From Gemmata massiliana (lineage in GTDB: Bacteria > Planctomycetota > Planctomycetia > Gemmatales > Gemmataceae): a stretch of 64,000 nt of DNA. The notes beneath the pieces were generated by a model. That model saw nothing but the letters and a program-made list of their open reading frames with translations. It made no database searches and had not been told where the DNA came from. The translations under genes were made by a program, and so were the position numbers. The DNA is taken from positions 184,671 to 248,670 of the forward strand of contig HG799463.1 in NCBI GenBank assembly GCA_000531095.1, in the 5' to 3' direction. Position 1 is the stretch's first letter. Each line of letters opens with the position of its first letter. Shown here piece after piece: positions 1-64,000 of this stretch.

Positions 1-41
1 AGCAGATCCCAGCCAGTTCGAGTTCGTGGAACATCCCGGGC

Positions 42-79
42 ATAACTTCGTATAGCATACATTATACGAAGTTATACGA
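42..79. other. loxP-containing mate-pair linker (assembly artefact)
   Basis: Positions 42-75 are an exact 34-bp loxP: two 13-bp arms around the spacer GCATACAT. ACGA follows at 76-79, as in the circularisation linker of 454-type paired-end libraries. No recombinase is nearby, and the sequence to the right starts in the middle of ychF. I read it as untrimmed library linker marking an unreliable join; bases 1-41 may come from elsewhere in the genome. Confidence 0.93.
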
Positions 80-916
80 CGAGCTCCTGGCCGGGACCGC
101 CGGGTCGATGCGATTCTCTACGTGCTGCGGTGCTTCGAGGATTCGGACATCGTTCACGTGGAGGGGTCCGTGGACCCGCTCCGCGACGCGGAAGTGATCG
201 AAACCGAACTGATGCTCGCGGACCTGGATAGTCTGGAGAAGCGCCTCCCCGCGGCCCAGAAGAAAGCGAAGGGCGGGGACAAGACCGCGGCCGAGCAGAT
301 CGCGATGATGGAACGGGCCATCAAGGTGCTGCAAGACGGCAAGCCCGCGACCGCGGTGAACCCGCGCGACAAGGCCGAGCGCAAGCTGCTCGACGGGCTG
401 CAACTGCTCACCTCGAAGCCGGTCATGTTCGTGTGCAACGTCGAGGAACAGTTCGCCGCGACCGGGAACTCGCTCTCCGCGAAGGTGGAGGCGATGGCAG
501 CGGCCCGCAACGCCTCCTGCGTCGTGGTGTCCGCGAAGATCGAGGCCGAAATCTCGATCCTGCCGAGCGAGGAAGAAAAGAAGGAGTTCTTGTCGTCGTT
601 GGGGTTGGCCGAAACCGGGTTGGCGAAGGTCGTGAAGGCGGGTTACCAACTGCTCGACCTGATTACGTACTTCACCGTGGGGCCGAAGGAAACACGGGCG
701 TGGACGATCCAGTCCGGTACCCTGGCACCGCAAGCCGCCGGCGTGATTCACAGCGACTTCGAGGCGGGCTTCATCCGCGCTGAAACCGTGAGCTACACGG
801 ACTACACCCAGTACGACGGTGAAGCCGGGGCCAAGAAAGCCGGCCGGTTCCGGCTCGAAGGCAAGGAATACGTGGTGCAAGATGGCGATGTGCTGCACTT
901 CCGCTTCGGACCGTGA
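80..916 (+). CDS. ychF: YchF / Obg-like ATPase, 5' truncated at the linker
   Basis: C-terminal two thirds of YchF, a ribosome-associated ATPase of the Obg/TRAFAC class. Visible are the family block VLRCFEDSDIVHVEG, then DPLRD and TELMLADLDSLEKR, the coiled-coil region, and the C-terminal TGS domain ending FRLEGKEYVVQDGDVLHFRFGP. The usual length is about 365 residues; the first 90 or so, with the P-loop, are missing because the linker at 42-79 cuts the gene. Just after the linker the frame also breaks: positions 80-105 read as the expected residues only if a base is added or removed. The clean frame starts at about 98. The chromosomal gene is probably intact and the damage probably lies in the assembly. 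Confidence 0.88.
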   Translation, partial: RAPGRDRRVDAILYVLRCFEDSDIVHVEGSVDPLRDAEVIETELMLADLDSLEKRLPAAQKKAKGGDKTAAEQIAMMERAIKVLQDGKPATAVNPRDKAERKLLDGLQLLTSKPVMFVCNVEEQFAATGNSLSAKVEAMAAARNASCVVVSAKIEAEISILPSEEEKKEFLSSLGLAETGLAKVVKAGYQLLDLITYFTVGPKETRAWTIQSGTLAPQAAGVIHSDFEAGFIRAETVSYTDYTQYDGEAGAKKAGRFRLEGKEYVVQDGDVLHFRFGP

Positions 917-1244
917 TTTCGGCCAATGGTAAGGGCGAACGGTCGGTGCGAACCGGTGGCGACCGACCCCAACCTCCCACTTGTGAGGCGTCGTCCCGAC
1001 AATCAATGATCGGCCGTCGGGCACCAGGAAGTGTTCTGGCGGAGGGCAGCCGGGCACGACCCAGGCGGCGGTGTTGTGCGTTAGCGTTCACCCGGCGACG
1101 GGTCGGGCGCCCGCGCTTCAGCCGGTGCCTGAAGCGTATCTGGAAGTGCTCGAAAACGAACTCCACCAGTCGGGCTCGCCGACCTAGAAAAATGGACCGC
1201 GCGATTGTGATCGCGCGGCCCGCTCCGCTTCTATTCGCGAAAGC
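917..1244. other. intergenic, no gene recognised
   Basis: I see no supported gene in these 328 bases. A minus-strand open frame runs through here and on, antisense, across ychF. It begins without a start codon and its translation matches nothing I know. Confidence 0.5.
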
Positions 1245-1709
1245 TCATTTACCCTTCTCACCGACCGGAACGACGGGTCCGGGCGGAACCGGCTCCGGCA
1301 TGCGCGGAGTAGCCGGTTCTGCCATCGGTGGAGCGCTCGGGAACAACACGTCGAGCGCCGGGAGCTTACCCGGTTTGATGGGCATGTTGCTCGGCGTTTC
1401 CAGCCTGAGTTGCGGAACGGTCGGCACCGTGAGGTACGACCCGCGGTACGTGTTGTAGATCGTCCCCGGGTAGCCGGTCCGATCACCGAGCGGCCCGTAG
1501 CCCAATCCGCCGTAAGGCGCGACGTGGTACCCGAGTGGCCGCGGGGTAATCGGACTGCTCATGCTACCGAGGCCCTGCGGTTGAACGACTGGAGGAGGTA
1601 AAAACAGCGGCGCGGGTGGCGGTGCTCCGACGCGACCGGGCTGGGCACTCGCAACGGGCGCGAGAAGGGCGAGAGTCGCAAGGGCGAAGAAGGTTCTGTG
1701 GACTGACAT
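1245..1709 (-). CDS. small secreted proline-rich protein
   Basis: A 154-residue protein with a Sec signal peptide (MSVHRTFFALATLALLAPVASA, likely cleaved after ASA), then a proline-, glycine- and tyrosine-rich body (PPPAPLFLPPPVV, YGGLGYGPLGD) and a PEPVPPGPVVPVGEK tail. It has no catalytic motif. An AAGAGG ribosome-binding site lies about 8 bases before the ATG at 1709. It is transcribed in the same direction as the DUF1501 gene upstream, but 150 bases apart. Probably exported to the cell surface or periplasm; function unknown. Confidence 0.7.
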   Translation of the reverse strand: MSVHRTFFALATLALLAPVASAQPGRVGAPPPAPLFLPPPVVQPQGLGSMSSPITPRPLGYHVAPYGGLGYGPLGDRTGYPGTIYNTYRGSYLTVPTVPQLRLETPSNMPIKPGKLPALDVLFPSAPPMAEPATPRMPEPVPPGPVVPVGEKGK

Positions 1710-1861
1710 GATGAACCTCTTGCACGAACGGGGCGATGGGCTGTGAGATGGTTGAGCAAATCGAGGGCCGGCCCTCCTGGGACCGCGGGTGCGCCGCTTC
1801 CGGATTAAACGAGAGTGTCCCGCCTGGGCTGGGGCGGGACACCACACCGCAGAAACAGACA

Positions 1862-3235
1862 TCACGCCAGTTCGCGGATCGGCTGCGCGTCGGCGTCGAT
1901 GGGGAAGTGCGGGCGGCCGTTCGCGTCGTACTCGCGCACCGCGTTGGGGTCCAGGCCCAGGTTCTTGTAGAGCGTCGCGAAGATCTCCTGGTGCGTCACC
2001 GGGCGCGACGCGGCGCGCTCCGCGAGCCGGTTCGACGAACCGATCACCTGCCCCATCTTCATCCCGCCACCGGCGAGCAGCGCGCAACTGAGTTGCGGCC
2101 AGTGGTCGCGGCTCGCCATGTTGTTGAGCTTCGGCGTGCGGCCGAACTCGCCCCACACGATCACCGAAACGTCCTTGTCCATTCCGCGGTCGTACAGGTC
2201 TTCGATCAGCGCGGTCACGGCGCGGTCGAGGAGCGGGAAGTCCTTGCGCGCCTGAACGAAGTTCTTGCCGTCCCCACCGTGCCAGTCCCAGCGCGTGAAG
2301 TTCATCGTCACCACGCGGGCGCCGGCCTCCACGAGGCGCCGGGCCACGCAGAAGTTCCGCACCATGCGCGGGGCGCCGTCGCGCTCGAACGCGGGGTCGT
2401 CCACGCCGTAGCGCTCCAGCACCTTGGGGTTCTCTTTCGAGAGGTCCACCGCGTCCTTCAGCTTCGACGACGTGAGGATGTCGAGCGCCTGCCGGTTGAA
2501 CGAGTCCATCCCGTCCATCGTGCCCTTCGCGTCGATCTTGCGGTCGAGGTCGTCGAACCCCTTCAACAGACCCACACGGTCGTTGAGCCGGTCGAGGCTC
2601 ACGCCCTTGAGCGTGAGGTTGTCCGACTTCATGCCGGTCTCGCGCCCGCCGACGAGGTGGAACGGCGCGTGCTGGACCCCGAGGAACCCGCCGTCGCCGT
2701 GGTACCCCCAGCGCTTCTCGCCGCACGGATACATGAGCGACACGTTCGCTGGCACCGCGGGATCGGCCGGTCCCTGCGACTTCGACACCCACGACCCGAA
2801 CGACGGCCAGTGCCCCTGGTTCGCCGGGGTCCGCGGGCGCCCGGTCATACACTGGTAGGCGTCGTGGTCGCCGGAGCTGCCCACGAGCGAGCGGATGATC
2901 GTGAACTTGTCCATCATCTGCGCGATGCGCGGGAACAGTTCGCAGATCTGGATGCCGGTCACCTTCGTCTGGATCGGGTTGAACTCGCCGCGAACCTCGA
3001 CCGGCGCGTCCGGCTTCAGATCCCACATGTCCAGGTGCGGCGGGCCGCCGGGCAGGTAGATGTTGATGACCGACTTGTGCGAGGTCGTGATGCCGGTTTT
3101 GGCTTCGGCCGCGAGCAGGTGCGGCAGCGCGAGGCACCCGCCGAACAGCGTGCCACCGGCCGTAAGGAAGTCGCGCCGGTTGAGGCCGTCACAAAATCCG
3201 CCGCGTGCGTGCGGCTCGCCAAAGAGAGAAAGCAT
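1862..3235 (-). CDS. DUF1501 domain-containing protein (Tat-exported)
   Basis: A 457-residue member of the DUF1501 family, which is very abundant in planctomycetes and related to sulfatase/alkaline phosphatase folds. The N terminus MLSLFGEPHARGG is the usual family start and is followed by a Tat-like signal NRRDFLTAGGTLFGG. Later landmarks are INIYLPGGPPHLDMWD, the metal-site-like VIVWGEFGRTPKLN and the C-terminal RPVTHQEIFATLYKNLGLDP. I chose the ATG at 3235 because it gives the family N terminus and has GAAGG upstream; an ATG at 3253 is also in frame. In other planctomycetes DUF1501 genes usually pair with a DUF1549/DUF1553 gene; none is visible here. Confidence 0.93.
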   Translation of the reverse strand: MLSLFGEPHARGGFCDGLNRRDFLTAGGTLFGGCLALPHLLAAEAKTGITTSHKSVINIYLPGGPPHLDMWDLKPDAPVEVRGEFNPIQTKVTGIQICELFPRIAQMMDKFTIIRSLVGSSGDHDAYQCMTGRPRTPANQGHWPSFGSWVSKSQGPADPAVPANVSLMYPCGEKRWGYHGDGGFLGVQHAPFHLVGGRETGMKSDNLTLKGVSLDRLNDRVGLLKGFDDLDRKIDAKGTMDGMDSFNRQALDILTSSKLKDAVDLSKENPKVLERYGVDDPAFERDGAPRMVRNFCVARRLVEAGARVVTMNFTRWDWHGGDGKNFVQARKDFPLLDRAVTALIEDLYDRGMDKDVSVIVWGEFGRTPKLNNMASRDHWPQLSCALLAGGGMKMGQVIGSSNRLAERAASRPVTHQEIFATLYKNLGLDPNAVREYDANGRPHFPIDADAQPIRELA

Positions 3236-3376
3236 AGGCAGCACCTTCGGCAACGCAGGGCAATAGTGGTGGGAGCCGACTAAACAGGCAGGTACAATAT
3301 TTTTCGCCGAATTCCCGTTCTGTGTCCAGCAGAATCAGCGTAAAGCACTGTCGCACCTCCTCATGGAAGCTTCATA

Positions 3377-4531
3377 ATGTGCCCGGGACGAGGCTCTGCG
3401 GAATACACGATAGAAAACCTCCGCCTTCTCACCGACGTCGAATTGGTCCGTCAGCACCCCGGAATGTACATAGGCAGCACCAATTCACGCGGGTTGCATG
3501 AACTCCTTTTCAGTCTGGTTACGGACTCACTCCACGAGATGATGCGAGCGAGTGGGCGCACGTTGAGTGTCACCCTTCACGCAGATAATTCCGTCGCAAT
3601 CGTCGACGACAGAGACCCGGTCTTCGAGGAACCTTCACTCGAATCCGTATTCACTCAGTGGCACGGACACGGTCCCGACACGGACGGGCGGTACCGGGGA
3701 GCGTACCTGACTGCGAACGCCCTCTCCGCGGAACTGAACGTCCGCGTGCGGACCGACGGAAGCGTCTACCAACACACGTTCCGGCGCGGCGTCACACACG
3801 CGGTGTTACAAAGTGGCGGGCCACCCAACGACCGCGGACTAACGATCCGCTTCCGCCCCGACCCGCTCATCTTCGGCGAGTTGCAATTCGATAGCGAAAT
3901 GATCCGCGACATGCTCCGGCAGCACGCATTCCTGCATAGCGGCGTGCGCATCTCGTTCACCGACGAATCAGGCGGTGCGCACGACGAGTTCGAGTTCGCC
4001 GACGGCATCCGAGCCTACGTGCAGTTGCTGAACACCACCCGCACGCCGATTCACCCGGACGTAATCGTGATTCGCGGGGAGCAGACCGGTATCGATTACG
4101 AAGCCGGCCTGCAGTGGTGCGAGGAAGATGAGATTTGCACGTCTTTTGCGAACGACTACTACCTACCGACGGGTGGGACTCACGTTCATGGGACGCGCAC
4201 GGGCGTGACAAAAGCAATCAATCACTTCATCCGTACACGAATGATCGGGGAACGGCCCGTGAAAGGTGATGATGCACGCGCCGGGTTAACGGCTATTGTC
4301 TCGGTGCGGTTGGAAGCCCCCATCTTTATCAGTGCCGCACGAACGAACCTGGGGAATCCCGAAGCTGAACTCGTTCTCGCATCGGGCGTGGAACGGGAAC
4401 TACTCCGCCACTTTGAAGTCAATCCCGAGGTCGCCGAGCGCGTCGTTCGCCACGCGATTCTGGAGCGGGATCTTCGCGAAGCTGCGCACGCAGCGCGAAA
4501 AAGTCTACGACTCAAGAAGCGACCTCGGTAA
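3377..4531 (+). CDS. GyrB/ParE-like protein lacking TOPRIM, degenerate ATPase
   Basis: 384 residues covering the GHKL ATPase and transducer domains of a type II topoisomerase B subunit. Recognisable are VRQHPGMYIGSTN near residue 27, GGTHVHGTRTGVTKAINHFIR near 270, and KGDDARAGLTAIVSV followed by RTNLGNPEAE near 310-330. The protein stops where TOPRIM should begin, after a basic tail KSLRLKKRPR. Catalytic positions look lost: the block that reads EVVDNSIDE in GyrB is SLVTDSLHE here, so the general-base Glu and the Mg-binding Asn are replaced, and the DNGRGIP motif reads DDRDPVF. The codon pattern looks coding throughout, so this is not an obvious pseudogene. It could be a regulatory paralogue or inhibitor of gyrase; that is inference. 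Confidence 0.85.
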   Translation: MCPGRGSAEYTIENLRLLTDVELVRQHPGMYIGSTNSRGLHELLFSLVTDSLHEMMRASGRTLSVTLHADNSVAIVDDRDPVFEEPSLESVFTQWHGHGPDTDGRYRGAYLTANALSAELNVRVRTDGSVYQHTFRRGVTHAVLQSGGPPNDRGLTIRFRPDPLIFGELQFDSEMIRDMLRQHAFLHSGVRISFTDESGGAHDEFEFADGIRAYVQLLNTTRTPIHPDVIVIRGEQTGIDYEAGLQWCEEDEICTSFANDYYLPTGGTHVHGTRTGVTKAINHFIRTRMIGERPVKGDDARAGLTAIVSVRLEAPIFISAARTNLGNPEAELVLASGVERELLRHFEVNPEVAERVVRHAILERDLREAAHAARKSLRLKKRPR

Positions 4532-4694
4532 TCACTTCCCGGGTCGAGTCCCAGCACTCCGGCAGTCGATCGGCCCGTGCCCTCGCGCAACAAAGCCAAT
4601 GTAGCCCCAAGGCTAATCGCCGCGCCGAGCGCCACGCAGGGGTCGGTTGACGTACAAATACGCGCGGAGACGGTGCGTAACACGACGGGTCACC

Positions 4695-5639
4695 ATGATC
4701 GCCACCAGCATTCTCGACCGAATTGGCAACACGCCGCTCGTGCGGCTCGATCGGGTCGCACGCGGACTACCGGTTCCCGTTTACGGCAAGGCGGAGTTCC
4801 TCAACCCCGGCGGCAGCGTGAAGGACCGCCTTGCGCTCGCACTGGTCACCGACGCCGAGCGCCGCGGGGTGCTCCGTCCGGGGATGACACTAGTCGAAGC
4901 GACCGCGGGCAACACGGGCGTCGGGTTGGCACTGGTGGCAGCGCACCGCGGGTACAAACTCGCGTGCGTGATGCCGGAGAAGATGTCGGTCGATAAGCGC
5001 GCCGCGCTCGCCGCTCTGGGCGCGGAAGTGATCGTTACCGCGAACGCGCCGCCCACCGATCCGCGAAACTTTCGGCGCGTGGCCGAGCGCCTGGCGACCG
5101 AACGGGGCTGGTTCCTAACTGACCAGTTTGGCAATCCGGCGAACATACTGATCCACGAACAGACCACCGGACCAGAGATCGTTGCGCAGTTGGGTGCGCA
5201 GCTCGGTGCGTTCGTGTGCGGCGTCGGAACCGGAGGAACAATTACCGGAGTCGGGCGATATCTCAAAACTCACGCACCGGGCGCAAAAATCATCTTAGCC
5301 GATCCTATCGGGTCACGTTTGGCTCACCTTGTTGATCCTCATCATCCGGACCACGACGCGAGCTACAAAGTTGAAGGGATCGGCGGTAGTGAAGCGACCG
5401 CGATACTCGACCTTAGCGTCATAGACGGGGCCGAACGAATCAGCGATGAGGAATCGTTCGCGATGACAAAATGCTTAATTTCCGAGGAAGGATTGCTCGT
5501 CGGTGGGTCTTCGGGAACGGCTGTTGTGGCAGCACTTCGGGTCGCCGCACGCGGGGACGTATCAGGACCGGTGGTAGCAATCCTGGCGGATTCGTGGGAT
5601 CGTTACTTCTCGGCCGCGTGGTTTCGCGCACACGAGTGA
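4695..5639 (+). CDS. cysteine synthase family PLP enzyme
   Basis: 314 residues of the fold-type II PLP family (O-acetylserine sulfhydrylase / cystathionine beta-synthase core), which builds cysteine from an activated serine and sulfide. Motifs are ILDRIGNTPLVRL at the start, the PLP lysine in NPGGSVKDR near residue 35, the substrate loop EATAGNTGVGL, the phosphate-binding GVGTGGTITG near 178, and VGGSSGTA near 270 binding the PLP ring. There is no C-terminal CBS domain. I chose the ATG at 4695, which puts the GNTPL motif near residue 11; an upstream in-frame ATG at 4647 gives an atypical basic extension. It stands alone, with no cysE beside it. Confidence 0.92.
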   Translation: MIATSILDRIGNTPLVRLDRVARGLPVPVYGKAEFLNPGGSVKDRLALALVTDAERRGVLRPGMTLVEATAGNTGVGLALVAAHRGYKLACVMPEKMSVDKRAALAALGAEVIVTANAPPTDPRNFRRVAERLATERGWFLTDQFGNPANILIHEQTTGPEIVAQLGAQLGAFVCGVGTGGTITGVGRYLKTHAPGAKIILADPIGSRLAHLVDPHHPDHDASYKVEGIGGSEATAILDLSVIDGAERISDEESFAMTKCLISEEGLLVGGSSGTAVVAALRVAARGDVSGPVVAILADSWDRYFSAAWFRAHE

Positions 5640-6087
5640 TGTAGCAAAATCGGACAGTTGAGAAGCGAGCTTCCTGATATGGGAACTGAGCTGCGCAATA
5701 AAGAAATGTCGAGGCGATGTTAGACGGGCCTAACCGAGCAAAACGAGACGCAAAGAACGCAAAAACGGCCAGGAAATGTACAGAACGACCAATAGTTAGC
5801 CAAAATGGGGCCGGAAAAAGAAAGTGGGCGGGATAAACCGCCGTGGATCGTCGCCCATTCAATCCACGTTAGTTATCCCGCCCACCAATAATCATGCACT
5901 CGGTGTGCCAATCACGTAATTCTTTATCGCGCGGGCTAACTGCCCCGCGTTTGGCTTCGAGATCAAGAGCGACAAAACGAGCCGCGACCGCAAGGGAGCG
6001 GGGTTTCCCGTGCGCTGAACCGTGACCACAAACGGGAAGCCCTCCCGCTCCCTTGCGGTCGCGGCTCGTTATCAGAAAGCAAACCAA
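5640..6087. other. intergenic region holding a long inverted repeat
   Basis: 448 bases between the cysteine synthase and the ABC-F gene, read convergently. The only structure I see is the inverted repeat at 5977-6069; nothing else looks coding. Confidence 0.6.
5977..6069. repeat. inverted repeat with 26-bp arms
   Basis: The arm at 5977-6002 (ACGAGCCGCGACCGCAAGGG...) is the exact reverse complement of 6044-6069, with a loop of 41 bases. It lies between two convergent genes. It resembles the short interspersed GC-rich palindromic repeats seen in many large bacterial genomes (REP- or MITE-like) and could also end transcription from both sides. There is no T-run, so it is not a standard terminator. 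Confidence 0.75.
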
Positions 6088-7899
6088 CTAGCCTCCGCCC
6101 CCGCGCTTGGCTTCGAGTTCCTGCCACCGCGTATAGAGTCTCTCCACCGCGGCTTGTGCCTCTTCGAGCGCCTTGCACGCCGCGGTGAGTGCGACGTGGT
6201 TACTGCCCGCGTTCGCGACCTCTTGTTCGCGCCCCGCGACCGCTTCCTCCGCGGTGACAATCGCGGCCTCGATCCCATCCCATTCCTGCTGCTCCTTGAA
6301 GCTCAGTTTCTTCGGCTTCGCGGCCGGCGGTGCGGGCGCCTTCTTCACCGGCGCGACGGGCGCCGGCTTCGCCGCTTCGGTCGCGCGCTCAAAGGACGTC
6401 AGCCACTGACCGACGCTACCGTACTTCGCGGACCCGCCCAGCCCGTCGAGGCCGATCACCTCGGTACACAATCGGTCCATGAGGTCACGGTCGTGAGTTA
6501 CGAGGATCACCGCCCCGGGGAACTCGTCGAGGCTGTCTTCCAGGGCTTCGAGCGACGGAATATCGAGGTCGTTCGTCGGTTCGTCAAGCAAGAGCAGGTC
6601 CGCGGGTTTCAGCATGAGCTGGGCGATCCGCACCCGCGCCCGTTCGCCCCCGGAAAGCGCGCTCATTTCGACATCGAGTTGGTCCGGGCGAAACAGGAAC
6701 CGTTGCGCCCACCCGCCGACGTGGAGTTGTCGCCCGTTGAACGTCACCGTGTCGCTGTTCGGGCTGAGCGCGGTGCGAAGTGGCACTGTCAGATCGAGCG
6801 TCGAGCGCCCCTGCTCGAACGTCACCACGCGCAACCCGTCCGCGCGCGTCACCACTCCCTGATCCGGCTCGATCTCGCCGGCGAGCGCCTTCAAGAGCGT
6901 ACTTTTGCCGCTCCCGTTCGGACCCAGAAGCCCGAGCCGCGTGCCCGGGCTGACGATCAGGTCCAGTCCACTAAAGAGCGGGCGCCCGCCAAGAGCCTTG
7001 CCGATGCCGGTCGCTGTGAGAAGTTTCTTCGTCTGCCGACCGGTTCCGGCGAAGTCGATCGCCGCTGTTCCCGCCGCTGCGGTGCGGTAATTCAGTTCGG
7101 CCAACTCATCCCGTCGTGCCGCGGCTTCACCGATGCGCGAGCGCGACTTCTTCCGCTGGGCGGATTCCTTGCGCCCGAGCCACTCGGTTTCGCGCCGGAC
7201 CTGGTTGGCAACCGCATCGCGCTGCCGCGCCTGCGCTTCAAGGAACGCATCGCGCTTGTCGGCGAAGTCGTCGAACGCGCCCGCGACCCGGAACGCGCCC
7301 CCGGGGTACACGCGGCTCACTTCCAGAATCTCGTCGGACACGGCCCGGAGGAACGCACGGTCGTGGGTGGCCACGAGGTACGCGAACGGTGCCGCACGCA
7401 GGAGGCGCTCGAGCCACACCACGCCGGGCAGGTCGAGGTGGTTCGTCGGTTCGTCCATGAGGAGCAGGTCGGGTTCGCGCACCAGTTCGCGCGCGATCGA
7501 GAGGCGTTTGCGCCACCCGCCCGAGAGCGTATCGGCGCGCACGTCGAAGTCCTCGAACCCGACCTGAGTGAGCGTGATCGCGGTGCGCGTTTCGCGCTCG
7601 TGGTCCTCAAGGTTCTCGCCCACAAGGGCCGCCATCAGAACGTCGTGCGCGCTCTGCCCCGGTTCAAAGATGTCGTCCTGCGTGAGGTACCCGACGCGCA
7701 CACCCCGGCGCGCGGTCCGCGTTCCACTATCGGGAACTTCGATCCCGGCGAGGATCTTCAAGAGCGTCGATTTCCCCGCTCCGTTGGGACCGATCAGCCC
7801 GACGCGCTCGCCCGCGCGGAGTTCGACCGAAAGCCCCTCGAACAGCGGCCTCGGGCCGTAGCTCTTACTCAGTTCTTGCGCGGACAGCAGCAACGACAT
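6088..7899 (-). CDS. ABC-F family ATPase (Uup/EttA-like)
   Basis: A 603-residue cytoplasmic protein with two ABC nucleotide-binding domains and no membrane segment. Domain 1 has GPNGAGKSTLLKILAG near residue 40, signature LSGGWRKRL near 127 and Walker B LLLMDEPTNHLDL. Domain 2 has GPNGSGKSTLLKALAG near 332, LSGGERARV and LLLLDEPTNDLDI. An Arg/Lys-rich linker (RKESAQRKKSRSRIGEA) lies between them as in ribosome-acting ABC-F factors, and the C-terminal 90 residues are Ala/Lys/Glu-rich and probably coiled coil. ABC-F proteins act at the ribosomal E site in translation or antibiotic protection. The TELMD-type split makes it closest to Uup-like members; I cannot assign a subfamily. Confidence 0.93.
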   Translation of the reverse strand: MSLLLSAQELSKSYGPRPLFEGLSVELRAGERVGLIGPNGAGKSTLLKILAGIEVPDSGTRTARRGVRVGYLTQDDIFEPGQSAHDVLMAALVGENLEDHERETRTAITLTQVGFEDFDVRADTLSGGWRKRLSIARELVREPDLLLMDEPTNHLDLPGVVWLERLLRAAPFAYLVATHDRAFLRAVSDEILEVSRVYPGGAFRVAGAFDDFADKRDAFLEAQARQRDAVANQVRRETEWLGRKESAQRKKSRSRIGEAAARRDELAELNYRTAAAGTAAIDFAGTGRQTKKLLTATGIGKALGGRPLFSGLDLIVSPGTRLGLLGPNGSGKSTLLKALAGEIEPDQGVVTRADGLRVVTFEQGRSTLDLTVPLRTALSPNSDTVTFNGRQLHVGGWAQRFLFRPDQLDVEMSALSGGERARVRIAQLMLKPADLLLLDEPTNDLDIPSLEALEDSLDEFPGAVILVTHDRDLMDRLCTEVIGLDGLGGSAKYGSVGQWLTSFERATEAAKPAPVAPVKKAPAPPAAKPKKLSFKEQQEWDGIEAAIVTAEEAVAGREQEVANAGSNHVALTAACKALEEAQAAVERLYTRWQELEAKRGGGG

Positions 7900-7992
7900 G
7901 ATTCGTTCCGGGAGGTCGGGGCGCGAACAATCCGAGTTTTCTTACGGTTCGCGACCGCCCCACGCAACGAAGTTGTGCCTCCGGAACGTGCC

Positions 7993-8839
7993 TCACGCCT
8001 TCACGAGCCGGAAGACGGTGATTTCGGGGCGCACATTGAATCGCACCCGGAGCAGGTGCCCCAACCCGCGGTTGATGTACAGCGAGCGCCCGTCCCCGAG
8101 GTCGAACGCCCCCGACGTATAGCGCTGGTTCGACACGGGAAGTAGCGGTGGAGCCAGAAACGGCGGTTTGCACTGCCCGCCGTGCGTGTGCCCGGAGAGA
8201 ATCCAACCCCGGTACCGGCCCCAATCCACGGGGGAATCCACGGCATCGGGGTTGTGGCACAACACCACGGCCGGTTCGTCGGCGGTCAACGTTGGGAGCA
8301 CGGCCGCGGGGCGAAAGTTCGGCCCCCCATTTGTCGTCCACACCAACGATGCGAAGCCCCGCGACGACTTGGCTCGCGTTCCGCAACACGGTGACGCCCG
8401 CGTCCGTCAGTCGGCGCACGAGCTGGTCGGCGATGCGCGAATCGGACCAACGCTCGCCGTAATCGTGGTTCCCCAGCACCGCGAACGTGCCCAGCGGCGG
8501 TGCGGCGAGTGACTCGAAGACGCGCGCGACTTCCTCAATGCGTTCCGGGCTTGCCTGACTCATGAAATCGCCCGTAACAGCCACCAGATCGGGCTGAAGG
8601 GCGGACAGTTCCCGTAAGCACGCGGAGAGGTAGTCCGAATCGACGCGCGGGCACACGTGAAGATCACTCACCTGCGCCAGCGTTTTACCGTCCAATTCCG
8701 GCGGCAAGTTACGGACCGGCATCTCGCGCCGCACGACCGTAACCAAGTGCGGTTCGATGCGCCAGGTCCACACGCCGACACCCAGCGCCGCGGCGCCGAG
8801 TCCTAATGCGAACCGGCGGCGCGTCAATCGAACCTTCAT
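7993..8839 (-). pseudogene. metallophosphoesterase with one frameshift
   Basis: About 281 residues in two frames. The first frame (from ATG 8839) has a hydrophobic N terminus (RRRFALGLGAAALGVGVWTW), then the calcineurin-like motifs QVSDLHV, VTGDF and LGNHDYGERWSD. The second frame ends the protein with VVLCHNPDAVD, GWILSGHTHGGQ and INRGLGHLLRVRFNVRPEI. Together these are all the metal-binding blocks of the YkuE-like phosphodiesterase family. The break is at about 8320, in a run of six G on the coding strand; removing one G restores DDKWGPNFRP. That is typical of a homopolymer miscall, so the gene is probably intact in the cell. It acts at the cytoplasmic membrane or periplasm, as YkuE relatives do. 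Confidence 0.88.
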
Positions 8840-8905
8840 GGGCGCTCCATCGCAATTCGGACCAAGAACGACCGCTCGATTTGTGCCGCCAGAAGACGGT
8901 TCATC

Positions 8906-11900
8906 CTACCCACGTGCTGAGAACGCGCACAACTGCGACACGGCGTCGGCCGAACCGTCGCGGAGCCAGCCGTCGAGTTGCGCCGGGTCTTTGAGCTGCT
9001 GCCCGCGCACCCGCGGGACCGCTACGAACCCGCAGTCCACACCGTCCACCGCGGTCATATCGCCCCACAGTTTCTCGAACTGGCACACCGGGTACACGTC
9101 CTCGTGCCCGTGCCCCCAGCGTTTCTTCACGTCCTTCAGTGTCACGTAGGTCGGCAGCCGCGTCGCCATCTGGTTCACGGCAGCCCCCACTCGCGCGGTA
9201 TCGCTCAGATCATTCCGCGTAAGGCCGAAGAAGTTCAGGAGGCCGTCGATGTCCACCCACGTCGTCAGCGAGTTGTAGTAGGTGAGCATGAACTCTTCTT
9301 CTTCGCGGGGCATCGCCAGCCCTTCGAGAATCCGCACCCGGCCGTTCACGCGCGCCAGCCCGCCCCCTCGATCTTCGAGCCGCCGACCGATCGCCTCGAA
9401 CGTGAGCTGCCGACCCGATTCGAGGTGCAGCCCCAGGATCGCGGGATCGAGGTCGGCACCGAGCGTGTCCACGTTGTGAACGAGCAGCGTTTTCAGTTGC
9501 GGGCGCTCGGCGAGTAAGTCGCGCAGCACACCATTGCGCAGTAAATTGGGCACCTCGTACCAGTGGCCGACCGGGTGCAGGCACTGGAGCGGTTCGTTAT
9601 CGGTATAGTCCGCCCCCTCCCCCGCCCCGCGCGCCCAACCGATCAACGCGGCGTGGGCGCTTTCGCGCACGCGCTGTTTGCGCTCGTCGAGTACCTGATG
9701 TGCAGTTTCTTCCCACGCAAACCGCAAGTCGCGCTCCATCGGAACGAGCCGCAACCCCACCGACAACCCGCGTGAGAGTCGCACCGGTCCCTGATAGCCG
9801 TAAGATCGATTCGCTTCCAGGTGAGCGACGATCGGCTCGTGCGTGAGGTAGCCCGTAGTGAAGACGTGCGGTACGGCCGCGCCGAACGTGTTCGAGATGC
9901 GCTGACTCTTCGCGAGGTGGATTTCGAGGAACGTGCGGTGGTGCCCGCCGAGCCGCGCGAACGGGTGCAGCGCCTTCACTACGCCCGCGCCCTGGGTCCA
10001 CCGGCTACCCGCGCCGGCCGCCAGCGTCACCACCGCGACCTCACCGGCCGCCAGTGCCGCACGGCCGCGTGCCTCGTGTGCCGCACTCAAGCCCGCACGC
10101 GCATCGACCACATCGCCCGCGCGCACGTCCTCCACCACGGTCGAAGCCGGGAGCCGGTTCAGCGCGAGGCCGATCAGTCCACGGCGCAGGTCGGTCCGGA
10201 TGCGCTCGTGCTGCTCGCGGTCGAAGCCGTTTGCGGTGAGCAGTTCGGCGATGTTTCCGCTCTTGGTGGGCGAGTTCGGCGCGCTGGGCAACATGCGATC
10301 AAAGAGAGATTCCACCAACCCGGACAGATCGGGATTGCGGCGCGCGGCTTGCCCCACGCGGTCGAGTTCCACGCGCCGGGACGCGGGCACGGAACGCGGG
10401 TCTTCGCGCAACCAGCGCGGCACCAGGAGCGCGTAGTACCCGCGCGGCAACAGGGCCTCATCGAGCGGTAGTAGATCGGCGGTGGTGCCGTTCGGATTGA
10501 TCGCGAAATCGTAAACGACCGGCTCCATCGCGAACGGCAGGCTCGTTCGCAGCGCGTTCCGCAAGCGGCTCATTTCGGCACGCAGATAGGTTTGTGCTTC
10601 GCGCTTGCGGTTCGGCGCGACCATAAACCCCATCCCGCCGCCGGACATCCCACCGAGCATCCAGAAGCCCCAGAAATCCGCCCCAAACTGCGCCCGCGCG
10701 GACGCGATCAGCGCCTCCGTGAAGGCGTTCGTCGCGGCCGGTATGACCGTTTGGATCGGCCCCGCGAAGTTCCGCGTCGTGGCGCCACCGAGCTGTTTCA
10801 CGTCGCCACTTTGCAGGTGCCCCGCGATCTCGTCGAAGATCCCGAGCGCCTCCTGGCGCGCGGCCCACTCGCGCTCTTCGCGCAACAGGTACTTCTCGGT
10901 GACCATCTCCAGAACCGGACCGACGTTTTGGGCCATCCCGCCGTGAACGAGTACCAGACTGTCTTCGAGGTGCTGGCGCGCTTCGGGCGACACGCGATCC
11001 GGACCGAGAACCGTGTGGCGCGGAAGCAGCCGCCCGCGACTGACACCGAACTCCGGATCGCCCTCGGCCGAAAAAGTGCCTTCAATGAGCTTAATACCGG
11101 GCCAAACGCCGCCCGAATCCTGCCACCCACCACCGGACCCGCCGATCCACTCGCCCAGAATCGCGCGAGCCGCGACGAGCCGGCGCTCGGACTCGGTCAG
11201 CCCGCCGGTCAGTGCCTTCGCTTGCCCGGTCGCGCGCATGCACACCGCAATCAGTGCGGCGAGCAGGTTCGTCGACACCGCGAGCCGCGACCCCTTCGGG
11301 ATGTCGTTCACGACGCTCACGAGTTCGATGCCCAGCCCCGGCCCGACTAACGCTTCGAGTACCTGTTTCAGCTCCTGACGCACACCCTCAAGCCCGGGCG
11401 GAATCAAACCCGACGCGATCACCGCGGCCTTAAGCAGCCCCAAGTAGTCGCGTGCGAAGTCGAACACCTCGGCGAGCGATTTGACATCAGCCGCGGCGTC
11501 CAGGTCGACGCTGACGAGGCGCAGGACCGGCTCGTCGATCACGCGGAAGTACACCTCGATGGGCGGGCGCGGGTGCGTGTCGCGCCCGTTCACCCCGAGG
11601 TCGATCGACACGTTCAGCACGCGCGCGCCTTCGGGGTAGTCCATCCCGAGGAAAAAGATGTCGCTCCAGCACGAGTGCGAGAGGTCCATTCGCACCGGCG
11701 TGCGCTCGCGCAACACCGGGAACGCACCGCCCGGAGTCGCCCGCGTGCGCAATTCGGGGCGCACCCGCAGCGGGTGCTCGTCCGCGGAACCGGTGCGGAA
11801 CATCCAGCGGTTCCCCGCCGCACCGCGAACGCTGGCGCGTACCTGATCCGCCAGCGTTTGGAACGCGAGCGCGTGGTGCGCCACGGCCAGCGCACTACAA

Positions 11901-12229
11901 ACGGGGTCACTCGGCCCGCTAGCCTGTTCTTCCGCGCGGAACAGGCGCACGGCCTCATCGAAGCGCCGGGCCAGCAGGCGCTCGACGCCGGCGTAGGGAA
12001 TGCGACCGCTGGTCGGGAGTTCCGGGCGCGCGGGCAGGTGGAATCGGTCGATTGCGTAGAGGAAGAACAGCGCGCGCACGCGGTCGTAGAGGTTCGCGCT
12101 GGCGCGCCGGAACCGGTCGAGCGCGTCGCGCTCCGCGAGCAACTCGCGGTAGCTCAGTTTGCGACACGCGACCGCCAGCGGCGTGTTGCGCACGACAGGA
12201 TCGGAGGACGTGATGATGTCGAGGAGCAT
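8906..12229 (-). CDS. GHMP kinase-like / UDP-sugar pyrophosphorylase fusion
   Basis: 1107 residues with two sugar-activation modules. After about 180 residues of unassigned N terminus comes a GHMP kinase of the fucokinase type: TPVRMDLSHSCWSDIFF matches the family's PVRxDLxGGWSD start, VNDIPKGSRLAVSTNLLAAL is the (degenerate) phosphate loop, and WMLGGMSGGGMGFMV the C-terminal glycine block. From about residue 740 a UDPGP-type nucleotidyltransferase follows: LAAGAGSRWTQGAGVVKAL, then VHNVDTLGADLDP near 925. The order (kinase first) is the reverse of the plant and Bacteroides FKP enzymes. It follows the GalU-like gene at 12278-13135 by 48 bases, so the two probably act together in making a nucleotide sugar. 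The substrate cannot be read from sequence. Confidence 0.82.
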   Translation of the reverse strand: MLLDIITSSDPVVRNTPLAVACRKLSYRELLAERDALDRFRRASANLYDRVRALFFLYAIDRFHLPARPELPTSGRIPYAGVERLLARRFDEAVRLFRAEEQASGPSDPVCSALAVAHHALAFQTLADQVRASVRGAAGNRWMFRTGSADEHPLRVRPELRTRATPGGAFPVLRERTPVRMDLSHSCWSDIFFLGMDYPEGARVLNVSIDLGVNGRDTHPRPPIEVYFRVIDEPVLRLVSVDLDAAADVKSLAEVFDFARDYLGLLKAAVIASGLIPPGLEGVRQELKQVLEALVGPGLGIELVSVVNDIPKGSRLAVSTNLLAALIAVCMRATGQAKALTGGLTESERRLVAARAILGEWIGGSGGGWQDSGGVWPGIKLIEGTFSAEGDPEFGVSRGRLLPRHTVLGPDRVSPEARQHLEDSLVLVHGGMAQNVGPVLEMVTEKYLLREEREWAARQEALGIFDEIAGHLQSGDVKQLGGATTRNFAGPIQTVIPAATNAFTEALIASARAQFGADFWGFWMLGGMSGGGMGFMVAPNRKREAQTYLRAEMSRLRNALRTSLPFAMEPVVYDFAINPNGTTADLLPLDEALLPRGYYALLVPRWLREDPRSVPASRRVELDRVGQAARRNPDLSGLVESLFDRMLPSAPNSPTKSGNIAELLTANGFDREQHERIRTDLRRGLIGLALNRLPASTVVEDVRAGDVVDARAGLSAAHEARGRAALAAGEVAVVTLAAGAGSRWTQGAGVVKALHPFARLGGHHRTFLEIHLAKSQRISNTFGAAVPHVFTTGYLTHEPIVAHLEANRSYGYQGPVRLSRGLSVGLRLVPMERDLRFAWEETAHQVLDERKQRVRESAHAALIGWARGAGEGADYTDNEPLQCLHPVGHWYEVPNLLRNGVLRDLLAERPQLKTLLVHNVDTLGADLDPAILGLHLESGRQLTFEAIGRRLEDRGGGLARVNGRVRILEGLAMPREEEEFMLTYYNSLTTWVDIDGLLNFFGLTRNDLSDTARVGAAVNQMATRLPTYVTLKDVKKRWGHGHEDVYPVCQFEKLWGDMTAVDGVDCGFVAVPRVRGQQLKDPAQLDGWLRDGSADAVSQLCAFSARG

Positions 12230-12277
12230 ACGGGTCCGTGCAAATGAGAGTGATCGCCCAAATCTTCAGGCGCCTCA

Positions 12278-13135
12278 TCATTCAGAGTGGGCGCTGTTCC
12301 GCTGCGCGAGCAAGTCGACGATTTGAGCCAGGATCTTCTCGCGGTCCACGCCGTCGAGGGCCAGCGCGAGTTGTGCCGTCAGTAGTCCATACTTCAGCCC
12401 GATGTTGTGGCGCTGGCCTGCTACTTCGAGTGCGAGATAGCGCTCGCGGCGGGCGAGTTCGGCCAATGTCGACGACAGATCAAGCGGCCGCCCGCCACGG
12501 TCCAGAGCCGCTTGTTCAGCGAGGATCTCCATGACCAGCGGCGTGAACACGTGAATGCCGAAAAAGCACAGGTAGAAACCGGCTCGCACTCCGGGCACAG
12601 AGAGTACCTGTTCGGCTTCGCTGGGGGTGGGCTTTTCAAGAACGTGCTGGATCTCGTAGAGGTCCGGGCGCTGCGGTACCCGGCGCCCGCCCACGGTCCC
12701 GTAGAACCGCAGCACGCTCTCGCGCGTGGGCTGCACCGCGGATACCGCGCACCCTTCTGCTCGCGCCAGGTCCGCCACTTGCCGCGCGGACCGCGTCGCG
12801 CCGCGGGCGACGTACAGGTGGTCACTGACGAGGTGAAGGAACGGTTGCCCGGCGGTGAACTGGCGCGCGAGCAGCACCGCGTGGCCGTACCCCAACGGTT
12901 CAGGTTGTGTGACGAACGTAAGGAGCGGCGCGTGCGCCCCGGCCGCGGCGCGGTACGTCGGTTCGTCACCGGGTGCGATCACCAGGCAGACGGCCTCGGC
13001 CCCGGCACCCACGACTTCGTCGAGGATGATTTCCAGGGCCTTTTTCTCGACGCCGTCCCGGTCGACCAGCGATTGGGCGGGTAGCCCGCGCTGCCCGCGC
13101 CCGGCGGTGGTAATAACCGCCTTGGTGATTTTCAT
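12278..13135 (-). CDS. GalU-like sugar-1-phosphate nucleotidyltransferase
   Basis: 285 residues of the NTP-transferase fold. MKITKAVITTAGRGQRGLPAQ is the nucleotide-binding start (the GxGxR signature with a slightly altered lysine region), PLGYGHAVLLAR binds the uracil side, HLVSDHLYV is the metal-binding Asp block, and VLEKPTPSEAE is the catalytic lysine segment, as in UTP-glucose-1-phosphate uridylyltransferase. I start at 13135, where the conserved N-terminal motif begins; upstream in-frame codons add a cysteine-rich stretch with no homology I recognise. It lies 48 bases before the kinase/pyrophosphorylase fusion in the same direction and is probably its operon partner. Confidence 0.87.
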   Translation of the reverse strand: MKITKAVITTAGRGQRGLPAQSLVDRDGVEKKALEIILDEVVGAGAEAVCLVIAPGDEPTYRAAAGAHAPLLTFVTQPEPLGYGHAVLLARQFTAGQPFLHLVSDHLYVARGATRSARQVADLARAEGCAVSAVQPTRESVLRFYGTVGGRRVPQRPDLYEIQHVLEKPTPSEAEQVLSVPGVRAGFYLCFFGIHVFTPLVMEILAEQAALDRGGRPLDLSSTLAELARRERYLALEVAGQRHNIGLKYGLLTAQLALALDGVDREKILAQIVDLLAQRNSAHSE

Positions 13136-13319
13136 CGTACCGCACTCATCGAATGAAGAAACGCCCGCGACGGGTAGGAATAGGCACCGGGAACTGAGAA
13201 AGAAAGGGCCGCGCGACACGCGATCGGAAACAGGTTGCGCCGCTCGCGGTAAGGGAACTGCTCGAACCGTTTGCTCCCGCGTCGCGTAGGTGAACTAATT
13301 CGATGCGCGAGGGCACCCG

Positions 13320-13658
13320 ATGGGAGACTTGCGGCCGATTAACGTGATTGTGTTCGGTCTGATGGGACTATTCGTCGCGGTCCTGATCGTTACCGGGATC
13401 GCCAAAGCACGACGCGGGGACGCGCACGCCAGTCGCGAACTGGAGCGCATCCCGCGCGTCATGACGGCGGAAGCCGATCGAACTCTTACTGACTGGTTCC
13501 GAAATATGGACCGGGACGCCGACGGGAAACTGACCCGAGCCGAGTTCCTGGGGACCGACGAACAGTTCAAGCGAATTGATACCGATGGTAACGGTGAAAT
13601 CTCACCTGCCGAGGCCCGCGCCGCGGACGAATGGTTCCGCAAGTCGGTGCCAAACTAA
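13320..13658 (+). CDS. membrane-anchored EF-hand protein
   Basis: 112 residues. One N-terminal membrane segment (VIVFGLMGLFVAVLIVTGIA, residues 9-28) is followed by a short stalk and two calcium-binding EF-hand loops: DRDADGKLTRAEF near residue 62 and DTDGNGEISPAEA near 86, both with the Asp-x-Asp-x-(D/N)-G pattern and a closing acidic residue. EF-hand proteins are frequent in planctomycetes; the calcium loops should face outside the cytoplasm. It stands alone and is divergent from the nucleotidyltransferase gene. Confidence 0.85.
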   Translation: MGDLRPINVIVFGLMGLFVAVLIVTGIAKARRGDAHASRELERIPRVMTAEADRTLTDWFRNMDRDADGKLTRAEFLGTDEQFKRIDTDGNGEISPAEARAADEWFRKSVPN

Positions 13659-13723
13659 ATCACTTTCCAGATTGGCTCGTTCGGTACCGCGCTTACCGGT
13701 TCCAGCATGGGGATTATTCCCAC

Positions 13724-13965
13724 TCAGGCGGCGAGCGTAAGCCCCGGCAGTCGGGTCTCTTGGATGAACGCTCTCAGCAGGTCCGGTCGGTGCCTCGCCG
13801 CGATCAGTTCATCGACCACATGATCCCAGAGTTCCTGTTTGTCGTTGGCCGCCGGGTTCGCCAATCGACCATACTTCGTCCACCCCCAGACGCCCTCATC
13901 CGGGTTCAACTCGGGGACGTAATCGGGGAAGTCCTCTACTACCACGCACGGATGTTTCGCTAGGT
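13724..13965 (-). mobile_element. IS630-family transposase, C-terminal fragment
   Basis: About 80 codons that read KHPCVVVEDFPDYVPELNPDEGVW, the last catalytic block of the DDE_3 (IS630/Tc1) transposases with its Asp/Glu positions, then KQELWDHVVDELI and a stop at 13724. The N-terminal domains and first catalytic Asp are absent; the sequence changes into the integrase remnant near 13965-14005. This is a dead fragment at the left edge of the integrated region. Confidence 0.8.
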
Positions 13966-13981
13966 TGGTATTAAGCGGGAA

Positions 13982-14641
13982 ATGCTCTGCTTGAACGACA
14001 CACAGGCGAAGGTTGTGCGGGAAGCGCCGGTCGGTGCTCCTGTCGGTCCGCTCGTGGTGGCGCTCGGCACCGGGCGCCGACAAGGGGAACTGCTCGCACT
14101 CACTTGGGACGACGTGGACCTGAAGAACGGCACGCCGACCGTCCGCCGTAGCCTCGCTCAAACGAAGGGCGGATTCATCACGAAGGAACCCGAGACGGCC
14201 GCTTCCCGGCGGACGCTGACCGTGCCCGGTTTCGTTGTGGAGACGCTGACCAAGTTGAAGGCGGTAAGACTCAAAGCCTTGGACAAGCCGGTATTTTGCA
14301 CCCGCGACGGTGGCTATTTGTGCAAGAAGAACGTCATGCGGGCGTTCCGGGGCGTCGTGGCGAAGGCGAACAAGGCGCTCCAAGCCACCGCTGAAGGAAT
14401 CAATCTCACAGAGACCGCGGCGAACAGCGAGGGCGGGGTAAAACTAATCCCGGAGAAGGTCCGGTTCCACGACCTACGGCATTCGGTGGCGAGTTTGCTA
14501 TTGTCCACGGGCCACTCGCTCAAGGCTGTGAGCCAACGGCTTGGACACGCCAACCCAACGATGACGCTTCGAGTGTACGCCCGCACGATGCCCAACGACG
14601 ACGCGAAGTTGGTGGAAGGGCTGGCCCAGATAATGGCCTAA
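13982..14641 (+). pseudogene. tyrosine integrase, C-terminal catalytic fragment
   Basis: About 210 codons of a phage-type integrase: GTGRRQGELLALTWDDVDL carries the first catalytic Arg, FHDLRHSVASLLLSTG the His-x-x-Arg, and LGHANPTMTLRVYART the second His and nucleophilic Tyr. The N-terminal arm- and core-binding domains are missing, cut near 14000 at the IS630 fragment. It resembles the intact integrase at 51640-52836 over the shared part. Both are followed by a G/C hairpin and then the tRNA-derived repeat, which suggests this is what remains of an earlier element in the same attachment site. Confidence 0.85.
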
Positions 14642-14703
14642 AAGCCCACTTTTTTTTCGATTGGCTACAGTTGGGGCTTGATTTGGTGAGTGTCAGAAAG
14701 CGG

Positions 14704-14737
14704 CAAGGGCCGCAACCCTTTTGGATTGCGGCCCTTG
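14704..14737. terminator. hairpin after integrase fragment
   Basis: Twelve-base arms CAAGGGCCGCAA (14704-14715) and its complement (14726-14737) around a 10-base loop. A similar hairpin with slightly different arms stands at 52893-52926 in the same position after the intact integrase. Only TTGTGTT follows, so a weak or bidirectional terminator. Confidence 0.6.
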
Positions 14738-14789
14738 TGTTGAGTGCGCGTTACTGGACTTGAACCAGTGACCCCCACAATGTCAATGT
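14734..14789. repeat. attL-like copy: tRNA-Val 3' fragment
   Basis: Identical over 56 bases to 52923-52978. It contains the acceptor arm, T arm and part of the anticodon stem-loop of tRNA-Val(GAC), then diverges at 14790 where the rest of the tRNA would be. This is the displaced att copy left when an element inserts in the 3' half of a tRNA gene. Confidence 0.92.
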
Positions 14790-14890
14790 CCATAAGCACT
14801 TCCGGCTCTGTCCCACACTGTCCCAATCCTCTGGGAAAACGCGGTTGTTGACGGCCGTTCGTTCGCGATTGTCCCGTTGAGTTCCGATCT

Positions 14891-14910
14891 TTGGGCGTAC
14901 ATTGGGCGTA
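14891..14910. repeat. candidate integrase arm site, left
   Basis: TTGGGCGTACATTGGGCGTA: two tandem copies of TTGGGCGTA spaced 11 bases apart. The same 20 bases occur at 52839-52858. The left copy is 101 bases inside attL and the right copy 64 bases inside attR, in the same direction, as expected of arm-type recombinase sites either side of a reconstituted attP core. Confidence 0.7.
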
Positions 14911-14984
14911 CTGCCAAGAGTTGGCTCGCAGTCAAGGAAGCGGTGTGATTCCTCGTCCTCTCGGTTCCACCATGATCAGTAGGA

Positions 14985-17225
14985 TCACTTCGAATTGCTC
15001 GTCGGCGGCAGTTCTTTGACCTCCATCCGACGAACTCGCAGTGTCCCGATACCGGATACCGAGAGCCCGAGGCGCCCGGGTTGCGGCTGCTCAGCGAGCA
15101 CGTGTTCCGTCGTTAGCACGTTATTGATGTACACGCCAATGTGTTTACCCTCGACAACGACCTCCTGTGTAAACCATTCCCCGTTCCGGAACCGCACGGG
15201 TAGCTTGGGCGTCACGCGCAGGTTTCCGTGCTGAATCACACCCGTCTCGGCCACGTCACGTCCGGTAGCGGACCCGATCTGAGCTCGGTACCAATTCCGC
15301 TCGCGCCACAGATAGAGCATGGAGCCGGCCCACCCGTCTCCCTCGATGGTGGTCAGCTGAACGCGGAACCGAAAGTTCTGGTAATCGCTCTTCTCAGTGA
15401 CGAGAGCCCCCCAGGAGCCGAAGACATCGAAGCGAGCGGTCAGAACCCCGTCTGCAACCTCCCACGGCGGGCGGCGGTTCGCTGGTCCAAATTTACGGGT
15501 TTCCCAGCCCGTGAGATCCTTGCCGTTGAACAGCGTGACGTAGCCCTCGCCCTTAGCCGATGGCCCTTTTCCTTTCGGTGCCGGCACCTTGTTCCCTTGC
15601 TCCGGTGGCACGGGTGGAGTCACCGGTTCCAGTTTGGCAGTCACGATACGACGCTTCCCGTCCTCGATTTCGACCTCTTCTCCGAGGACCGTAACGCCGT
15701 CCTTTTTGACTTCCACCTTCCGTGTGCCAGGGCGGACGCGAACTTCTGCTTTCTTGCCGTCACCCCAGGCCAGCGTCACCCGCTCCCCGTCCACAAACAC
15801 GTCCACCCCGTCCGGCAGGTTTTCTAGCACGATCGTCCCGTCCGCCGTCTTCACCTTGAACACACCCGCGGCCAGCGCAACCGCCATCCCGGCACATAGC
15901 CCACCGACGACGATTGCGGCCCACAGCATCCACGATTTCCGCCGTGTCGATTCGAGTGTGTGCACCTCCGCTTTTACCGGACTGGGCTCTTCGGCTTCGG
16001 ACGGGACCGACGGAGTAGAAGCAACGTTGAGTTCCGGCCACGAACTGGTAGGAGTAATACCCGCTCCGGCTGACGCACCGGACAGATTCGGCGAGTTCGA
16101 GGACCGATTCGGTTTGAAGAATGGGGCGAGAGCGTTCGCGACCTCGACTGGAGTTTGGTACCGGTCGGCCGGCTGCTTACACATCATTTTCGCGACAACC
16201 GCGGATACTTCCTCTGGCACGTCCGGCCGAACATGGTGGATCGGCCGTGCCTCCACCGAGTGGTGGGCCTGGAGCACCTCGAACACACTGGCGCCGCTGA
16301 ACGGCGGTCTACCCGTGAGCAGAAAGTACAAAGTGCATCCGAGGCTGTAGATGTCGGCCCGAACATCGGCCCGGCTCGCATCAAGGGTCTGCTCCGGGGC
16401 GATGTAGTGCGGAGTGCCGAGCATCTTCCCGTCGCCCGTCAACCCGCTGTCGACCTTCTCGCTGGTCACCTTGGCGAGACCGAAGTCGAGAATCTTGACG
16501 ACCTCGGCGGCGCCCTCTTGAGCGAGGATCAGGTTGTGTGGCTTAATGTCACGGTGAACCATGCCCTTCTCGTGGGCGTGCTGCAGTCCGAGAGCCACTT
16601 GGTGCGCATACAAGCACGCGCTCGTCACCGGCAGAGGGCCGACCCTTTTGACCACCTTGTCCAGATCTTCCCCCGCTACGTACTCCATCGCAAACACGAG
16701 TAGCGAGTCGATTTCCAGGGCCGCATAGGCGGCGACGACGTTCGAGTGCCGGAGCTGCGCGGCAGCCCGGATCTCTTGCAAGAACCGTTCGGTCACTCCC
16801 GGGGCCGCGAGCAGTGCCCGGTTCACCACTTTGAGAACCTCGACCCGGTCCAGTAACCGATTCCGCGCCAGATAGACGATCCCCATCCCGCCCTTGCCAA
16901 GTTCCCGAACGTCTTCATACTGCGGGTGGTTCGCGAGCTCCGGAGGAATCGCCCCATCGTTCGTCGTGCCCGTCCAAGTGGGCGGTTGGTGGTTCCGAGC
17001 GACCACCGTTGAAGACCCGTTCGGAGATGGAGTTCCGTCCCGCCTTTGGGTCGCCTTCAATCGACCGAGGAAGCTGTCGCCCGAGAGCCCGGCGACCCGG
17101 TCGCGGCAGGTTGAGCACCCCTCAACGTGGTTCGCAATCGTGTCGGCATCGGCGTCTTCCAACTTCCCGAACCCGAACGCGGCCAGTTTTTCATCGGTCG
17201 GGTGGGGAACAGCTTTGGGATCCAT
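14985..17225 (-). CDS. membrane Ser/Thr kinase with DUF1080 extracellular domain
   Basis: 746 residues. The N terminus has a zinc-finger-like HVEGCSTCRDRV block (as in anti-sigma proteins), then a complete Hanks kinase: GKGGMGIVYLAR glycine loop, VLKVVN lysine, HRDIKPHNLIL catalytic loop, DFGLAKV and GTPHYIAPEQT. One membrane segment (WMLWAAIVVGGLCAGMAVALAAGVF, around residue 465) precedes a PEGA-like repeat (LPDGVDVFVDGERV) and a C-terminal DUF1080 / concanavalin-like domain starting YVTLFNGKDLTGW. I chose the ATG at 17225, which has GGAG upstream; the open frame extends 22 codons further. It follows the sigma factor at 17309-17923 by 83 bases, the usual planctomycete arrangement of a sigma factor and its cognate kinase. 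Confidence 0.9.
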   Translation of the reverse strand: MDPKAVPHPTDEKLAAFGFGKLEDADADTIANHVEGCSTCRDRVAGLSGDSFLGRLKATQRRDGTPSPNGSSTVVARNHQPPTWTGTTNDGAIPPELANHPQYEDVRELGKGGMGIVYLARNRLLDRVEVLKVVNRALLAAPGVTERFLQEIRAAAQLRHSNVVAAYAALEIDSLLVFAMEYVAGEDLDKVVKRVGPLPVTSACLYAHQVALGLQHAHEKGMVHRDIKPHNLILAQEGAAEVVKILDFGLAKVTSEKVDSGLTGDGKMLGTPHYIAPEQTLDASRADVRADIYSLGCTLYFLLTGRPPFSGASVFEVLQAHHSVEARPIHHVRPDVPEEVSAVVAKMMCKQPADRYQTPVEVANALAPFFKPNRSSNSPNLSGASAGAGITPTSSWPELNVASTPSVPSEAEEPSPVKAEVHTLESTRRKSWMLWAAIVVGGLCAGMAVALAAGVFKVKTADGTIVLENLPDGVDVFVDGERVTLAWGDGKKAEVRVRPGTRKVEVKKDGVTVLGEEVEIEDGKRRIVTAKLEPVTPPVPPEQGNKVPAPKGKGPSAKGEGYVTLFNGKDLTGWETRKFGPANRRPPWEVADGVLTARFDVFGSWGALVTEKSDYQNFRFRVQLTTIEGDGWAGSMLYLWRERNWYRAQIGSATGRDVAETGVIQHGNLRVTPKLPVRFRNGEWFTQEVVVEGKHIGVYINNVLTTEHVLAEQPQPGRLGLSVSGIGTLRVRRMEVKELPPTSNSK

Positions 17226-17308
17226 CGTCGGGCTCCGGTACCGGGCTGAGATCGGCCAACACTGAGGAAAGGCGCGAGCGGCCACGAACATGTCGCGAAT
17301 CCGCGGAC

Positions 17309-17923
17309 TTAATCAATGAGCCCGGCAGCTTCTTCTCGTAAGCGCTTGAGTACACGCGATTTGGCTACGATCACAGCGTTCACGGACAGGCCCGTTTGTT
17401 GGGCGACCTCTGCTGCAGTCCATTCCCCCAGGGCGAACAGGCGGAACGCCTCCCACGTCGGCGGAGTGAAATCTGGACAAACAGTAGCAAGGAGTTGGTC
17501 GAAAACGCGCTGATCGTGCTCCCGATCCCACTGCTGGGCAAGTGGACTCGCCGGGTCCTCGAGTTGGGACAGGTACCCGTCCGCACTGTGGAAATCGTCG
17601 GACGTCACCGGCCGACGGGTTCGCCGCCACACCCGCACGCGGTTGACGGCTACCTGCCGGAGCCACGCCCGGAACGATCCGTTGCGCTGACGACGGAACT
17701 CGGGCAGTTCCCGAACGACCACGACAAACACGTCTTGGGTCAGGTCGTCGATCTCATGTGTGAGGCCCGGAATCCGGGTAAGCCACGCCCGTATTAATGG
17801 GCGGTACAAATCATGTAGGCGGCACCAGTCGCTGTCGGCGGGTGCGGGGTGCCGAAGGCGCTCGAGTAAGCTGGCGGAAGTTGTGTTCACGGGCGTTCGC
17901 GGATGACCTTGCGTGCTCGGCAC
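17309..17923 (-). CDS. ECF-type RNA polymerase sigma factor
   Basis: 204 residues. Region 2 is visible as LYRPLIRAWLTRIPGLTHEIDDLTQDVFVVVVRELPEF, with the DDLTQDVF core-binding motif and RAWLRQVAVNRVR for -10 recognition. Region 4 is FRLFALGEWTAAEVAQQTGLSVNAVIVAKSRVLKRLREE, an HTH for -35 recognition. The start is a GTG at 17923; a GTG at 17890 giving VNTTSASLLERL is an equally good choice and closer to relatives I know. It precedes the kinase gene in the same direction, so kinase and sigma factor probably form one signalling unit. Confidence 0.88.
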   Translation of the reverse strand: MPSTQGHPRTPVNTTSASLLERLRHPAPADSDWCRLHDLYRPLIRAWLTRIPGLTHEIDDLTQDVFVVVVRELPEFRRQRNGSFRAWLRQVAVNRVRVWRRTRRPVTSDDFHSADGYLSQLEDPASPLAQQWDREHDQRVFDQLLATVCPDFTPPTWEAFRLFALGEWTAAEVAQQTGLSVNAVIVAKSRVLKRLREEAAGLID

Positions 17924-18438
17924 TTACTCAAATCGATGGATCAGCCTAACAGTAATCGAAGAACGTGTCGATGCCCTATCTGCGATCGGCCGTCCGTAAC
18001 AATGTCACTGGTGATCGTATCTGTTGGATTGAAGTGCGAATTGAAGGCGGAAGCTTCGTTTAAGACTGCCAAAGACCACACCAGAACTCGGAATTTCCAT
18101 TTTTTTTGCATTTCCCAGTGACACCAGCCGTCCCGCGTCGCACCCCCTCATGTGGGCTTTGCTGTGCATTGTGCGAAAACGCCCCTAAATGCGTATTAGG
18201 CTACCATAAAACGTATCAGGGAGTCAGGCTCTTCCGTCCCGGTTAGACTCACATCCAACGGGCAGGCACTTAAGAGATAATGTTCGCCTATCCATAATGC
18301 TCGCCTGTTCCGTGGACGGCCAATAAAGGGCATTCCCGAATGTTTTCGCTTTCGCCCGTCGCAGAGCGCGCTTATGATCCATCTCTCCAAATCGGAACAA
18401 TCGGCACGGACGCTAGGACGACGAGCGGACTGCCCACC
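17924..18438. other. intergenic region, divergent promoters expected
   Basis: 515 bases between the divergent sigma factor and methylase genes, clearly lower in GC than the flanks. An open frame at 18340-18438 continues into the methylase and may be its true N terminus. I see no other gene. Promoters for both directions should lie here, but I cannot place them. Confidence 0.5.
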
Positions 18439-21400
18439 ATGCCCACGACCGAACCTGCGATCAACGACGCTTTGGCCGAAGTGTTGAGACAAACTCGCCG
18501 CGCTTGGCAATCGCCTGAAATCGTGCTGTCCGAAAACACCGGAAATCTGCAAGGCAACAAAAAGCGACCGGACATCCTGATCGCAGAGCAACACGTTTCC
18601 CCGGTCGTGATCGAAACAGAAGTGCATCCGGCGAAGACTGTCGAAGCGGACGCACGCTCTCGGCTCGGCTCAAAACTCACCTCCAACGGACGGACGATTC
18701 TCTCATCAATCGCTGTTCGACTCCCTTCGGCGCTGCGGAAGCACCAGGGATCGGCGCTTCAAGCAGCGATTCACAAGACCGTTGATTTTGAGATGGCGCT
18801 GTACACTGGCCGGGACCCCACGGATTTTTCCCGGTTACCGGAAACGGGTTGGCTGATCGGGAGCGCGAGTGACCTGTCGATCCTCGCACAACACGCTTCC
18901 GTTCCTCCTGCTGTGATTGACGAAGCCGCGACCGCGCTGATGGACGGTATTCGTTCCGCCGCGGGTCTACTTGAGGAGGTGGTCGAGAGTCACGCTGGTG
19001 CCGTCCGGGAGATTGGTGTTCGGCTCAGACAGTGCGACGGGCGACAGACACGCAGCATGGCGATGGCCATTCTGGCGAACGCATTCGTCTTTCATCAGGG
19101 GTTGGCCGGTGGACCAGGCGATTTAGGCAAGGTCCGATCCCTTGCGGAACTTCGCGGGCGCAAGCCGGGATTGAGTCAACCCGTCGTTCTGACCGAGTGG
19201 CAGAAAATCCTCGATGTCAATTACTGGCCGATCTTCAACATCGCGCAACGCATTCTTGAAGTCATTCCTGCCTCGGTTGCCCGCGACATTATTAAGGTGC
19301 TCACAGAGACCGCCGACCGGCTGACCGAGAATCGACTGATGCGGTCGCACGACCTCACCGGCGCGGTGTTTCAGCGTCTCATCGCCGACCGTCGGTTCCT
19401 TGCGGCGTACTACACAACTCCGGCCGCGGCGGCCCTTCTTGCCGGGCTCGCTATCACTCCGGCAATGCTGCCCGCTGGGCTGTCTTGGTCGAGCGGCTCT
19501 GATCTCGAACAATTGCGAATCGGGGATTTGGCTTGTGGAACCGGTACTCTCGTCTCGATCGCTTACCAGCGAATCGGCCAACTTCATGAACTCGCCGGCG
19601 GCGACGCCGAAGCCCTCCACCCGATCATGATGGGGGGTGGACTGGTCGGATGCGACGTGCTCCCTGCGGCGTCTCACCTTACCGCCTCGATGCTCGCCGG
19701 GGCACATCCGACCGTGACCTACCAGGAGAGTGCCATTTACACGGTCGCCTACGGCAAACAACGTAACGGCATCGCGCTCGGCTCGATCGACCTTCTCGAT
19801 GAACAAGCACAGTTGGAGTCATTCTCGATTACCTCACGCTCGGCGGACTCGACCGGCGAGTCAGATGTTAACGCTCTCGTCAAGATTCCGCACCGGTCAC
19901 TCCATCTGGTAATAATGAACCCTCCGTTCACACGTCCCACAGGGCACGAGGGAGAGCGAGAGGGCGTCCCGAACCCCATGTTCGCCGCGTTCAACTCAAC
20001 TGAAGAGGAACAGCGGAGGATGGGAGACGCCCTGAAACAGCGGGCGAAGAATACGTGCTATCACGGTGGCGCGGGCGAGGCGGCTGCGTTCTTAGCCCTT
20101 GGCCACCGCAAACTCAAGCCCGGCGGGGTGCTTGCCTTGGTCATGCCGTCAGGTCTCATGGCCGGAGACTCGTGGGAGAAGTCTCGCCAGTTGTTAGCGG
20201 AAAACTACGGCGAAATCGTGGTGGTTTCGATTGCCAGTCCACGAGACGGGACTGTGGCCTTTTCCGCGGACACTCGGACGGCGGACTGCCTCATAGTCGG
20301 GCGAAAGGCCGATGGCGTCCGGGTGAGACGCACGCAGCGGGCGCTCTTCGTGATGCTGACCGAGCGGCCCGAGTACCCTCTGTTCGGAGCGGAAGCGGCT
20401 CGACAAATTCGAGGGCTGATCACAAGGGATGAGGTGCGCCGCTTGGAAGATGGTCCGTTCGGTGGAACGCCCATCAAGTTCGGCGACACAATCATCGGGC
20501 ACGGGATCGACGCTCCAGTTCCTGCTCGCGGAAGCTGGCGTCTCACCCGCATCACCCACCTCGACCTCGCCCAGACGTGTCACCAGATCGCAACGCACGG
20601 GAAGTTCTGGCTGCCCGGCGTACAGGAAAACGACGCACCGGTGTTCACGGTGAGCACTGTTGCAGGAATCGGCGGCAAGGTGGGGCCGTTGCACCGAGAC
20701 ATTCAGGCCTGGGGGACCGGCACGATTCGTGGTCCGTTCCACATTGACGCGCGGGCTGCGGGAGCGGCTTCCACATATCCGGTATTGTGGTCGCATCACG
20801 CAGAGCGGGAGCGAACGATGGCGTTCGAGGCCGACTGCGAGGGCCGGCCGATCCGCGGAAAGAACGCGCAGGAAAACGCACTCATCACACGAAAGGTGGC
20901 TGTAGTCGCAAAGACCGCAACTCACTGCCACTTTAACCAAAACTTCCGCTTTAACAGCCAATCGACTGCGATGCAATACACCGACCGGCTAACGATCGGG
21001 GGGCGGGCGTGGCTCTCCATCGGTCTCAAGTCGCCAGCGCTGGAAAAGGCCCTCGTAGCATGGGGTAACACCACATTCGGATTGTTGATGTACTGGTGGC
21101 ATGCAAACAAGTCGCAAACGGGGCGGGGCACTATCACCAAGCGGCCGCTCTCGACGCTGCCGGTGCTCGATGTCACCAAGTTATCCGCGGACGCGCTCTC
21201 TAAAGCGGTTTCGATCTTTGACGATTTACGCGATCGCGATCTTCTACCGGCCAACGAGATCGCCAACGACACTGCTAGACAAGAGTTGGACGAGCGTTTT
21301 GCCCGCGAGGTGCTCGGCTTCGATCATTTAGCAACCGATTCGCTCGCCCTTCTGCGTATGAAGTTAGCCGGCGAACCCTCCATTAACGAGGGCAAGCAGT

Positions 21401-21450
21401 CGCGAGTCGGGGTGTTGGTTGGGGACGACGAGGAAGACGAGGATGAGTAA
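18439..21450 (+). CDS. N6-adenine DNA methylase, possible IIG restriction enzyme
   Basis: 1003 residues. The central methyltransferase has motif I LRIGDLACGTGTLVS near residue 360 and motif IV LHLVIMNPPFTRPTGHE near 490, the NPPF form of gamma-class N6-adenine methylases. The N terminus reads KRPDILIAEQHVSPVVIETEVHPAKTVEADA, a PD...E-x-E pattern like the PD-(D/E)xK nuclease of type IIG enzymes but with Glu where Lys is usual. About 450 residues after the methylase block would be the target recognition part; the tail is Asp/Glu-rich. No separate restriction, specificity or helicase gene is adjacent. The ATG at 18340 is an alternative start. It most likely defends or marks the element's DNA. 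Confidence 0.8.
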   Translation: MPTTEPAINDALAEVLRQTRRAWQSPEIVLSENTGNLQGNKKRPDILIAEQHVSPVVIETEVHPAKTVEADARSRLGSKLTSNGRTILSSIAVRLPSALRKHQGSALQAAIHKTVDFEMALYTGRDPTDFSRLPETGWLIGSASDLSILAQHASVPPAVIDEAATALMDGIRSAAGLLEEVVESHAGAVREIGVRLRQCDGRQTRSMAMAILANAFVFHQGLAGGPGDLGKVRSLAELRGRKPGLSQPVVLTEWQKILDVNYWPIFNIAQRILEVIPASVARDIIKVLTETADRLTENRLMRSHDLTGAVFQRLIADRRFLAAYYTTPAAAALLAGLAITPAMLPAGLSWSSGSDLEQLRIGDLACGTGTLVSIAYQRIGQLHELAGGDAEALHPIMMGGGLVGCDVLPAASHLTASMLAGAHPTVTYQESAIYTVAYGKQRNGIALGSIDLLDEQAQLESFSITSRSADSTGESDVNALVKIPHRSLHLVIMNPPFTRPTGHEGEREGVPNPMFAAFNSTEEEQRRMGDALKQRAKNTCYHGGAGEAAAFLALGHRKLKPGGVLALVMPSGLMAGDSWEKSRQLLAENYGEIVVVSIASPRDGTVAFSADTRTADCLIVGRKADGVRVRRTQRALFVMLTERPEYPLFGAEAARQIRGLITRDEVRRLEDGPFGGTPIKFGDTIIGHGIDAPVPARGSWRLTRITHLDLAQTCHQIATHGKFWLPGVQENDAPVFTVSTVAGIGGKVGPLHRDIQAWGTGTIRGPFHIDARAAGAASTYPVLWSHHAERERTMAFEADCEGRPIRGKNAQENALITRKVAVVAKTATHCHFNQNFRFNSQSTAMQYTDRLTIGGRAWLSIGLKSPALEKALVAWGNTTFGLLMYWWHANKSQTGRGTITKRPLSTLPVLDVTKLSADALSKAVSIFDDLRDRDLLPANEIANDTARQELDERFAREVLGFDHLATDSLALLRMKLAGEPSINEGKQSRVGVLVGDDEEDEDE

Positions 21451-21452
21451 TC

Positions 21453-21641
21453 TTACACGATCCGGACGATCATCTCGTTCCGGGGTTCGCTCTTGGGCTT
21501 GTGGGCCCAGAATAGTGGCTCATCCCCCAACTCGTGTTCCTCTTGGATGAAGCAGCACAGGTTGTGCGCCAGCAACTTGCACAGCACTTCGTTCTCCACT
21601 CGCGCCCCGCTCGACCCGGCGCTACACTGAACGCGCAAGTG
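21453..21641 (-). mobile_element. transposase C-terminal fragment
   Basis: The minus strand reads NEVLCKLLAHNLCCFIQEEHELG, the typical tail of DDE transposases of the IS4/IS5/IS1182-like groups, then a short charged end and a stop at 21453. Nothing of the catalytic core is left. The fragment ends two bases after the methylase stop codon, so an insertion may define the 3' edge of that gene. Confidence 0.65.
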
Positions 21642-21667
21642 CTCGACATCCGTGCGGGGCGCATCAA

Positions 21668-22510
21668 ATGGGGGCAACGGCCGCGGGGGCCACGATTTAC
21701 GACCAGCTGACGGACGCGGACCGGCAGTGGTTGCGCGGGGCCGCAGCGGACCTGCGCTCGAAGTTGCGGCGCACCGTGTCCGAGGTCGTTGCCAGTGGCC
21801 GGCTCCTGGCCGACGCGCGCAAGCGGCTCGGGCGCGAGCGATGGAAGTCGTGGCTCGAGCGGGAAGCTCAGATCGCGACCCGTAGCGCCGCGCGCCTGGT
21901 TGCGGTCGGAAACGTGTTCGGCCACGTGTCCGAATCGACACTTCTGAACTTCACGCCCACGGCCCTGTACCAGCTCGCCGAACCGGGCGTCCCGCAGTCG
22001 ATCCGCGAATTCGCAGTTCTTCAGGCCCAGGACGGCGAAGAGGTGACCGCGGCCGGCGTCCTGGAGTGGCTCACGATTCAGCGCGACGTGGAACCGGACG
22101 CGCCGCTCAAACTGGCGACGACCGACGAGAAGCTCAAGAACAAGACGGTCGACCCGGACGAGGTGTCTGCGGAGGACAACTGGTTCATCCTGCGCGACCT
22201 GATCGGATCGGACGGAACGGTTCACCTGTCCGGGTTCCCGGACGCCGAGAATGAGGACCGGTGCTTTACCGGGGCGTTCATCGACGGGGCCGGGCGGCGC
22301 CGGGTCGCGACGGGCGCCACGATCGAGGCCGTGGTGCTCCAGTTGGCCGGTAAGGTGCGCAAGAAGGTGTGCGTGAGGTGCGAGGAGAACAAGCCCCTCG
22401 ACGAGTTCTGTCGGCGGTCGGACCTGCCCGACGGGCGCGAGTACCGGTGCAAGGTGTGCGAACGGTTGCGAGTCAAGAACCACGCGCTGCGCAAGGCCGC
22501 GGCGGGGTGA
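21668..22510 (+). CDS. DUF3102-like protein with C-terminal zinc ribbon
   Basis: 280 residues. The N terminus (LRRTVSEVVASGRLLADARKRLGRERWKSWLEREAQIATRSAARLVAVGNVF) matches the DUF3102 pattern found in phage and plasmid proteins. The C terminus has CVRCEENKPLDEF and EYRCKVCERLR, four cysteines of a CxxC...CxxC ribbon as seen near HNH nucleases and phage DNA-binding proteins. The middle is acidic and has no motif I know. It lies between a transposase remnant and DUF1580 within the element. DUF3102 proteins are thought to act on DNA; the exact role here is unknown. Confidence 0.7.
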   Translation: MGATAAGATIYDQLTDADRQWLRGAAADLRSKLRRTVSEVVASGRLLADARKRLGRERWKSWLEREAQIATRSAARLVAVGNVFGHVSESTLLNFTPTALYQLAEPGVPQSIREFAVLQAQDGEEVTAAGVLEWLTIQRDVEPDAPLKLATTDEKLKNKTVDPDEVSAEDNWFILRDLIGSDGTVHLSGFPDAENEDRCFTGAFIDGAGRRRVATGATIEAVVLQLAGKVRKKVCVRCEENKPLDEFCRRSDLPDGREYRCKVCERLRVKNHALRKAAAG

Positions 22511-22563
22511 AGGCGAATGCTGCCGCGAGCACTTGTAGGGACTCACGCTCAATCGCCGACTGT

Positions 22564-22890
22564 TCACTTCCAGCCGAACAACTTCGCAACCCGACTGCGA
22601 GCTGCGAGGCTGTCGCGATTCATCTGGGCTGGCGTTCGTTCCGGTTTCGCCAACCCTGCTCCGGCGCCGCAAACAGTCACAAACCGTTCGTAGGCTTCGA
22701 GGCTCGTGACGTACTTCCCGCCGACCCGGATCGCCTCGAGTTTCACTTTCGCGCCGCGGACCGTTACCCCCCGGAGAATCCACCGAAGTACGGTCGTGCG
22801 GTGCGTCTTGGTCGCGCCGCGCCCGCCCGGGACCAGGGACGCGATGTGCGCGAGACCGACGCGCGTTTCGTTCATGATGGGTGAGGACAT
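22564..22890 (-). CDS. DUF1580 domain protein
   Basis: 108 residues of the planctomycete-specific DUF1580 family: LAHIASLVPGGRGATKTHRTTVLRWILRGV is a helix-turn-helix-like start and VKLEAIRVGGKYVTSLEAYERFV the conserved end. Such proteins sit beside integrases in Gemmata-type islands and resemble excisionases. Here the gene lies 56 bases upstream of an integrase in the same direction, which fits an excisionase/directionality role (inference). ATG 22890 or 22875 could be the start. Confidence 0.8.
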   Translation of the reverse strand: MSSPIMNETRVGLAHIASLVPGGRGATKTHRTTVLRWILRGVTVRGAKVKLEAIRVGGKYVTSLEAYERFVTVCGAGAGLAKPERTPAQMNRDSLAARSRVAKLFGWK

Positions 22891-22946
22891 GGCAAACGCT
22901 CCATTTGCTCACAGAATTTCATAACCGGGTTGTTGAGGTGCCGAAA

Positions 22947-24152
22947 CTAGCCGACTTTAACGCTTCCGATCACGCGCAGGGCTAGGGCCAGATCGCGTTC
23001 GGCGTAGATCTGCGTCACGTCCGCCCGTGCGTGGCCCAGGAGCACCTGGGCTGCTTCCAGACCGTATTCCTTTCGCACGAGCGTCGCGAACGTGTGCCGA
23101 AGTTGGTTCGGTAGGAACTTCGGGACGCCGGCCTTTTCGCACGCGGCAACGAGCGCGTGCCCGTACCCCCCGACGTTAAACCGTTCGGCCGGTTGGCGCT
23201 TCGGGTTCGCGGCCCGCGCGCGACGTGCCTCCCAGGGGCGAACGGGTGTTTTTCGCGCCGCCTTTCGCGCCGCGAGGTGCTCGACCCGCGCGGCCCGTGG
23301 GCTGAACAGCCAGTCGGTGTCCTTGGGCCGCAACGGGTCCGGGCACTCGTTCAAAAACGTCGCGATCAGCTCTTGCGTGAAGGGGTTGAACAGGATCGTT
23401 CGGTCCTTTTCGCGCCACTCGGTTTTGTGTGCTTCCGGGCGCCAGATCCAAATTGGGCCGGTGCGTTCCAACTCGCACAACCGAAGAACACACACTTCGC
23501 CGGGCCGCATGCCCGTGTTCAACTGGAGCTGCGCCATCGTGCGTTGGTACCGGTCCAGGAACGGGAGCGCCAAGTTCACGTGTTCGAGCGGCGCCGGCTC
23601 CACGGGTTCCGCTTCCGGCGCCGCGCTCCGGCCCTTTTGGAGCCCCTGAACACACTTCAGAGCGTTCACCACATCAACGGGAACCAACTGTTGGGACACC
23701 GCCCACCGAAACATGCTCCGGATGCGAACGATGCGCTTGTTGATGAGAGTGCGGCACCACCCCGCTTCGATCATTTTCTGGCGAACGGTCTGAATCGCGA
23801 GCGGCCCGAAGTCGGCGGCGGAAGTTTGGCCGTAAAGTGGCGCGAGGTGAACCAAACTGCGCCCGTATTCTCGGAACTCGCTCGTGTGCGACCCGTCTTT
23901 CGCGCGGTAGTGTGTCGATGCGTGTAAGCTGAACGCTTCGATTACTTCGTCCACGGTTACCCGCGATCGAGCGGACGGGGCTTTAGGTACCTGGGACGCG
24001 CGTATTTCGGCGCACACCCGGGCGTATTCTTTGAGGCTCTCCGGAGTTCCGTACTTGCCGAGCCAGACCTCGTTCCCACACCAGCGCACACGGGCGATTC
24101 CCGACCGTTTGTGTAATTCGTACTTGGGAACCAGATTGCGGCTTCGTGTCAT
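22947..24152 (-). CDS. tyrosine recombinase/integrase (second, internal)
   Basis: 401 residues with a SAM-like core-binding domain (about 90-190) and a complete catalytic domain: NTGMRPGEVCVLRL carries Arg 1, PNQLRHTFATLVRKEYG the His-x-x-Arg, and LLGHARADVTQIYAERD the second His and Tyr nucleophile. The ATG at 24152 has GGAG nine bases upstream; an ATG seven codons earlier lacks one. It differs from the integrase at the right end of the element and has no visible att repeat of its own, so it may belong to an older element nested in or merged with this one. DUF1580 follows it. Confidence 0.9.
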   Translation of the reverse strand: MTRSRNLVPKYELHKRSGIARVRWCGNEVWLGKYGTPESLKEYARVCAEIRASQVPKAPSARSRVTVDEVIEAFSLHASTHYRAKDGSHTSEFREYGRSLVHLAPLYGQTSAADFGPLAIQTVRQKMIEAGWCRTLINKRIVRIRSMFRWAVSQQLVPVDVVNALKCVQGLQKGRSAAPEAEPVEPAPLEHVNLALPFLDRYQRTMAQLQLNTGMRPGEVCVLRLCELERTGPIWIWRPEAHKTEWREKDRTILFNPFTQELIATFLNECPDPLRPKDTDWLFSPRAARVEHLAARKAARKTPVRPWEARRARAANPKRQPAERFNVGGYGHALVAACEKAGVPKFLPNQLRHTFATLVRKEYGLEAAQVLLGHARADVTQIYAERDLALALRVIGSVKVG

Positions 24153-24324
24153 CGGAAACGCTCCGGAAGCCATCTGTGCGTTCGCTCCACGGATTCCATC
24201 GGCGGCGCATCGACGGACCTGAACCTCTTCACGAAAAGAATCTCAAACTCGTCGACACATTCACTTGACCGGATTCGGGTGAACGATCATTATCAGATGC
24301 TCCATCGACCGGTGGGAACCCGAG

Positions 24325-24507
24325 ATGAGCGACCCGAACACGTCTGTACCGAAACCACCGATACCGCCCGAGTTGCGGCGGAAATTGCTCGCTTCCGCGA
24401 AGAGGCTGGCGGCGCTGAAGGCGGAGCGCGACTCGTGGGCGAAGACGGCCTTGGCCCTCGAGTTTGCCGAGGTGAAGAATAAACCGGAGCAAAAGTCGGA
24501 ACAGTAG
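24325..24507 (+). CDS. small hypothetical protein
   Basis: 60 residues: a Pro-rich start, then a charged helical stretch (ELRRKLLASAKRLAALKAERDSWAKTAL) likely to be a coiled coil, and a Lys/Glu-rich end. GAG stands just before the ATG. I do not recognise it; it is convergent with the P63C gene. Confidence 0.45.
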   Translation: MSDPNTSVPKPPIPPELRRKLLASAKRLAALKAERDSWAKTALALEFAEVKNKPEQKSEQ

Positions 24508-24522
24508 GTTCGACACATCAAC

Positions 24523-25128
24523 TCACAACGCCCACCCGCGCAGTGCGAACAGGCGCTGGTAGAAGTCCGGGTAGAACGTCATGGACCACGCCGCGAAGCT
24601 CTCGCGCAGGTAGCGGTTGAAGAGTCGCTGGAGGGCGTCGCGCCCGCGGTCGGCTTGGTAGCCGGTCGCTTCGTCGATCAGGGCCGTGATACCCGTTCGC
24701 GCGAGCGCACCGAGGACAATCTCGCACACTTCGGCGATGCGCTCTTGGGGCTTGTGCAACTTCCCGGCGCGACGCGCGGCCAAGTAGATCTGGCAGATGT
24801 CTGGAAGTACATTTGCGTCGAATCCGGTGACGGCATTCCCCTTCACCGACTCGTACAAAATGGGGGAGTATTGAAACTCCTTGGAAATGAAGGGTTTCAG
24901 GTTGTTTGAGGCTACGAAAACGGGCATTTTGGGGGAGTTATTTTCCCCGGTGATTTTTGCTTCTGGTCGCTTGCTTGCGTACCCCAGCGCCCGCCTTAAA
25001 CCTTGATCGCTGAGCACCCTTTTACCGTCATCCAGAACCGCGCACGGGATGCTGAGGTTCAGAATGGGGAGTTCGCCCATGTGCGTCGCCTTGGGCAACT
25101 CACTGCCTTTGACACGAAAGGTCTTCAT
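24523..25128 (-). CDS. P63C domain protein
   Basis: 201 residues of the phage-associated P63C family. Landmarks are VLSDQGLRRALGYASKRP near residue 41, MPVFVASNNLKPFISKEF near 67, and the C-terminal signature DEATGYQADRGRDALQRLFNRYL with WSMTFYPDFYQRLFAL. It reads complete. Its role is not established; P63C proteins occur in prophages together with antirepressor-like N-terminal modules. The block MPVFVASNNLKPFISK recurs as MPLFVASNHLKPFISK in the repeats at 29.2, 29.3 and 41.3 kb, so this gene, or a sister copy, is the source of those repeats. Confidence 0.85.
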   Translation of the reverse strand: MKTFRVKGSELPKATHMGELPILNLSIPCAVLDDGKRVLSDQGLRRALGYASKRPEAKITGENNSPKMPVFVASNNLKPFISKEFQYSPILYESVKGNAVTGFDANVLPDICQIYLAARRAGKLHKPQERIAEVCEIVLGALARTGITALIDEATGYQADRGRDALQRLFNRYLRESFAAWSMTFYPDFYQRLFALRGWAL

Positions 25129-25264
25129 AGCAACTGCCTTGATGCGTACACGGCCGGCAGTGGTGGGGACTTGCGCGAAGAAGTGTACCGCGGCGCCCAA
25201 CCACAATGGGACGGCGCGCCAGGGGTTCGGGTGGTTGGTACCGCCCCCTGGCGCGCCGAGTGAT

Positions 25265-25645
25265 TCACCGGTTTCTTTCGGCTCGGCTCCTCCTTCGGGT
25301 TCGGCCCCGCCCGTAGCTGATGACCTCCGTTTCGAGCGTGGCGAGGAACGCGCGGCACGCCCACTCGAACCCGGCGGCCTCGCGCGGGAGCTCGTCCGCC
25401 GCGTCCAGGTACGTCTTGGCGTCGTAGTCGTCGCTCGCCACCGGGGGCAACCGTGCCGCGGCCCACGCATCCCGGATCACCTGCGCGGAGTACGGCTGGA
25501 ACGCCAGCAGGAGCCGGATCAGGTGCCGCAGGGTCTCCTGGATCCGCACCGCGTCGCGGGTGAAGTCCGACTGCCCGACGATCGCGTACCGCTTCTGGTG
25601 CAGAAGCAACCGGGCCACCTCCAGGTCCGTGTGTACCCGTGCCAT
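25265..25645 (-). CDS. hypothetical protein
   Basis: 126 residues, mostly helical (VARLLLHQKRYAIVGQSDFTRDAVRIQETLRHLIRLLLAFQ), with a basic C terminus GRGRTRRRSRAERNR. I recognise no family. Its ATG overlaps the stop of the gene upstream (25645-26043), so the two are translationally coupled. Confidence 0.6.
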   Translation of the reverse strand: MARVHTDLEVARLLLHQKRYAIVGQSDFTRDAVRIQETLRHLIRLLLAFQPYSAQVIRDAWAAARLPPVASDDYDAKTYLDAADELPREAAGFEWACRAFLATLETEVISYGRGRTRRRSRAERNR

Positions 25646-26043
25646 CACGCACCCGCCTTTCCGCCCACCACGGCGCACGGGGCCGCGTCGTCGCCCGGTT
25701 CTCCAGTGGCCCCCGGGACGGGTTCGGCGAGTTCGCTCTCGGTCATCGGGATCGCGTCCATGTCCGTATTGTGTTTGAACATGTCGAGCGCCCAGGTGAA
25801 CCCGCCGATGTCGCCCGCGACGTCCGCGACGTTGTTGAGCAAGGTCTTGGTGGTGCGCGAGTTGAGTATTTCGGGCGGTGTCCCGAGCGCGATCAGGTCT
25901 TCGGTCACGGATTCCGTGTCGTATTCGACGAACGCCGCGACCCGTTCGCGCAGGTGTTCGGCCAGTTTCACCAACTCCAACAGGTGCCGGTTGAACTTGG
26001 TGCGCCCCATGTAGTCGTAGGGGTTCCAGGGGAGTGTGCTCAT
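25645..26043 (-). CDS. hypothetical protein
   Basis: 132 residues, helical (NRHLLELVKLAEHLRERVAAFVEYDTESV), with a low-complexity acidic and Gly/Ala tail. There is no known domain. It heads a two-gene unit, sharing the stop/start TGATG with the next gene. The size, orientation and neighbours suggest an accessory gene of the element. Confidence 0.6.
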   Translation of the reverse strand: MSTLPWNPYDYMGRTKFNRHLLELVKLAEHLRERVAAFVEYDTESVTEDLIALGTPPEILNSRTTKTLLNNVADVAGDIGGFTWALDMFKHNTDMDAIPMTESELAEPVPGATGEPGDDAAPCAVVGGKAGA

Positions 26044-26116
26044 CTGAAGTACCCTCGTAATCAGTGAAAGGAAGCCCGCCCGGCGCCGGGCGGGAATAAA
26101 GCCGGAATAGACGGGC

Positions 26117-26365
26117 CTACCACACTTGCGGTTGGGCGGAGAACAGTTCGCCGCGGAGCCTCACGATGGCGTGCTGCAAGTCGCCGACGCAGGTCTCCTC
26201 GAAGACGTCGTCGTTGATGCGCGCGTAGATCTGGTCCTCGAAGGCGTTGAGCAGTTCGACCGCTTCGGCCCACTTGATCAGCGCCCGTCGCGGGGGCGCG
26301 ATTTCCCGTTTGGCGACGGGCGCGGTCGAGGCCTTCTTCGCCTTGGTCTTTCGGTTCGTAGCCAT
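26117..26365 (-). CDS. small hypothetical protein
   Basis: 82 residues. A Lys-rich start (MATNRKTKAKKAST) that could contact nucleic acid, then an amphipathic body WAEAVELLNAFEDQIYARINDD. I recognise no family. It lies between two small genes of the same strand and is probably co-transcribed with them. Confidence 0.5.
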   Translation of the reverse strand: MATNRKTKAKKASTAPVAKREIAPPRRALIKWAEAVELLNAFEDQIYARINDDVFEETCVGDLQHAIVRLRGELFSAQPQVW

Positions 26366-26441
26366 CGATTGGTCCTCGTGATGGTGGTTGGGAAGTGGCC
26401 CGGCTGAGAGGTAGTGCTCACAGCCGGGCCGCGTCGTTTCT

Positions 26442-26663
26442 TCACGTCACCGGAAACGCTCTGGCGTCCAGGCACTCGACGAGCCGGGCGTTGTACTCGT
26501 CGTCATCGATCCGATCGGCGAGCCATTCGGCCTCCGCCCGGAATTCCTCCGCCACGATCAGTCGCTCGATCCGCTGCGGGCTCTCCGGGGCCAGCTTCTG
26601 GGCCTCGACTTCCAGGTTCCGTGCCCGCGTAACCAGTTCCCGCAGCTTGCCAAGCCGGCTCAT
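26442..26663 (-). CDS. small coiled-coil protein
   Basis: 73 residues: a leucine-spaced helical protein (LGKLRELVTRARNLEVEAQKL) ending LVECLDARAFPVT. A strong GGAGGG ribosome-binding site precedes the ATG at 26663. It is the first gene leftward of the divergent control region at 26664-26821 and so is probably controlled by the XRE-type regulator encoded on the other side. Confidence 0.6.
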   Translation of the reverse strand: MSRLGKLRELVTRARNLEVEAQKLAPESPQRIERLIVAEEFRAEAEWLADRIDDDEYNARLVECLDARAFPVT

Positions 26664-26721
26664 TGCAACCCTCCCGTTCGTGCAAACAGTTGCAATCGAC
26701 ACTTGCCGAAGATTAGTGTCC

Positions 26722-26775
26722 ATTGCAACCGGTGTCAATAGACACACATGAAAAATAGTTGCAATTGCAACCGGT
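26722..26775. promoter_or_regulatory. candidate operator pair of the divergent XRE locus
   Basis: ATTGCAACCGGT occurs twice as a direct repeat (26722-26733 and 26764-26775), 42 bases apart, which is four helical turns. The second overlaps a perfect palindrome TTGCAATTGCAA (26759-26770), and a further GTTGCAATCGAC lies near 26690. The block sits between divergent genes and 47 bases before the XRE repressor start, a natural place for autoregulation. Confidence 0.6.
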
Positions 26776-26821
26776 CGCAAATGTCACTAAGATTCGTGCG
26801 AACCACCTCAAGAGGTGTGCC

Positions 26822-27079
26822 ATGACGTTTGCGGAGAAGTTGCGCGAATTGCGCGACGCGAAGGGTTTGAGCGAAGCAAAACTTGCAGAAGCGAGTGGAA
26901 TCCCTTTTGGGACGGTCCACGTTTACGCCATTGGTCGAAGGAAACCGTCATTCGCCTCGGTGGTGAAATTGGCAAAAGCGCTTGGCGTTTCGTGCGAAGC
27001 GTTCGCGGGATGTGACGATATTGTTGGTGAAGAAGAAGACGAACCGCCCGCACCGAAGAAGCCGAAGGGGAAGAAGTAA
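26822..27079 (+). CDS. XRE-family transcriptional regulator
   Basis: 85 residues. Residues 3-62 are a Cro/CI-type helix-turn-helix: LRELRDAKGLSEAKLAEASGIPFGTVHVYAIGRRKPSFASVVKLAKALGV. A Glu-rich linker and a Lys/Pro tail follow. AAGAGGTG stands right before the ATG. The next gene starts inside its stop codon (TAATG). Likely represses its own divergent promoter region at 26.7 kb and so the small genes to the left. Confidence 0.87.
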   Translation: MTFAEKLRELRDAKGLSEAKLAEASGIPFGTVHVYAIGRRKPSFASVVKLAKALGVSCEAFAGCDDIVGEEEDEPPAPKKPKGKK

Positions 27080-27501
27080 TGGGTCGCGGGCTCTCGCCGT
27101 TGCAGCGGTACATTCTCACCGAGGCCGGGAAGCGTGCGCGCCTGTACTACGCGGACATCTTGGAAGGGTACTTCAAGTGGAAGCCGGTGAGGCCCATTCG
27201 GCGCTACAAGGCTGGCGAAGTTCTCCCGGGCGCGATGGGCTTCCCGTCACTAACGATCGGCCCTGAAGACGACGGCGGGATCAAAGACCTCGGCTCTCCG
27301 AAGTTCTCCCGACAGGCGATCGGTGAGGCAGTTTACAGCAAGACGATGGCCACACTGAGCCGCTCGTGTTTGCGACTTGGCGAGCGCGGTTTGGTGACGT
27401 GCTTGACTGGAACGCGATCGCACTGGTCCGGCGTCGAAATCACGGACGCAGGGCACGAGTGGCTATCGGTTAACTCTAGCGCGACGTTGCGACAGAGTTA
27501 A
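27079..27501 (+). CDS. putative winged-helix protein
   Basis: 140 residues. The C-terminal half (SKTMATLSRSCLRLGERGLVTCL...GVEITDAGHEWL) has the shape of a winged-helix domain: a recognition helix, then a beta hairpin, then 'ITDAGxxxL'. The N terminus is basic (LSPLQRYILTEAGKRARLYY). The gene overlaps the XRE gene by one base (TAATG), so the pair is translationally coupled and probably works together in regulation. Confidence 0.6.
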   Translation: MGRGLSPLQRYILTEAGKRARLYYADILEGYFKWKPVRPIRRYKAGEVLPGAMGFPSLTIGPEDDGGIKDLGSPKFSRQAIGEAVYSKTMATLSRSCLRLGERGLVTCLTGTRSHWSGVEITDAGHEWLSVNSSATLRQS

Positions 27502-27552
27502 CCGATAGCGAATGTACCGCTACATTGAGACCGCAAACCTGCAGGAACCCTG

Positions 27553-27861
27553 ATGCCGAAACCTTCCAAAGAATCGAGCGCGCAAACCGAGTGGCTCGCG
27601 GCATTCGGTGAGCCCACGCGCCTGGGCCTGATCCGCGCGCTGGCGGCCGGTGAGAAGACCGTGACCCAACTCGCGACCGAAGTCGGCACCGAGATGGTGA
27701 ACGTCTCGCACCATCTCAAGATCATGCGCGACGCGGGCGTGGTGACTGTCGTCAAGGACGGGCGGTTCATGATCTACAGCCTGGTCGACGCCACGGTGCG
27801 CGGGACCACGCTCGAGCTGACGCACCCGTCCGGGTCGAAGGTGTCCCTGCCCCTGGAGTGA
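27553..27861 (+). CDS. ArsR-family transcriptional regulator
   Basis: 102 residues with a typical ArsR winged helix: AAFGEPTRLGLIRALAAGEKTVTQLATEVGTEMVNVSHHLKIMRDAGVVTVVKDGRFMIYSL. The SHHLKIMRDAG recognition helix is conserved. It has no cysteine metal-binding ELCVC motif, so it probably does not sense metal. It overlaps the KilA-N fragment that follows by four bases. Confidence 0.87.
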   Translation: MPKPSKESSAQTEWLAAFGEPTRLGLIRALAAGEKTVTQLATEVGTEMVNVSHHLKIMRDAGVVTVVKDGRFMIYSLVDATVRGTTLELTHPSGSKVSLPLE

Positions 27862-27972
27862 TGCGTAAGGCGGCTGGTAAGAAGTGGAACGATTGCCACG
27901 AAAACAAGGGCGCTAAAGGCTTCATTCTGGCACTGACTCAATCGGCCGGAATTCCGGCCGATTCACTTCTCC
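27858..27972 (+). pseudogene. KilA-N domain fragment
   Basis: About 35 codons, KAAGKKWNDCHENKGAKGF then TQSAGIPADSLL, match the N-terminal part of KilA-N DNA-binding domains. Homology stops near 27972 where the convergent gene ends, so the domain is truncated. The fragment at 44664-44858 (minus) is a longer relative. The codons for SAGIPADS form a perfect 24-bp palindrome (27940-27963). Confidence 0.75.
27940..27963. repeat. 24-bp perfect palindrome in KilA-N coding sequence
   Basis: AATCGGCCGGAA followed by its exact complement. It encodes the conserved KilA-N turn GIPA. The matching place in the copy at 44.75 kb differs from perfect symmetry at two positions. Confidence 0.85.
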
Positions 27973-28616
27973 CGGTGAAAGAACAGTACCCCCTTCCGCG
28001 ACCGCTCGGCAGCTCGGACGGTTGCCCAGGTGCCCGAGCGCAGTTCCTGCGCCTTCAACCGCGGGCACGCAATCAGCACGCTTCCTTCCGTGATGGCAGC
28101 AACGATGTCCTTGTTGCGCTGGAGGGACGGCGCAGCCTCACACACGTGGTCGGCATCACTCCAGTCACACAGGTGCGGGGGCTGGTCGGACGCGGGGTAA
28201 ATCACCACACGCCCCGCGGTGCCGTACACCTTGCGGTAAGCGCGGTGGATGTCCCGATCGCCGTGAGCTTCGCCTCCGTGGTGTAACTCGGGCGGCGAGA
28301 GTGCGTAAATCATCCACTGCCGGAAGTGCTCGAACACCGCAGCTTTCTGCTCGTCGCTAAGCCCCTCGCGTGTCGCCGCCGCCCCCACGCGCCACGGCTT
28401 CTCGTCGCCATCGGTCTCGCCACGTTCGAGAAGCTGAACTCGCACTCGCACCTCCCAATCCTCGCCCGCGAACACCCAAAACGGGAACGTCTCGAGGGGG
28501 CGCTTGTTCGCCCATGTGAATACCGTGTTTTCACTGGACACGTGCGGGCGCCAGTCGGTCTCGCCGACCTTACGCACATGGCACGGGACGCCGCGACGGA
28601 GAGTGAAGGTGGTCAT
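27963..28616 (-). CDS. hypothetical protein with SLOG-like C-terminal fold
   Basis: 217 residues. The C-terminal half (VYGTAGRVVIYPASDQPPHLC ... RNKDIVAAITEGSVLIACPRLKAQELRSGTWATVRAAERSRKGVLFF) resembles DprA/LOG-type Rossmann proteins, with the R-N-x-x-I-V and 'RSGTWATVR' blocks typical of uncharacterised SLOG members that may bind nucleotide-derived ligands. The N-terminal 90 residues read as a beta-rich, Trp-rich domain I cannot place. Its end abuts the KilA-N fragment. SLOG proteins occur in defence systems, but no partner effector is visible here. Confidence 0.65.
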   Translation of the reverse strand: MTTFTLRRGVPCHVRKVGETDWRPHVSSENTVFTWANKRPLETFPFWVFAGEDWEVRVRVQLLERGETDGDEKPWRVGAAATREGLSDEQKAAVFEHFRQWMIYALSPPELHHGGEAHGDRDIHRAYRKVYGTAGRVVIYPASDQPPHLCDWSDADHVCEAAPSLQRNKDIVAAITEGSVLIACPRLKAQELRSGTWATVRAAERSRKGVLFFHREK

Positions 28617-28788
28617 GATTGTGTGGTAAAAAGACAGGGCGGGGGAGGGACACGCGCTCCTCCCCCCGCCCGTTGGAAAGTGCCGCCCAACCGACCACAG
28701 ACGGCCCGCGTATTTTGAGCGTCGCGAGTCGGCGCGCGAAGGTTGGTTGCGAGATTGGGGTCAATTCACTTCAACACTTGCACATCCG

Positions 28789-28812
28789 CCAAAACGGGAA
28801 TTCCCGTTTTGG
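28789..28812. repeat. 24-bp perfect palindrome
   Basis: CCAAAACGGGAA followed by its exact complement. On the minus strand it reads KTGIPVLA, the same KilA-N turn as the palindrome at 27940, in a sequence otherwise too decayed to call a gene. Confidence 0.85.
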
Positions 28813-28929
28813 TACGCAACCGACACCGAGAAGTTGGCAGTTGTGTTGATCTCCGACACGACTGGCCCGCACCCGTTGCCGAGAACGCAATAGAAAGCCG
28901 ACCTGCGTAACGGAGATGGTTATGCAGAT

Positions 28930-28956
28930 CAGTTGTAACCATCTCGGTTACAACTG
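28930..28956. repeat. hairpin, 11-bp arms
   Basis: CAGTTGTAACC, loop ATCTC, then the exact complement. On the minus strand it reads AVVTEMVTTD, the same shape as the hairpins at 28976 (AVVGEKPTT) and 39179 (AVVGKMPTT). Confidence 0.75.
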
Positions 28957-28975
28957 CCCTTCTTCGCGCTGATCG

Positions 28976-29002
28976 CAGTCGTGGGCTTCTCGCCCACAAC
29001 TG
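28976..29002. repeat. hairpin, 11-bp arms with one mismatch
   Basis: CAGTCGTGGGC, loop TTCTC, then GCCCACAACTG. A sister of the hairpin at 39179-39203, which has the same arms without the mismatch. Confidence 0.7.
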
Positions 29003-29014
29003 GAGCCGGCCCGC

Positions 29015-29039
29015 AACCGTAAAGAAGATCTTTACGGTT
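29015..29039. repeat. hairpin, 11-bp arms, loop AGA
   Basis: AACCGTAAAGA, loop AGA, then the exact complement. The diverged second copy of this locus has the same arms with loop TCT (41180-41204), that is, the hairpin is inverted. Confidence 0.8.
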
Positions 29040-29165
29040 CGCCCGAAATGTCCCTTTGTGCATCCGAATTGGCTCCAAACCCTGGTAATTCAAGTGTTTC
29101 ACGGTTCGCTTGATTTGCGGCCCCGCACCCGAACGATCTGACAATAGCGAAACCCCAGAAATATA

Positions 29166-29281
29166 CCCCTTTTTGTGGCCTCAAACCACCTCAAACCCTT
29201 CATTTCCAAGGGTTTCACGGAGCCCCAGATTTGGTGCGTGGCGATCTCCCCCACACACGCGGCCGTTCGCAAGTGAAGTCG
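29166..29281 (+). repeat. P63C-derived repeat, copy A
   Basis: 116 bases nearly identical to copy B 147 bases downstream and to copy C at 41329. The plus-strand reading contains the P63C block ASNHLKPFISK; the minus strand of the second half reads ACVGEIATH, like the P22_AR_N block ACVEEISTH at 43.57 kb. So it looks like a composite of two phage antirepressor-type gene pieces. Confidence 0.8.
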
Positions 29282-29284
29282 ACT

Positions 29285-29441
29285 TTCTGACGATAGCGGA
29301 TCGCTAGAAATGCCCCTTTTTGTGGCCTCAAACCACCTCAAACCCTTCATTTCCAAGGGTTTCACGGAGCCCCAGATTTGGTGCGTGGCGATCTCCCCCA
29401 CACACGCGGTCGTTCGCGAAGTGAAGTCGGCTGGGTGGGTA
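29285..29441 (+). repeat. P63C-derived repeat, copy B
   Basis: 157 bases essentially identical to 41301-41457 (copy C). It includes the unit of copy A plus upstream TTCTGACGATAGCGGATCGC. In phase it reads MPLFVASNHLKPFISKGF. Confidence 0.85.
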
Positions 29442-29665
29442 GCCCTTGTGCCCGGCCGTCGGGCAGAGGTCGAAGCCGCACGCACTGGCGCTTCGACGGG
29501 CGCGGTCGCGACCAATACGCACGGCCGCCGGGTACTGACGCCTGACCCCACGACAGCGGCTGCAGGTGTGCGGCCCAACGCCCCTGTCACCGGGCGGCCC
29601 CTGAGGGCGATACATGATAGACGGGCTCAGACGAAACGGTGGAACTGCGGCCCTAGTAACACAAA

Positions 29666-29694
29666 GAGCCGGCGAGAAACGATCTCGCCGGCTC
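29666..29694 (-). terminator. hairpin after the 29783 gene
   Basis: GAGCCGGCGAGA, loop AACGA, then its complement; on the minus strand TTTGTGTT follows. It lies about 90 bases past the stop of the minus-strand gene. The second copy at 41458 keeps only the right arm. Confidence 0.6.
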
Positions 29695-29782
29695 AACGTC
29701 CGTCCCGGATCAAACGGACGCTTGCAGGGACCGCGACCTATAGCACGTGCCGTGCGTCGCGCTGTCAGGATAAACCCGACTG

Positions 29783-30549
29783 TCATTCCTTACCGAGCAC
29801 CAGATCGACGACCCAGCACCCGCGCACGTGCGGCCCGGGACCGCGGCAGTGGTCGAGCACGTCGGCGCTGTCACACCCGGCGTCCTGGAGCGCGTCGGCC
29901 AGGATCGGCATCGCACCGAACTCGCGCGACTCGTACATCTGCGCCGCCAGAGCGCGACCGCGGTGGAGGTGCGCCACTGGGGAGAGAAGATCACTGACCT
30001 AAACTCGCTCTCGAATATGTCCCGCACGACCACAGCCTGAGCGGAGCGCTCGGCGCGGGTCGCGTCGAACACGACCTCCATAACCTCCCACTCACTTGCA
30101 GCCGTTCGGAGCGCCGCGGCAGCCGCCAAACCACCAATCGCCTGCGCCGCGTCGCGCCCGCAGGTTTCGAGGGCATCGAGGTGAATCACCGAACTGAGCT
30201 CGCGGAGCGCGGACCTTTCGGCCTCGGTGCGCGCGTCTGCGCGGCGCGTACCGCTACGGGATTCGATTTGAAGCCGGCGGGAAACGTCGCGCCGGCTCAC
30301 TTCAACGATTTGCGAGGCTTCTTGTAACTCTTGGTCCGAAGCGTTCCCGTCCGCAAACCGCTCTACGATCTCCAGCACGGCCCGGTCCCAGATGCGCGGA
30401 AACACATCCTGAACGCGCCGGCAACACGCGCACCCGAACAGCCGCTCTCGCCGCGCGCTGGGCGTACCGATGAGGACGCGCCCGTAACCGCGTAGTGCTT
30501 TGAGCATCGGCGCTGGATCGTCTGAGGCGAGCCATTCCGCTTCGGTCAT
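29783..30549 (-). pseudogene. planctomycete 'MTEAEWLA' family protein, frameshifted
   Basis: About 255 codons in two frames. It starts MTEAEWLASDDPAPMLKALRGYGR, continues RRERLFGCACCRRVQDVFP with a CxCC block, and ends MYESREFGAMPILADALQDAGC then GPGPHVRGCWVVDLVLGKE. This family is abundant in Gemmata-type genomes; its function is unknown to me. The frame breaks near 29950, where an extra CT in GCGCTCTGGCGG separates the frames. The sister gene at 41558-42220 is intact and shares an almost identical C terminus, so this copy is either decayed or miscalled. Confidence 0.8.
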
Positions 30550-30795
30550 CGGCACCCCTACTCCCAGCATGACCGATTCGGCGCCCGGTGCAAACTCGAA
30601 CAGACGCGCCCACCGTCCGCCGAATGGCGGTGTCGAGAATTGGGAAAAAGCCTGACAGGGTTGATACTTCGAGCGATTCAATTCTGAACTAGGGTTGAAT
30701 GCCGCTTACTGGAGAAACGGCAACCGCGCCCGGGATGGGCACCCTGGCGTGGTTCTTTTTCTCTTAACCGACCCCAACGTATCCTGAGAACGACA

Positions 30796-30894
30796 ATGGA
30801 CGAGATCGACGACTCGGATTGGGGGCCGGGAACGTATACGGCTTCTCTGCTCTTCGCACTCGCTTCTGTGTTGCTCGCGCTCCTGGTGGCCTAG
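30796..30894 (+). CDS. possible 32-residue membrane peptide
   Basis: ATG to TAG, reading an acidic start (MDEIDDSDWGPGTY) then one hydrophobic helix (LLFALASVLLALLVA). Short, but GC-rich at third positions and free of conflict with neighbours. It could be chance. Confidence 0.35.
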   Translation: MDEIDDSDWGPGTYTASLLFALASVLLALLVA

Positions 30895-30898
30895 CGCA

Positions 30899-31102
30899 TC
30901 ACGGATCGGGGTTCGGGTCGGGTAACAGATCGTCCGCGTGCTCCATCCGCAACTCGCTCACCTCCCAGAACACCCACCAATGATTCAGTAGCCCCGTCGC
31001 AACGGGAACCGGGTCGCGCACAATTCCCCGCTCGATGATCGCCGGTTTCCCGGCCCGGATAACGTAATCGCCCGTGCGGAACTTCGGCTTTCCACCACTC
31101 AT
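30899..31102 (-). CDS. small hypothetical protein
   Basis: 67 residues: KPKFRTGDYVIRAGKPAIIERGIVRD is a small beta-barrel-like stretch (SH3- or KOW-like spacing), then WWVFWEVSELRMEHADDLLPDP. I know no family. The ATG at 31102 was chosen over an upstream one because the extension is a run of unconserved charged residues. Confidence 0.5.
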   Translation of the reverse strand: MSGGKPKFRTGDYVIRAGKPAIIERGIVRDPVPVATGLLNHWWVFWEVSELRMEHADDLLPDPNPDP

Positions 31103-31328
31103 AGTGTTTTCGCTCACACGCCCGAGCGAATTGAACGAATTTCGGGGCCTGCGATCCGCCCGATCGTGCAAGGCGAATGCCAAGCGATCAAGTTCCTTCT
31201 TGTGAATGTCCGGGTCGGTGCAAAACAGGTAATTGATTACCTGGGCCGGGTAGCACGGGCGGCGTGGCGGCGGGCCGGCGGAACATTTCGGCGCGCCGCC
31301 ACGCCCGAAGGTGAACGGAGCTCTGCCC

Positions 31329-31811
31329 TCAAAAGGCGCTCACCCGCTTCGCCTGGAGTGCTGCACCGGCGGCAAGGACGATGGACGTGAGGATGTTGAG
31401 GTAGCTGCCAATTCCGATCGAGATTTCGGCAAGCCCCTTGACGTCACTGCCGCCGCGAATGCTCAAGGGCAACCAAAGCGCCAGCAGCGCCGCAACGCCG
31501 GACGCAGCCAGGCAAGCAAGCGCGAGTTTCTTCGGGTTCGCCCTGTTCTTGAGCATCAGAGCCGCCATCACACCGACGCTTATGTAGGCGAGCATGTCGA
31601 GCTTGCCTCGCCAGTCACGCCAGACCGCCAGTGACTCCGTGACTGTCTTTCCGAGGAAGGACAGGGTCACCGTAACGGCGGGGAGGAAGGCCGCAATGAG
31701 CCCGACGACGGCGGCTCCGATCATGATCTTCGTCGCGTGGGTGCCGACCTGATCGAGCAGAGTTCCATCCGACGTATCGCGCAATGCTTGCAATTCGGTT
31801 TCGCTTGCCAC
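31329..31811 (-). CDS. integral membrane protein, four helices
   Basis: About 160 residues with hydrophobic helices near IMIGAAVVGLIAAFLPAVTV, DMLAYISVGVMAALML, ALACLAASGVAALLALWLPL and ILTSIVLAAGAALQAK. I recognise no family. The start is uncertain: I use the GTG at 31811; an ATG at 31880 would add a basic, probably non-native extension. Confidence 0.55.
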   Translation of the reverse strand: MASETELQALRDTSDGTLLDQVGTHATKIMIGAAVVGLIAAFLPAVTVTLSFLGKTVTESLAVWRDWRGKLDMLAYISVGVMAALMLKNRANPKKLALACLAASGVAALLALWLPLSIRGGSDVKGLAEISIGIGSYLNILTSIVLAAGAALQAKRVSAF

Positions 31812-31944
31812 GGGTGTTCTCGAAGGGGTTAAACGAGCCTGTTCCAAGTGGGAATCCGGACGCCGGTGAAAAGCGGCCACGATTTATCCCGAAGTGCTCG
31901 CTTACCCTTTCGCGTTAGCGGGCGTGAAGGGCCGAAGGTAGGGT

Positions 31945-32076
31945 ATGCGCGGCTTGCTCGTTCACGACCGCAAGGGCACACCAGTTGTGTTCCTGATCTG
32001 TCAGCCGGCCACGCGCTACTACCAGGTGACGACTCGGTCCGACTGGATGCCGGCGCTGGTTGGGGAGGTGATTTGA
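31945..32076 (+). CDS. possible 43-residue protein
   Basis: Reads MRGLLVHDRKGTPVVFLICQ, PATRYYQVTTRSDWMPAL and VGEVI to a TGA, with good third-position GC. No family is recognised and no clear ribosome-binding site is present. Low certainty. Confidence 0.35.
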   Translation: MRGLLVHDRKGTPVVFLICQPATRYYQVTTRSDWMPALVGEVI

Positions 32077-32185
32077 ACGCCGACGCCCCAATCGTGTCGC
32101 GGCTCTACGTTCGTATTTTCATCTGATTTCGCTTGCCCGGGAACGGCCGGCGCAGTTCAATCCCCGTGTATCTACGGAGTAACCC

Positions 32186-32872
32186 ATGCGCCCGTTCGCT
32201 CTCGCCCTGCTGCTCGTGACTCTGGGCTCGGCCGCGCCGGTCCGTGCCGACGTCATCGTGGTCTCGTACTCGACCGACTTCTCGACCGGGAGCAGTTTCC
32301 CATACCCGGACGGGTTCGTGCCCCAGTTCGACTCGGCCCGACTCGGGGGCGAGCTCCTGTCGGTGCAGGTGCTCTACGCCCTGAACGGGTACGCACCGAT
32401 CCTCGGGGCCGAGAACCGGACCCCGGATTTCCTCGACGCCCGGATCACGTTTACCGACCAGATCCGGCTGAGCGCGTACGTGCTCGACAAGAGCTCCCCG
32501 GCCGGTTTCGGGACCGAGGTCGCCAACACAACCGTTGCGGCGCGCGAGTACACACCGACGCTCGACCCGTTCGGGTCGGATCAGGGCTCCACGTTCGCGC
32601 AACTCACGGGCACGTACTCGGCAGCGAACCTGAGCCCGTTCATCGGGACCGAGGGGCTCGCGTTCCTGGGCACGCACGACTTCGAGATCGACACCGTGAC
32701 CCCGGGCTCGGGGGTCGCGCCGTACATCAGCCCGGACTGGATCTCCACGGGATCGGTGACCGTGACCTACACGTACTCGACCGCGACCCCGGCCCCGCCC
32801 GGCGTGCTCCTCGGGCTCATCGCGCTCCCCGGGCTCGTCCTGTTCCGGCGCCGCACGTCCGGTGTGCGGTAG
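32186..32872 (+). CDS. exported protein with PEP-CTERM-like anchor
   Basis: 228 residues. Signal peptide MRPFALALLLVTLGSAAPVRA, then a beta-rich body (VIVVSYSTDFSTGSSFPYP ... GSVTVTYTYS) like the choice-of-anchor proteins, and a C-terminal sorting tail: TPAPPGVLLGLIALPGL then VLFRRR, that is a Pro-rich motif, a hydrophobic helix and an Arg cluster. Such proteins are exported and cut by an exosortase. The next gene in the same direction has the same design, so the two may be a pair at the cell surface. Confidence 0.75.
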   Translation: MRPFALALLLVTLGSAAPVRADVIVVSYSTDFSTGSSFPYPDGFVPQFDSARLGGELLSVQVLYALNGYAPILGAENRTPDFLDARITFTDQIRLSAYVLDKSSPAGFGTEVANTTVAAREYTPTLDPFGSDQGSTFAQLTGTYSAANLSPFIGTEGLAFLGTHDFEIDTVTPGSGVAPYISPDWISTGSVTVTYTYSTATPAPPGVLLGLIALPGLVLFRRRTSGVR

Positions 32873-33016
32873 CACACCGGTTCGTTGGCTCACTTTTCGC
32901 GCGGTTCTCGCGCTCCGGCGCATTCTGCAAGTTTTCGTGCGACTGGGATTGCGCCTTCGGTGGGAGGGCGCTGTAATGGGCGCGCCCTCTACAACCCCTA
33001 TCTTCGGAGCGCGCCC

Positions 33017-33592
33017 ATGCGATCTCTTCTCCGTGCCCTGATCCTGTCCTGTGTTGCGATCCTATGCCCCACTTCCCATGCCGACGCGGCGTTCACGGTG
33101 ACGTCGCCCGACCCGTTGCCGGCCCTCGGGTACCTGGCGGACATCTTCGACCAGTCGAGTCTGGTTCCCGGTCCGCTCCCGGTTCCGAGCGGCGGGTTCA
33201 CCACGAACCAGGTCATCGGGTTCGGTCGGCTCCAGATCCACTCGGACTACGCCGCACCGCACACGTCGCTCATCCTGTTCGACCTGTACGCGTCCAACGG
33301 AACCACGCCCGACACGCTCGTGGGCACGTTCGGGATCGGAATCACCAACCTCCGGAACGATGGGAGCTTGGCAACGGACTTCGAGACGTCGCGGGTGTTC
33401 CTCGGCCTGAGCCCGTCTCAATCGAACGCCACCCTCGACGTCGGAACCACCCACCTGAGCTTCTACCTCACCAACTTCCGCGAGACCGACCCGAACATTC
33501 AACCGATCGTAGCGCTGCCCGGTCTCGCCCTCGTCGCGTCCGCGCTCCCGTTCGCGGCCCTGCTCCGGCGCCGCAGGGCCATCACAGGTTGA
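33017..33592 (+). CDS. exported protein with PEP-CTERM-like anchor
   Basis: 191 residues. Signal peptide MRSLLRALILSCVAILCPTSHADA, a beta-rich body and a C-terminal hydrophobic helix ended by an Arg cluster (ALPGLALVASALPFAALL then RRRR). The tail lacks a perfect PEP motif. It lies 144 bases after its sister at 32186 and overlaps the end of the convergent gene 33582-34652 by 11 bases. Function unknown. Confidence 0.7.
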   Translation: MRSLLRALILSCVAILCPTSHADAAFTVTSPDPLPALGYLADIFDQSSLVPGPLPVPSGGFTTNQVIGFGRLQIHSDYAAPHTSLILFDLYASNGTTPDTLVGTFGIGITNLRNDGSLATDFETSRVFLGLSPSQSNATLDVGTTHLSFYLTNFRETDPNIQPIVALPGLALVASALPFAALLRRRRAITG

Positions 33593-34652
33593 TGATGATG
33601 GGCATCTGAGTGCCGCCGGTACCCGCGGGCAGGTCCGAGAAGATGAGCCCGAACCCCGCGGGCGTTTCCGTGGCAGTCTTGGTCCACGTCACGCTTCCCG
33701 CGGTCACGTCGAGCGTCGTGACCAGCGCCAAGTTCGAGGGGATCAGGTCCGCGGACGGGGCCACAGCGGTCGAAAGGTTGTACCGGTTGGTGCTCGCGCT
33801 CCCCGTGTTGCTCTGCTGCACGAACGCTTGGTACGTGCCCGGTTGCAACGTGACCGGACCGCTGTCGAACAGGAGCCGCCCCTGGCGCGTGTTCGACGTG
33901 GCCAGGATCTCGGTTAACGGGTTCGTGGAGACCGCCCCGCTCACCGGCGCCGAGCCGCTGTAGATCTTCGCGAGCAGGTTCGAGGGCGACCCGGTAACCG
34001 ACATCGCCCCGGCGTCGAGCCCGTCGAGCACCGCGGGGGCCCGGAGCGTGAACTCGAGCCCGACGGCCCGCGGGCCGTAGATCTGCTGCGTCGTTCCACC
34101 TACGGCGTAGGGGCACATCCCCTCGGCAACGATCGAATCGTCTTCCAGCACCAGGGCGCAGATCGGGGCCGCACTCACCACGGCGAAGCTGCCTCGGGTC
34201 GGCGCCGTAGTCGTCGTCAGGGGCGCGACCGGGAACCCGTTGGCGCTCACCGAGGAGCGCAGGTTCGCGGTCGTGCCACCGGTGGTCGTCGCCAACACGA
34301 CGCTGTAACTGGCACCGGGTGTGCGCCCGGCCGTGGGGAGCGTGTCGAAGGTGATCTGCTGCCACCCGACCGCGGGCGCGAACGTCTTGGTCGCGCCCAC
34401 ATCGTAGGGCGCGCCCGTGGGCTTCCCGTTGGCGTCATTGGGCTCGTAACTGAGCGCGACCTGCGTGGAGCCCGCGGCCCCGGACCAGTTGACCAGCACC
34501 GCCTTCACGTCCTTGTCGTTACGCGCCTTGTGCCGGGCCGCGAACCCGGCGTCCAGCGACTTCATGTCGAACGTGGTCGCGACGCCCCCGTTGGCGAACA
34601 GCACCGCGAACGGGTCCGCGGTGCGCCCGCGTGAGAATGCTCCGACGCCCAT
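33582..34652 (-). CDS. hypothetical protein, possible virion/surface protein
   Basis: 356 residues, rich in Thr, Ser, Ala and Gly with beta-strand spacing and no signal peptide or membrane helix. It has two cysteines only. Blocks such as MKSLDAGFAARHKARNDKDVK and VTLQPGTYQAFVQQSNTG suggest jelly-roll or Ig-like repeats found in phage structural proteins, but I recognise no named family. Its ATG overlaps the stop of the upstream coiled-coil gene (TAATG), so the two are coupled. Confidence 0.55.
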   Translation of the reverse strand: MGVGAFSRGRTADPFAVLFANGGVATTFDMKSLDAGFAARHKARNDKDVKAVLVNWSGAAGSTQVALSYEPNDANGKPTGAPYDVGATKTFAPAVGWQQITFDTLPTAGRTPGASYSVVLATTTGGTTANLRSSVSANGFPVAPLTTTTAPTRGSFAVVSAAPICALVLEDDSIVAEGMCPYAVGGTTQQIYGPRAVGLEFTLRAPAVLDGLDAGAMSVTGSPSNLLAKIYSGSAPVSGAVSTNPLTEILATSNTRQGRLLFDSGPVTLQPGTYQAFVQQSNTGSASTNRYNLSTAVAPSADLIPSNLALVTTLDVTAGSVTWTKTATETPAGFGLIFSDLPAGTGGTQMPIIINL

Positions 34653-35104
34653 TACTCGCTCTCTTTCTGCGCGGCGTGCGCGCCAAGGGCTTTTTCGAGG
34701 GCCTCGATTTGTAGAGATTCCGCGACCAGCGCGAGTGACCGCTCGCGCAGCGCGGTGCGGCGCCGGTCCAGTTCGGCCCGGCGGTCCGCGAGCACGGTCC
34801 CGAGCGACTCCGCGAGCTTCACCTCGCGAGCCGCGCGGGCCACGCGCTCCCGTTGGGCCTGGGCCTCGAACCGTGTCCGCAGGTCGGGCGACTCGTTCGG
34901 GCTCAGTTCCTCACTCACGCGGTCGCGCGCGGCGATGGCTTCGGCCAGTTCGCGGACCTCGGGCGCGTGCTCGATGCGCGCGTGCGCGTCTCGGGCGATC
35001 TGGTCCGTGTGCTCGCCGACGGCCCGGTGGAATGCGGCCACGTGTGGGGCGTGCTCGACGTACACCGCCAGGGCGAGCGCGCGATCGACAGGTCCGGGAT
35101 CCAT
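34652..35104 (-). CDS. coiled-coil protein
   Basis: 150 residues, almost wholly helical and charged (RTRFEAQAQRERVARAAREVKLAESL, then DRRRTALRERSLALVAESLQIEALEKALG). It could be a phage scaffold-like or tail-assembly partner of the protein encoded next, with which it is translationally coupled; that is inference from context only. Confidence 0.55.
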   Translation of the reverse strand: MDPGPVDRALALAVYVEHAPHVAAFHRAVGEHTDQIARDAHARIEHAPEVRELAEAIAARDRVSEELSPNESPDLRTRFEAQAQRERVARAAREVKLAESLGTVLADRRAELDRRRTALRERSLALVAESLQIEALEKALGAHAAQKESE

Positions 35105-35287
35105 AACCGACTCCTCGTGGGGACGGGAACCGCCTCTGGTATCGCGCCTACCCGGGTCGGGAGTTGACCCCGAGTGGCACAAATCCTCGGGTACCGGCGC
35201 GATAGTGTCCGGATGTGCGCATCGGGCGCGTTTGTCCGGGCGCGCGCGACTTCCGGCGCGCGGAGTATCTAACAGGTGGAGGTCGAG

Positions 35288-35680
35288 ATGTTCCGGGGTG
35301 AGGACACGATCCGGGTGCGCACGGGGCTGCGCGGGTCGGAGGTGGAGGGATTCATCGAGCACGCGCGCGCGCGCCTCGGGCGGGTCCGGTTCTACAAGGG
35401 CGGGGTGTTCGAGGTCACGGGTCCGCGGCTGGGCTCGGCGATGTCGGTGACCGAGGTCACGGGGCGCCTATCCCGCGGGCGCCGGGATGGCGAATGGATC
35501 GTCGACGTGGAGTACGCGGTGCGCCCGTCGACCCTGTGCTGGGTGCTGCTCGTGCTGGGCGTGGTGTTCCTGTTCCTGCTCGGACTTCTGCTCCTGTTGA
35601 TCCCGTACACGACCAAGAGCGAAGTTCAGCGCGTCGTGGCCAACGCCCTGCGAGACGTGCGCGACGACGCCGAAGACTAA
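35288..35680 (+). CDS. hypothetical membrane protein
   Basis: 130 residues. A soluble N-terminal half (RGSEVEGFIEHARARLGRVRFYKGGVFEVTG) and one long hydrophobic segment (LCWVLLVLGVVFLFLLGLLLLLIPY), then a short charged tail. GGAGG lies before the ATG. The ParB-like fragment begins directly after its stop codon. Confidence 0.6.
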   Translation: MFRGEDTIRVRTGLRGSEVEGFIEHARARLGRVRFYKGGVFEVTGPRLGSAMSVTEVTGRLSRGRRDGEWIVDVEYAVRPSTLCWVLLVLGVVFLFLLGLLLLLIPYTTKSEVQRVVANALRDVRDDAED

Positions 35681-35681
35681 C

Positions 35682-36346
35682 CGGTCGCTCCGGCAACTCG
35701 GCTTGCTCCACCCGGTCGTCTTGAACACCCGCTTTGAGTTGATCGCGGGTGCGCGCCGGCTTACCGCGGCAAAGAAACTGGGTTGGACGGAGATCCCCTG
35801 CCGCGTCGTCGACACGCTCGACGACGCAGTGGCGGCGCTCCAAGCGGAGCGCGACGAGAACACATGCCGTGAGCCTTGGACGTTCGACGAACTGGTGGAA
35901 GTGGGGCGCCGGATCGAGAATCTGGAAAAGCCCAATTCCGACCGCCGCAAAAAGGCCGGTAGGGGCACCGAACCATCGGGAAAATTTCCCGATGGTACTG
36001 CCGGCCGAACACGGGACAAAGTTGGCGCTGCGCTCGGAGTAAGCGGGAGAACCTACGAGAAGGGCAAGCAGGTATCCGAGGCTGCGGAGAAGGAGCCGGA
36101 GAAGTTCGGTGACCTACCTGCGCTCGCTGATTCGCAAAGTATCGACGCAGCACACAAAGAGTTGAAGCGTCGGCGTGGGCAATCGACCAGCCCTCCGCCT
36201 CCCACACCCCCGATCGTGATTCACGCGCCAGACGTGCTGGCTCCGGCCCCGAGTCGGGCCGACGACCTGCGCGCGCTCGCGGACGCACTGCTCGTCTTGG
36301 CCGCATTCGATGAACAGCTTCAGCGGTTCCGATACCTGGAGGAACT
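35682..36346 (+). pseudogene. ParB-like nuclease/partition protein, both ends truncated
   Basis: In frame from right after the preceding stop: RSLRQLGLLHPVV, FELIAGARRLTAAKKLGWTEIPCRVVD is the ParB/Srx N-terminal core with GARR, and DEVENTCREP-like DENTCREPWTF the helix that follows. Then comes a variable linker holding a palindrome, TRDKVGAALGVSGRTYEKGKQV (HTH region), and a charged C terminus. There is no start codon, and the reading drifts into the next gene near 36346. The protein is of the phage/plasmid ParB type. The truncations may be natural or may come from bad joins. Confidence 0.75.
35972..35996. repeat. 25-bp palindrome in ParB-like coding sequence
   Basis: ACCATCGGGAAA, one central A, then the exact complement. 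It is in frame and encodes PSGKFPDG in the linker just before TRDKVG. Confidence 0.85.
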
Positions 36347-36355
36347 TACGGTCGC

Positions 36356-37192
36356 TCACCCGAGCGGTGCCCAGAGCGGGTTGTAGGGCGCACCGGGCGC
36401 GGTCTTCAGCCCGGGCACCACGTAGTGCAAGTTCCAGGACGCGCCGAACGCCGGATACAGGGATTGCCCCACGATCCCCGACTTGAACCCTTCGCCCGGC
36501 GCGCCGGTAGTAATCAGGACGGCCGGGAACCCGTCCACGGATACCAGTTGCGGGTGCGGGATGTCGAACCCGTACCGGACCGCGCGACCGGTGATGTAAA
36601 CGTGAACGGTCGGCGTGGTGCGGTACTGAATGCCCGTGTCGCCCACTCCGTTCGGCCCCGGGAACTCGGCCTGCAAACTGCCCCGGGGCGGCTTGGCGAC
36701 CTGGGGCAGCGCGTTGTTGGTGCCCAGCGGAAGGCGCCCGATCTGCCCGACGTTCCACGTGTCGGCGCGCAACTCGGCGCGCGTGAGCGGCTCCTCGGGG
36801 AGCGTCTTGACGACTATCGCCCCGGAGTCGATCACGACCCGGGAGTACACTTCGTAGTGCAGCCAGCTCGAGGCTTTGGTCGGCGCCAGAGCCGTTTGTA
36901 ACTGTGTGAAGAACTGCTGTGCGACCGCGGCCCCGAGCGCGGCCCCGAGCGGCCCGATGATGTTGACGTTCCCCTCGCGCGCGTCGTGGGTCGGGGGCGG
37001 GGTTTCGGCCCGGCACAGGTCAATGATCTTGTCGTCCCCCACGTCGAACCGCAGCCCGGCCCCGCCGCGCGGGCCGAACGAGGTGGCCGTGGAGTTGGCC
37101 CAGAGCCGGTAGTCCGAGTTCGGAATGGGCTTCCACAATCCGGTCGCGCCCAGGGCCGCGGGCAGGTATATGCCAGCTATTTCATACGTCAT
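36356..37192 (-). CDS. phage-like structural protein, C-terminal part (split by linker)
   Basis: 278 residues from the internal Met of MTYEIAGIYLPAALG. It has no known motif; beta-rich with Gly/Pro turns and a helical Ala-rich stretch (GPLGAALGAAVAQQFFTQLQTAL). In the cell it should not start here: the upstream half at 37222-38322 ends with the same MTYEIAGIYL sequence, and only a mutated linker and a 133-bp duplication keep the halves apart. Joined, they give one protein of about 600 residues. Confidence 0.7.
   Translation of the reverse strand: MTYEIAGIYLPAALGATGLWKPIPNSDYRLWANSTATSFGPRGGAGLRFDVGDDKIIDLCRAETPPPTHDAREGNVNIIGPLGAALGAAVAQQFFTQLQTALAPTKASSWLHYEVYSRVVIDSGAIVVKTLPEEPLTRAELRADTWNVGQIGRLPLGTNNALPQVAKPPRGSLQAEFPGPNGVGDTGIQYRTTPTVHVYITGRAVRYGFDIPHPQLVSVDGFPAVLITTGAPGEGFKSGIVGQSLYPAFGASWNLHYVVPGLKTAPGAPYNPLWAPLG
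37060..37192. repeat. artefactual duplication, copy 1
   Basis: Identical to 37239-37371; between the copies lies the damaged linker 37200-37238. The duplication and the linker together interrupt one gene, so the second copy should be removed from the true sequence. Confidence 0.88.
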
Positions 37193-37199
37193 GCGAGAG

Positions 37200-37238
37200 C
37201 GTAATACTTCGGATGCATACATTATAAGAGATATACGA
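37200..37238. other. damaged loxP linker (assembly artefact)
   Basis: CGTAATACTTCGG, ATGCATACATTATAAGAG, ATATACGA: the linker of 39457-39498 with several substitutions and losses, as expected from low-quality read ends. Confidence 0.85.
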
Positions 37239-38322
37239 CCCCGCCGCGCGGGCCGAACGAGGTGGCCGTGGAGTTGGCCCAGAGCCGGTAGTCCGAGTTC
37301 GGAATGGGCTTCCACAATCCGGTCGCGCCCAGGGCCGCGGGCAGGTATATGCCAGCTATTTCATACGTCATCGAGAGCGACACCTTCTGACGCGGACCGT
37401 AAACCGATGGATCTTCAGCAGAGAAGTGTTTAGGAATAAGGGAAACGCCCGGGTTCCGGGTTCGGGCCTCTTTTTGACGATCTTTAATGGTGTCGAAGAA
37501 TGCGTTCCACGCGGCGGAGACATCGCGCCCGGGCTGGAGCGTGTACGTCGCGCGGAACGTCTTGGTCCACCTCGCGAGTGGCGCTTGCCCGTGAATGCTG
37601 GAAATCGATTCGGAGGCCTCGGCGCTGAGGATCCCGTCCCCGGGCGCGTTTGTACCGATCTCCTTATCCACGAACACGTACTCGAGTTTCGACTTGTTCG
37701 GCGAAAGGGTGAACTCCTGGGCGTCACGCCGGAACCCGCGGAGTAATCCGGGCGTGATGGCCGCACGAAACGCATCGGCGCTGCGCGGGACCGCGCGATC
37801 CCCGGGCCGGTTCCGGTTGTTCGCGATCACCAGATACCCGCGGATCGTGCGCGTGGTAACGCCTTCGTGGTCGATGGCGTAGCTGGCCCCGAAGTTCCAC
37901 TCCATGATCCCGTTGAACACGGCGTCGTTGCACGTGGGGATCGTGAATGTGACCTGCCACTGGGCTTCGACCGCGAGTCCGGCCCCGACCGGCACGAGCG
38001 TCACATCACCCGGGTGCGGTCCCCAGTTCACGTCTTTCACGACCCCGCGGTTCACGGCCTCGTTACCGAACCCGCGCCCCTCGTACCGCAGTTCTTCGCC
38101 CGGGCGCATCAGTCGCGAGACCATATCCTGGATCTGCGTCTTCGTCCCGAACTTGTTGGCGATGGTCCACTTCAGCCCGATCGTGAACTCGCACGCGGTG
38201 ACCGTGCGCCGGGCCGAATCGTACTGCGGGGACACGCGGTAGAGTGTGGTGTCCACGGTTTCGTTGAACGTGTAGCCCGCGTAAGACGTGATCCCGATCT
38301 GGGGCAGGTCACCGATCGCCAT
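37222..38322 (-). CDS. phage-like structural protein, N-terminal part (split by linker)
   Basis: MAIGDLPQIGITSYAGYTFNE to the MTYEIAGIYL block, true coding from 38322 to about 37239; the last residues (VVYLL) are linker-encoded. It has no signal peptide, is beta-rich, and carries R-P-G-E-E-L-R-Y and TRTIRGYLVIANNRN blocks. I recognise no named family. Its size, lack of signal and its position among small phage-like genes suggest a virion or tail protein. The C-terminal half is 36356-37192. Confidence 0.68.
   Translation of the reverse strand: MAIGDLPQIGITSYAGYTFNETVDTTLYRVSPQYDSARRTVTACEFTIGLKWTIANKFGTKTQIQDMVSRLMRPGEELRYEGRGFGNEAVNRGVVKDVNWGPHPGDVTLVPVGAGLAVEAQWQVTFTIPTCNDAVFNGIMEWNFGASYAIDHEGVTTRTIRGYLVIANNRNRPGDRAVPRSADAFRAAITPGLLRGFRRDAQEFTLSPNKSKLEYVFVDKEIGTNAPGDGILSAEASESISSIHGQAPLARWTKTFRATYTLQPGRDVSAAWNAFFDTIKDRQKEARTRNPGVSLIPKHFSAEDPSVYGPRQKVSLSMTYEIAGIYLPAALGATGLWKPIPNSDYRLWANSTATSFGPRGGVVYLL
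37239..37371. repeat. artefactual duplication, copy 2
   Basis: Second copy of 37060-37192; see that entry. Confidence 0.88.
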
Positions 38323-38378
38323 GTCGCACCCTCGAGTAAGGAGGGTGCAGGATCCGGGCTACCCGAAGTCCCGAAGTC

Positions 38379-38693
38379 TCACTGCGGCTCTTCGGGCGCG
38401 AGCATTGAGGCGGGCGAAGGTTGAAGGGTGAGATCGTTCAGCCAATTGAGCGATTCGGGACCAGGGGCCGGAAGCCGTACGGTAATCTCTTCGACAACCG
38501 CGTCCTCGATCCCTTCCCACGCGGCGGCGACGTCGTCTGGGTTCGACGGGTCGAACGATTCGAGCGATTTGAACAGTTCCGCCAGTGGGTGCGGCTTGGT
38601 CGGATCGATCGGGGGTGCGGGTGGGGGGAGCATTTCCCGAGGAATGCCGAGGATGTCCGCGGTCCGGTCATCAATTCGAAAGATAGTTGGCAT
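38379..38693 (-). CDS. hypothetical protein
   Basis: 104 residues: MPTIFRIDDRTADILGIPREM, a Pro-rich PPPAPPIDPTKPHP stretch, a helical DDVAAAWEGIEDAVVEEI, and a short end. It lies 57 bases upstream of the structural-like gene on the same strand and resembles small phage tail or assembly proteins only in size and position. Confidence 0.55.
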   Translation of the reverse strand: MPTIFRIDDRTADILGIPREMLPPPAPPIDPTKPHPLAELFKSLESFDPSNPDDVAAAWEGIEDAVVEEITVRLPAPGPESLNWLNDLTLQPSPASMLAPEEPQ

Positions 38694-38756
38694 GGGGTGA
38701 TCCGGGGTTGTGGGCGAAGTCTCCAACAATCGCACGTACCCGGAGCGGTGTGTTCA

Positions 38757-38776
38757 GAAACGGGAATTCCGGTTTC
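38757..38776. repeat. imperfect 20-bp palindrome
   Basis: GAAACGGGAA then TTCCGGTTTC: nine of ten pairs match. The minus strand reads CETGIPVSEH, again the KilA-N GIPV turn seen at 27940 and 28789. Confidence 0.65.
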
Positions 38777-38807
38777 ACAGAAGTCCGGCACTCCAAATTC
38801 TGGTTGA

Positions 38808-38843
38808 GTCGCCAGCTCCGGCAATATTGCCGGAGCTGGCGAC
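38808..38843. repeat. 36-bp perfect palindrome
   Basis: GTCGCCAGCTCCGGCAAT followed by its exact complement, no loop. The plus strand reads SPAPAILPELAT, like the linker SPAQELIPEPAN at 39053. Confidence 0.92.
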
Positions 38844-39052
38844 GTTTATGGATGACTTTCTGGAACCTGGCAACGCGCTGACCCGGCGACCTGCGTCCTT
38901 TCACTCAACAAGGAACGGCGCCAACTCACGAAGTCGCAGATGGCGATGGTTGGGGCTCGCGCCACGGAACTCACCGAGGAGCTAAAAGACGAAGCGAATG
39001 CGCGGATGAAGGCTGCCGCTCTGCTCGGCAACAAAACACGTCACAAGAAACC

Positions 39053-39088
39053 TTCGCCGGCTCAGGAATTAATTCCTGAGCCGGCGAA
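39053..39088. repeat. 36-bp perfect palindrome in ParB-like coding sequence
   Basis: TTCGCCGGCTCAGGAATT followed by its exact complement, no loop. It is in frame and codes SPAQELIPEPAN immediately before the conserved TRDAVG. The paralogue at 35.97 kb has a different palindrome at the same place. Confidence 0.93.
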
Positions 39089-39178
39089 CAGGGGCCAAAC
39101 CCGCGATGCCGTAGGCAAAACTATCGGCGTTTCCGGGCGGCTGATCGACTTCGCCAAGGTCGTCATGCCGTCGGCGGC

Positions 39179-39203
39179 AGTTGTGGGCAAGATGCCCACA
39201 ACT
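39179..39203. repeat. hairpin, 11-bp arms, loop AGA
   Basis: AGTTGTGGGCA, loop AGA, then the exact complement, inside the ParB-like fragment (AVVGKMPTT). Sister of 28976-29002. Confidence 0.8.
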
Positions 39204-39297
39204 CCCAGCGTGGGCAACTATGTCGGAGATCTCCACAGTTGAAGTCGGCGCAGGACATCAGCATCAGGTGTGCGCCCCCCCCCCCACGGCCAGCAAC

Positions 39298-39329
39298 CGC
39301 CAGTGGGGGAAATATTTCCCCCACTGGCG
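39298..39329. repeat. 32-bp perfect palindrome
   Basis: CGCCAGTGGGGGAAAT followed by its exact complement. One reading is ASGGNISPTGE, similar in place and style to the other linkers. A run of eleven C lies 13 bases upstream (39275-39285). Confidence 0.9.
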
Positions 39330-39456
39330 AACGGCAAAGTTCGCGACTAACTTGCAGATCCGGCCCCGAGCGACACGCGGTTTGCTGCGACGGCAGTTCT
39401 GAACTTCAAGGACCAGGAGTTGGCGACCGTGACCGAGATCGTTACGGATGCCGACG

Positions 39457-39498
39457 CGTAATAACTTCGTATAGCATACATTATACGAAGTTATACGA
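39457..39498. other. complete loxP mate-pair linker (assembly artefact)
   Basis: The full 42-base linker: CGTA, loxP (39461-39494), ACGA. The genes on the two sides are unrelated, so left and right may not be neighbours in the genome. Translations across it give ITSYNVCYTKL, a known linker-derived peptide in databases. Confidence 0.95.
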
Positions 39499-39677
39499 TG
39501 CACCGTCTTGAGCTTCTGGCCCGCGTCCTTCGCCGCTTGGCCCACCGAGTGGGCCGCGTCCGCGGTCTTCTCGGCAACCGTTTCGGCACCGTCCTTCACC
39601 TTCTCCCCAACCTTCTTCGCAGCGTCCTTCACGGCTTCGCCCGCGTTCTCGATCCGCTCTCGAATGGTATCGGCCAT
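39499..39677 (-). CDS. hydrophilic helical protein, 3' truncated by linker
   Basis: From ATG 39677: MADTIRERIENAGEAVKDAAKK then VGEKVKDGAETVAEKTADAAHS and GQAAKDAGQKLKT, an 11-residue-repeat amphipathic helix like LEA/CsbD/YtxH-type stress proteins. The end is lost in the linker, so the length is unknown (60 residues remain). Likely a cytoplasmic stress-related protein; not typical element cargo, so this segment may be chromosomal. Confidence 0.65.
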
Positions 39678-39841
39678 GACTGCATACCTCCAAAAATGAA
39701 CGGCGAGCATGGGGTTTATTGATCCCGCACCCGCGTGCTCATCTATTGCACATGAAGTGCCAACCGCGCGAGTTCGGCGCGCCGGTTGCCATCCTCCAGG
39801 TTGTTTGAGGCCTTCACACGCACAATTCGGGTGCCCTTCCC

Positions 39842-40300
39842 ATGTTAACCGAACCCTTCCCCCTGTCCGCGACCCGCGGTCCCGCCACGTTCCCCGTTCC
39901 GCTCCGACTTCGCGTACTCGTGGTCGACGACAACCGGGACGCGGCCGATTCGACGGCCGAACTGCTCGCGATCTGCGGGGCCGAAGTACGGACCCGATAC
40001 GACGGTGAAGCGGGCCTTGATGTGGTCGTCGAGTGGGAACCCGATGCCGTGATCCTGGACCTCAGTATGCCCGGTCTCGACGGGTGCGCGGTCGCGCGCC
40101 GGATTCGGACCGTGTGTGCCTCGACCGGAAGTGAGGGGCCGCTCCTGGTCGCGCTCACCGCGCTGGGGGACGAGCGGACTCGGGAGCGCGCGGCCGGGTG
40201 CGGGTTCAACTTGCACTTCACCAAGCCGGTCGATCCGGCCGAACTGCTGCACGCTTTGGGAGAACACATGGCTAACAGCGGGAACGGCGTTGCGCACTGA
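39842..40300 (+). CDS. CheY-like response regulator receiver protein
   Basis: 152 residues, a single receiver domain: LRVLVVDDNRDAADSTAELL (acidic pair), AVILDLSMPGLDG (phospho-acceptor Asp), LVALTAL (Thr) and FTKPVDPAEL (Lys). There is no output domain, so it would act by protein contact. No histidine kinase is adjacent. The first 20 residues are unconserved; a later start is possible. Confidence 0.85.
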   Translation: MLTEPFPLSATRGPATFPVPLRLRVLVVDDNRDAADSTAELLAICGAEVRTRYDGEAGLDVVVEWEPDAVILDLSMPGLDGCAVARRIRTVCASTGSEGPLLVALTALGDERTRERAAGCGFNLHFTKPVDPAELLHALGEHMANSGNGVAH

Positions 40301-40586
40301 ACCGCACACGTCCAACCGTTTGGCCGGTTCTCGGGAGAGGATTATTCCAACACGCCACACCACCGCGAACCCGGAGGGTTCTGCTACGCATTTGGACAAC
40401 CGACCGCACGTGACCAATTCCTTCGCGGGGCACATTTTACCCCGATCGGTCCGCTACTTGCTATCGCTTGAGCCTTGCGACCGCGCCCGGTGACGTTCCC
40501 TCCGGATTATCCAACACGCCGACCGTCCCGAGCACGAAGTTCCACACACCGACGACTGACTTCGGGTTCCGCTCAAAGGGTTCGCG

Positions 40587-40814
40587 ATGTCCCTGCCCCT
40601 GCCTTCGGACGATTCTCGCCTGCTGTTATTCCGGTGCGAACGATGCCGGCGCGCGTTTGCCACGTCCCCGGACCAGGTTCGGCTCCACCGGCAAGCCAGG
40701 CGCTGGCCCGGCTGTTGTAAAGGCGACATGGTCTTGTGCATCGATGTCGAGCGCCGAAACCCGAGAGCGCAACAAACGGCCGCAGGGTTGACCGAAAGCG
40801 GGGCCACGAGGTAG
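40587..40814 (+). CDS. small Cys-rich protein
   Basis: 75 residues with FRCERCRRAF (CxxC) and WPGCCKGDMVL, four to five cysteines in a zinc-ribbon-like layout. It is complete, with its stop six bases before a linker fragment. A paralogue with an in-frame stop lies on the other side of that linker (40850-41132). Confidence 0.55.
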   Translation: MSLPLPSDDSRLLLFRCERCRRAFATSPDQVRLHRQARRWPGCCKGDMVLCIDVERRNPRAQQTAAGLTESGATR

Positions 40815-40819
40815 TCGCG

Positions 40820-40842
40820 TCGTATAACTTCGTATAATGTAT
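40820..40842. other. partial loxP linker (assembly artefact)
   Basis: TCGTATAACTTCGTATAATG then TAT: the first 23 bases of the reverse-complement linker, cut in the loxP spacer. It marks a possible bad join between two paralogous Cys-rich genes. Confidence 0.88.
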
Positions 40843-40849
40843 CACCGAT

Positions 40850-41132
40850 GCCTCAGAATCATCCCGAGTCCGAAGGTTCGCACATTTCACTGTTCCGGTG
40901 TGCCTAGTGCGGTCGCGCGCTTCCCGCCACGCCAACCGAGGTGCGCGGTGTGGTGCGCGGAACCTGGCCCCGGTGTTGTGCCCGCGACATGGGGCTTTTC
41001 ATCTCGGCCGATCGTCCGCTCCCCGGCGCGGCACACGTGATTGCGTCCCCTCTGGTGCTCCCGAGCGCCGACCCGACGGCCGAAACAACTACTATGCCCG
41101 CGCTCCCGAACCTCGCGAAGCCCACCGAATAG
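40850..41132 (+). pseudogene. Cys-rich protein, second copy with stop codon
   Basis: In frame HISLFRCA, stop (TAG), CGRALPATPTEVR, then GTWPRCCARDMGLFI, parallel to FRCERCRRAF ... WPGCCKGDMVL of the gene at 40587. The nonsense codon falls in the first CxxC. The C-terminal tail is longer and unrelated. It is either a dead paralogue or a sequence error. Confidence 0.6.
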
Positions 41133-41179
41133 AGCTCCCTAAAAGTGCCCGTTTTGCACCTCTGAAAACGGCCCGCGAC

Positions 41180-41204
41180 AACCGTAAAGATCTTCTTTAC
41201 GGTT
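41180..41204. repeat. hairpin, 11-bp arms, loop TCT
   Basis: Same arms as 29015-29039 (AACCGTAAAGA) with the loop reversed, in the second copy of that locus. Confidence 0.8.
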
Positions 41205-41300
41205 CGCTCGAAATATCCCTTTTGTGCATCCGAATTGGCTCCAAACCTGGGAATCCAGGTATTTCACGGTTCGCCCGATTTGCAGGTTCGCACTCAAACA

Positions 41301-41457
41301 TTCTGACGATAGCGGATCGCTAGAAATGCCCCTTTTTGTGGCCTCAAACCACCTCAAACCCTTCATTTCCAAGGGTTTCACGGAGCCCCAGATTTGGTGC
41401 GTGGCGATCTCCCCCACACACGCGGTCGTTCGCGAAGTGAAGTCGGCTGGGTGGGTA
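41301..41457 (+). repeat. P63C-derived repeat, copy C
   Basis: 157 bases matching 29285-29441. It is followed directly at 41458 by the sequence that in the first locus lies 241 bases further on (29683), so the two loci differ by one clean deletion or insertion. I see no complete gene between 41133 and 41557. Confidence 0.85.
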
Positions 41458-41557
41458 TCTCGCCGGCTCAACGTCCGTCCCGGATCAAACGGACGCTTGC
41501 AGGGACCGCGACCTATAGCACGTGCCGTGCGTCGCGCTGTCAGGATAAACCCGACTG

Positions 41558-42220
41558 TCATTCCTTACCGAGCACCAGATCGACAACCCAACATCCGCGG
41601 ACATGGGGCCCGGGACCACGGCAATGATCGAGCACATCGGCGCTATCGCACCCGGCGTCCTGGAGCGCGTCGGCCAGGATCGGCATCCGGTCGAACGCGT
41701 TCCACTCGTAGACGCTGCGGGCCAGCGCGAGTACGTCCGGCGTGAGCCACGCGACATGAACGGATGCGCGACGGAAGGGATTACCCACAAGCTCGCGAAG
41801 AATGTGCGACTGCGCAACCCGCTCGGCGCGAAATGATCGCTCGGATTGATCGGAGGCGGCAGGGTTGAATTGGTAAGCCGCGCCCCACGCCACGTCATTC
41901 GCGATGACGGTCGGATTCAATCGGTCTTGCGGCTCCAACAGTAATCGGAGGCTGCGGAACGCCGGCATTCGCTCGACGATATCAGCGTGAGCTCGGGTAA
42001 TGTGTGGCTCGGTATCACGGACGCCGTCCGCAAGTTCTTCGGCCCGGCGGAGGAGCCAGTTCACAGAGTTCTCGCGCGCGTCAACGACGCGCGCGAAGCA
42101 CGCCACCCCGAACAAAAGTGCCGTTCGGTGGCGGTATCGGTTCTTGGTGCGGGAACGAGGGTTGAGCCAGCGCAACATCAGTGTCGGGTCATCGCACGCC
42201 AGCCATTGTGCTTCGGTCAT
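41558..42220 (-). CDS. planctomycete 'MTEAQWLA' family protein
   Basis: 220 residues, intact. It starts MTEAQWLACDDPTLMLRWLN, has the helical middle RRAEELADGVRDTEPHI, and ends DRMPILADALQDAGC then GPGPHVRGCWVVDLVLGKE. It is the sister of the frameshifted gene at 29783-30549, with a near-identical last 40 residues and a diverged middle. Function unknown. The ATG at 42220 gives the family N terminus; the open frame runs further upstream. Confidence 0.8.
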   Translation of the reverse strand: MTEAQWLACDDPTLMLRWLNPRSRTKNRYRHRTALLFGVACFARVVDARENSVNWLLRRAEELADGVRDTEPHITRAHADIVERMPAFRSLRLLLEPQDRLNPTVIANDVAWGAAYQFNPAASDQSERSFRAERVAQSHILRELVGNPFRRASVHVAWLTPDVLALARSVYEWNAFDRMPILADALQDAGCDSADVLDHCRGPGPHVRGCWVVDLVLGKE

Positions 42221-42558
42221 TGGTCGCTCCCTGGAATCACTCCAGCGTGACCGGCTCGGCACCCGGGCAAGCACGAACGATCTTTGCGCGCTGCCGTAGA
42301 GAAGAACCCGTAGGTCACCGATTTCGCCTCGTGGCTGAACGAGCCCCGCGGAAATCACAGCAGCTCGCTGTGTCGACGTTCCGGACGTGAAACTCCGCAC
42401 GATCGCACAAAACTCGCAGAACTGCCGCGCACAAACGGGGCGCGCTTCTAGATACCGGTGTCGGTTACAGCTCAAGACCCTTCCGCCGCCCATCCGGTCG
42501 CGAGTACCACCCGTTTCTCACCGGCGCCACGTGCGCCACACTTATTTGGAGCGCGAGC
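42221..42558. other. intergenic, no gene recognised
   Basis: 338 bases between divergent genes. The promoter of the pilin gene should be here; I see no clear boxes. Confidence 0.45.
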
Positions 42559-42747
42559 ATGCGCGGTTTGACCAAGAACCTGGTGTCGTTCCTGAAGGCG
42601 GAAGACGGCCCGACGGCCGTCGAGTACGCGGTGATGTTGGCCCTCATCGTCGTGGTGTGCATCGCCGCCATCACGACCCTCGGCTCCAACGCCAACAGCA
42701 CCTTCAGCTTCGTCGGCTCCTCCATCAAGCCGACGGCATCGAGCTGA
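42559..42747 (+). CDS. Flp family type IVb pilin
   Basis: 62 residues. A short basic leader (MRGLTKNLVSFLKAEDG) ends before PTAVEYAVMLALIVVVCIAAITTLGSN, the conserved Flp pilin helix with Glu at position 5 of the mature part (TAVEYAVMLALI). Prepilin peptidase would cut after the Gly. Flp pilins form tight-adherence (Tad) fibres, but no tadA, tadB, tadC or cpaA is in the window, so this is an orphan or its machinery is elsewhere. A terminator follows. Confidence 0.92.
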   Translation: MRGLTKNLVSFLKAEDGPTAVEYAVMLALIVVVCIAAITTLGSNANSTFSFVGSSIKPTASS

Positions 42748-42783
42748 GTGGGCTCCGCGAATCGGTCACCAACGTTTACTCTT

Positions 42784-42820
42784 GAAGTCCCCGGAAACAT
42801 TACCGGGGACTTCATTTTTT
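42784..42820 (+). terminator. rho-independent terminator of the pilin gene
   Basis: GAAGTCCCCGG, an 8-base loop, the exact complement, then ATTTTTT. Confidence 0.92.
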
Positions 42821-42961
42821 ACTTCGACGGGGCGGGCCGCGCGAAACGGATCGTGATATGGAGGCGAATCGGTGGATGTGGCCCGGACGCGGAACTGGTG
42901 TTACGCTGTTGCGCATGCGGCTTCTTGCCGCGGCCGCGAAAGAGTTCACGTGGGCTCGGCA

Positions 42962-43303
42962 ATGAACGCACTCACGTTCTGGCGCAGTTTGCTCTCCAAC
43001 AACCGGACCCCGGTGTGGGCCGACACGTGGCCCGAGGACGAACTCCACTGGGCCATGCAGAACCGGCGTGTGATCGCGTTCGGGCACCCACGAGAGGGCC
43101 TCAGCGCCGAAGCGCGTATCGAGTTGATCATGGTCCCGTCCGCCTGGAACCGCGCGAATTGGCCACGGGTCGCGGCATTCTATGGGGCGCTCGCAGACAT
43201 CCCGCCGTTGCGGTGCAGCCCGGCCGAATACCACGAGATCGTTGACTCTGTTTTCACCAACGACCCGGTACTCGGGGATGAACAGCAGACCGACCGCCGG
43301 TGA
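42962..43303 (+). CDS. hypothetical protein
   Basis: 113 residues: MNALTFWRSLLSNNRTPVWAD, a central EDELHWAMQNRRVIAFGHP and a Pro/Tyr-containing end. I recognise no family. The ATG at 42962 was preferred over upstream codons, which read as Arg/Cys-rich noise. Confidence 0.5.
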   Translation: MNALTFWRSLLSNNRTPVWADTWPEDELHWAMQNRRVIAFGHPREGLSAEARIELIMVPSAWNRANWPRVAAFYGALADIPPLRCSPAEYHEIVDSVFTNDPVLGDEQQTDRR

Positions 43304-43449
43304 CCGACATGCGGCAACCGGCTCCGGTTGTTCGTGCGCCGGCGCGAGCAAGGCGGGTACGAGTGGCGCGACGATGAGACCCACGTGTGTCGGAATCCCG
43401 AGTGCGACTGGCCCGGACAAACTGAGACCTATGGGAGCAGCATGGACAA

Positions 43450-43867
43450 TAATCCTGGACTCTACTGAATTCGACCGCGACCGGACGCTGACCTTCACCT
43501 TCCGCTCGTCGATGTTCGCCAGCCACATGATGAGCGTGCGGCGGTCGATCATCACCATTGGCTGAACGCGGCCACTGGTATCGTGCGTGGAGATCTCCTC
43601 CACACACGCCCACGACTTCTTTTTCAGCTTCTGCAACTGCGCGCTGAACGCGAGGCCCATGTTTTCGCAGATCCGCCGGAGGCTCGTCTGGAACGTGCCA
43701 TCGGTGTCCCGAATGGCGTCCAGGGTGTCGGCGTGGAACTGGACCTTAACGAACGTGTTCGGGTTGGCCCCGGAGCTAACCACGTGCAATGTGATCTCGT
43801 GCGAACGGGCTTGTGGTCGGGAATCGACAGCATGACGACCGCGATTCTCGTGATAGATTCGCGCCAC
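43450..43867 (-). pseudogene. P22_AR_N-type antirepressor domain, 3' truncated
   Basis: EITLHVVSSGANPNTFVKVQF, LRRICENMGLAFSAQLQKLKKKSWACVEEISTHDTSGRVQPMV, then MIDRRTLIMWLANIDERKVKV: the N-terminal domain of phage P22-type antirepressors. After SVESRII the reading runs antisense into the gene at 42962, so the C-terminal domain is missing. It is one of several broken antirepressor-type genes here (KilA-N, P63C). Confidence 0.8.
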
Positions 43868-43942
43868 ACGGGCCGTAGCTCAGTTGCGGCAAGTCCCAAC
43901 AGAACTTTGGGCGCATATCTGTTCCTACGCGCGGTACGCTCT

Positions 43943-44635
43943 ATGTCACAGCACTGGCTATACATTCCACTGTCGGAGCACATCGACGACACGATCAAAA
44001 CGATGGAGGGTCGCTACGAGACGAAGTATGGCGAAGCCCAGGTGCTCCACTCGAACGTCGACGCGTCGGCCCCGGGCTCGTGGAAGTACATCGCCAAGGG
44101 GTTCCTCGGCGCCTTTAAGCCCCTTAAGAAGGTCAAGAACGACGACACCCTGTTGATCGGGGCGCACGGCTCCAATACCCAGAACCAGGTCGGGATCAAG
44201 ACCGGAACGGAACTGGACGGGTACACCGAGACCACGAGGGTACACAAGCACACGGGTGCGACTATCACCAACCGGGTGCCCAAGTTCAAGGACGTTTCCA
44301 CGCGGTTCACGCCCAACGACCTGGCCGGGCTCCTGCAGATGGATGGCCTGAGTCACTCGCACCGACTCATCAAGCTCAACAGTTGCTTCGCGTGCGGGGC
44401 CCTCGCCCCCGACCCGTACACCCTCGCGGATCCGTTCGCGAAGCTCCTGGCCCTGGCCCTGGGGGAGCTCAAGTACAAGAAAGTCATCGTCGGAGGGTAC
44501 ACCGGGACGCTCCAACTGATGCCCGGTTCGGTGAAGCCGAAGACGGTGGGCACCATCGACAAGTCGATCAGCCGCCCGGCAAAGGGGACACGGCGGTATT
44601 TCAATACTGATGGTGTGGAAGTCTTCGGGGTGTAA
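43943..44635 (+). CDS. putative caspase-fold (clan CD-like) protein
   Basis: 230 residues. Two separated blocks resemble the catalytic dyad of clan CD peptidases: DDTLLIGAHGSNTQNQVG (His near residue 75) and LIKLNSCFACGALAPD (Cys near 150), each after a hydrophobic strand, with VIVGGYTGTLQ as a later strand. This matches the H-G and (N/S)-C-x-A pattern of C80/clostripain-like proteases, but no family is certain. It has no signal peptide. If active it would be a cytoplasmic or injected protease. It stands alone, followed by a convergent KilA-N fragment. Confidence 0.6.
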   Translation: MSQHWLYIPLSEHIDDTIKTMEGRYETKYGEAQVLHSNVDASAPGSWKYIAKGFLGAFKPLKKVKNDDTLLIGAHGSNTQNQVGIKTGTELDGYTETTRVHKHTGATITNRVPKFKDVSTRFTPNDLAGLLQMDGLSHSHRLIKLNSCFACGALAPDPYTLADPFAKLLALALGELKYKKVIVGGYTGTLQLMPGSVKPKTVGTIDKSISRPAKGTRRYFNTDGVEVFGV

Positions 44636-44663
44636 TACCCACCGCCGCGAACTCGGCCGATTC

Positions 44664-44858
44664 TCACTGCGCGAAGTGGATCACCACGCGCGGGTGAATC
44701 CAGGTGCCGCCATTCTTTCCGCTTTTCATCTCGATCAGCGAATCGGCCGGGATTCCGGTCGATTGAGCCAGCGCCAGAATGAATCCTTTGGTGCCCTTGT
44801 TTTCGTAGTAATGACTCCACCTCTTCCCTGCGGCTTTGCACAACTCCGTCGCGTTCAC
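44664..44858 (-). pseudogene. KilA-N domain fragment
   Basis: 64 codons: MNATELCKAAGKRWSHYYENK, GFILALAQSTGIPADSLIEMK, GGTWIHPRVVIHFAQ, stop. This is the first two thirds of a KilA-N DNA-binding domain. The normal continuation (WLSP...) is cut by the stop, so it is a remnant or a very short protein. Confidence 0.8.
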
Positions 44859-44897
44859 GTAGCGGCCGCTCGCGCGCCCGGATGTTCGTGCGAGTGG

Positions 44898-45461
44898 TCA
44901 CGGCGCCTTCGATGGCGTGGGTGTGAGCGCGCCCGCCGCTTTCAAAAGTTGGGCACCCAGATCCGACCGACGAGGCGCGATCGCCGCTCGGTAGTCGGCC
45001 TCGATTGCGTCAGGGTATATCAGCAGATTCGACCGACCAGCCGCCAGCCGTTCCTCACCCTCGATGATGAGCCGGTCGTATTCCCCGAGGCGGTGTTCAC
45101 GTAAGTGTCGGACATCTTCGCGCGCCTTCTCGATCAGGACCGCTTGTTGGTTCAGCGACTCTTCAACCTGTTTACGTCGCCGCTCCGCGTCATTCCGATC
45201 GCCGCCGTTATCGTGGGTGGTGAGTGCGTGTGCCCGAGTAGCAAATCGATGCTGCTCTGCGGCTTGGGCCACGTCGCGCTCGAGATCGTCCGCGAGTTGG
45301 GCCAGGGCCGCGCGACGGCTCTTGAGCCACGCGAGTTGGTCCTGGAGCGTGGGCGCAGGCTCTTCGGCTTTTGGGGTGGGAGCAGACGGGGCTTCTTCCG
45401 GTAAAGGCGAACCGCAGCCCATTCCAAGCACGAATAAGACCGGTACGAGCGCTGTTCGCAT
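44898..45461 (-). CDS. lipoprotein with coiled-coil domain
   Basis: 187 residues. MRTALVPVLFVLGMGCGS is a lipoprotein signal peptide with lipobox LGMGC. A Pro/Glu-rich linker (APSAPTPKAEEPAPT) leads to a long charged coiled coil (LAWLKSRRAALAQLADDLERDVAQAAEQ ... KAREDVRHLREHRLGEYDRL). Likely membrane-tethered outside the cytoplasm, and perhaps a phage spanin-like or cell-envelope spacer protein; that is inference only. ATG 45461 is the start that gives the signal peptide. Confidence 0.7.
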   Translation of the reverse strand: MRTALVPVLFVLGMGCGSPLPEEAPSAPTPKAEEPAPTLQDQLAWLKSRRAALAQLADDLERDVAQAAEQHRFATRAHALTTHDNGGDRNDAERRRKQVEESLNQQAVLIEKAREDVRHLREHRLGEYDRLIIEGEERLAAGRSNLLIYPDAIEADYRAAIAPRRSDLGAQLLKAAGALTPTPSKAP

Positions 45462-45659
45462 GTGGTGGTACCACGAGTACTGGAACGGCCCCAAGATACC
45501 ACACCAACCGGGTTAACCTCGGTTAACAAAACTTGTTGCGACCTTAACATCGCTCAACACGGCTCAACATTTCGCTTAGCAGACCTTAGCCAGGCTTAGC
45601 CTCTCCAACTCCGCTCGCGAAGTGAACACGTCTTTGTCCGCCGTCCGGTCCACCCAGCA

Positions 45660-46514
45660 TCAGCCGGTCACGGTGTCGTCTCCAACTGCGGCGTCCGCGA
45701 TCGCGTAACTCGTGCCGTCGCGTTTGGTTAGTACGGCTACGGGCTGCAGCCGACCTGCCGCTTCGAGTTCTTTTCGCGCCCGTCGCACCAGTTCGTCGGA
45801 TACGCCAAGGCGCTCCGCAATTACGCAATTGTTGTCGGTCGGCGACTCCAACAGCGCCCGCTCAGCCTGTTCGCGCTTTGTTAAGGTCGTGTTGGTGTTG
45901 GGGGTGACGGGTGCGGTTGTTTCTTCACCGGGAACTGCAGGACTGGGGATGATCGTTTCGGGCACGACAACGTTGATCGCGAACTCCAACACTTCCGGCG
46001 CAGGTGCGCTAACGTTGGAGATGACCGGTATGCCGGGGACTTCAGCCTCCAGCGCACTGTTGGAAGTGGTCGAGCCGGGTGACACGAGTACCTCCAACTC
46101 TTCCTCCATCTTCTTCAAGAACCCCCAAACCGCGAGTTCGTCTGGTGTCAGCAGATCGCCGCTGTAATCGCCCGATCGAACTTTCGCGAGGTACTTACGC
46201 CCGACACCGTACTCGAACTCTTTTGCCGCATACGGCAGCGACGGCGGGTTGGCCGGGTCGTGTTCGGCTGGAACTACTTCGCCTTTGCGGCGCGCGATCT
46301 CGGTCCTCACCCAACACAGGTGCGCCCACACGCCGACCTCGTCGGGCGCGAGCAAGTCCCCGCCGACAGCCACACCGTTGTCTCGCACTTTCGTGGGGCG
46401 ATGGACGGTGGCGCTCCCATAGCCGTAGGCAAACGTCTCCACACGGTACGGGAGAGCAGGCGCGCTCGGAGGCGGGGCGGCAACGCGAATGGTGCGATCG
46501 ATGACCTGAAGCAT
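45660..46514 (-). CDS. hypothetical protein with C-terminal HTH
   Basis: 284 residues. Two related N-terminal motifs, YRVETFAYGYGSATVHRPTKV...GGDLLAPDEVGVWAHL and YAAKEFEYGVGRKYLAKV...SGDLLTPDELAVWGFL, show an internal duplication. A Pro/Val/Thr-rich linker follows, then EQAERALLESPTDNNCVIAERLGVSDELVRRARKELEAAGRL, a clear helix-turn-helix of phage replication-initiator style. GGAG precedes the ATG. It lies just downstream, on the same strand, of the replication genes. Confidence 0.65.
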   Translation of the reverse strand: MLQVIDRTIRVAAPPPSAPALPYRVETFAYGYGSATVHRPTKVRDNGVAVGGDLLAPDEVGVWAHLCWVRTEIARRKGEVVPAEHDPANPPSLPYAAKEFEYGVGRKYLAKVRSGDYSGDLLTPDELAVWGFLKKMEEELEVLVSPGSTTSNSALEAEVPGIPVISNVSAPAPEVLEFAINVVVPETIIPSPAVPGEETTAPVTPNTNTTLTKREQAERALLESPTDNNCVIAERLGVSDELVRRARKELEAAGRLQPVAVLTKRDGTSYAIADAAVGDDTVTG

Positions 46515-46580
46515 GGCGGACGTCTCCAACTGGCGTGAAAGGCGGCGCATGTTGTGAAGTGCGCCGCGACTGGTAATCGA

Positions 46581-46799
46581 TCAGGACTTCTTCGTCGCGG
46601 CGCAGGCCGCCTCGATGAACGTGCGCGCCAAGGCCTCGGTTTCGAAGTGTAGCGCGACCACACGCTGGCGACCGATGCCGTGCGAATCGCCATCGGGAAA
46701 TCGCACTTCAGCCGTCGTCGCCGGGGCGATCGCGGCGCCCAGCGCGTCCAGTACTACCATGCGCTGCGCGAGCGCGGCGAGGTCTGCAATCGAAGCCAT
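46581..46799 (-). CDS. small hypothetical protein
   Basis: 72 residues: MASIADLAALAQRMVVLDALG then PDGDSHGIGRQRVVALHFETEALARTFIEA. No family is recognised. It shares the leader GTTGGAGACG with the next gene (45660-46514), so the two probably have the same translation signal and form one operon. Confidence 0.5.
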   Translation of the reverse strand: MASIADLAALAQRMVVLDALGAAIAPATTAEVRFPDGDSHGIGRQRVVALHFETEALARTFIEAACAATKKS

Positions 46800-47029
46800 A
46801 ACGTCGTCTCCAACACGATGAACATGAACAGTGTGTGAACAACAACCACGTCTCGAAGTCTGACTGCTACCCACGTCAGAAATCTGCCGAGTCTGGCACG
46901 GGATTTCAGCGGCTACCCGTTGGGCACTGTGGCCGAGTCGTTACAACCGGAACTCGGGAGGTCGATTCAGTGCACGCAGCGCGCAAAACGGATTGCGTCT
47001 GGCACGCATCTTTCGCCAGTTCCACGTCT

Positions 47030-48373
47030 TCAGCACCCGACGGCCGCGTTTTCAAATCGGACCACGGGCCGGCGATAGGCGAGCGTCACTTTGCCGGTGG
47101 CCCCGTGACGATTTTTTCGCACGTGTGCTTCGACGCGCAGCAACTCGGCATCGTCGTCTTGACCGGGCGGAACGTGCAACATGATCACGGTGTCCGCGTC
47201 CTGTTCGATCGCGCCAGACTCGCGCAGGTCTGATAAGCGCGGGGCACCGTCCGGGCGCCCCTCGATCGCCCGGTTCAGTTGACACGGGGTCAGGATCGGA
47301 ATGCCGCACTGGCGCGCGATCAACTTCAGGTCGCGCGAATCCTGCCCGACTTGCTGCACGCGGTTCGCGCGCCGGTCGGCCGGCTGCAGCAACTGCAAGT
47401 AATCCAGCGCCGCGAGCTTTACCCCGTGGCGGCGGACCATCGTTCGCACCGTTGCGCCGAACTGTGCCGTGGTAATCGAGGGCCGGTCGTCAACGAACAG
47501 CTCCGCGCCGCCGTAACCGGTTGTCCCCGTGACCGCGGCCAGCTTCGTGACGTCGTCTCGGTCCAGCCGACCCGAGCGGATGCGGTTCAAGCGCACGCTC
47601 GCACCCATCGCGAGGAGGCGCTCCCCGATCTCCTGGCGGGGCATCTCCAAACTCGCCAGGAACGTCGGGCCGGTGGACCGCGCGATCGCGCTGAGCATGG
47701 CCAGGAGCCACGCCGTTTTCCCGACCGCGGGCCGGGCCCCGACAACGATCAGTTGACCGGGACGGAACCCGCCGATGAGTGCATCGAGCAGATCGAACCC
47801 GGACGACACGCCGATCCGACCGGTCGGATCGGCGTGTCGGGCCTCGACTTCGGCAAGCGTCTCGTGCAACAGGTCGTTGAGAGGCACCACAGAACTAGAC
47901 CGACCGGCAGCGGCCTCGAGCAGATCCTGAATGCGCCCCGAGGCCTGGGCAAGAGCCTCTTCCGCATTGCCCACGGGCGGGGCCTCCGTGTCGCGCAAGA
48001 TGACCTGGGCCGCGTGCCAGAGTCGGCGCCGCAGCGCGGCCTCACGGACCTGGAGCGCGTAATAGTCTACGTTCGCGCCGCTGGGCACCTCGGTGAACAA
48101 GTCCGACAGCCACAGCCCCGGGTGCGGCCCGAGGTCCGCGGCCTGCCCGCGCCGCACGAGCACTTCGTACACGTCCTGGGGGCCGCCCGGCTGAGCTCGG
48201 TTGTGCAAGTCTTGGCACGTCGCGAACACGAGCCGGTACGTGTGGTGGTAGAAATCGTCCGCGCCACCGATGTGCCGGAGCGCCGCGTCGACGGCGAGGT
48301 CCGGATCACGGAGCACGGCTCCGGCCAATTGGCGTTCCGCGTTCTCGGGGCGCAGGTGCTCAGGCGGCATCAT
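47030..48373 (-). CDS. DnaB-type replicative helicase
   Basis: 447 residues. The N-terminal helical DnaB domain (residues 8-110: ENAERQLAGAVLRDPDLAVDAALRHI) is followed by a RecA-like core: Walker A VVGARPAVGKTAW at about 212-220, Walker B AALDYLQLL near 315, then CQLNRAIEGR and SGAIEQDADTVIML, the DnaB4 signature. It is typical of phage- or plasmid-encoded hexameric 5'-3' helicases that ride the replication fork. Its start overlaps the end of the replication protein gene upstream (48360), so they are coupled. Confidence 0.93.
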   Translation of the reverse strand: MMPPEHLRPENAERQLAGAVLRDPDLAVDAALRHIGGADDFYHHTYRLVFATCQDLHNRAQPGGPQDVYEVLVRRGQAADLGPHPGLWLSDLFTEVPSGANVDYYALQVREAALRRRLWHAAQVILRDTEAPPVGNAEEALAQASGRIQDLLEAAAGRSSSVVPLNDLLHETLAEVEARHADPTGRIGVSSGFDLLDALIGGFRPGQLIVVGARPAVGKTAWLLAMLSAIARSTGPTFLASLEMPRQEIGERLLAMGASVRLNRIRSGRLDRDDVTKLAAVTGTTGYGGAELFVDDRPSITTAQFGATVRTMVRRHGVKLAALDYLQLLQPADRRANRVQQVGQDSRDLKLIARQCGIPILTPCQLNRAIEGRPDGAPRLSDLRESGAIEQDADTVIMLHVPPGQDDDAELLRVEAHVRKNRHGATGKVTLAYRRPVVRFENAAVGC

Positions 48374-49355
48374 GGATCGATCCTCCGAATCGGCGCTCGG
48401 CTTCTTCGCGCGTGATGGACTCGTTGCGCACTAGGCTCAGGAGCTCTTGGCGCAACTCTTCGCGTGCGGTTGCGGAATCGCCCCCCGGAGCGAACAGCTT
48501 CAGGCCCGCACCGTCTTCCCAGCGCCGCGCATTGAGCCACGGCCCCGGTTGCTTCCAGTGTTTCCACCCGGGTTTGGCGAGTTTGTATTGTTCGACGCCA
48601 GCGATGATCTTCGCGGCGAGTTCGACATCGGGGTTGAGCTTCTGCCATGCCTTCCAAGCCGCGGGTCGATCTTCCTTGAGCGGGTAGACCGTGTAGAACG
48701 CGCAAAACTGCTCGTCGTGTTCGCCGGGCAGCGACTTGGTGCCGCGCCCGGTTTTGCGGGCTTGCGACCGCGAATCGGACTTCTGGTTCTGCCTCGGAGG
48801 TGTTTGGGGAACCGATTGATCACACGCACTCGGAACTGCACCAGCAGTTCCGGTATTTAGTTCTTGTTCTTGTTCTTGCTCTTGTTCTTGTTCTTGCTCT
48901 TGGCTTCGGAGGGGCTTGGAAGCCCCTTCGGAGGGGCTTAGGTCCGGAAGATGGAAGTGATCCTTGTATTTGGCGTAGAAGTCCAAGTAAAAGCGGCACT
49001 TGCGGTGTGTCTCCAGTTCGCGGAGCACCGCCTTATGCCGATTGTCTTTCGGCGAAACGATCTCTCCGAGCTGGAACCGGGCCATTTCGGGCACCCAAAC
49101 CGTCTCAGTGTCCTCGTCGTAGTGGGCAAACCCCACTTCAGAGAGGCTCCGAAGGGCCTTCATAGCCCCTTCGGAGGGGAGCCCGGTTTCGTGAGCGAAC
49201 GTGGGGATTGGTAGGTAATACATCCCGGTCATCCCCGCGCCCGGCGCGGTGATCAGGTACAGCGCCGCGACCTGCACCTCGGGCCCGAGCTTGCGCAGTT
49301 TGCGCCCGGTGTCCCCGATCCAAAACGATGGCGATATCTTTGCGTAATCACGCAC
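48360..49355 (-). CDS. phage-type replication initiation / helicase loader protein
   Basis: 331 residues. It begins VRDYAKISPSFWIGDTGRKLRKLGPEVQVAALYLIT, a common start of phage replication proteins, has a winged-helix-like region (LPSEGAMKALRSLSEVGFAHYDE), a tract of seven alternating Gln-Glu pairs (near residues 165-180, coded by a 6-bp repeat at 48861-48902), and ends with a DnaD/DnaT-like helical segment (WKAWQKLNPDVELAAKIIAGVEQYKLAKPGWKHWK). The GTG at 49355 has GAGG upstream and overlaps the stop of the upstream gene; its own end overlaps the helicase start. Confidence 0.75.
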   Translation of the reverse strand: MRDYAKISPSFWIGDTGRKLRKLGPEVQVAALYLITAPGAGMTGMYYLPIPTFAHETGLPSEGAMKALRSLSEVGFAHYDEDTETVWVPEMARFQLGEIVSPKDNRHKAVLRELETHRKCRFYLDFYAKYKDHFHLPDLSPSEGASKPLRSQEQEQEQEQEQEQELNTGTAGAVPSACDQSVPQTPPRQNQKSDSRSQARKTGRGTKSLPGEHDEQFCAFYTVYPLKEDRPAAWKAWQKLNPDVELAAKIIAGVEQYKLAKPGWKHWKQPGPWLNARRWEDGAGLKLFAPGGDSATAREELRQELLSLVRNESITREEAERRFGGSIHDAA

Positions 49356-49668
49356 GATCTCGCCCTCCGACTTCAGCCTCGAGTACGGCGAGACGCAGCA
49401 TCGCCTCATTCAGCGCGAGTTCGATGTCCGATACGCGGTTGCGCAAGCGCTGCTTGTGGCACGAGTAGCCGGGCGTGACGCCAGCGTTGCATCCTTGTGG
49501 GCCAGGCAGGGTCGGCTGCCAGTCGCCACGGGACCGTGGGCGCCAACCGAGAAATGGCACGAGCACCAGGTCCGGATCACCGGTGGTGACGGGCGCGCAG
49601 GCATCGGTCGAGGGAGTCGACGGAGCGAGCGAATTACCGGTATTGTCCTCGGGCGCATCTGTCGACAT
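49348..49668 (-). CDS. hypothetical protein of the replication operon
   Basis: 106 residues: Ser/Thr/Pro-rich start, TPGYSCHKQRLRNRVSDIELALNEAMLRLAVLEAEVGG as a helical end. No family is recognised. It shares 8 bases with the replication gene that follows, so the three genes 49348, 48360 and 47030 form one coupled operon. Confidence 0.55.
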   Translation of the reverse strand: MSTDAPEDNTGNSLAPSTPSTDACAPVTTGDPDLVLVPFLGWRPRSRGDWQPTLPGPQGCNAGVTPGYSCHKQRLRNRVSDIELALNEAMLRLAVLEAEVGGRDRA

Positions 49669-49750
49669 AGTTACTACACCTCAGCTGTACCAGGCTGCGG
49701 AACGGGGTTGACCTACGGCCGGGCGTGACCAGCGCCCGGCCGTGTTCTTT

Positions 49751-49978
49751 TCACCCCACCGCCTCCGTGTTCGATCGGTAGTACCGGTGCTCCGCGCAGA
49801 CGCGCCGGATCTCGTTCAGGTCCGCGGCCGCGAACAGGCGGATGTGACCCGCGCGCTGGTGCGGGATTACTTCACGGCGCGCCAAGCGGTCGATGTGGTG
49901 GCGCTGCACCCCACCCCCGATCGCGACTGCCACGGCCCCGGATGTCATCAGCTCTATTAGCGTCGTGTTGGCGCTCAT
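49751..49978 (-). CDS. small HTH protein (MerR/excisionase-like)
   Basis: 75 residues. AIGGGVQRHHIDRLARREVIPHQRAGHIRLFAAADLNEIRRVC is a winged HTH of the MerR/helix_turn_helix_17 kind. TGGAGG lies before two adjacent ATG codons; 49978 has the better spacing, 49981 is the alternative. It heads the leftward replication operon and is a likely regulator of it or an excisionase. Confidence 0.7.
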   Translation of the reverse strand: MSANTTLIELMTSGAVAVAIGGGVQRHHIDRLARREVIPHQRAGHIRLFAAADLNEIRRVCAEHRYYRSNTEAVG

Positions 49979-50166
49979 CATGACCTCCATTAGCACCGGT
50001 CCTCGTTGCCCGGTTCACAGTAGACACCCTACCCGTAACGCACCGCGGCCCTAAGTTTGGGCCGCGTTCTCGCGGTCCCGCGCGCTGTACTTTCATTGGG
50101 CGCGAGAACTTCTTGCGCAGCGCGGATCATTGAGATTTGTGATCGATTTTTTCTAAGTGGAGGCGA

Positions 50167-50418
50167 TTAGCCCCCAAAGACTAAGCCTTGGGCCAGCAAC
50201 TTCCGAAGTGCATTTCTGGCGATGAGCCGCCGTTTGCCCATCTTCAAAAAGGGCAGTTCGCCTTTCCCCATTCGCCGATACAGTTCCGTTCGGGTCAGCC
50301 CACTGAATTTCGTGGCTTCCGCAATAGTTAGTGCGCCGTCGGCAACGAGCTGATTTGCTTGATCGTCGCTGATACCTTGTTTCCGATCAGCATCCATTTC
50401 TTGGCTCTCCTTTTCCAA
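50167..50418 (-). CDS. AlpA/excisionase-family HTH protein
   Basis: 83 residues. ALTIAEATKFSGLTRTELYRRMGKGELPFLKMGKRRLIARNALRKLLA is a classic excisionase-type winged HTH with the K-x-G-x-R-R-L-I wing. It is encoded divergently from the 50503 gene and about 1.2 kb from the integrase, as expected of the recombination directionality factor of this element. ATG 50397 is an alternative start. Confidence 0.8.
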   Translation of the reverse strand: MEKESQEMDADRKQGISDDQANQLVADGALTIAEATKFSGLTRTELYRRMGKGELPFLKMGKRRLIARNALRKLLAQGLVFGG

Positions 50419-50502
50419 TGGACACCCTCAGACACTATGGTACGATATCCCACAATCCCTAACGCATCTCGTTAGTTTACCGTAAGTCAAGTAATTTTTC
50501 GT

Positions 50503-51621
50503 ATGGTCACTGCTCCCAACAACTTCGGATATGAGGCACTAGTCAGTTCCACTGGCTACCGATGGTTAACGTTGAAAGAATTGGGAACCAAGGAACGAAT
50601 CAATGGCGATCCTGGGCCGTTTCTGATCGAGAATCGTGCCCCAGGAACAATGTCACAACGGATTCGTAGGCATCCAGGGGCCAATCCCGTTCTCTTCCTT
50701 GCGTTCTCCGACCTCGACACCAACAATCTCGCTTCTTTGGCATGGTTCGCAGGCGAGTACGGCCCGTTGGGTTACAAGGAGTTTTGTAAAGAGGTGGACT
50801 GGTCGCGCCAGCCGGCCGAAGTGGAGTTGCAGCGCTGGGCTTTAGGAATGACTACTTTTCTCACGCACCGCGCGCGCGATGTAGGGCACAAGGGCCGACT
50901 TACAGATCCAGTATTCCAACCTCTCTGGGCACAGGCTACGACGATCGAGAGCTACTCGATTTGGGTGCACAGCATAGCCGAAATGCGCGCGGCCTCGGTG
51001 GTCCTTGAGATGGTACGTGCGGGTGATGCGGAAGAGTTGCGCGAGCTTTTTCGCTGGGGGAAGTTCACTCCGGACGAAGAGGCTACGGGCTGGGTCTTCG
51101 ATACCCGTCCTGAACTCCCGGTTCAAGGGCGCACCACGGTCAGTGTGCGTCGTTGCATTCAGTCCAATCCCACACTTACTCCATTTACCCCAATAGAGAC
51201 GGTCGCTCTTACATACTTAACCACTGAAGTATCAAGCCAACTTGAGCGCCGCGTAAATCCCGTTCTCACGCTTACGGCCGACGGGCGCGTGACCGAGCTG
51301 CTCCGATCCGAAACGCTGTCCACGATGATGTGGACACAGTTGTTTACCGCGATTAGTGAAGGGACCGATCACAAAAAGTGCCCCGCACCCGGGTGCGGCG
51401 TGTGGTTCGAGATCGGCGGGCGCGCGGGTAAAACCGTTCGTCGAGTCTATTGCTCGGATAAATGCCGAGTGCGCGCCTGTGAATCGCGGCGGGTCCAGGC
51501 CATTCAGCTGTCAAGCGAGGGGCTTGCCGTGAAAGAGATCGTTGATCGATTTCACACTGAGGGTCACGAGACCGACGCCAAGACTGTTCAGAAATGGATT
51601 AAGTCCGGGAAGAAGAAGTAA
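50503..51621 (+). CDS. zinc-finger (CGNR-like) protein with C-terminal HTH
   Basis: 372 residues. The N-terminal 290 are not recognised. Near residue 295 is CPAPGCGVWFEIGGRAGKTVRRVYCSDKCRVRAC, a four-to-five-cysteine knuckle like the CGNR zinc finger, followed by AIQLSSEGLAVKEIVDRFHTEGHETDAKTVQKWIKSGKKK, a resolvase-like HTH. CGNR proteins are transcription regulators. The gene is 18 bases upstream of the integrase in the same direction, so it probably is co-transcribed with it and may control it. Confidence 0.65.
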   Translation: MVTAPNNFGYEALVSSTGYRWLTLKELGTKERINGDPGPFLIENRAPGTMSQRIRRHPGANPVLFLAFSDLDTNNLASLAWFAGEYGPLGYKEFCKEVDWSRQPAEVELQRWALGMTTFLTHRARDVGHKGRLTDPVFQPLWAQATTIESYSIWVHSIAEMRAASVVLEMVRAGDAEELRELFRWGKFTPDEEATGWVFDTRPELPVQGRTTVSVRRCIQSNPTLTPFTPIETVALTYLTTEVSSQLERRVNPVLTLTADGRVTELLRSETLSTMMWTQLFTAISEGTDHKKCPAPGCGVWFEIGGRAGKTVRRVYCSDKCRVRACESRRVQAIQLSSEGLAVKEIVDRFHTEGHETDAKTVQKWIKSGKKK

Positions 51622-51639
51622 CCTTTTCCAGGATCATTT

Positions 51640-52836
51640 ATGGCACGCAAAACGGCGAAGTCCCGTCGCGGTCGCGGCGAAGGCGGCATCCGCTTCCGCG
51701 AAGAAAAGAACCTGTGGGAGGCCCGACTGTCGCTCGGGTACGGGCCGGACGGTAAGCGCATCCGGAAGACGGTGTACGGCGCGGACAAGGCCGAGGTGTC
51801 GGAGAAACTCCGGAAGCTTCAAGCCGACCACGACGCGGGCCGGTTGGTCGAAACAGAAGAGATCACGACCCGTGAGTACCTGACGCGCTGGTTGAACAAC
51901 ACCGCGAAGGAATCGGTCGGGGTCGCAACCTGGGAGCGATACCGGCAACTCGTCGAGATCTACCTTGTGCCGATCCTCGGTGGGGTGAAACTGCACAAGC
52001 TCCGCCCGCTCCACGTCGAGCAGTGCTACGCGGCGATGAAAGAAGGGACCGTGGACCGGAAGCCCGCGGGTGCAGACACTCGGAAGTCTGCCGGCGTGAT
52101 CCTGTCGGCCGCGCTCAAACACGCGGTGCAGATGAAGCTCATTCCGCACAACCCCGCCGCGGACGTGAAGAAGGCGAAGCCCGCGGTCCGGGAGATGGCC
52201 TTCCTGACGCAACCGCAAGCGAAGCGGTGGCTCACGACCGCGAAGCGGAACCAGAACTACGCCCTCTTTGCGGCCGCACTCGGATCTGGCGCGCGACAGG
52301 GGGAGTTGCTGGGACTCACGTGGCCGGATCTGGACCTCGATCGCGGGACGCTGGAAGTGCGGCGGGCGCTCGCCCAGGTTAAGGGAAAGTTCATTCTGAA
52401 GGAACCGAAGTCGCGTACCAGCCGGCGAACGATCACGCTCCCGACGTTCGCCGTGGACGCACTTCGCGACCACCGGGCCGCGGCCCTGAAGGGCGGGAGA
52501 ATCACAGGGCCGGTTTTCTGCACTCGAACGATGGGGTATTTGGACCGAAAAAATGTCCTGCGCGCGTGCCGCACGATCACGACCCGAACCAACGAAGCGG
52601 AACAGGCTCGAGCCATCGCCTCGAAAGAGCAACCGGACCTGATTCCCCAATCGCTACGGTTTCACGATCTGCGCCACACACACGCGACCGGGCTGATCGC
52701 GGCCGGTAGTTCGATCAAAGCCATTTCTCGGCGACTCGGGCACAGCGACATTTCGATCACGCTGAAGGTGTACGGCCACCTGCTCCCCGACGATGACGAG
52801 AAACTCGCGGGGCAGGCCAATGCCCTTTTCGGGTGA
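51640..52836 (+). CDS. tyrosine recombinase, integrase of the element
   Basis: 398 residues. Arm-binding-like N terminus (KSRRGRGEGGIRFREEKNLWEARLSLGYGPDGKRIRKTVYG), SAM-like core-binding domain near 70-170, then catalytic domain: GSGARQGELLGLTWPDLDLD (Arg 1), LRFHDLRHTHATGLIAAGSS (His-x-x-Arg) and RLGHSDISITLKVYGHLLP (His, Tyr nucleophile). It ends 86 bases before the 56-bp att repeat in tRNA-Val, and has candidate arm sites right after its stop. I take it to be the recombinase that inserted the 14.7-53.0 kb element. Confidence 0.94.
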   Translation: MARKTAKSRRGRGEGGIRFREEKNLWEARLSLGYGPDGKRIRKTVYGADKAEVSEKLRKLQADHDAGRLVETEEITTREYLTRWLNNTAKESVGVATWERYRQLVEIYLVPILGGVKLHKLRPLHVEQCYAAMKEGTVDRKPAGADTRKSAGVILSAALKHAVQMKLIPHNPAADVKKAKPAVREMAFLTQPQAKRWLTTAKRNQNYALFAAALGSGARQGELLGLTWPDLDLDRGTLEVRRALAQVKGKFILKEPKSRTSRRTITLPTFAVDALRDHRAAALKGGRITGPVFCTRTMGYLDRKNVLRACRTITTRTNEAEQARAIASKEQPDLIPQSLRFHDLRHTHATGLIAAGSSIKAISRRLGHSDISITLKVYGHLLPDDDEKLAGQANALFG

Positions 52837-52838
52837 GA

Positions 52839-52858
52839 TTGGGCGTACATTGGGCGTA
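52839..52858. repeat. candidate integrase arm site, right
   Basis: Identical 20 bases to 14891-14910, starting two bases after the integrase stop codon. Confidence 0.7.
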
Positions 52859-52892
52859 TAGCGGTCAAAAACGACCCTCGGGCCGAAAACGA

Positions 52893-52926
52893 CAAGAGCC
52901 GCAACTTATTACAGTTGCGGCTCTTG
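52893..52926 (+). terminator. hairpin terminator after the integrase
   Basis: CAAGAGCCGCAAC, 8-base loop, exact complement, then TGTTG. It probably ends the integrase transcript and also, on the other strand, the tRNA transcript, whose 3' end is 9 bases away. Confidence 0.75.
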
Positions 52927-52978
52927 TGTTGAGTGCGCGTTACTGGACTTGAACCAGTGACCCCCACAATGTCAATGT
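52923..52978. repeat. attR-like copy within tRNA-Val
   Basis: 56-bp exact match to 14734-14789; it covers the 3' 44 bases of the tRNA and 12 bases beyond it. Confidence 0.92.
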
Positions 52979-53007
52979 GGTACTCTAGCCAACTGAGCTA
53001 AACGCGC
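52935..53007 (-). tRNA. tRNA-Val (anticodon GAC)
   Basis: 73 bases on the minus strand. Acceptor stem GCGCGTT pairs with AACGCGC, D arm GCTC...GAGT, anticodon stem CCACA/TGTGG with loop TTGACAT (anticodon GAC, reading GUC and GUU), T arm ACTGG TTCAAGT CCAGT. CCA is not encoded. All stems pair, so the insertion kept the gene whole. Confidence 0.95.
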
Positions 53008-53148
53008 ATTTACTGAGATTTCCAAGCTTTCGTTGCGGTTCAGGACGGTTGAGTAGGCGTCCTTTACATCCGTCAACCTCTGGAGCCTTAGTCGTTTGTT
53101 GTCGCAAACGGCTACCAACACACCCACGCCCCGGAGCAGAGTGTCGAC

Positions 53149-53523
53149 GTGTCTAAAAAGGATTCTACACCCGCACCATCCGACGACAAGCCTCCGAAAC
53201 CGAACAAGTCGTACCCGGATTTTCCGCTCTTCCCCCATGCCGCCGGGGTGTTGGCGAAGAAGATTCGTGGCAAGATGCACTACTTCGGTTCGTGGGACGA
53301 TCCCGACGGCGCCTTCAAGAAGTGCCTCGCGGAGCGGGACGCGCTTCACTCGGGCCGCAAGCCGTGGGAGAGCGTCGAGGGGGACACCGTCAAAACGCTC
53401 TGCAACGACTTCCTGAACGCGAAGCAGGCGCTCGTTGATTCGGGCGAGCTGACCCGCCGCTCGTGGCAGAATTACAAAGAAACGTCCGAGATGGTGGTGC
53501 CTGCTCAGTCTTGTGCGCACTGA
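53149..53523 (+). pseudogene. integrase N-terminal fragment
   Basis: Starts GTG: SKKDSTPAPSDDKPPKPNKS, YPDFPLFPHAAGVLAKKIRG, KMHYFGSWDDPDGAFKKCLAE then VKTLCNDFLNAKQALVDSGELTRRSW, the N-terminal DNA-binding part of a planctomycete integrase family different from the one at 51640. Homology stops at about 53492, where the IS1-like element begins. It lies on the 5' side of the tRNA gene, so it is not part of the 38-kb element. Confidence 0.75.
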
Positions 53524-54691
53524 TGGAGGTCCGGTAAGGGATTAGGTCGTTGGGTTGGCATCTCCCCTCACTGGTTGGAACAGTCATGGACGACCTGAGC
53601 CGGTTCAATTGCCTCAACTCCGATTGTCCCAACCAGGGCAAACATCACAGGAACCTAACGGTGCCGCCCCGTTACGGACCGAACAAGACCCGCGTGCTCC
53701 GGTGCCCCACGTGCACGGCCCGGTTCTCCGAGCGCACGGGCACGTCCCTGTTCGACGCCCGGCTCCCGGCCCAGAAGGTGGTCGCGGTTCTGGCTCATGT
53801 GGCCGAAGGGGTCGGAACCCGCAAGACCGCGCGACTCGTCGGGGCCTACACGAACACGGTCACCTGGTACATCCGACGGGCCGGCGAACACGCCCACGAT
53901 TTACGCGACGAGCTCGTTGCATTTTCCCCCGACGCCCCGTGAAGTGCAGTTCGACGAGAAGTGGGCATTCGTCGCCAAGAAGCAGAAGAACTGCGATCCG
54001 GATGGCGGCACGTGTGGGAACGGCTGGGACCACGTGGCCCTGGACCCCGAGACCCAGTTGGTCGTGAGTTCGGTGGTCGGCAAGCGAACCGCGGGCGCGA
54101 CGCATGCGCTGGTCGGTGACGTCCACCGGCGGGCGTGTGATGTGACCGAGAACCTCGGACTAGCACCCGGTGTGCACCTCGGTGGTCTGGGGCACATACG
54201 GTCAGCAGGTGACGTCACCGCGGACTGGGCGCCCCCGGGCGCCCGCGCAAAGAACACACGGTGGTGCCGCCGGGGGCACGTGTGCGACCGTGCGCAAGGA
54301 GCGAGAGAACAACCGGGTGGTGGCCATGAGCACCCGCGTGGTATTCGAAACCGCCGTGGCGGTGGCCGCGGCACTGGTGGGGTCGACGGTCAGCCACGCG
54401 GTGAACACGTGCTTTGTCGAGCGGCATAACGGAACGGCTCGGAACCGGTGCCGCCGCAAGGCACGCAAGGGCTATGCGTTCTCGAAGGACTAGGACGTGC
54501 ATCGTGCCGCGACCGTGTTCCGTTACTTCAGCTACAACTTATGCTGGCCCGCTCGCACCCTGCGCGTCAAAGGCGATGATTGCCGGTACCGAAAACGAAC
54601 CCCGGCGATGGCCGCCGGGCTCACCGATCACGTGTGGTCGCTCGCCGAGTGGCTCGCATTCCCCGCCGTACAGCGCACATAGGACACCACC
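53493..54691 (+). mobile_element. IS1-like insertion sequence, decayed
   Basis: About 1.2 kb. Imperfect terminal inverted repeats start GGTGGTG (53493) and end CACCACC (54691). One transposase gene fills it. It interrupts the integrase fragment at 53149; I cannot identify a target duplication with confidence, nor the rest of the integrase on the other side. Confidence 0.6.
53586..54682 (+). pseudogene. IS1-like transposase, two frameshifts and a stop
   Basis: N terminus with a zinc ribbon (NCLNSDCPNQGK ... CPTCTARFSERTG), then HTH ARLVGAYTNTVTWYIRRAGEH. After a frameshift at TTTTCCCCC near 53925: VQFDEKWAFVAKKQ and WDHVALDPETQLVVSSVVGKR, the DDE core. After a second shift near 54180-54290: FVERHNGTARNRCRRKARKGYAFSKD, a TAG stop where TGG (Trp) is expected, and then VFRYFSYNLCWPARTLR and MAAGLTDHVWSLAEWLAFP. 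IS1 uses one -1 frameshift; here the first shift is +1 and there are two, so this copy is probably dead, or miscalled in its homopolymers. Confidence 0.82.
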
Positions 54692-54739
54692 CGATTACTC
54701 GGTTGAAGTGGCAGTCAAATTAACAGCCCCACAGCTCAC

Positions 54740-56062
54740 TTAATACGGCACAAACGCAAGCCACGCGGCCCCGACCACAAATGTAATCAGCGTGACCGGG
54801 GTACCGACCCGACAGTAGTCCCAGAACCCGATTGTAACGCCCTCCTTCCGCGCCTGTTCGACCACAATCAGGTTCGCCACCGAGCCGAGGATCGTCAGGT
54901 TCCCCGCGAACGTGCTTGATAGAGCCAGGGCTAGCCACGCGGTCTCGCGCACCGCGTCCGGCATGGCTAAAACAACCGGCTTGAACAGTAACACGGCCGG
55001 GACGTTCGAGACCACGTTCGACAGGACCGCCGAAAGCCCGGAAAGCGCCCACACCGGATCGGCCCGGCCCGCCCATTCGTCGACCCCGCTCACCGCGAGC
55101 ACGTGGACCTCGAAAGCCCGCACCACAACGAAGAGCCCCGCGAACATGAGGAGCAGGCTCCAGTCGATGTGTGCGTACACCTTCGCGGGGTTCACGCGAT
55201 CGAGGAGCAACACGGCCGCGGCCCCGAGCGCGACAACGGCCATCGGTAGTCCGGCGAAGAACAGCCCGACCGCCGCGATCGTGACGAGCAAGCTCTTCGC
55301 GAGCAGCGCGGTATGCCGTTTCCCGTTGGGCACGCGGTCACCATTTCCGTTCGGTTTCGTTTCTAGTGACGCAGCTTTCCCGAGAACCTTTCGATAGGCG
55401 ACCAGCGTGACGACGTAGCCAATCGCCAGACCAATGAGGGCCGGAGGAGCGAGTTTGGCGGCGAACCGCAGGTACGAGATGCCCGACAGCCCCCCGATAA
55501 TCATGTTCTGCGGGTTCCCGGTGAGGGTCGCTGCCGAGCCGAGGTTACTCGCCACCGCGAGACCCACCAAGTGCGGGCGCGGGTCCAGTCCCAGGTGCCG
55601 CGTGAGGTGCAACACCAGGGGCGTTAGCGCCAGGCACACTACATCATTGACGAGGATTGCCGAGAGGGTACCGGACAGGAGCATCGTGACCGCGAGCAAC
55701 CCACTCGGCGACTTCACGCGCCCCAGCGCGAGTCCAGCGAGCCGCGCGAAGAAACCGGCCCTCCGCAGGAACGCGACGACCACCATCATCCCCAGGAGCA
55801 GCGCGATCGTCGCGAAATCGACCGCCCGGACCGCGTCCTCGAACGACAGCAGACCGCACGCGAGAACACCGGCGGCACCGACCAGCGATACCCCGGCCCG
55901 GTCGGTACGTAGCCCCGGCAACCGGCCCAGGGCCAATCCCAGGTAGGTCAGCCCGAACCAGAACAGCGTCAGCCCAAATGTCGTTCCTGACACAAAGCCT
56001 CCGAGCACAGAAAGCAGTTGATGTCGCGACGTCGGTACAGCGACCAGCGAATCCGCAAGCAT
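54740..56062 (-). CDS. ArsB/SLC13-type ion transporter
   Basis: 440 residues with about eleven hydrophobic helices. It has family blocks of the ion transporter superfamily (ArsB/NhaD/CitM): TIALLLGMMVVVAFLRRAGFF, LSAILVNDVVCLALTPLVL, ASNLGSAATLTGNPQNMIIGG, the half-repeat LSNVVSNVPAVLLFKP and the closing STFAGNLTILGSVANLIV. The paired N-(D/V) helix breaks are as in arsenite or anion permeases. No ars operon genes are adjacent, so the substrate (arsenite, citrate, sulfate or Na+/H+) is open. Confidence 0.85.
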   Translation of the reverse strand: MLADSLVAVPTSRHQLLSVLGGFVSGTTFGLTLFWFGLTYLGLALGRLPGLRTDRAGVSLVGAAGVLACGLLSFEDAVRAVDFATIALLLGMMVVVAFLRRAGFFARLAGLALGRVKSPSGLLAVTMLLSGTLSAILVNDVVCLALTPLVLHLTRHLGLDPRPHLVGLAVASNLGSAATLTGNPQNMIIGGLSGISYLRFAAKLAPPALIGLAIGYVVTLVAYRKVLGKAASLETKPNGNGDRVPNGKRHTALLAKSLLVTIAAVGLFFAGLPMAVVALGAAAVLLLDRVNPAKVYAHIDWSLLLMFAGLFVVVRAFEVHVLAVSGVDEWAGRADPVWALSGLSAVLSNVVSNVPAVLLFKPVVLAMPDAVRETAWLALALSSTFAGNLTILGSVANLIVVEQARKEGVTIGFWDYCRVGTPVTLITFVVGAAWLAFVPY

Positions 56063-56173
56063 TCTCGAATCGTCAACGAACGAAACGTGTGAAAATATTT
56101 CCCAGTTTTCCGACGTGCAACAAGTTCACAGCTTACTGATGCTTAAGTGAGATATGCGGAGATCTAAGTACGT

Positions 56174-56211
56174 AAAAAATCCCCCACCCATTTTGCAATG
56201 GGTGGGGGATT
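56174..56211 (-). terminator. terminator of the 16S rRNA unit
   Basis: On the minus strand ATCCCCCACCCA, an 8-base loop, the exact complement, then TTTTTT. It lies about 100 bases past the 16S 3' end, with no 23S gene between, so the 16S is transcribed alone. Confidence 0.93.
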
Positions 56212-56219
56212 TGTATATC

Positions 56220-56254
56220 TTGGCAAGTCGGTAGCGATAGCTGGTAGGTGCGGG
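56220..56254 (-). ncRNA. 3' half of the 16S processing stem
   Basis: 35 bases that on the transcript pair with 57476-57510, differing at about four positions. It is the expected RNase III stem that brackets 16S precursors. Confidence 0.75.
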
Positions 56255-56315
56255 TGATATGGGATTCGCCACGCTGCTCAAGGCGTGCGATCCGGTACTT
56301 GTTAACATCCTTAGA

Positions 56316-57297
<982 letters not shown>

Positions 57298-58310
57298 TTT
57301 ATTACACCACGGCACTCTCGCGCCGCGGTTCTTGTTGAGTTCAACACTTGCCGTTGTTCGGTCATCAACTCAAAAGACTTTGACCGGTCTGGCACCAACC
57401 ACCAACCCTCGCGGGCCAGCAATTGGCTCCTTACTTGGTCAGAGATCCGGGTCGATGCCGATTCAACGACAACAACCCGCACCTCTCAGCTATCGCTACC
57501 GACTTGTCAAAGATCAGCTCTATCTAACCGCCGACGCGAGTCAGACTTGCGACTTTCATATCGTCTTCGCGTCGCGTTCACCACCGCGGTGCAGTGGTAA
57601 CGGAATGATAAGAGCGAGCCCGAGGGGTGTCAACCGGGCGGCGAAATAAATTGGGAAAGCGTCCCAGAACCCTGCTTTTCCAAGGGTTTCCGGTGGTTGC
57701 GAGATGAGTCTAGCCAGAACCAGAGCGACTTACGCCACAGCGGACAATCGTTCTGGGCGGTTCTGACCAAGGGTTGGGGAGCAACCAACTCCCGCCCGGC
57801 GATTGATTACGTGCCCATACTTTCCGTGAGAACCATCAACCATCGAAAAAAGACCGACACAAGCTTCTAGCACTCACCGAAGCCGCGTCTCAACGAAATA
57901 CTGCTCGGGATTTACCGTTCCTACTGCGTGGTTGCTACTTAATACGCTTATTCCAGCCTTAGCGCCCACTTGCCGACTTGTGCGGTGGCAACTTTCACAG
58001 TTTCCAAACACAGAGACAGCAAATACATCGAGACGCGGATCGGGAAACGCCAGAGCGAAGTCTCAGAGGATCAAAGCTTCTTCAGTTCTCAGAAACATGA
58101 CTTGCGGCTCACGAAATTTCGCACCTGATTTGACGCAATATCGTAAATGACGAAATTTCGCGTCCACTATTCGACCTGATAAATTACTTCAACTTCATAC
58201 AAATTCGCAACTTGTATCGACATTTGTGTTTTGGCATGTGCCCTGCTTAAGAACTTCTTGCCGCATCTTCGGAAGCGTTCCGCAATCCAAGCAGGTAGGA
58301 GGAACCTCAA
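57298..58310. other. 16S leader and long intergenic region
   Basis: About 1 kb. 57298-57600 is the 16S leader with the 5' processing arm (57476-57510); the rRNA promoter should lie to its right. No gene is recognised up to 58310. Two copies of ACGAAATTTCGC (58111 and 58150), holding the palindrome CGAAATTTCG, are 39 bases apart ahead of the small gene at 58311. Confidence 0.6.
57476..57510 (-). ncRNA. 5' half of the 16S processing stem
   Basis: TTGACAAGTCGGTAGCGATA and on, minus strand; the inverted partner is 56220-56254. Confidence 0.75.
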
Positions 58311-58589
58311 ATGGCAGCGTCTATCCGGTGTCACTGTCAGGGGAACCCCGAGTGCAAGCTCTGCTTCGGGAAGAAGTTTTACCCCTACCAGCCCGGCCCC
58401 CGTGGTTGGATGCCGTTCCGTTGCCCGACGTGCCAAGGCGCTCGCAATCTTCCCGGTTCACCGAGCGTAGAGACGCCCTGCTTTACTTGCGCGGGAGCCG
58501 GGGGAATTGATCCGGCCAACCCACCATATGCGAAGGGCTGGTGGGGTGCGTTGCGTGTTGGTTGGAAGGCGTTTTTCGGTGGCGGGTAA
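58311..58589 (+). CDS. small Cys-rich protein, DnaJ-like zinc pattern
   Basis: 92 residues. Four CxxC-type pairs (CHCQGNPECKLC, FRCPTCQGARN, PCFTCAGAGG) follow the C-x-x-C-x-G-x-G style of the DnaJ central zinc domain, without a J domain. AGGAGG precedes the ATG. It probably binds zinc; the role is unknown. It ends with a Trp/Gly-rich tail. Confidence 0.7.
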   Translation: MAASIRCHCQGNPECKLCFGKKFYPYQPGPRGWMPFRCPTCQGARNLPGSPSVETPCFTCAGAGGIDPANPPYAKGWWGALRVGWKAFFGGG

Positions 58590-58678
58590 CCGGCCTCGTG
58601 CAAGAGGCGACGCCCAAAGACGGATTTCAGTGCAAAAGTAAGGGCAAGATCGCATGAGGGTGATCGCGCCCGAGAGGG

Positions 58679-59110
58679 TCATTTCTTCTTGACGTAGACC
58701 GCCACGCCGTACCCGGAACCGGCGGTTGTTTTGAAGCCAGTCGGGCGCCCCTTTTTCGGATCGTGTTGTACGCAGACCCACAACTTCCCGTCTTCCAATT
58801 TGTAGATTGCCTTCCGCTCGAAATCTTTACCGAGCATGTCCATCAGTTTTGGTGCCTTCGACGGGTCGAGCACGAGCTTCACTTCTGACGTGTGCGTTGC
58901 CGCTCCTCGCTTGAACGTGTTGGTCGCCTTGTCCCCCTCCACCACCAGCGTCCGATCCAGCTTCTCTTTCGGAGTCACCACGCCGTTCAGTTCCTCCGAC
59001 TCCGCTACCCACGAACCTTTAAGCGCCTTCAGTTCTGTTTCGGGTGTCGGGTCAGCTCCGTACCCAGCCGCACACATTGCCAAAACCACTGCGCTGGTCG
59101 CCCACTTCAT
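58679..59110 (-). CDS. TIGR03067 domain secreted protein
   Basis: 143 residues. Signal peptide MKWATSAVVLAMCAAGYGA, then the planctomycete TIGR03067 domain: ELKALKGSWVAESEELNGV at its start, LDPSKAPKLMD in the middle and GKLWVCVQHDPKKGRPTGF near the end. Function unknown. ATG 59110 gives the signal peptide. It follows the kinase gene at 59211 by 100 bases in the same direction. Confidence 0.9.
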   Translation of the reverse strand: MKWATSAVVLAMCAAGYGADPTPETELKALKGSWVAESEELNGVVTPKEKLDRTLVVEGDKATNTFKRGAATHTSEVKLVLDPSKAPKLMDMLGKDFERKAIYKLEDGKLWVCVQHDPKKGRPTGFKTTAGSGYGVAVYVKKK

Positions 59111-59210
59111 TGTCACGCCCTCAAAGCACTGAGCGCTACTTGCGCCCACGTGCCCGGGATGGTACGCGAGTGCCCGAAACGGGTCTTGGCGTTTTTTGAC
59201 CTAGCCGACA

Positions 59211-62200
59211 CTACGGTTTTCGGCGCTCTTCCAGTTCCTTGCGCCACTTCGCCGCGTCGTCGGGCCGGTTCGTGGCCTCGCAAAGTTCGACGAGCCGCGC
59301 CGCGCCCTCGGTGAGCCGCGCCCGTGCCTCCGGTGGCACGGACCGCTCCCGCTGCTTCATGCCCTCGTACCCGGCGAGCAAAAGCGGTTCGGCGTCGGCG
59401 AACTTCTTCTGCCCCAGGAGCGCGCCACCGAGCATCGATCGCGTGGCGAACGTCCGCCAGTCGTTGGGCTCCTTTTTTGCGCGGACCGCCAGGGCCTCGC
59501 GGAGCAGCGGCTCGGCTTCGGCCCACTGCTTGCGCTCCAGAAGAACTAGACCGAACTGGGCGAGCCGGCCGGCCAGTTGTGGGCTGTCCGGGGGCAGAGT
59601 GGCGCGAACCTCGGACAGTTGCTCTTGGAGCAGGCTGGTGAACTTGGCGCCTTCCCCCGCTTTCGCGTAGGCGCCCAGCAGGTGCGGGCCGATCCAGCGC
59701 AGTTCGGGGGCCGACTTCGAGGCCCGGTGAGCTTCTTCCATGAGCACGATCGCGTCCGCCAGCCGGCCCGCGTCCCGGTAGTTCACGGCGAGGTTGGCCG
59801 CGGTGTTGAGCGCGTCGGCGTGGTCGCGCCCGAACTTCGCCGCCTTCAGCTTCAGAGCCTCCTCGAACAGCGGAACCGACTTGTCGAACTGCCGCCCCAG
59901 CCAGTACGCACGAGCGAGGTTGTGCAGCCCGAGGAGCGTTACGGAGTGCGTCGGGCCGTACCGGGCTTTCCGCAGCGCGTACGCCTCTTCAAAGAGCGGG
60001 AGCGCCAAAGACAGCTTCCCGGCGTCGCGGTAGGCGGAGGCGAGGTTGTACTTACACGTCTGCATCAAGGGGTGATCGGCGTCGTGCTTGGACTTCAGCA
60101 CGGCGAGCGCCGTCTCGAAGAGCGGGAGCGCCGCGTCGAGGTTCCCGGCCGCGTGGTAAGCCCCGGCGAGGTTGATCGTGCTGCTGAGCGTGTCGGGGTG
60201 CTCGGCGCCGAGCTTAGCTTTGCGGCGCTTGAGTGTATCCTCCGATAGTGGTATTGCCGCTTTGAGCCGGCCCGCGTCCTTGTACACCGTCGCGAGGTTG
60301 TTCGCGCAGGTGAGCGCGTGTAGGTGCTCGGCGCCGAGCTTGGCGCTCATGAGGCGGAGGGCTTCTTCATACATCGGCAGGGCGCAGTCGATCTTGCCGA
60401 CGTCGAGGTACGTTTTGGCGAGATTGGTCATGCAGGTCAGCGTGCGGGACTCGTCGGGGCCGAGGCGGGCTTTCATGAGCGCGAGCGTCGTTTCAAACAT
60501 TGGCACGGCGCGGTCGAACCGCTCCACCGCCGCGTAGTCCGCGGCCAGGTTCGCCGTGCTGACGAGTGTGTCGGGGTGCTCGGGGCCGAGTGTTGCGGTG
60601 CGGAGCCGGAGCGTTTCCTCGTCGAGTGGCAGAGCGAGGTCGGGTCGATCGGCCCAGAAGTACGCCTGGCCGAGGCCACTCATGGCGGTAAGGGTGTGGG
60701 CGTGGTCCCGGCCGAGGAGCGTGGTCCGGAGTTGGACGGCGCGCTGCAAGAACTCGATACCCTTTTTGGGCGCCCCGACGCTGCGGTAGTTCATGCCCAC
60801 GATCCAGCACAACTCGGCCTCGGTCCGCGGGGCCAGATCCTTCCGCGCCCGCAACTTCGCCGCGGCCCGGTCCAACAGGTCGCGCAGGGTGGTGTCCTTG
60901 CTCAGCCCGTCCCGGTCGCCACCGAGAAGGTCTTGCCCCTCGACGCTGGTGAGTGCCAGGAAATCGTCGCGCACGAACCGGTTGATCGCTTCGGCGAAGG
61001 TCCGCTCCCGTTCCTCGTCGAGTCGAGCGGCGTGCTCTTTCTCGGCGGCATCGTTGGCCCGCTGCTCGTTGGTCTCGGCGGCGGTGCGCGCCCGGTCGGC
61101 CTCGATTGCCTGCCACTTCGCCGCGCCCAACCCGGCCACCAGTGCGAACAGAATCAGGCCAGCCGCCACCGCCGGCCCCTTGTTGCGCAGGAGGAACTTG
61201 CGGAGGCGGTACGCGGCCGAAGGCGGCTGCGCCTCCACCGGTTCGCCGGCGAGGAACCGCTCGACATCGCGGGCCAGGGCGCTGGCCGACTCGTACCGCC
61301 GGTCGCGCGCCTTCTCCAGGCACTTCATCACCACCCGGTCCAGGTCGCCCCGCAGTTGCGCGACCAACCGCCGTTGCTTGGTTCGCGGCGGGGCGGCAGC
61401 CACTCGCGCGGAGGGTTTCGTCGGCTCCCTCTCCTGGATCATGCGCAGGATTTCGCCCAGACCCGCCCGCTGGAGATCGAGCGGCCGCGAACCGGTGAGC
61501 AGTTCGTAAAGGACCGCGCCCAGGGAATAGATGTCGGATCGCGTGTCGATGTCGGCGCCCGGACCGGCGGCTTGTTCCGGCGACATGTAGTCCAGTGTGC
61601 CGACCACGACACCGTTCTGCGTGGCGTGCGATTCGCCGAGAGCCTCGTCCCCCACGGCCTTCGCGATGCCGAAGTCGATGACTTTTGGCACCGGTTTGCC
61701 ATCGATCACAGCGACCAGGACGTTCGACGGCTTCAGGTCACGGTGAACGATGCCCTTCTGGTGCGCGTGTTGAACCGCCCGGCAGACCGCTGCGAACAGC
61801 TCCAGGCGCCCGCGCACGTCCAGGCGCGTGCCCTCGCAGTAGTCGGTGAGCGGCCGACCGGCGACCAGTTCCATGACGAAGAACGGGCGGCCGTCGCCGG
61901 TTTCACCCCCGTCGAAGACGCGGGCAATGTTCGGGTGGTCCATCCGGGCCAGCGCCTGCCGCTCCATCTCGAAGCGGTGCAAAACCGACCGGCCGTTGAG
62001 CCCGGCCCGAATCACCTTGACGGCCACGGCCCGGCGCAACGGAGCGGTCTGATCGGCCGCCCAGACCGTGCCCATACCGCCCTCGCCAACGATTTCGCGC
62101 AGGCGGTACCGGTCGGCCAGTACGGTACCCGTGGCGCCCACAGGCCCGGCCGCCCAGCTTTCGGCGGGCGCATCTTTGAGGACCAGCGACGGGCGATCGG

Positions 62201-62330
62201 TCAGCGCGTCGAGTTGTGCCTGACAGGTCGAACAAACGTCGATGTGGTCGGTCGCCGCTGCCAACGACGGCGGGTCCAGTCGGCCGGTCAGGAAGTCGCG
62301 AAGCCCCTGCTCCCCCAAACAGCCGGTCAT
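59211..62330 (-). CDS. Ser/Thr protein kinase with TPR repeats
   Basis: 1039 residues. The N terminus has a short anti-sigma-like CSTCQAQL block; the kinase spans about 75-360 with GEGGMGTVWAAD, AVKVIR, IVHRDLKPSNVLV, DFGIAKAV and GTLDYMSPEQAAG. A membrane helix (GPAVAAGLILFALVAGLGAAKW, near 410) is followed by a long region of tetratricopeptide repeats of the 'LGPEHPDTL...NLAxxY' kind (kinesin-light-chain type), about ten copies. The ATG overlaps the sigma factor stop (ATGA). So the sigma factor and kinase are coupled; the TPR part probably binds a partner outside the kinase fold. Confidence 0.93.
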   Translation of the reverse strand: MTGCLGEQGLRDFLTGRLDPPSLAAATDHIDVCSTCQAQLDALTDRPSLVLKDAPAESWAAGPVGATGTVLADRYRLREIVGEGGMGTVWAADQTAPLRRAVAVKVIRAGLNGRSVLHRFEMERQALARMDHPNIARVFDGGETGDGRPFFVMELVAGRPLTDYCEGTRLDVRGRLELFAAVCRAVQHAHQKGIVHRDLKPSNVLVAVIDGKPVPKVIDFGIAKAVGDEALGESHATQNGVVVGTLDYMSPEQAAGPGADIDTRSDIYSLGAVLYELLTGSRPLDLQRAGLGEILRMIQEREPTKPSARVAAAPPRTKQRRLVAQLRGDLDRVVMKCLEKARDRRYESASALARDVERFLAGEPVEAQPPSAAYRLRKFLLRNKGPAVAAGLILFALVAGLGAAKWQAIEADRARTAAETNEQRANDAAEKEHAARLDEERERTFAEAINRFVRDDFLALTSVEGQDLLGGDRDGLSKDTTLRDLLDRAAAKLRARKDLAPRTEAELCWIVGMNYRSVGAPKKGIEFLQRAVQLRTTLLGRDHAHTLTAMSGLGQAYFWADRPDLALPLDEETLRLRTATLGPEHPDTLVSTANLAADYAAVERFDRAVPMFETTLALMKARLGPDESRTLTCMTNLAKTYLDVGKIDCALPMYEEALRLMSAKLGAEHLHALTCANNLATVYKDAGRLKAAIPLSEDTLKRRKAKLGAEHPDTLSSTINLAGAYHAAGNLDAALPLFETALAVLKSKHDADHPLMQTCKYNLASAYRDAGKLSLALPLFEEAYALRKARYGPTHSVTLLGLHNLARAYWLGRQFDKSVPLFEEALKLKAAKFGRDHADALNTAANLAVNYRDAGRLADAIVLMEEAHRASKSAPELRWIGPHLLGAYAKAGEGAKFTSLLQEQLSEVRATLPPDSPQLAGRLAQFGLVLLERKQWAEAEPLLREALAVRAKKEPNDWRTFATRSMLGGALLGQKKFADAEPLLLAGYEGMKQRERSVPPEARARLTEGAARLVELCEATNRPDDAAKWRKELEERRKP

Positions 62331-62929
62331 AGCTCTTCCTCGGACGCGCGGACGAACTCCTGGAGCATGGCCTGAACCTTACTCTTGGCGACGAACACCG
62401 CGCCGACGTTCATCCCGAGCCGGTTCGCGGCTTCGGTCCCCTTCAGCCCCTCGACAGCGGTCAGCACGAACGCCTGCCAGGTGCGCCCCTCGACCCGCGC
62501 ACGAACCTGTTCGTATGCCCGCTCCAGTAGTTCGTGATCGAAGGCCGCCAGGAGCCGCTGATCCAGGTCGTCGCGGGCCGCGACCTGGTCCAGCACGTTG
62601 AGCGCCGCCGACCCGCCGGCCCCGGCACGGGCGCCGACGCGGTAGAAGTCGCTCCAGGCGTGCCGCGCCAGTGTCTTGAGCCAGGCGCGGAACCGCCTAG
62701 ACGGGTCGTACTGGAAGTCGCGCAGTTTTTGGGTGAGCTGTAGGAGGACGTTTTGGGTCACGTCGGCGGCGTCGGCTTCTTGCAGGCCCCAGTGCCGGCA
62801 CCAGGCGGATATCTGTGGCCCGTAGCGTGCCACGAATTGGTCCCACGCCGCCGGATCGTCCGGGGTGTGTTGCAGCCTGAAAAGTAGGCTGGCGCGCGTC
62901 CGCAGTTGAGAGCCTTCGCTGTCCGTCAT
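62327..62929 (-). CDS. ECF-type RNA polymerase sigma factor
   Basis: 200 residues: region 2 WDQFVARYGPQISAWCRHWGLQEADAADVTQNVLLQL and RFRAWLKTLARHAWSDFYR; region 4 LTAVEGLKGTEAANRLGMNVGAVFVAKSKVQAMLQE. It is the same planctomycete type as 17309-17923 and likewise sits before a kinase, here with a 4-base overlap. The ATG at 62929 gives MTDSEGSQLRTRASLLFRL, a usual start for this group. Confidence 0.9.
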   Translation of the reverse strand: MTDSEGSQLRTRASLLFRLQHTPDDPAAWDQFVARYGPQISAWCRHWGLQEADAADVTQNVLLQLTQKLRDFQYDPSRRFRAWLKTLARHAWSDFYRVGARAGAGGSAALNVLDQVAARDDLDQRLLAAFDHELLERAYEQVRARVEGRTWQAFVLTAVEGLKGTEAANRLGMNVGAVFVAKSKVQAMLQEFVRASEEEL

Positions 62930-63139
62930 ATGGGGTGAGGGCAGTGTAAGCGGGTGGCCCGGCAGGGGCAATCCTCACGAAAACCCGGCGCGGCCCATCA
63001 ACTCAGCGGCGCGGCCGGTAGCACGAGGAGACACCGGGCTTCGCCACGTCTTGATGACCGTGCCGGTTACCGGGGTTACAACACCTACGGTGGGCGGGAG
63101 CGTTATTACAGGAGTCGACAGGATCGGGGCGATTGAGTT

Positions 63140-64000
63140 CTCGACGGAATGGAAGCGCCACTGGTACCGTGCGGTAGCCCAACCGCGGCATATGCCTGGA
63201 GAAGTAGCCCAACAATTTCTCCGCCGCCTTCTGACGACCCGCCCGTTCCTCCGGTTTCTCGACGGCCAACAGTTCGGCCACCCACGCGCACACACCCGAC
63301 CAACCGTCCTTCAGCAGCAATTCTCGCCCCCGCTCGAATGCCGTCGTTGCCTCCGGCGTGCCCTCACCGAAGATCGCCTGAGCACAACAATCGCTCGCTG
63401 GCGCGGTAAATGTCCAACGTCTGGGTGCAACCCGGTAACACCCGCTCGACACTCTTCCAGATCCAACTCGCACCGTCGCCCCGCGCCTGCACCGCCGCGA
63501 ACGCGGTCGCGCCCAGGTGCCGCAGGGACGGCCCCCAACTCCTGCGGAACACCTTGCTCGCGGCGATCATCGCGAACGACACGACGGCACTCGCCTCCGG
63601 CAACCGGTCGTCCTGCCACTGGGGGGGGGTATCGCCGGCGCGCCGGTCTCCCGCTTCGAGATCACGGCGATCTTCAGGTCCGTCCAGCCCTTCTCGCGGG
63701 TGTTCATCTTGCCCGCGTCGATCGCCAACTCCACCTCACCCTCGGCTCGGCGGAACGTCCCGGCGGTGACGCCATCTTCCGGCTGGAACGCCACCATCGC
63801 CCGCCCGTGCAACGCCACCAACGCGCGCAAGGTTTCGGGGGCGACGCGCGCACCCAGCATCTGGCGCAGGTGCTCGCTGCTCTTGGCGAACGACATGTCC
63901 GCCGCCGGTCGGCAGCACTGCTTCGGGACGACTCGGCTGAACCGGTGGTTCAGGCCGATCAGGGCATCGGCCGCATAGAACTCTTCCGCCCCGCAGCGGC
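63140..64000 (-). pseudogene. ISKra4-like transposase, frameshifted, cut at window edge
   Basis: Read from right to left in three frames: HLRQMLGARVAPETLRALV and GEVELAIDAGKMNTREKGWTDLKIAVISKRE; then SFAMIAASKVFRRSWG, SWIWKSVERVLPGCTQTLDIYRASERL; then AIFGEGTPEATTAFERGRE and EKLLGYFSRHMPRLGYRTVP. These are consecutive blocks of ISKra4-type transposases. The breaks are near a run of nine G (63621-63629) and near 63385. The C terminus with the last catalytic Glu is missing: the reading loses homology near 63140. Confidence 0.75.

Follow-up and report, generated by a model that had tools for sequence, protein, structure and literature searches.

ParB-like genes of several subfamilies, carried by phages, plasmids and chromosomal islands, in all likelihood (a probability of roughly 0.8) contain a putative site that is read by the HTH of their own product. 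Palindromes lying within these genes are very probably self-sites, predicted to act as a parS or an operator inside the gene, each being a palindrome of about 22-28 bp in linker codons. The arrangement looks like a lock and key, in which the site occupies a floppy linker beside the DNA-reading domain, and both are inherited and exchanged together. In the window, i.e., the whole 64,000-nucleotide stretch of Gemmata massiliana DNA that was analysed, the palindromes at 35972 and 39053 are very probably such predicted self-sites, the latter within the remnant of a gene whose N-terminal domain is gone, and those at 38808 and 39298 may, as a guess, be the same kind of site for another reader.

Palindromes of the window and their excess over chance

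The sequence-only reading had grouped five palindromes between 38757 and 39329, and the coordinates it gave were exact for all five. Further long palindromes were detected in the window at 27940, 28789, 35972 and 47804. Those that matter most for the argument are as follows.

35972-35996, no strand: 25-bp palindrome (12+1+12), proposed self-site, its end 13 nt upstream of the TRD codons of the HTH
38757-38776, no strand: imperfect palindrome (9 of 10 pairs), resembling the dispersed CGGGAATTCCCG palindrome family
38808-38843, no strand: 36-bp perfect palindrome (18+18, loop-less), intergenic
39053-39088, no strand: 36-bp perfect palindrome (18+18, loop-less), proposed self-site of a subfamily 3 ("SQMAMV" type) ParB-like HTH
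39179-39203, no strand: inverted repeat 11+3+11, with similar repeats elsewhere (L089, L090)
39298-39329, no strand: 32-bp perfect palindrome (16+16, loop-less), in a decayed stretch past the ParB-like fragment

The view that perfect palindromes of this kind are very unlikely to arise by chance was borne out by both Markov and codon-permutation controls. The own genome (G000; 9.27 Mb in 22 contigs) was sampled over 464 kb, comprising the window and 20 further stretches of 20 kb each, of which those from contig C4 had been picked for a known paralog there. Loop-less palindromes with arms of at least 12 numbered 13 in this sample, and its three order-3 Markov copies (1.39 Mb in all) together held 1. 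The arm of 18 at 39053 exceeded every one of 1000 + 1000 copies in the codon-shuffled control proposed by the sequence-only reading, the maximum being 12 in 1000 within-gene synonymous permutations and 8 in 1000 samples from pooled codons, and the arm of 12 at 35972 was equalled in 5 of 1000 copies of each control.

Palindromes of the CGGGAATTCCCG type were dispersed over the own genome (6 places in 9.27 Mb, versus 0 for the reversed pattern), including 28789 in the window and L392-L396; positions 184-227 of L396, a locus on contig C9, form a perfect 44-bp palindrome with two further long ones close by. For the 38808 palindrome, the search of the own genome reported none besides the copy on contig C4. 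A perfect 36-bp palindrome at 47804-47839 lies in a DnaB-like helicase gene (47030-48373, minus strand), and it was rejected as part of the same system: of 27 matches, 16 were fetched, and none of the 15 other dnaB loci of the genus examined had a counterpart. Rfam matches in the window were rRNA and tRNA only; the 16S rRNA match at 56315-57297 spans the whole model in just 983 nt, indicating that a large internal part is missing.

Genes that hold the palindromes

Both 35972 and 39053 sit in the linker adjoining the HTH of a ParB-like gene. The two genes are given below.

35703-36386, plus strand: ParB-like gene of subfamily 1 (ParB_N + HTH; PF02195, PHROG 12047), its frame opening somewhat upstream
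38856-39242, plus strand: ParB-like gene fragment comprising a pre-HTH segment, the palindrome-bearing linker and the HTH, with a stop codon ahead

The TTG-started stretch of the first gene matched PF02195 slightly below the cut-off (E = 4.9e-5) and above it in the genome search. The second gene bears out the sequence-only reading in that the 39053 palindrome is in a ParB-like frame, but the coding sequence is only a fragment without the ParB N-terminal domain, and its copy on contig C4 also lacks this domain, though it stays open for 288 codons. Farther along, an intact P22_AR_N antirepressor-like gene (Pfam) was identified at 42812-43867. Relatives of the first gene were found in 38 of 102 genomes of the order, and those in G009, G011, G051 and others carry a palindrome at the same place with different arms. 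The ParB N-terminal domain was above the PF02195 cut-off in L192, L194 and L195, and a StrR-like member gave a weak match (E = 0.057), yet was ParB by profile and fold. Residues resembling the CTP-binding motif appeared, by eye, to be present in the ParB-like proteins.

An assembly or sequencing artefact was considered, given that the window holds at 39457-39498 an exact 42-bp match to a loxP-type linker left untrimmed, with partial matches at 42-75 and from 40820 onward. The same feature is present in other assemblies, including one-contig and three-contig genomes, complete plasmids and phages. Within the genus, homologous ParB-like genes have palindromes of 29 bp (G009, one contig) and 38 bp (G011, three contigs; a form of the 39053 palindrome), which makes a sequence artefact unlikely. 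This explanation was therefore rejected as having next to no probability, though the linker remnants are real. Around the one at 39457-39498, approximately 265 nt of the C4 copy are without counterpart in the window, and its translation adds spurious residues to the open frames of the region. In addition, a C run at 39276-39287 adjoins a stretch that is absent relative to the C4 copy.

Behaviour of the palindromes in a paralogous region

A second copy of the region is located on contig C4 of the same genome, 83-93% identical in pieces. The counterpart of 39053 there is again a perfect 36-bp palindrome, in which four positions have changed, each matched by a change on the opposite arm, and the 35972 palindrome is at the same place in the C4 paralog gene. 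The palindromes at 38757 and 38808 are identical in the two copies, that at 39179 has decayed to an imperfect one at the aligned place, and that at 39298 corresponds to two related copies, the positional one imperfect and the other perfect (30 bp) at a distance of about 100 bp. A block of approximately 185 bp (about 38719-38903), holding 38757 and 38808, shows no difference at all between the window and C4, and its flanks differ by about 10-15%.

The five palindromes differ in behaviour between the window and C4 and are not one class. Since no encoded protein could be assigned to 38808, 39298, 39179 or 38757, the single cause implied by treating all five as one cluster is unsupported, and a common cause was given up. 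The suggestion that the palindromes are binding sites of the encoded ParB-like proteins is supported for the gene class that contains 39053 and 35972, by the residue-to-base code and the natural swaps described below, and this support does not extend to those four.

As a counterpoint to the self-site reading, both copies of the 39053 gene are truncated, and still the palindrome in it has changed symmetrically since they parted. A perfect palindrome kept in a truncated gene, with four matched changes, would suit a process in which symmetry is maintained by mutation rather than selection, i.e., template switching in hairpins (quasipalindrome correction) that perfects any near-palindrome. Such a process would also fit the outer arms of phage genes with the same subfamily 1 HTH, which differ between phages and are still symmetric; the HTH therefore does not account for all of the symmetry. 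Template switching gives neither a fixed place in the gene nor an HTH-to-base code independent of kinship, and as the general explanation it is quite improbable. It may contribute to the outer arms, where the extra symmetry could come either from hairpin-templated correction or from a second reading part.

Recurrence at a fixed place in three ParB-like subfamilies

Three ParB-like subfamilies carry a palindrome at a fixed place, namely the linker just before the HTH in subfamilies 1 and 3 and the stretch just after the HTH in the StrR-like subfamily 2. The carriers include planctomycetes, cyanobacteria, proteobacteria, Chloroflexota, plasmids and phages (among them Vibrio and Pseudomonas phages and one Staphylococcus phage); the feature is not peculiar to planctomycetes. 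Initial viral scans with single or narrow queries yielded few loci.

For subfamily 2, 183 loci were collected from plasmids, genome contigs and viral contigs, of which 45 were left out as unreadable and 138 were readable, representing 131 distinct genes. Just after the HTH, the best palindrome score was at least 9 in 56 and at least 10 in 41 of the 131 genes, compared with 2 and 0 of 639 same-frame control windows and with 3 and 2 of 655 codon-permuted copies. A score below 6 was obtained for 32 of the 131, and the palindrome was absent from the readable Opitutae-type genes. In subfamily 3 (the 39053 type; 76 genes out of 75 of 87 loci), 61 of 76 genes scored at least 8 at the same place, a level reached by 9 of 151 neighbouring windows and by 18 of 380 codon-permuted copies, and the symmetry extends approximately 12-14 nt from the centre before falling to background level. 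In subfamily 1 (the 35972 type), a score of at least 9 was reached by 21 of 25 genes, many of them close relatives (from 52 loci given), and by 0 of 100 control windows. The family-level codon-permuted controls cover the StrR-like subfamily and subfamily 3. In Planctomycetes bacterium syqfu (L178), the 25-bp site of a StrR-like gene occurs exactly threefold, with 66-nt spacing, within the gene region.

The sequence-only reading had also raised mobile palindromic inserts in coding sequence, comparable to Rickettsia palindromic elements. The palindromes are in frame and in linkers, and dispersed CGGGAATTCCCG palindromes are present in the own genome, both in favour of such an origin. The single fixed place in homologous genes, the differing arm sequences and, by eye, the similar linker length of palindrome-free relatives disfavour this origin, leaving it highly improbable. 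Selection for an mRNA hairpin that acts in translation or in the control of the transcript is likewise very unlikely: a perfect palindrome can fold as RNA, but wobble-type (G-T) mismatch cells were rare (2 of 54 and 7 of 57, against 14 and 19 A-C cells), and the symmetry includes central pairs that would be unusable in a loop (0.92 and 0.96 of 74 in subfamily 3). With the wobble test negative, the mRNA hairpin was set aside.

A code linking HTH residues to site bases

A further argument for sites read by their own HTH comes from covariation in the StrR-like subfamily, where the half-site was anchored on CT...AG in 89 of the 99 genes scoring at least 6. The base two after CT (h2) covaried with residue 141, which opens the recognition helix, with 1.58 bits (z = 23), and with 1.72 bits (z = 18) among 59 dereplicated genes, and the base one after CT (h1) covaried with residue 131 (0.88 bits, z = 19.5). 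Among the top six columns listed, none outside the HTH exceeded z = 7.3. After dereplication at 75%, R131 was paired with G in 33 of 33 genes and other residues at 131 with T in 21 of 23; at position 141, E (15/15) and D (8/8) were paired with C, H (13/13) and R (4/4) with G, and Q (4/4) with A, N being mixed. In leave-one-out prediction, residue 141 gave the right base h2 in 79 of 88 cases (the commonest base 39, the nearest relative 30), and residue 131 gave h1 in 77 of 85 (55 and 51, respectively). At 60% dereplication, the corresponding numbers were 16 of 23 (11 and 5) for residue 141 and 18 of 22 (14 and 7) for residue 131.

Kinship does not explain this code, because h2 follows residue 141 in every populated identity bin: base agreement was 90-95% for pairs with the same residue 141 and 0-25% for pairs with a different one. 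Even among pairs more than 90% identical outside the HTH, h2 was shared by 20 of 22 with the same residue 141 and by 0 of 13 with a different residue. The codons of the code residues lie outside the site without overlap, at a distance of 27 nt in one of the swap pairs described below.

A second code was seen in subfamily 3, so that, as read from the sequences, two subfamilies appear to have one. Base c6 covaried with helix residue +6 (1.0 bit, z = 11.1), as did c3 with +7 (z = 6.3); for c6, A was paired with T in 9 of 9 genes, R with G in 14 of 15 and D with G in 4 of 4, and the window's own gene is one of these. Base c5 was G in 64 of 64. For bases c7 and c9-c12, columns that lie outside the HTH, some of them the site's own codons, were the better predictors (z up to 13.9). 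In a protein model of L132 (mean pLDDT 81), the code residues fall within the opening turns of the two helices of the HTH (110-117 and 121-133) and the stretch encoded by the site has low confidence, suggesting for this one protein that the site probably encodes a flexible linker.

Joint replacement of HTH and site in near-identical genes

In pairs of nearly identical phage genes, the HTH and the palindrome have diverged jointly. L248 and L242 share 371 of 374 nt upstream and also the 97 nt shown past the site, and they differ in HTH residues and in both palindrome halves; farther downstream, an ungapped comparison gave 484 of 762. L213 and L198 are likewise close on either side (96.8% identity across 1015 nt upstream, 94.2% across 591 nt downstream), and the divergent block of about 260 bp between comprises the HTH, the site and some sequence behind it.

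Proposed function and its implications

In the proposed mechanism, the protein would bind its internal site as a dimer and would then probably load as a ParB-type clamp, or simply block the polymerase; binding would limit the protein's own expression and mark its own replicon. Recombination would move the specificity as one cassette, because the HTH and the site lie within about 100 bp.

An alternative is that the internal site serves as a centromere (parS) for ParA-driven segregation and is not autoregulatory. The ParB fold and profile are consistent with this, as are the finding of a single site in each phage contig and plasmid record examined and the location of parS-359 of B. subtilis within parB, as described in the part of PMC4442127 available. 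Specifically, the site was the sole match in 10 of 10 phage contigs and likewise in 2 phage contigs and 3 plasmids; in five draft genomes, a loose site pattern gave 3-13 matches versus 1-12 for the reversed control and overall did not rise above the control. None of the 13 phage records tested, which include fragments, had a ParA-type (AAA_31) match, and StrR-type members are known activators, both of which speak against segregation. AAA_31 genes were present in 3 of 3 plasmids and were not adjacent by the coordinates shown. On balance, autoregulation via an internal operator or clamp-loading site is the favoured inference, and we consider the centromere role unlikely.

It also seems somewhat probable that, in several ParB-like subfamilies found on mobile elements, one gene supplies the reader together with the sole address of that reader, and that recombination exchanges HTH and site as one cassette to give mutually blind variants in a single step. 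Such variants would resemble plasmid incompatibility groups or heteroimmunity. On this reading, the code from HTH residues to DNA bases can be taken from the sequences by themselves. If the reading is right, thousands of as yet uncharacterised proteins of the ParB-like and StrR-like types would disclose their binding sites in their own coding sequences, and the residue-to-base code of a ParB-type HTH could be tested immediately. It would further explain how specificity could change in one recombination event without loss of the site, a general difficulty in regulator evolution, and would provide short orthogonal protein-site pairs for laboratory use.

Comparison with known systems

The nearest solved structures are Spo0J, Noc and KorB. 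The KorB and Noc clamps, being the nearest folds, offer a likeness in sequence-specific clamp loading by ParB-like proteins outside segregation, and a site inside the own gene is not reported in the covered part of PMC11790492. The B. subtilis parS-359 in parB resembles the present case in having a ParB-fold protein and a palindromic site, one of them inside its own gene, and according to the portion of PMC4442127 consulted it is one of several sites with one conserved sequence. Here, by contrast, the site varies from gene to gene, adjoins the HTH codons and, among the phage and plasmid records searched, has no second copy.

StrR belongs to a ParB-type activator family whose consensus site is given, in the excerpts of PMC8306873 and PMC8406272 available, as GTTCGACTG-N11-CAGTCGAAC, and is described there as activating promoters at several sites. 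Its CTG-N11-CAG layout is that of the StrR-like subfamily sites, most of the anchored ones being CT(G/T)-N10/11-(C/A)AG; since the layout was used for anchoring, it is found by construction in 89 of the 99 genes scoring at least 6, and it does not apply to the window's two ParB-like genes. Among four Streptomyces genes fetched, one, annotated as a streptomycin biosynthesis protein, has a StrR-like internal site, GTTCAACTG-N11-CAGTTGAAC, immediately behind the HTH within its coding sequence and breaks the residue-141 rule; another has a weaker inverted repeat, and two have none.

Perfect palindromes in coding sequence are also known from Nematomorpha mitochondria (PMC6649704) and from Rickettsia palindromic elements, for which the source portions available describe neither a constant position next to a DNA-binding domain nor a residue-to-base code. 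Rickettsia palindromic elements place a related element at many unrelated places, whereas here homologous genes have unlike sequences at a fixed place. Internal self-sites as a rule in ParB-like genes were not found in the parts of the open-licence literature covered. Judged from the sequences, the kind of system, a ParB-like protein with a palindromic site, is already known, and the gene-specific internal site would represent a variant of it.
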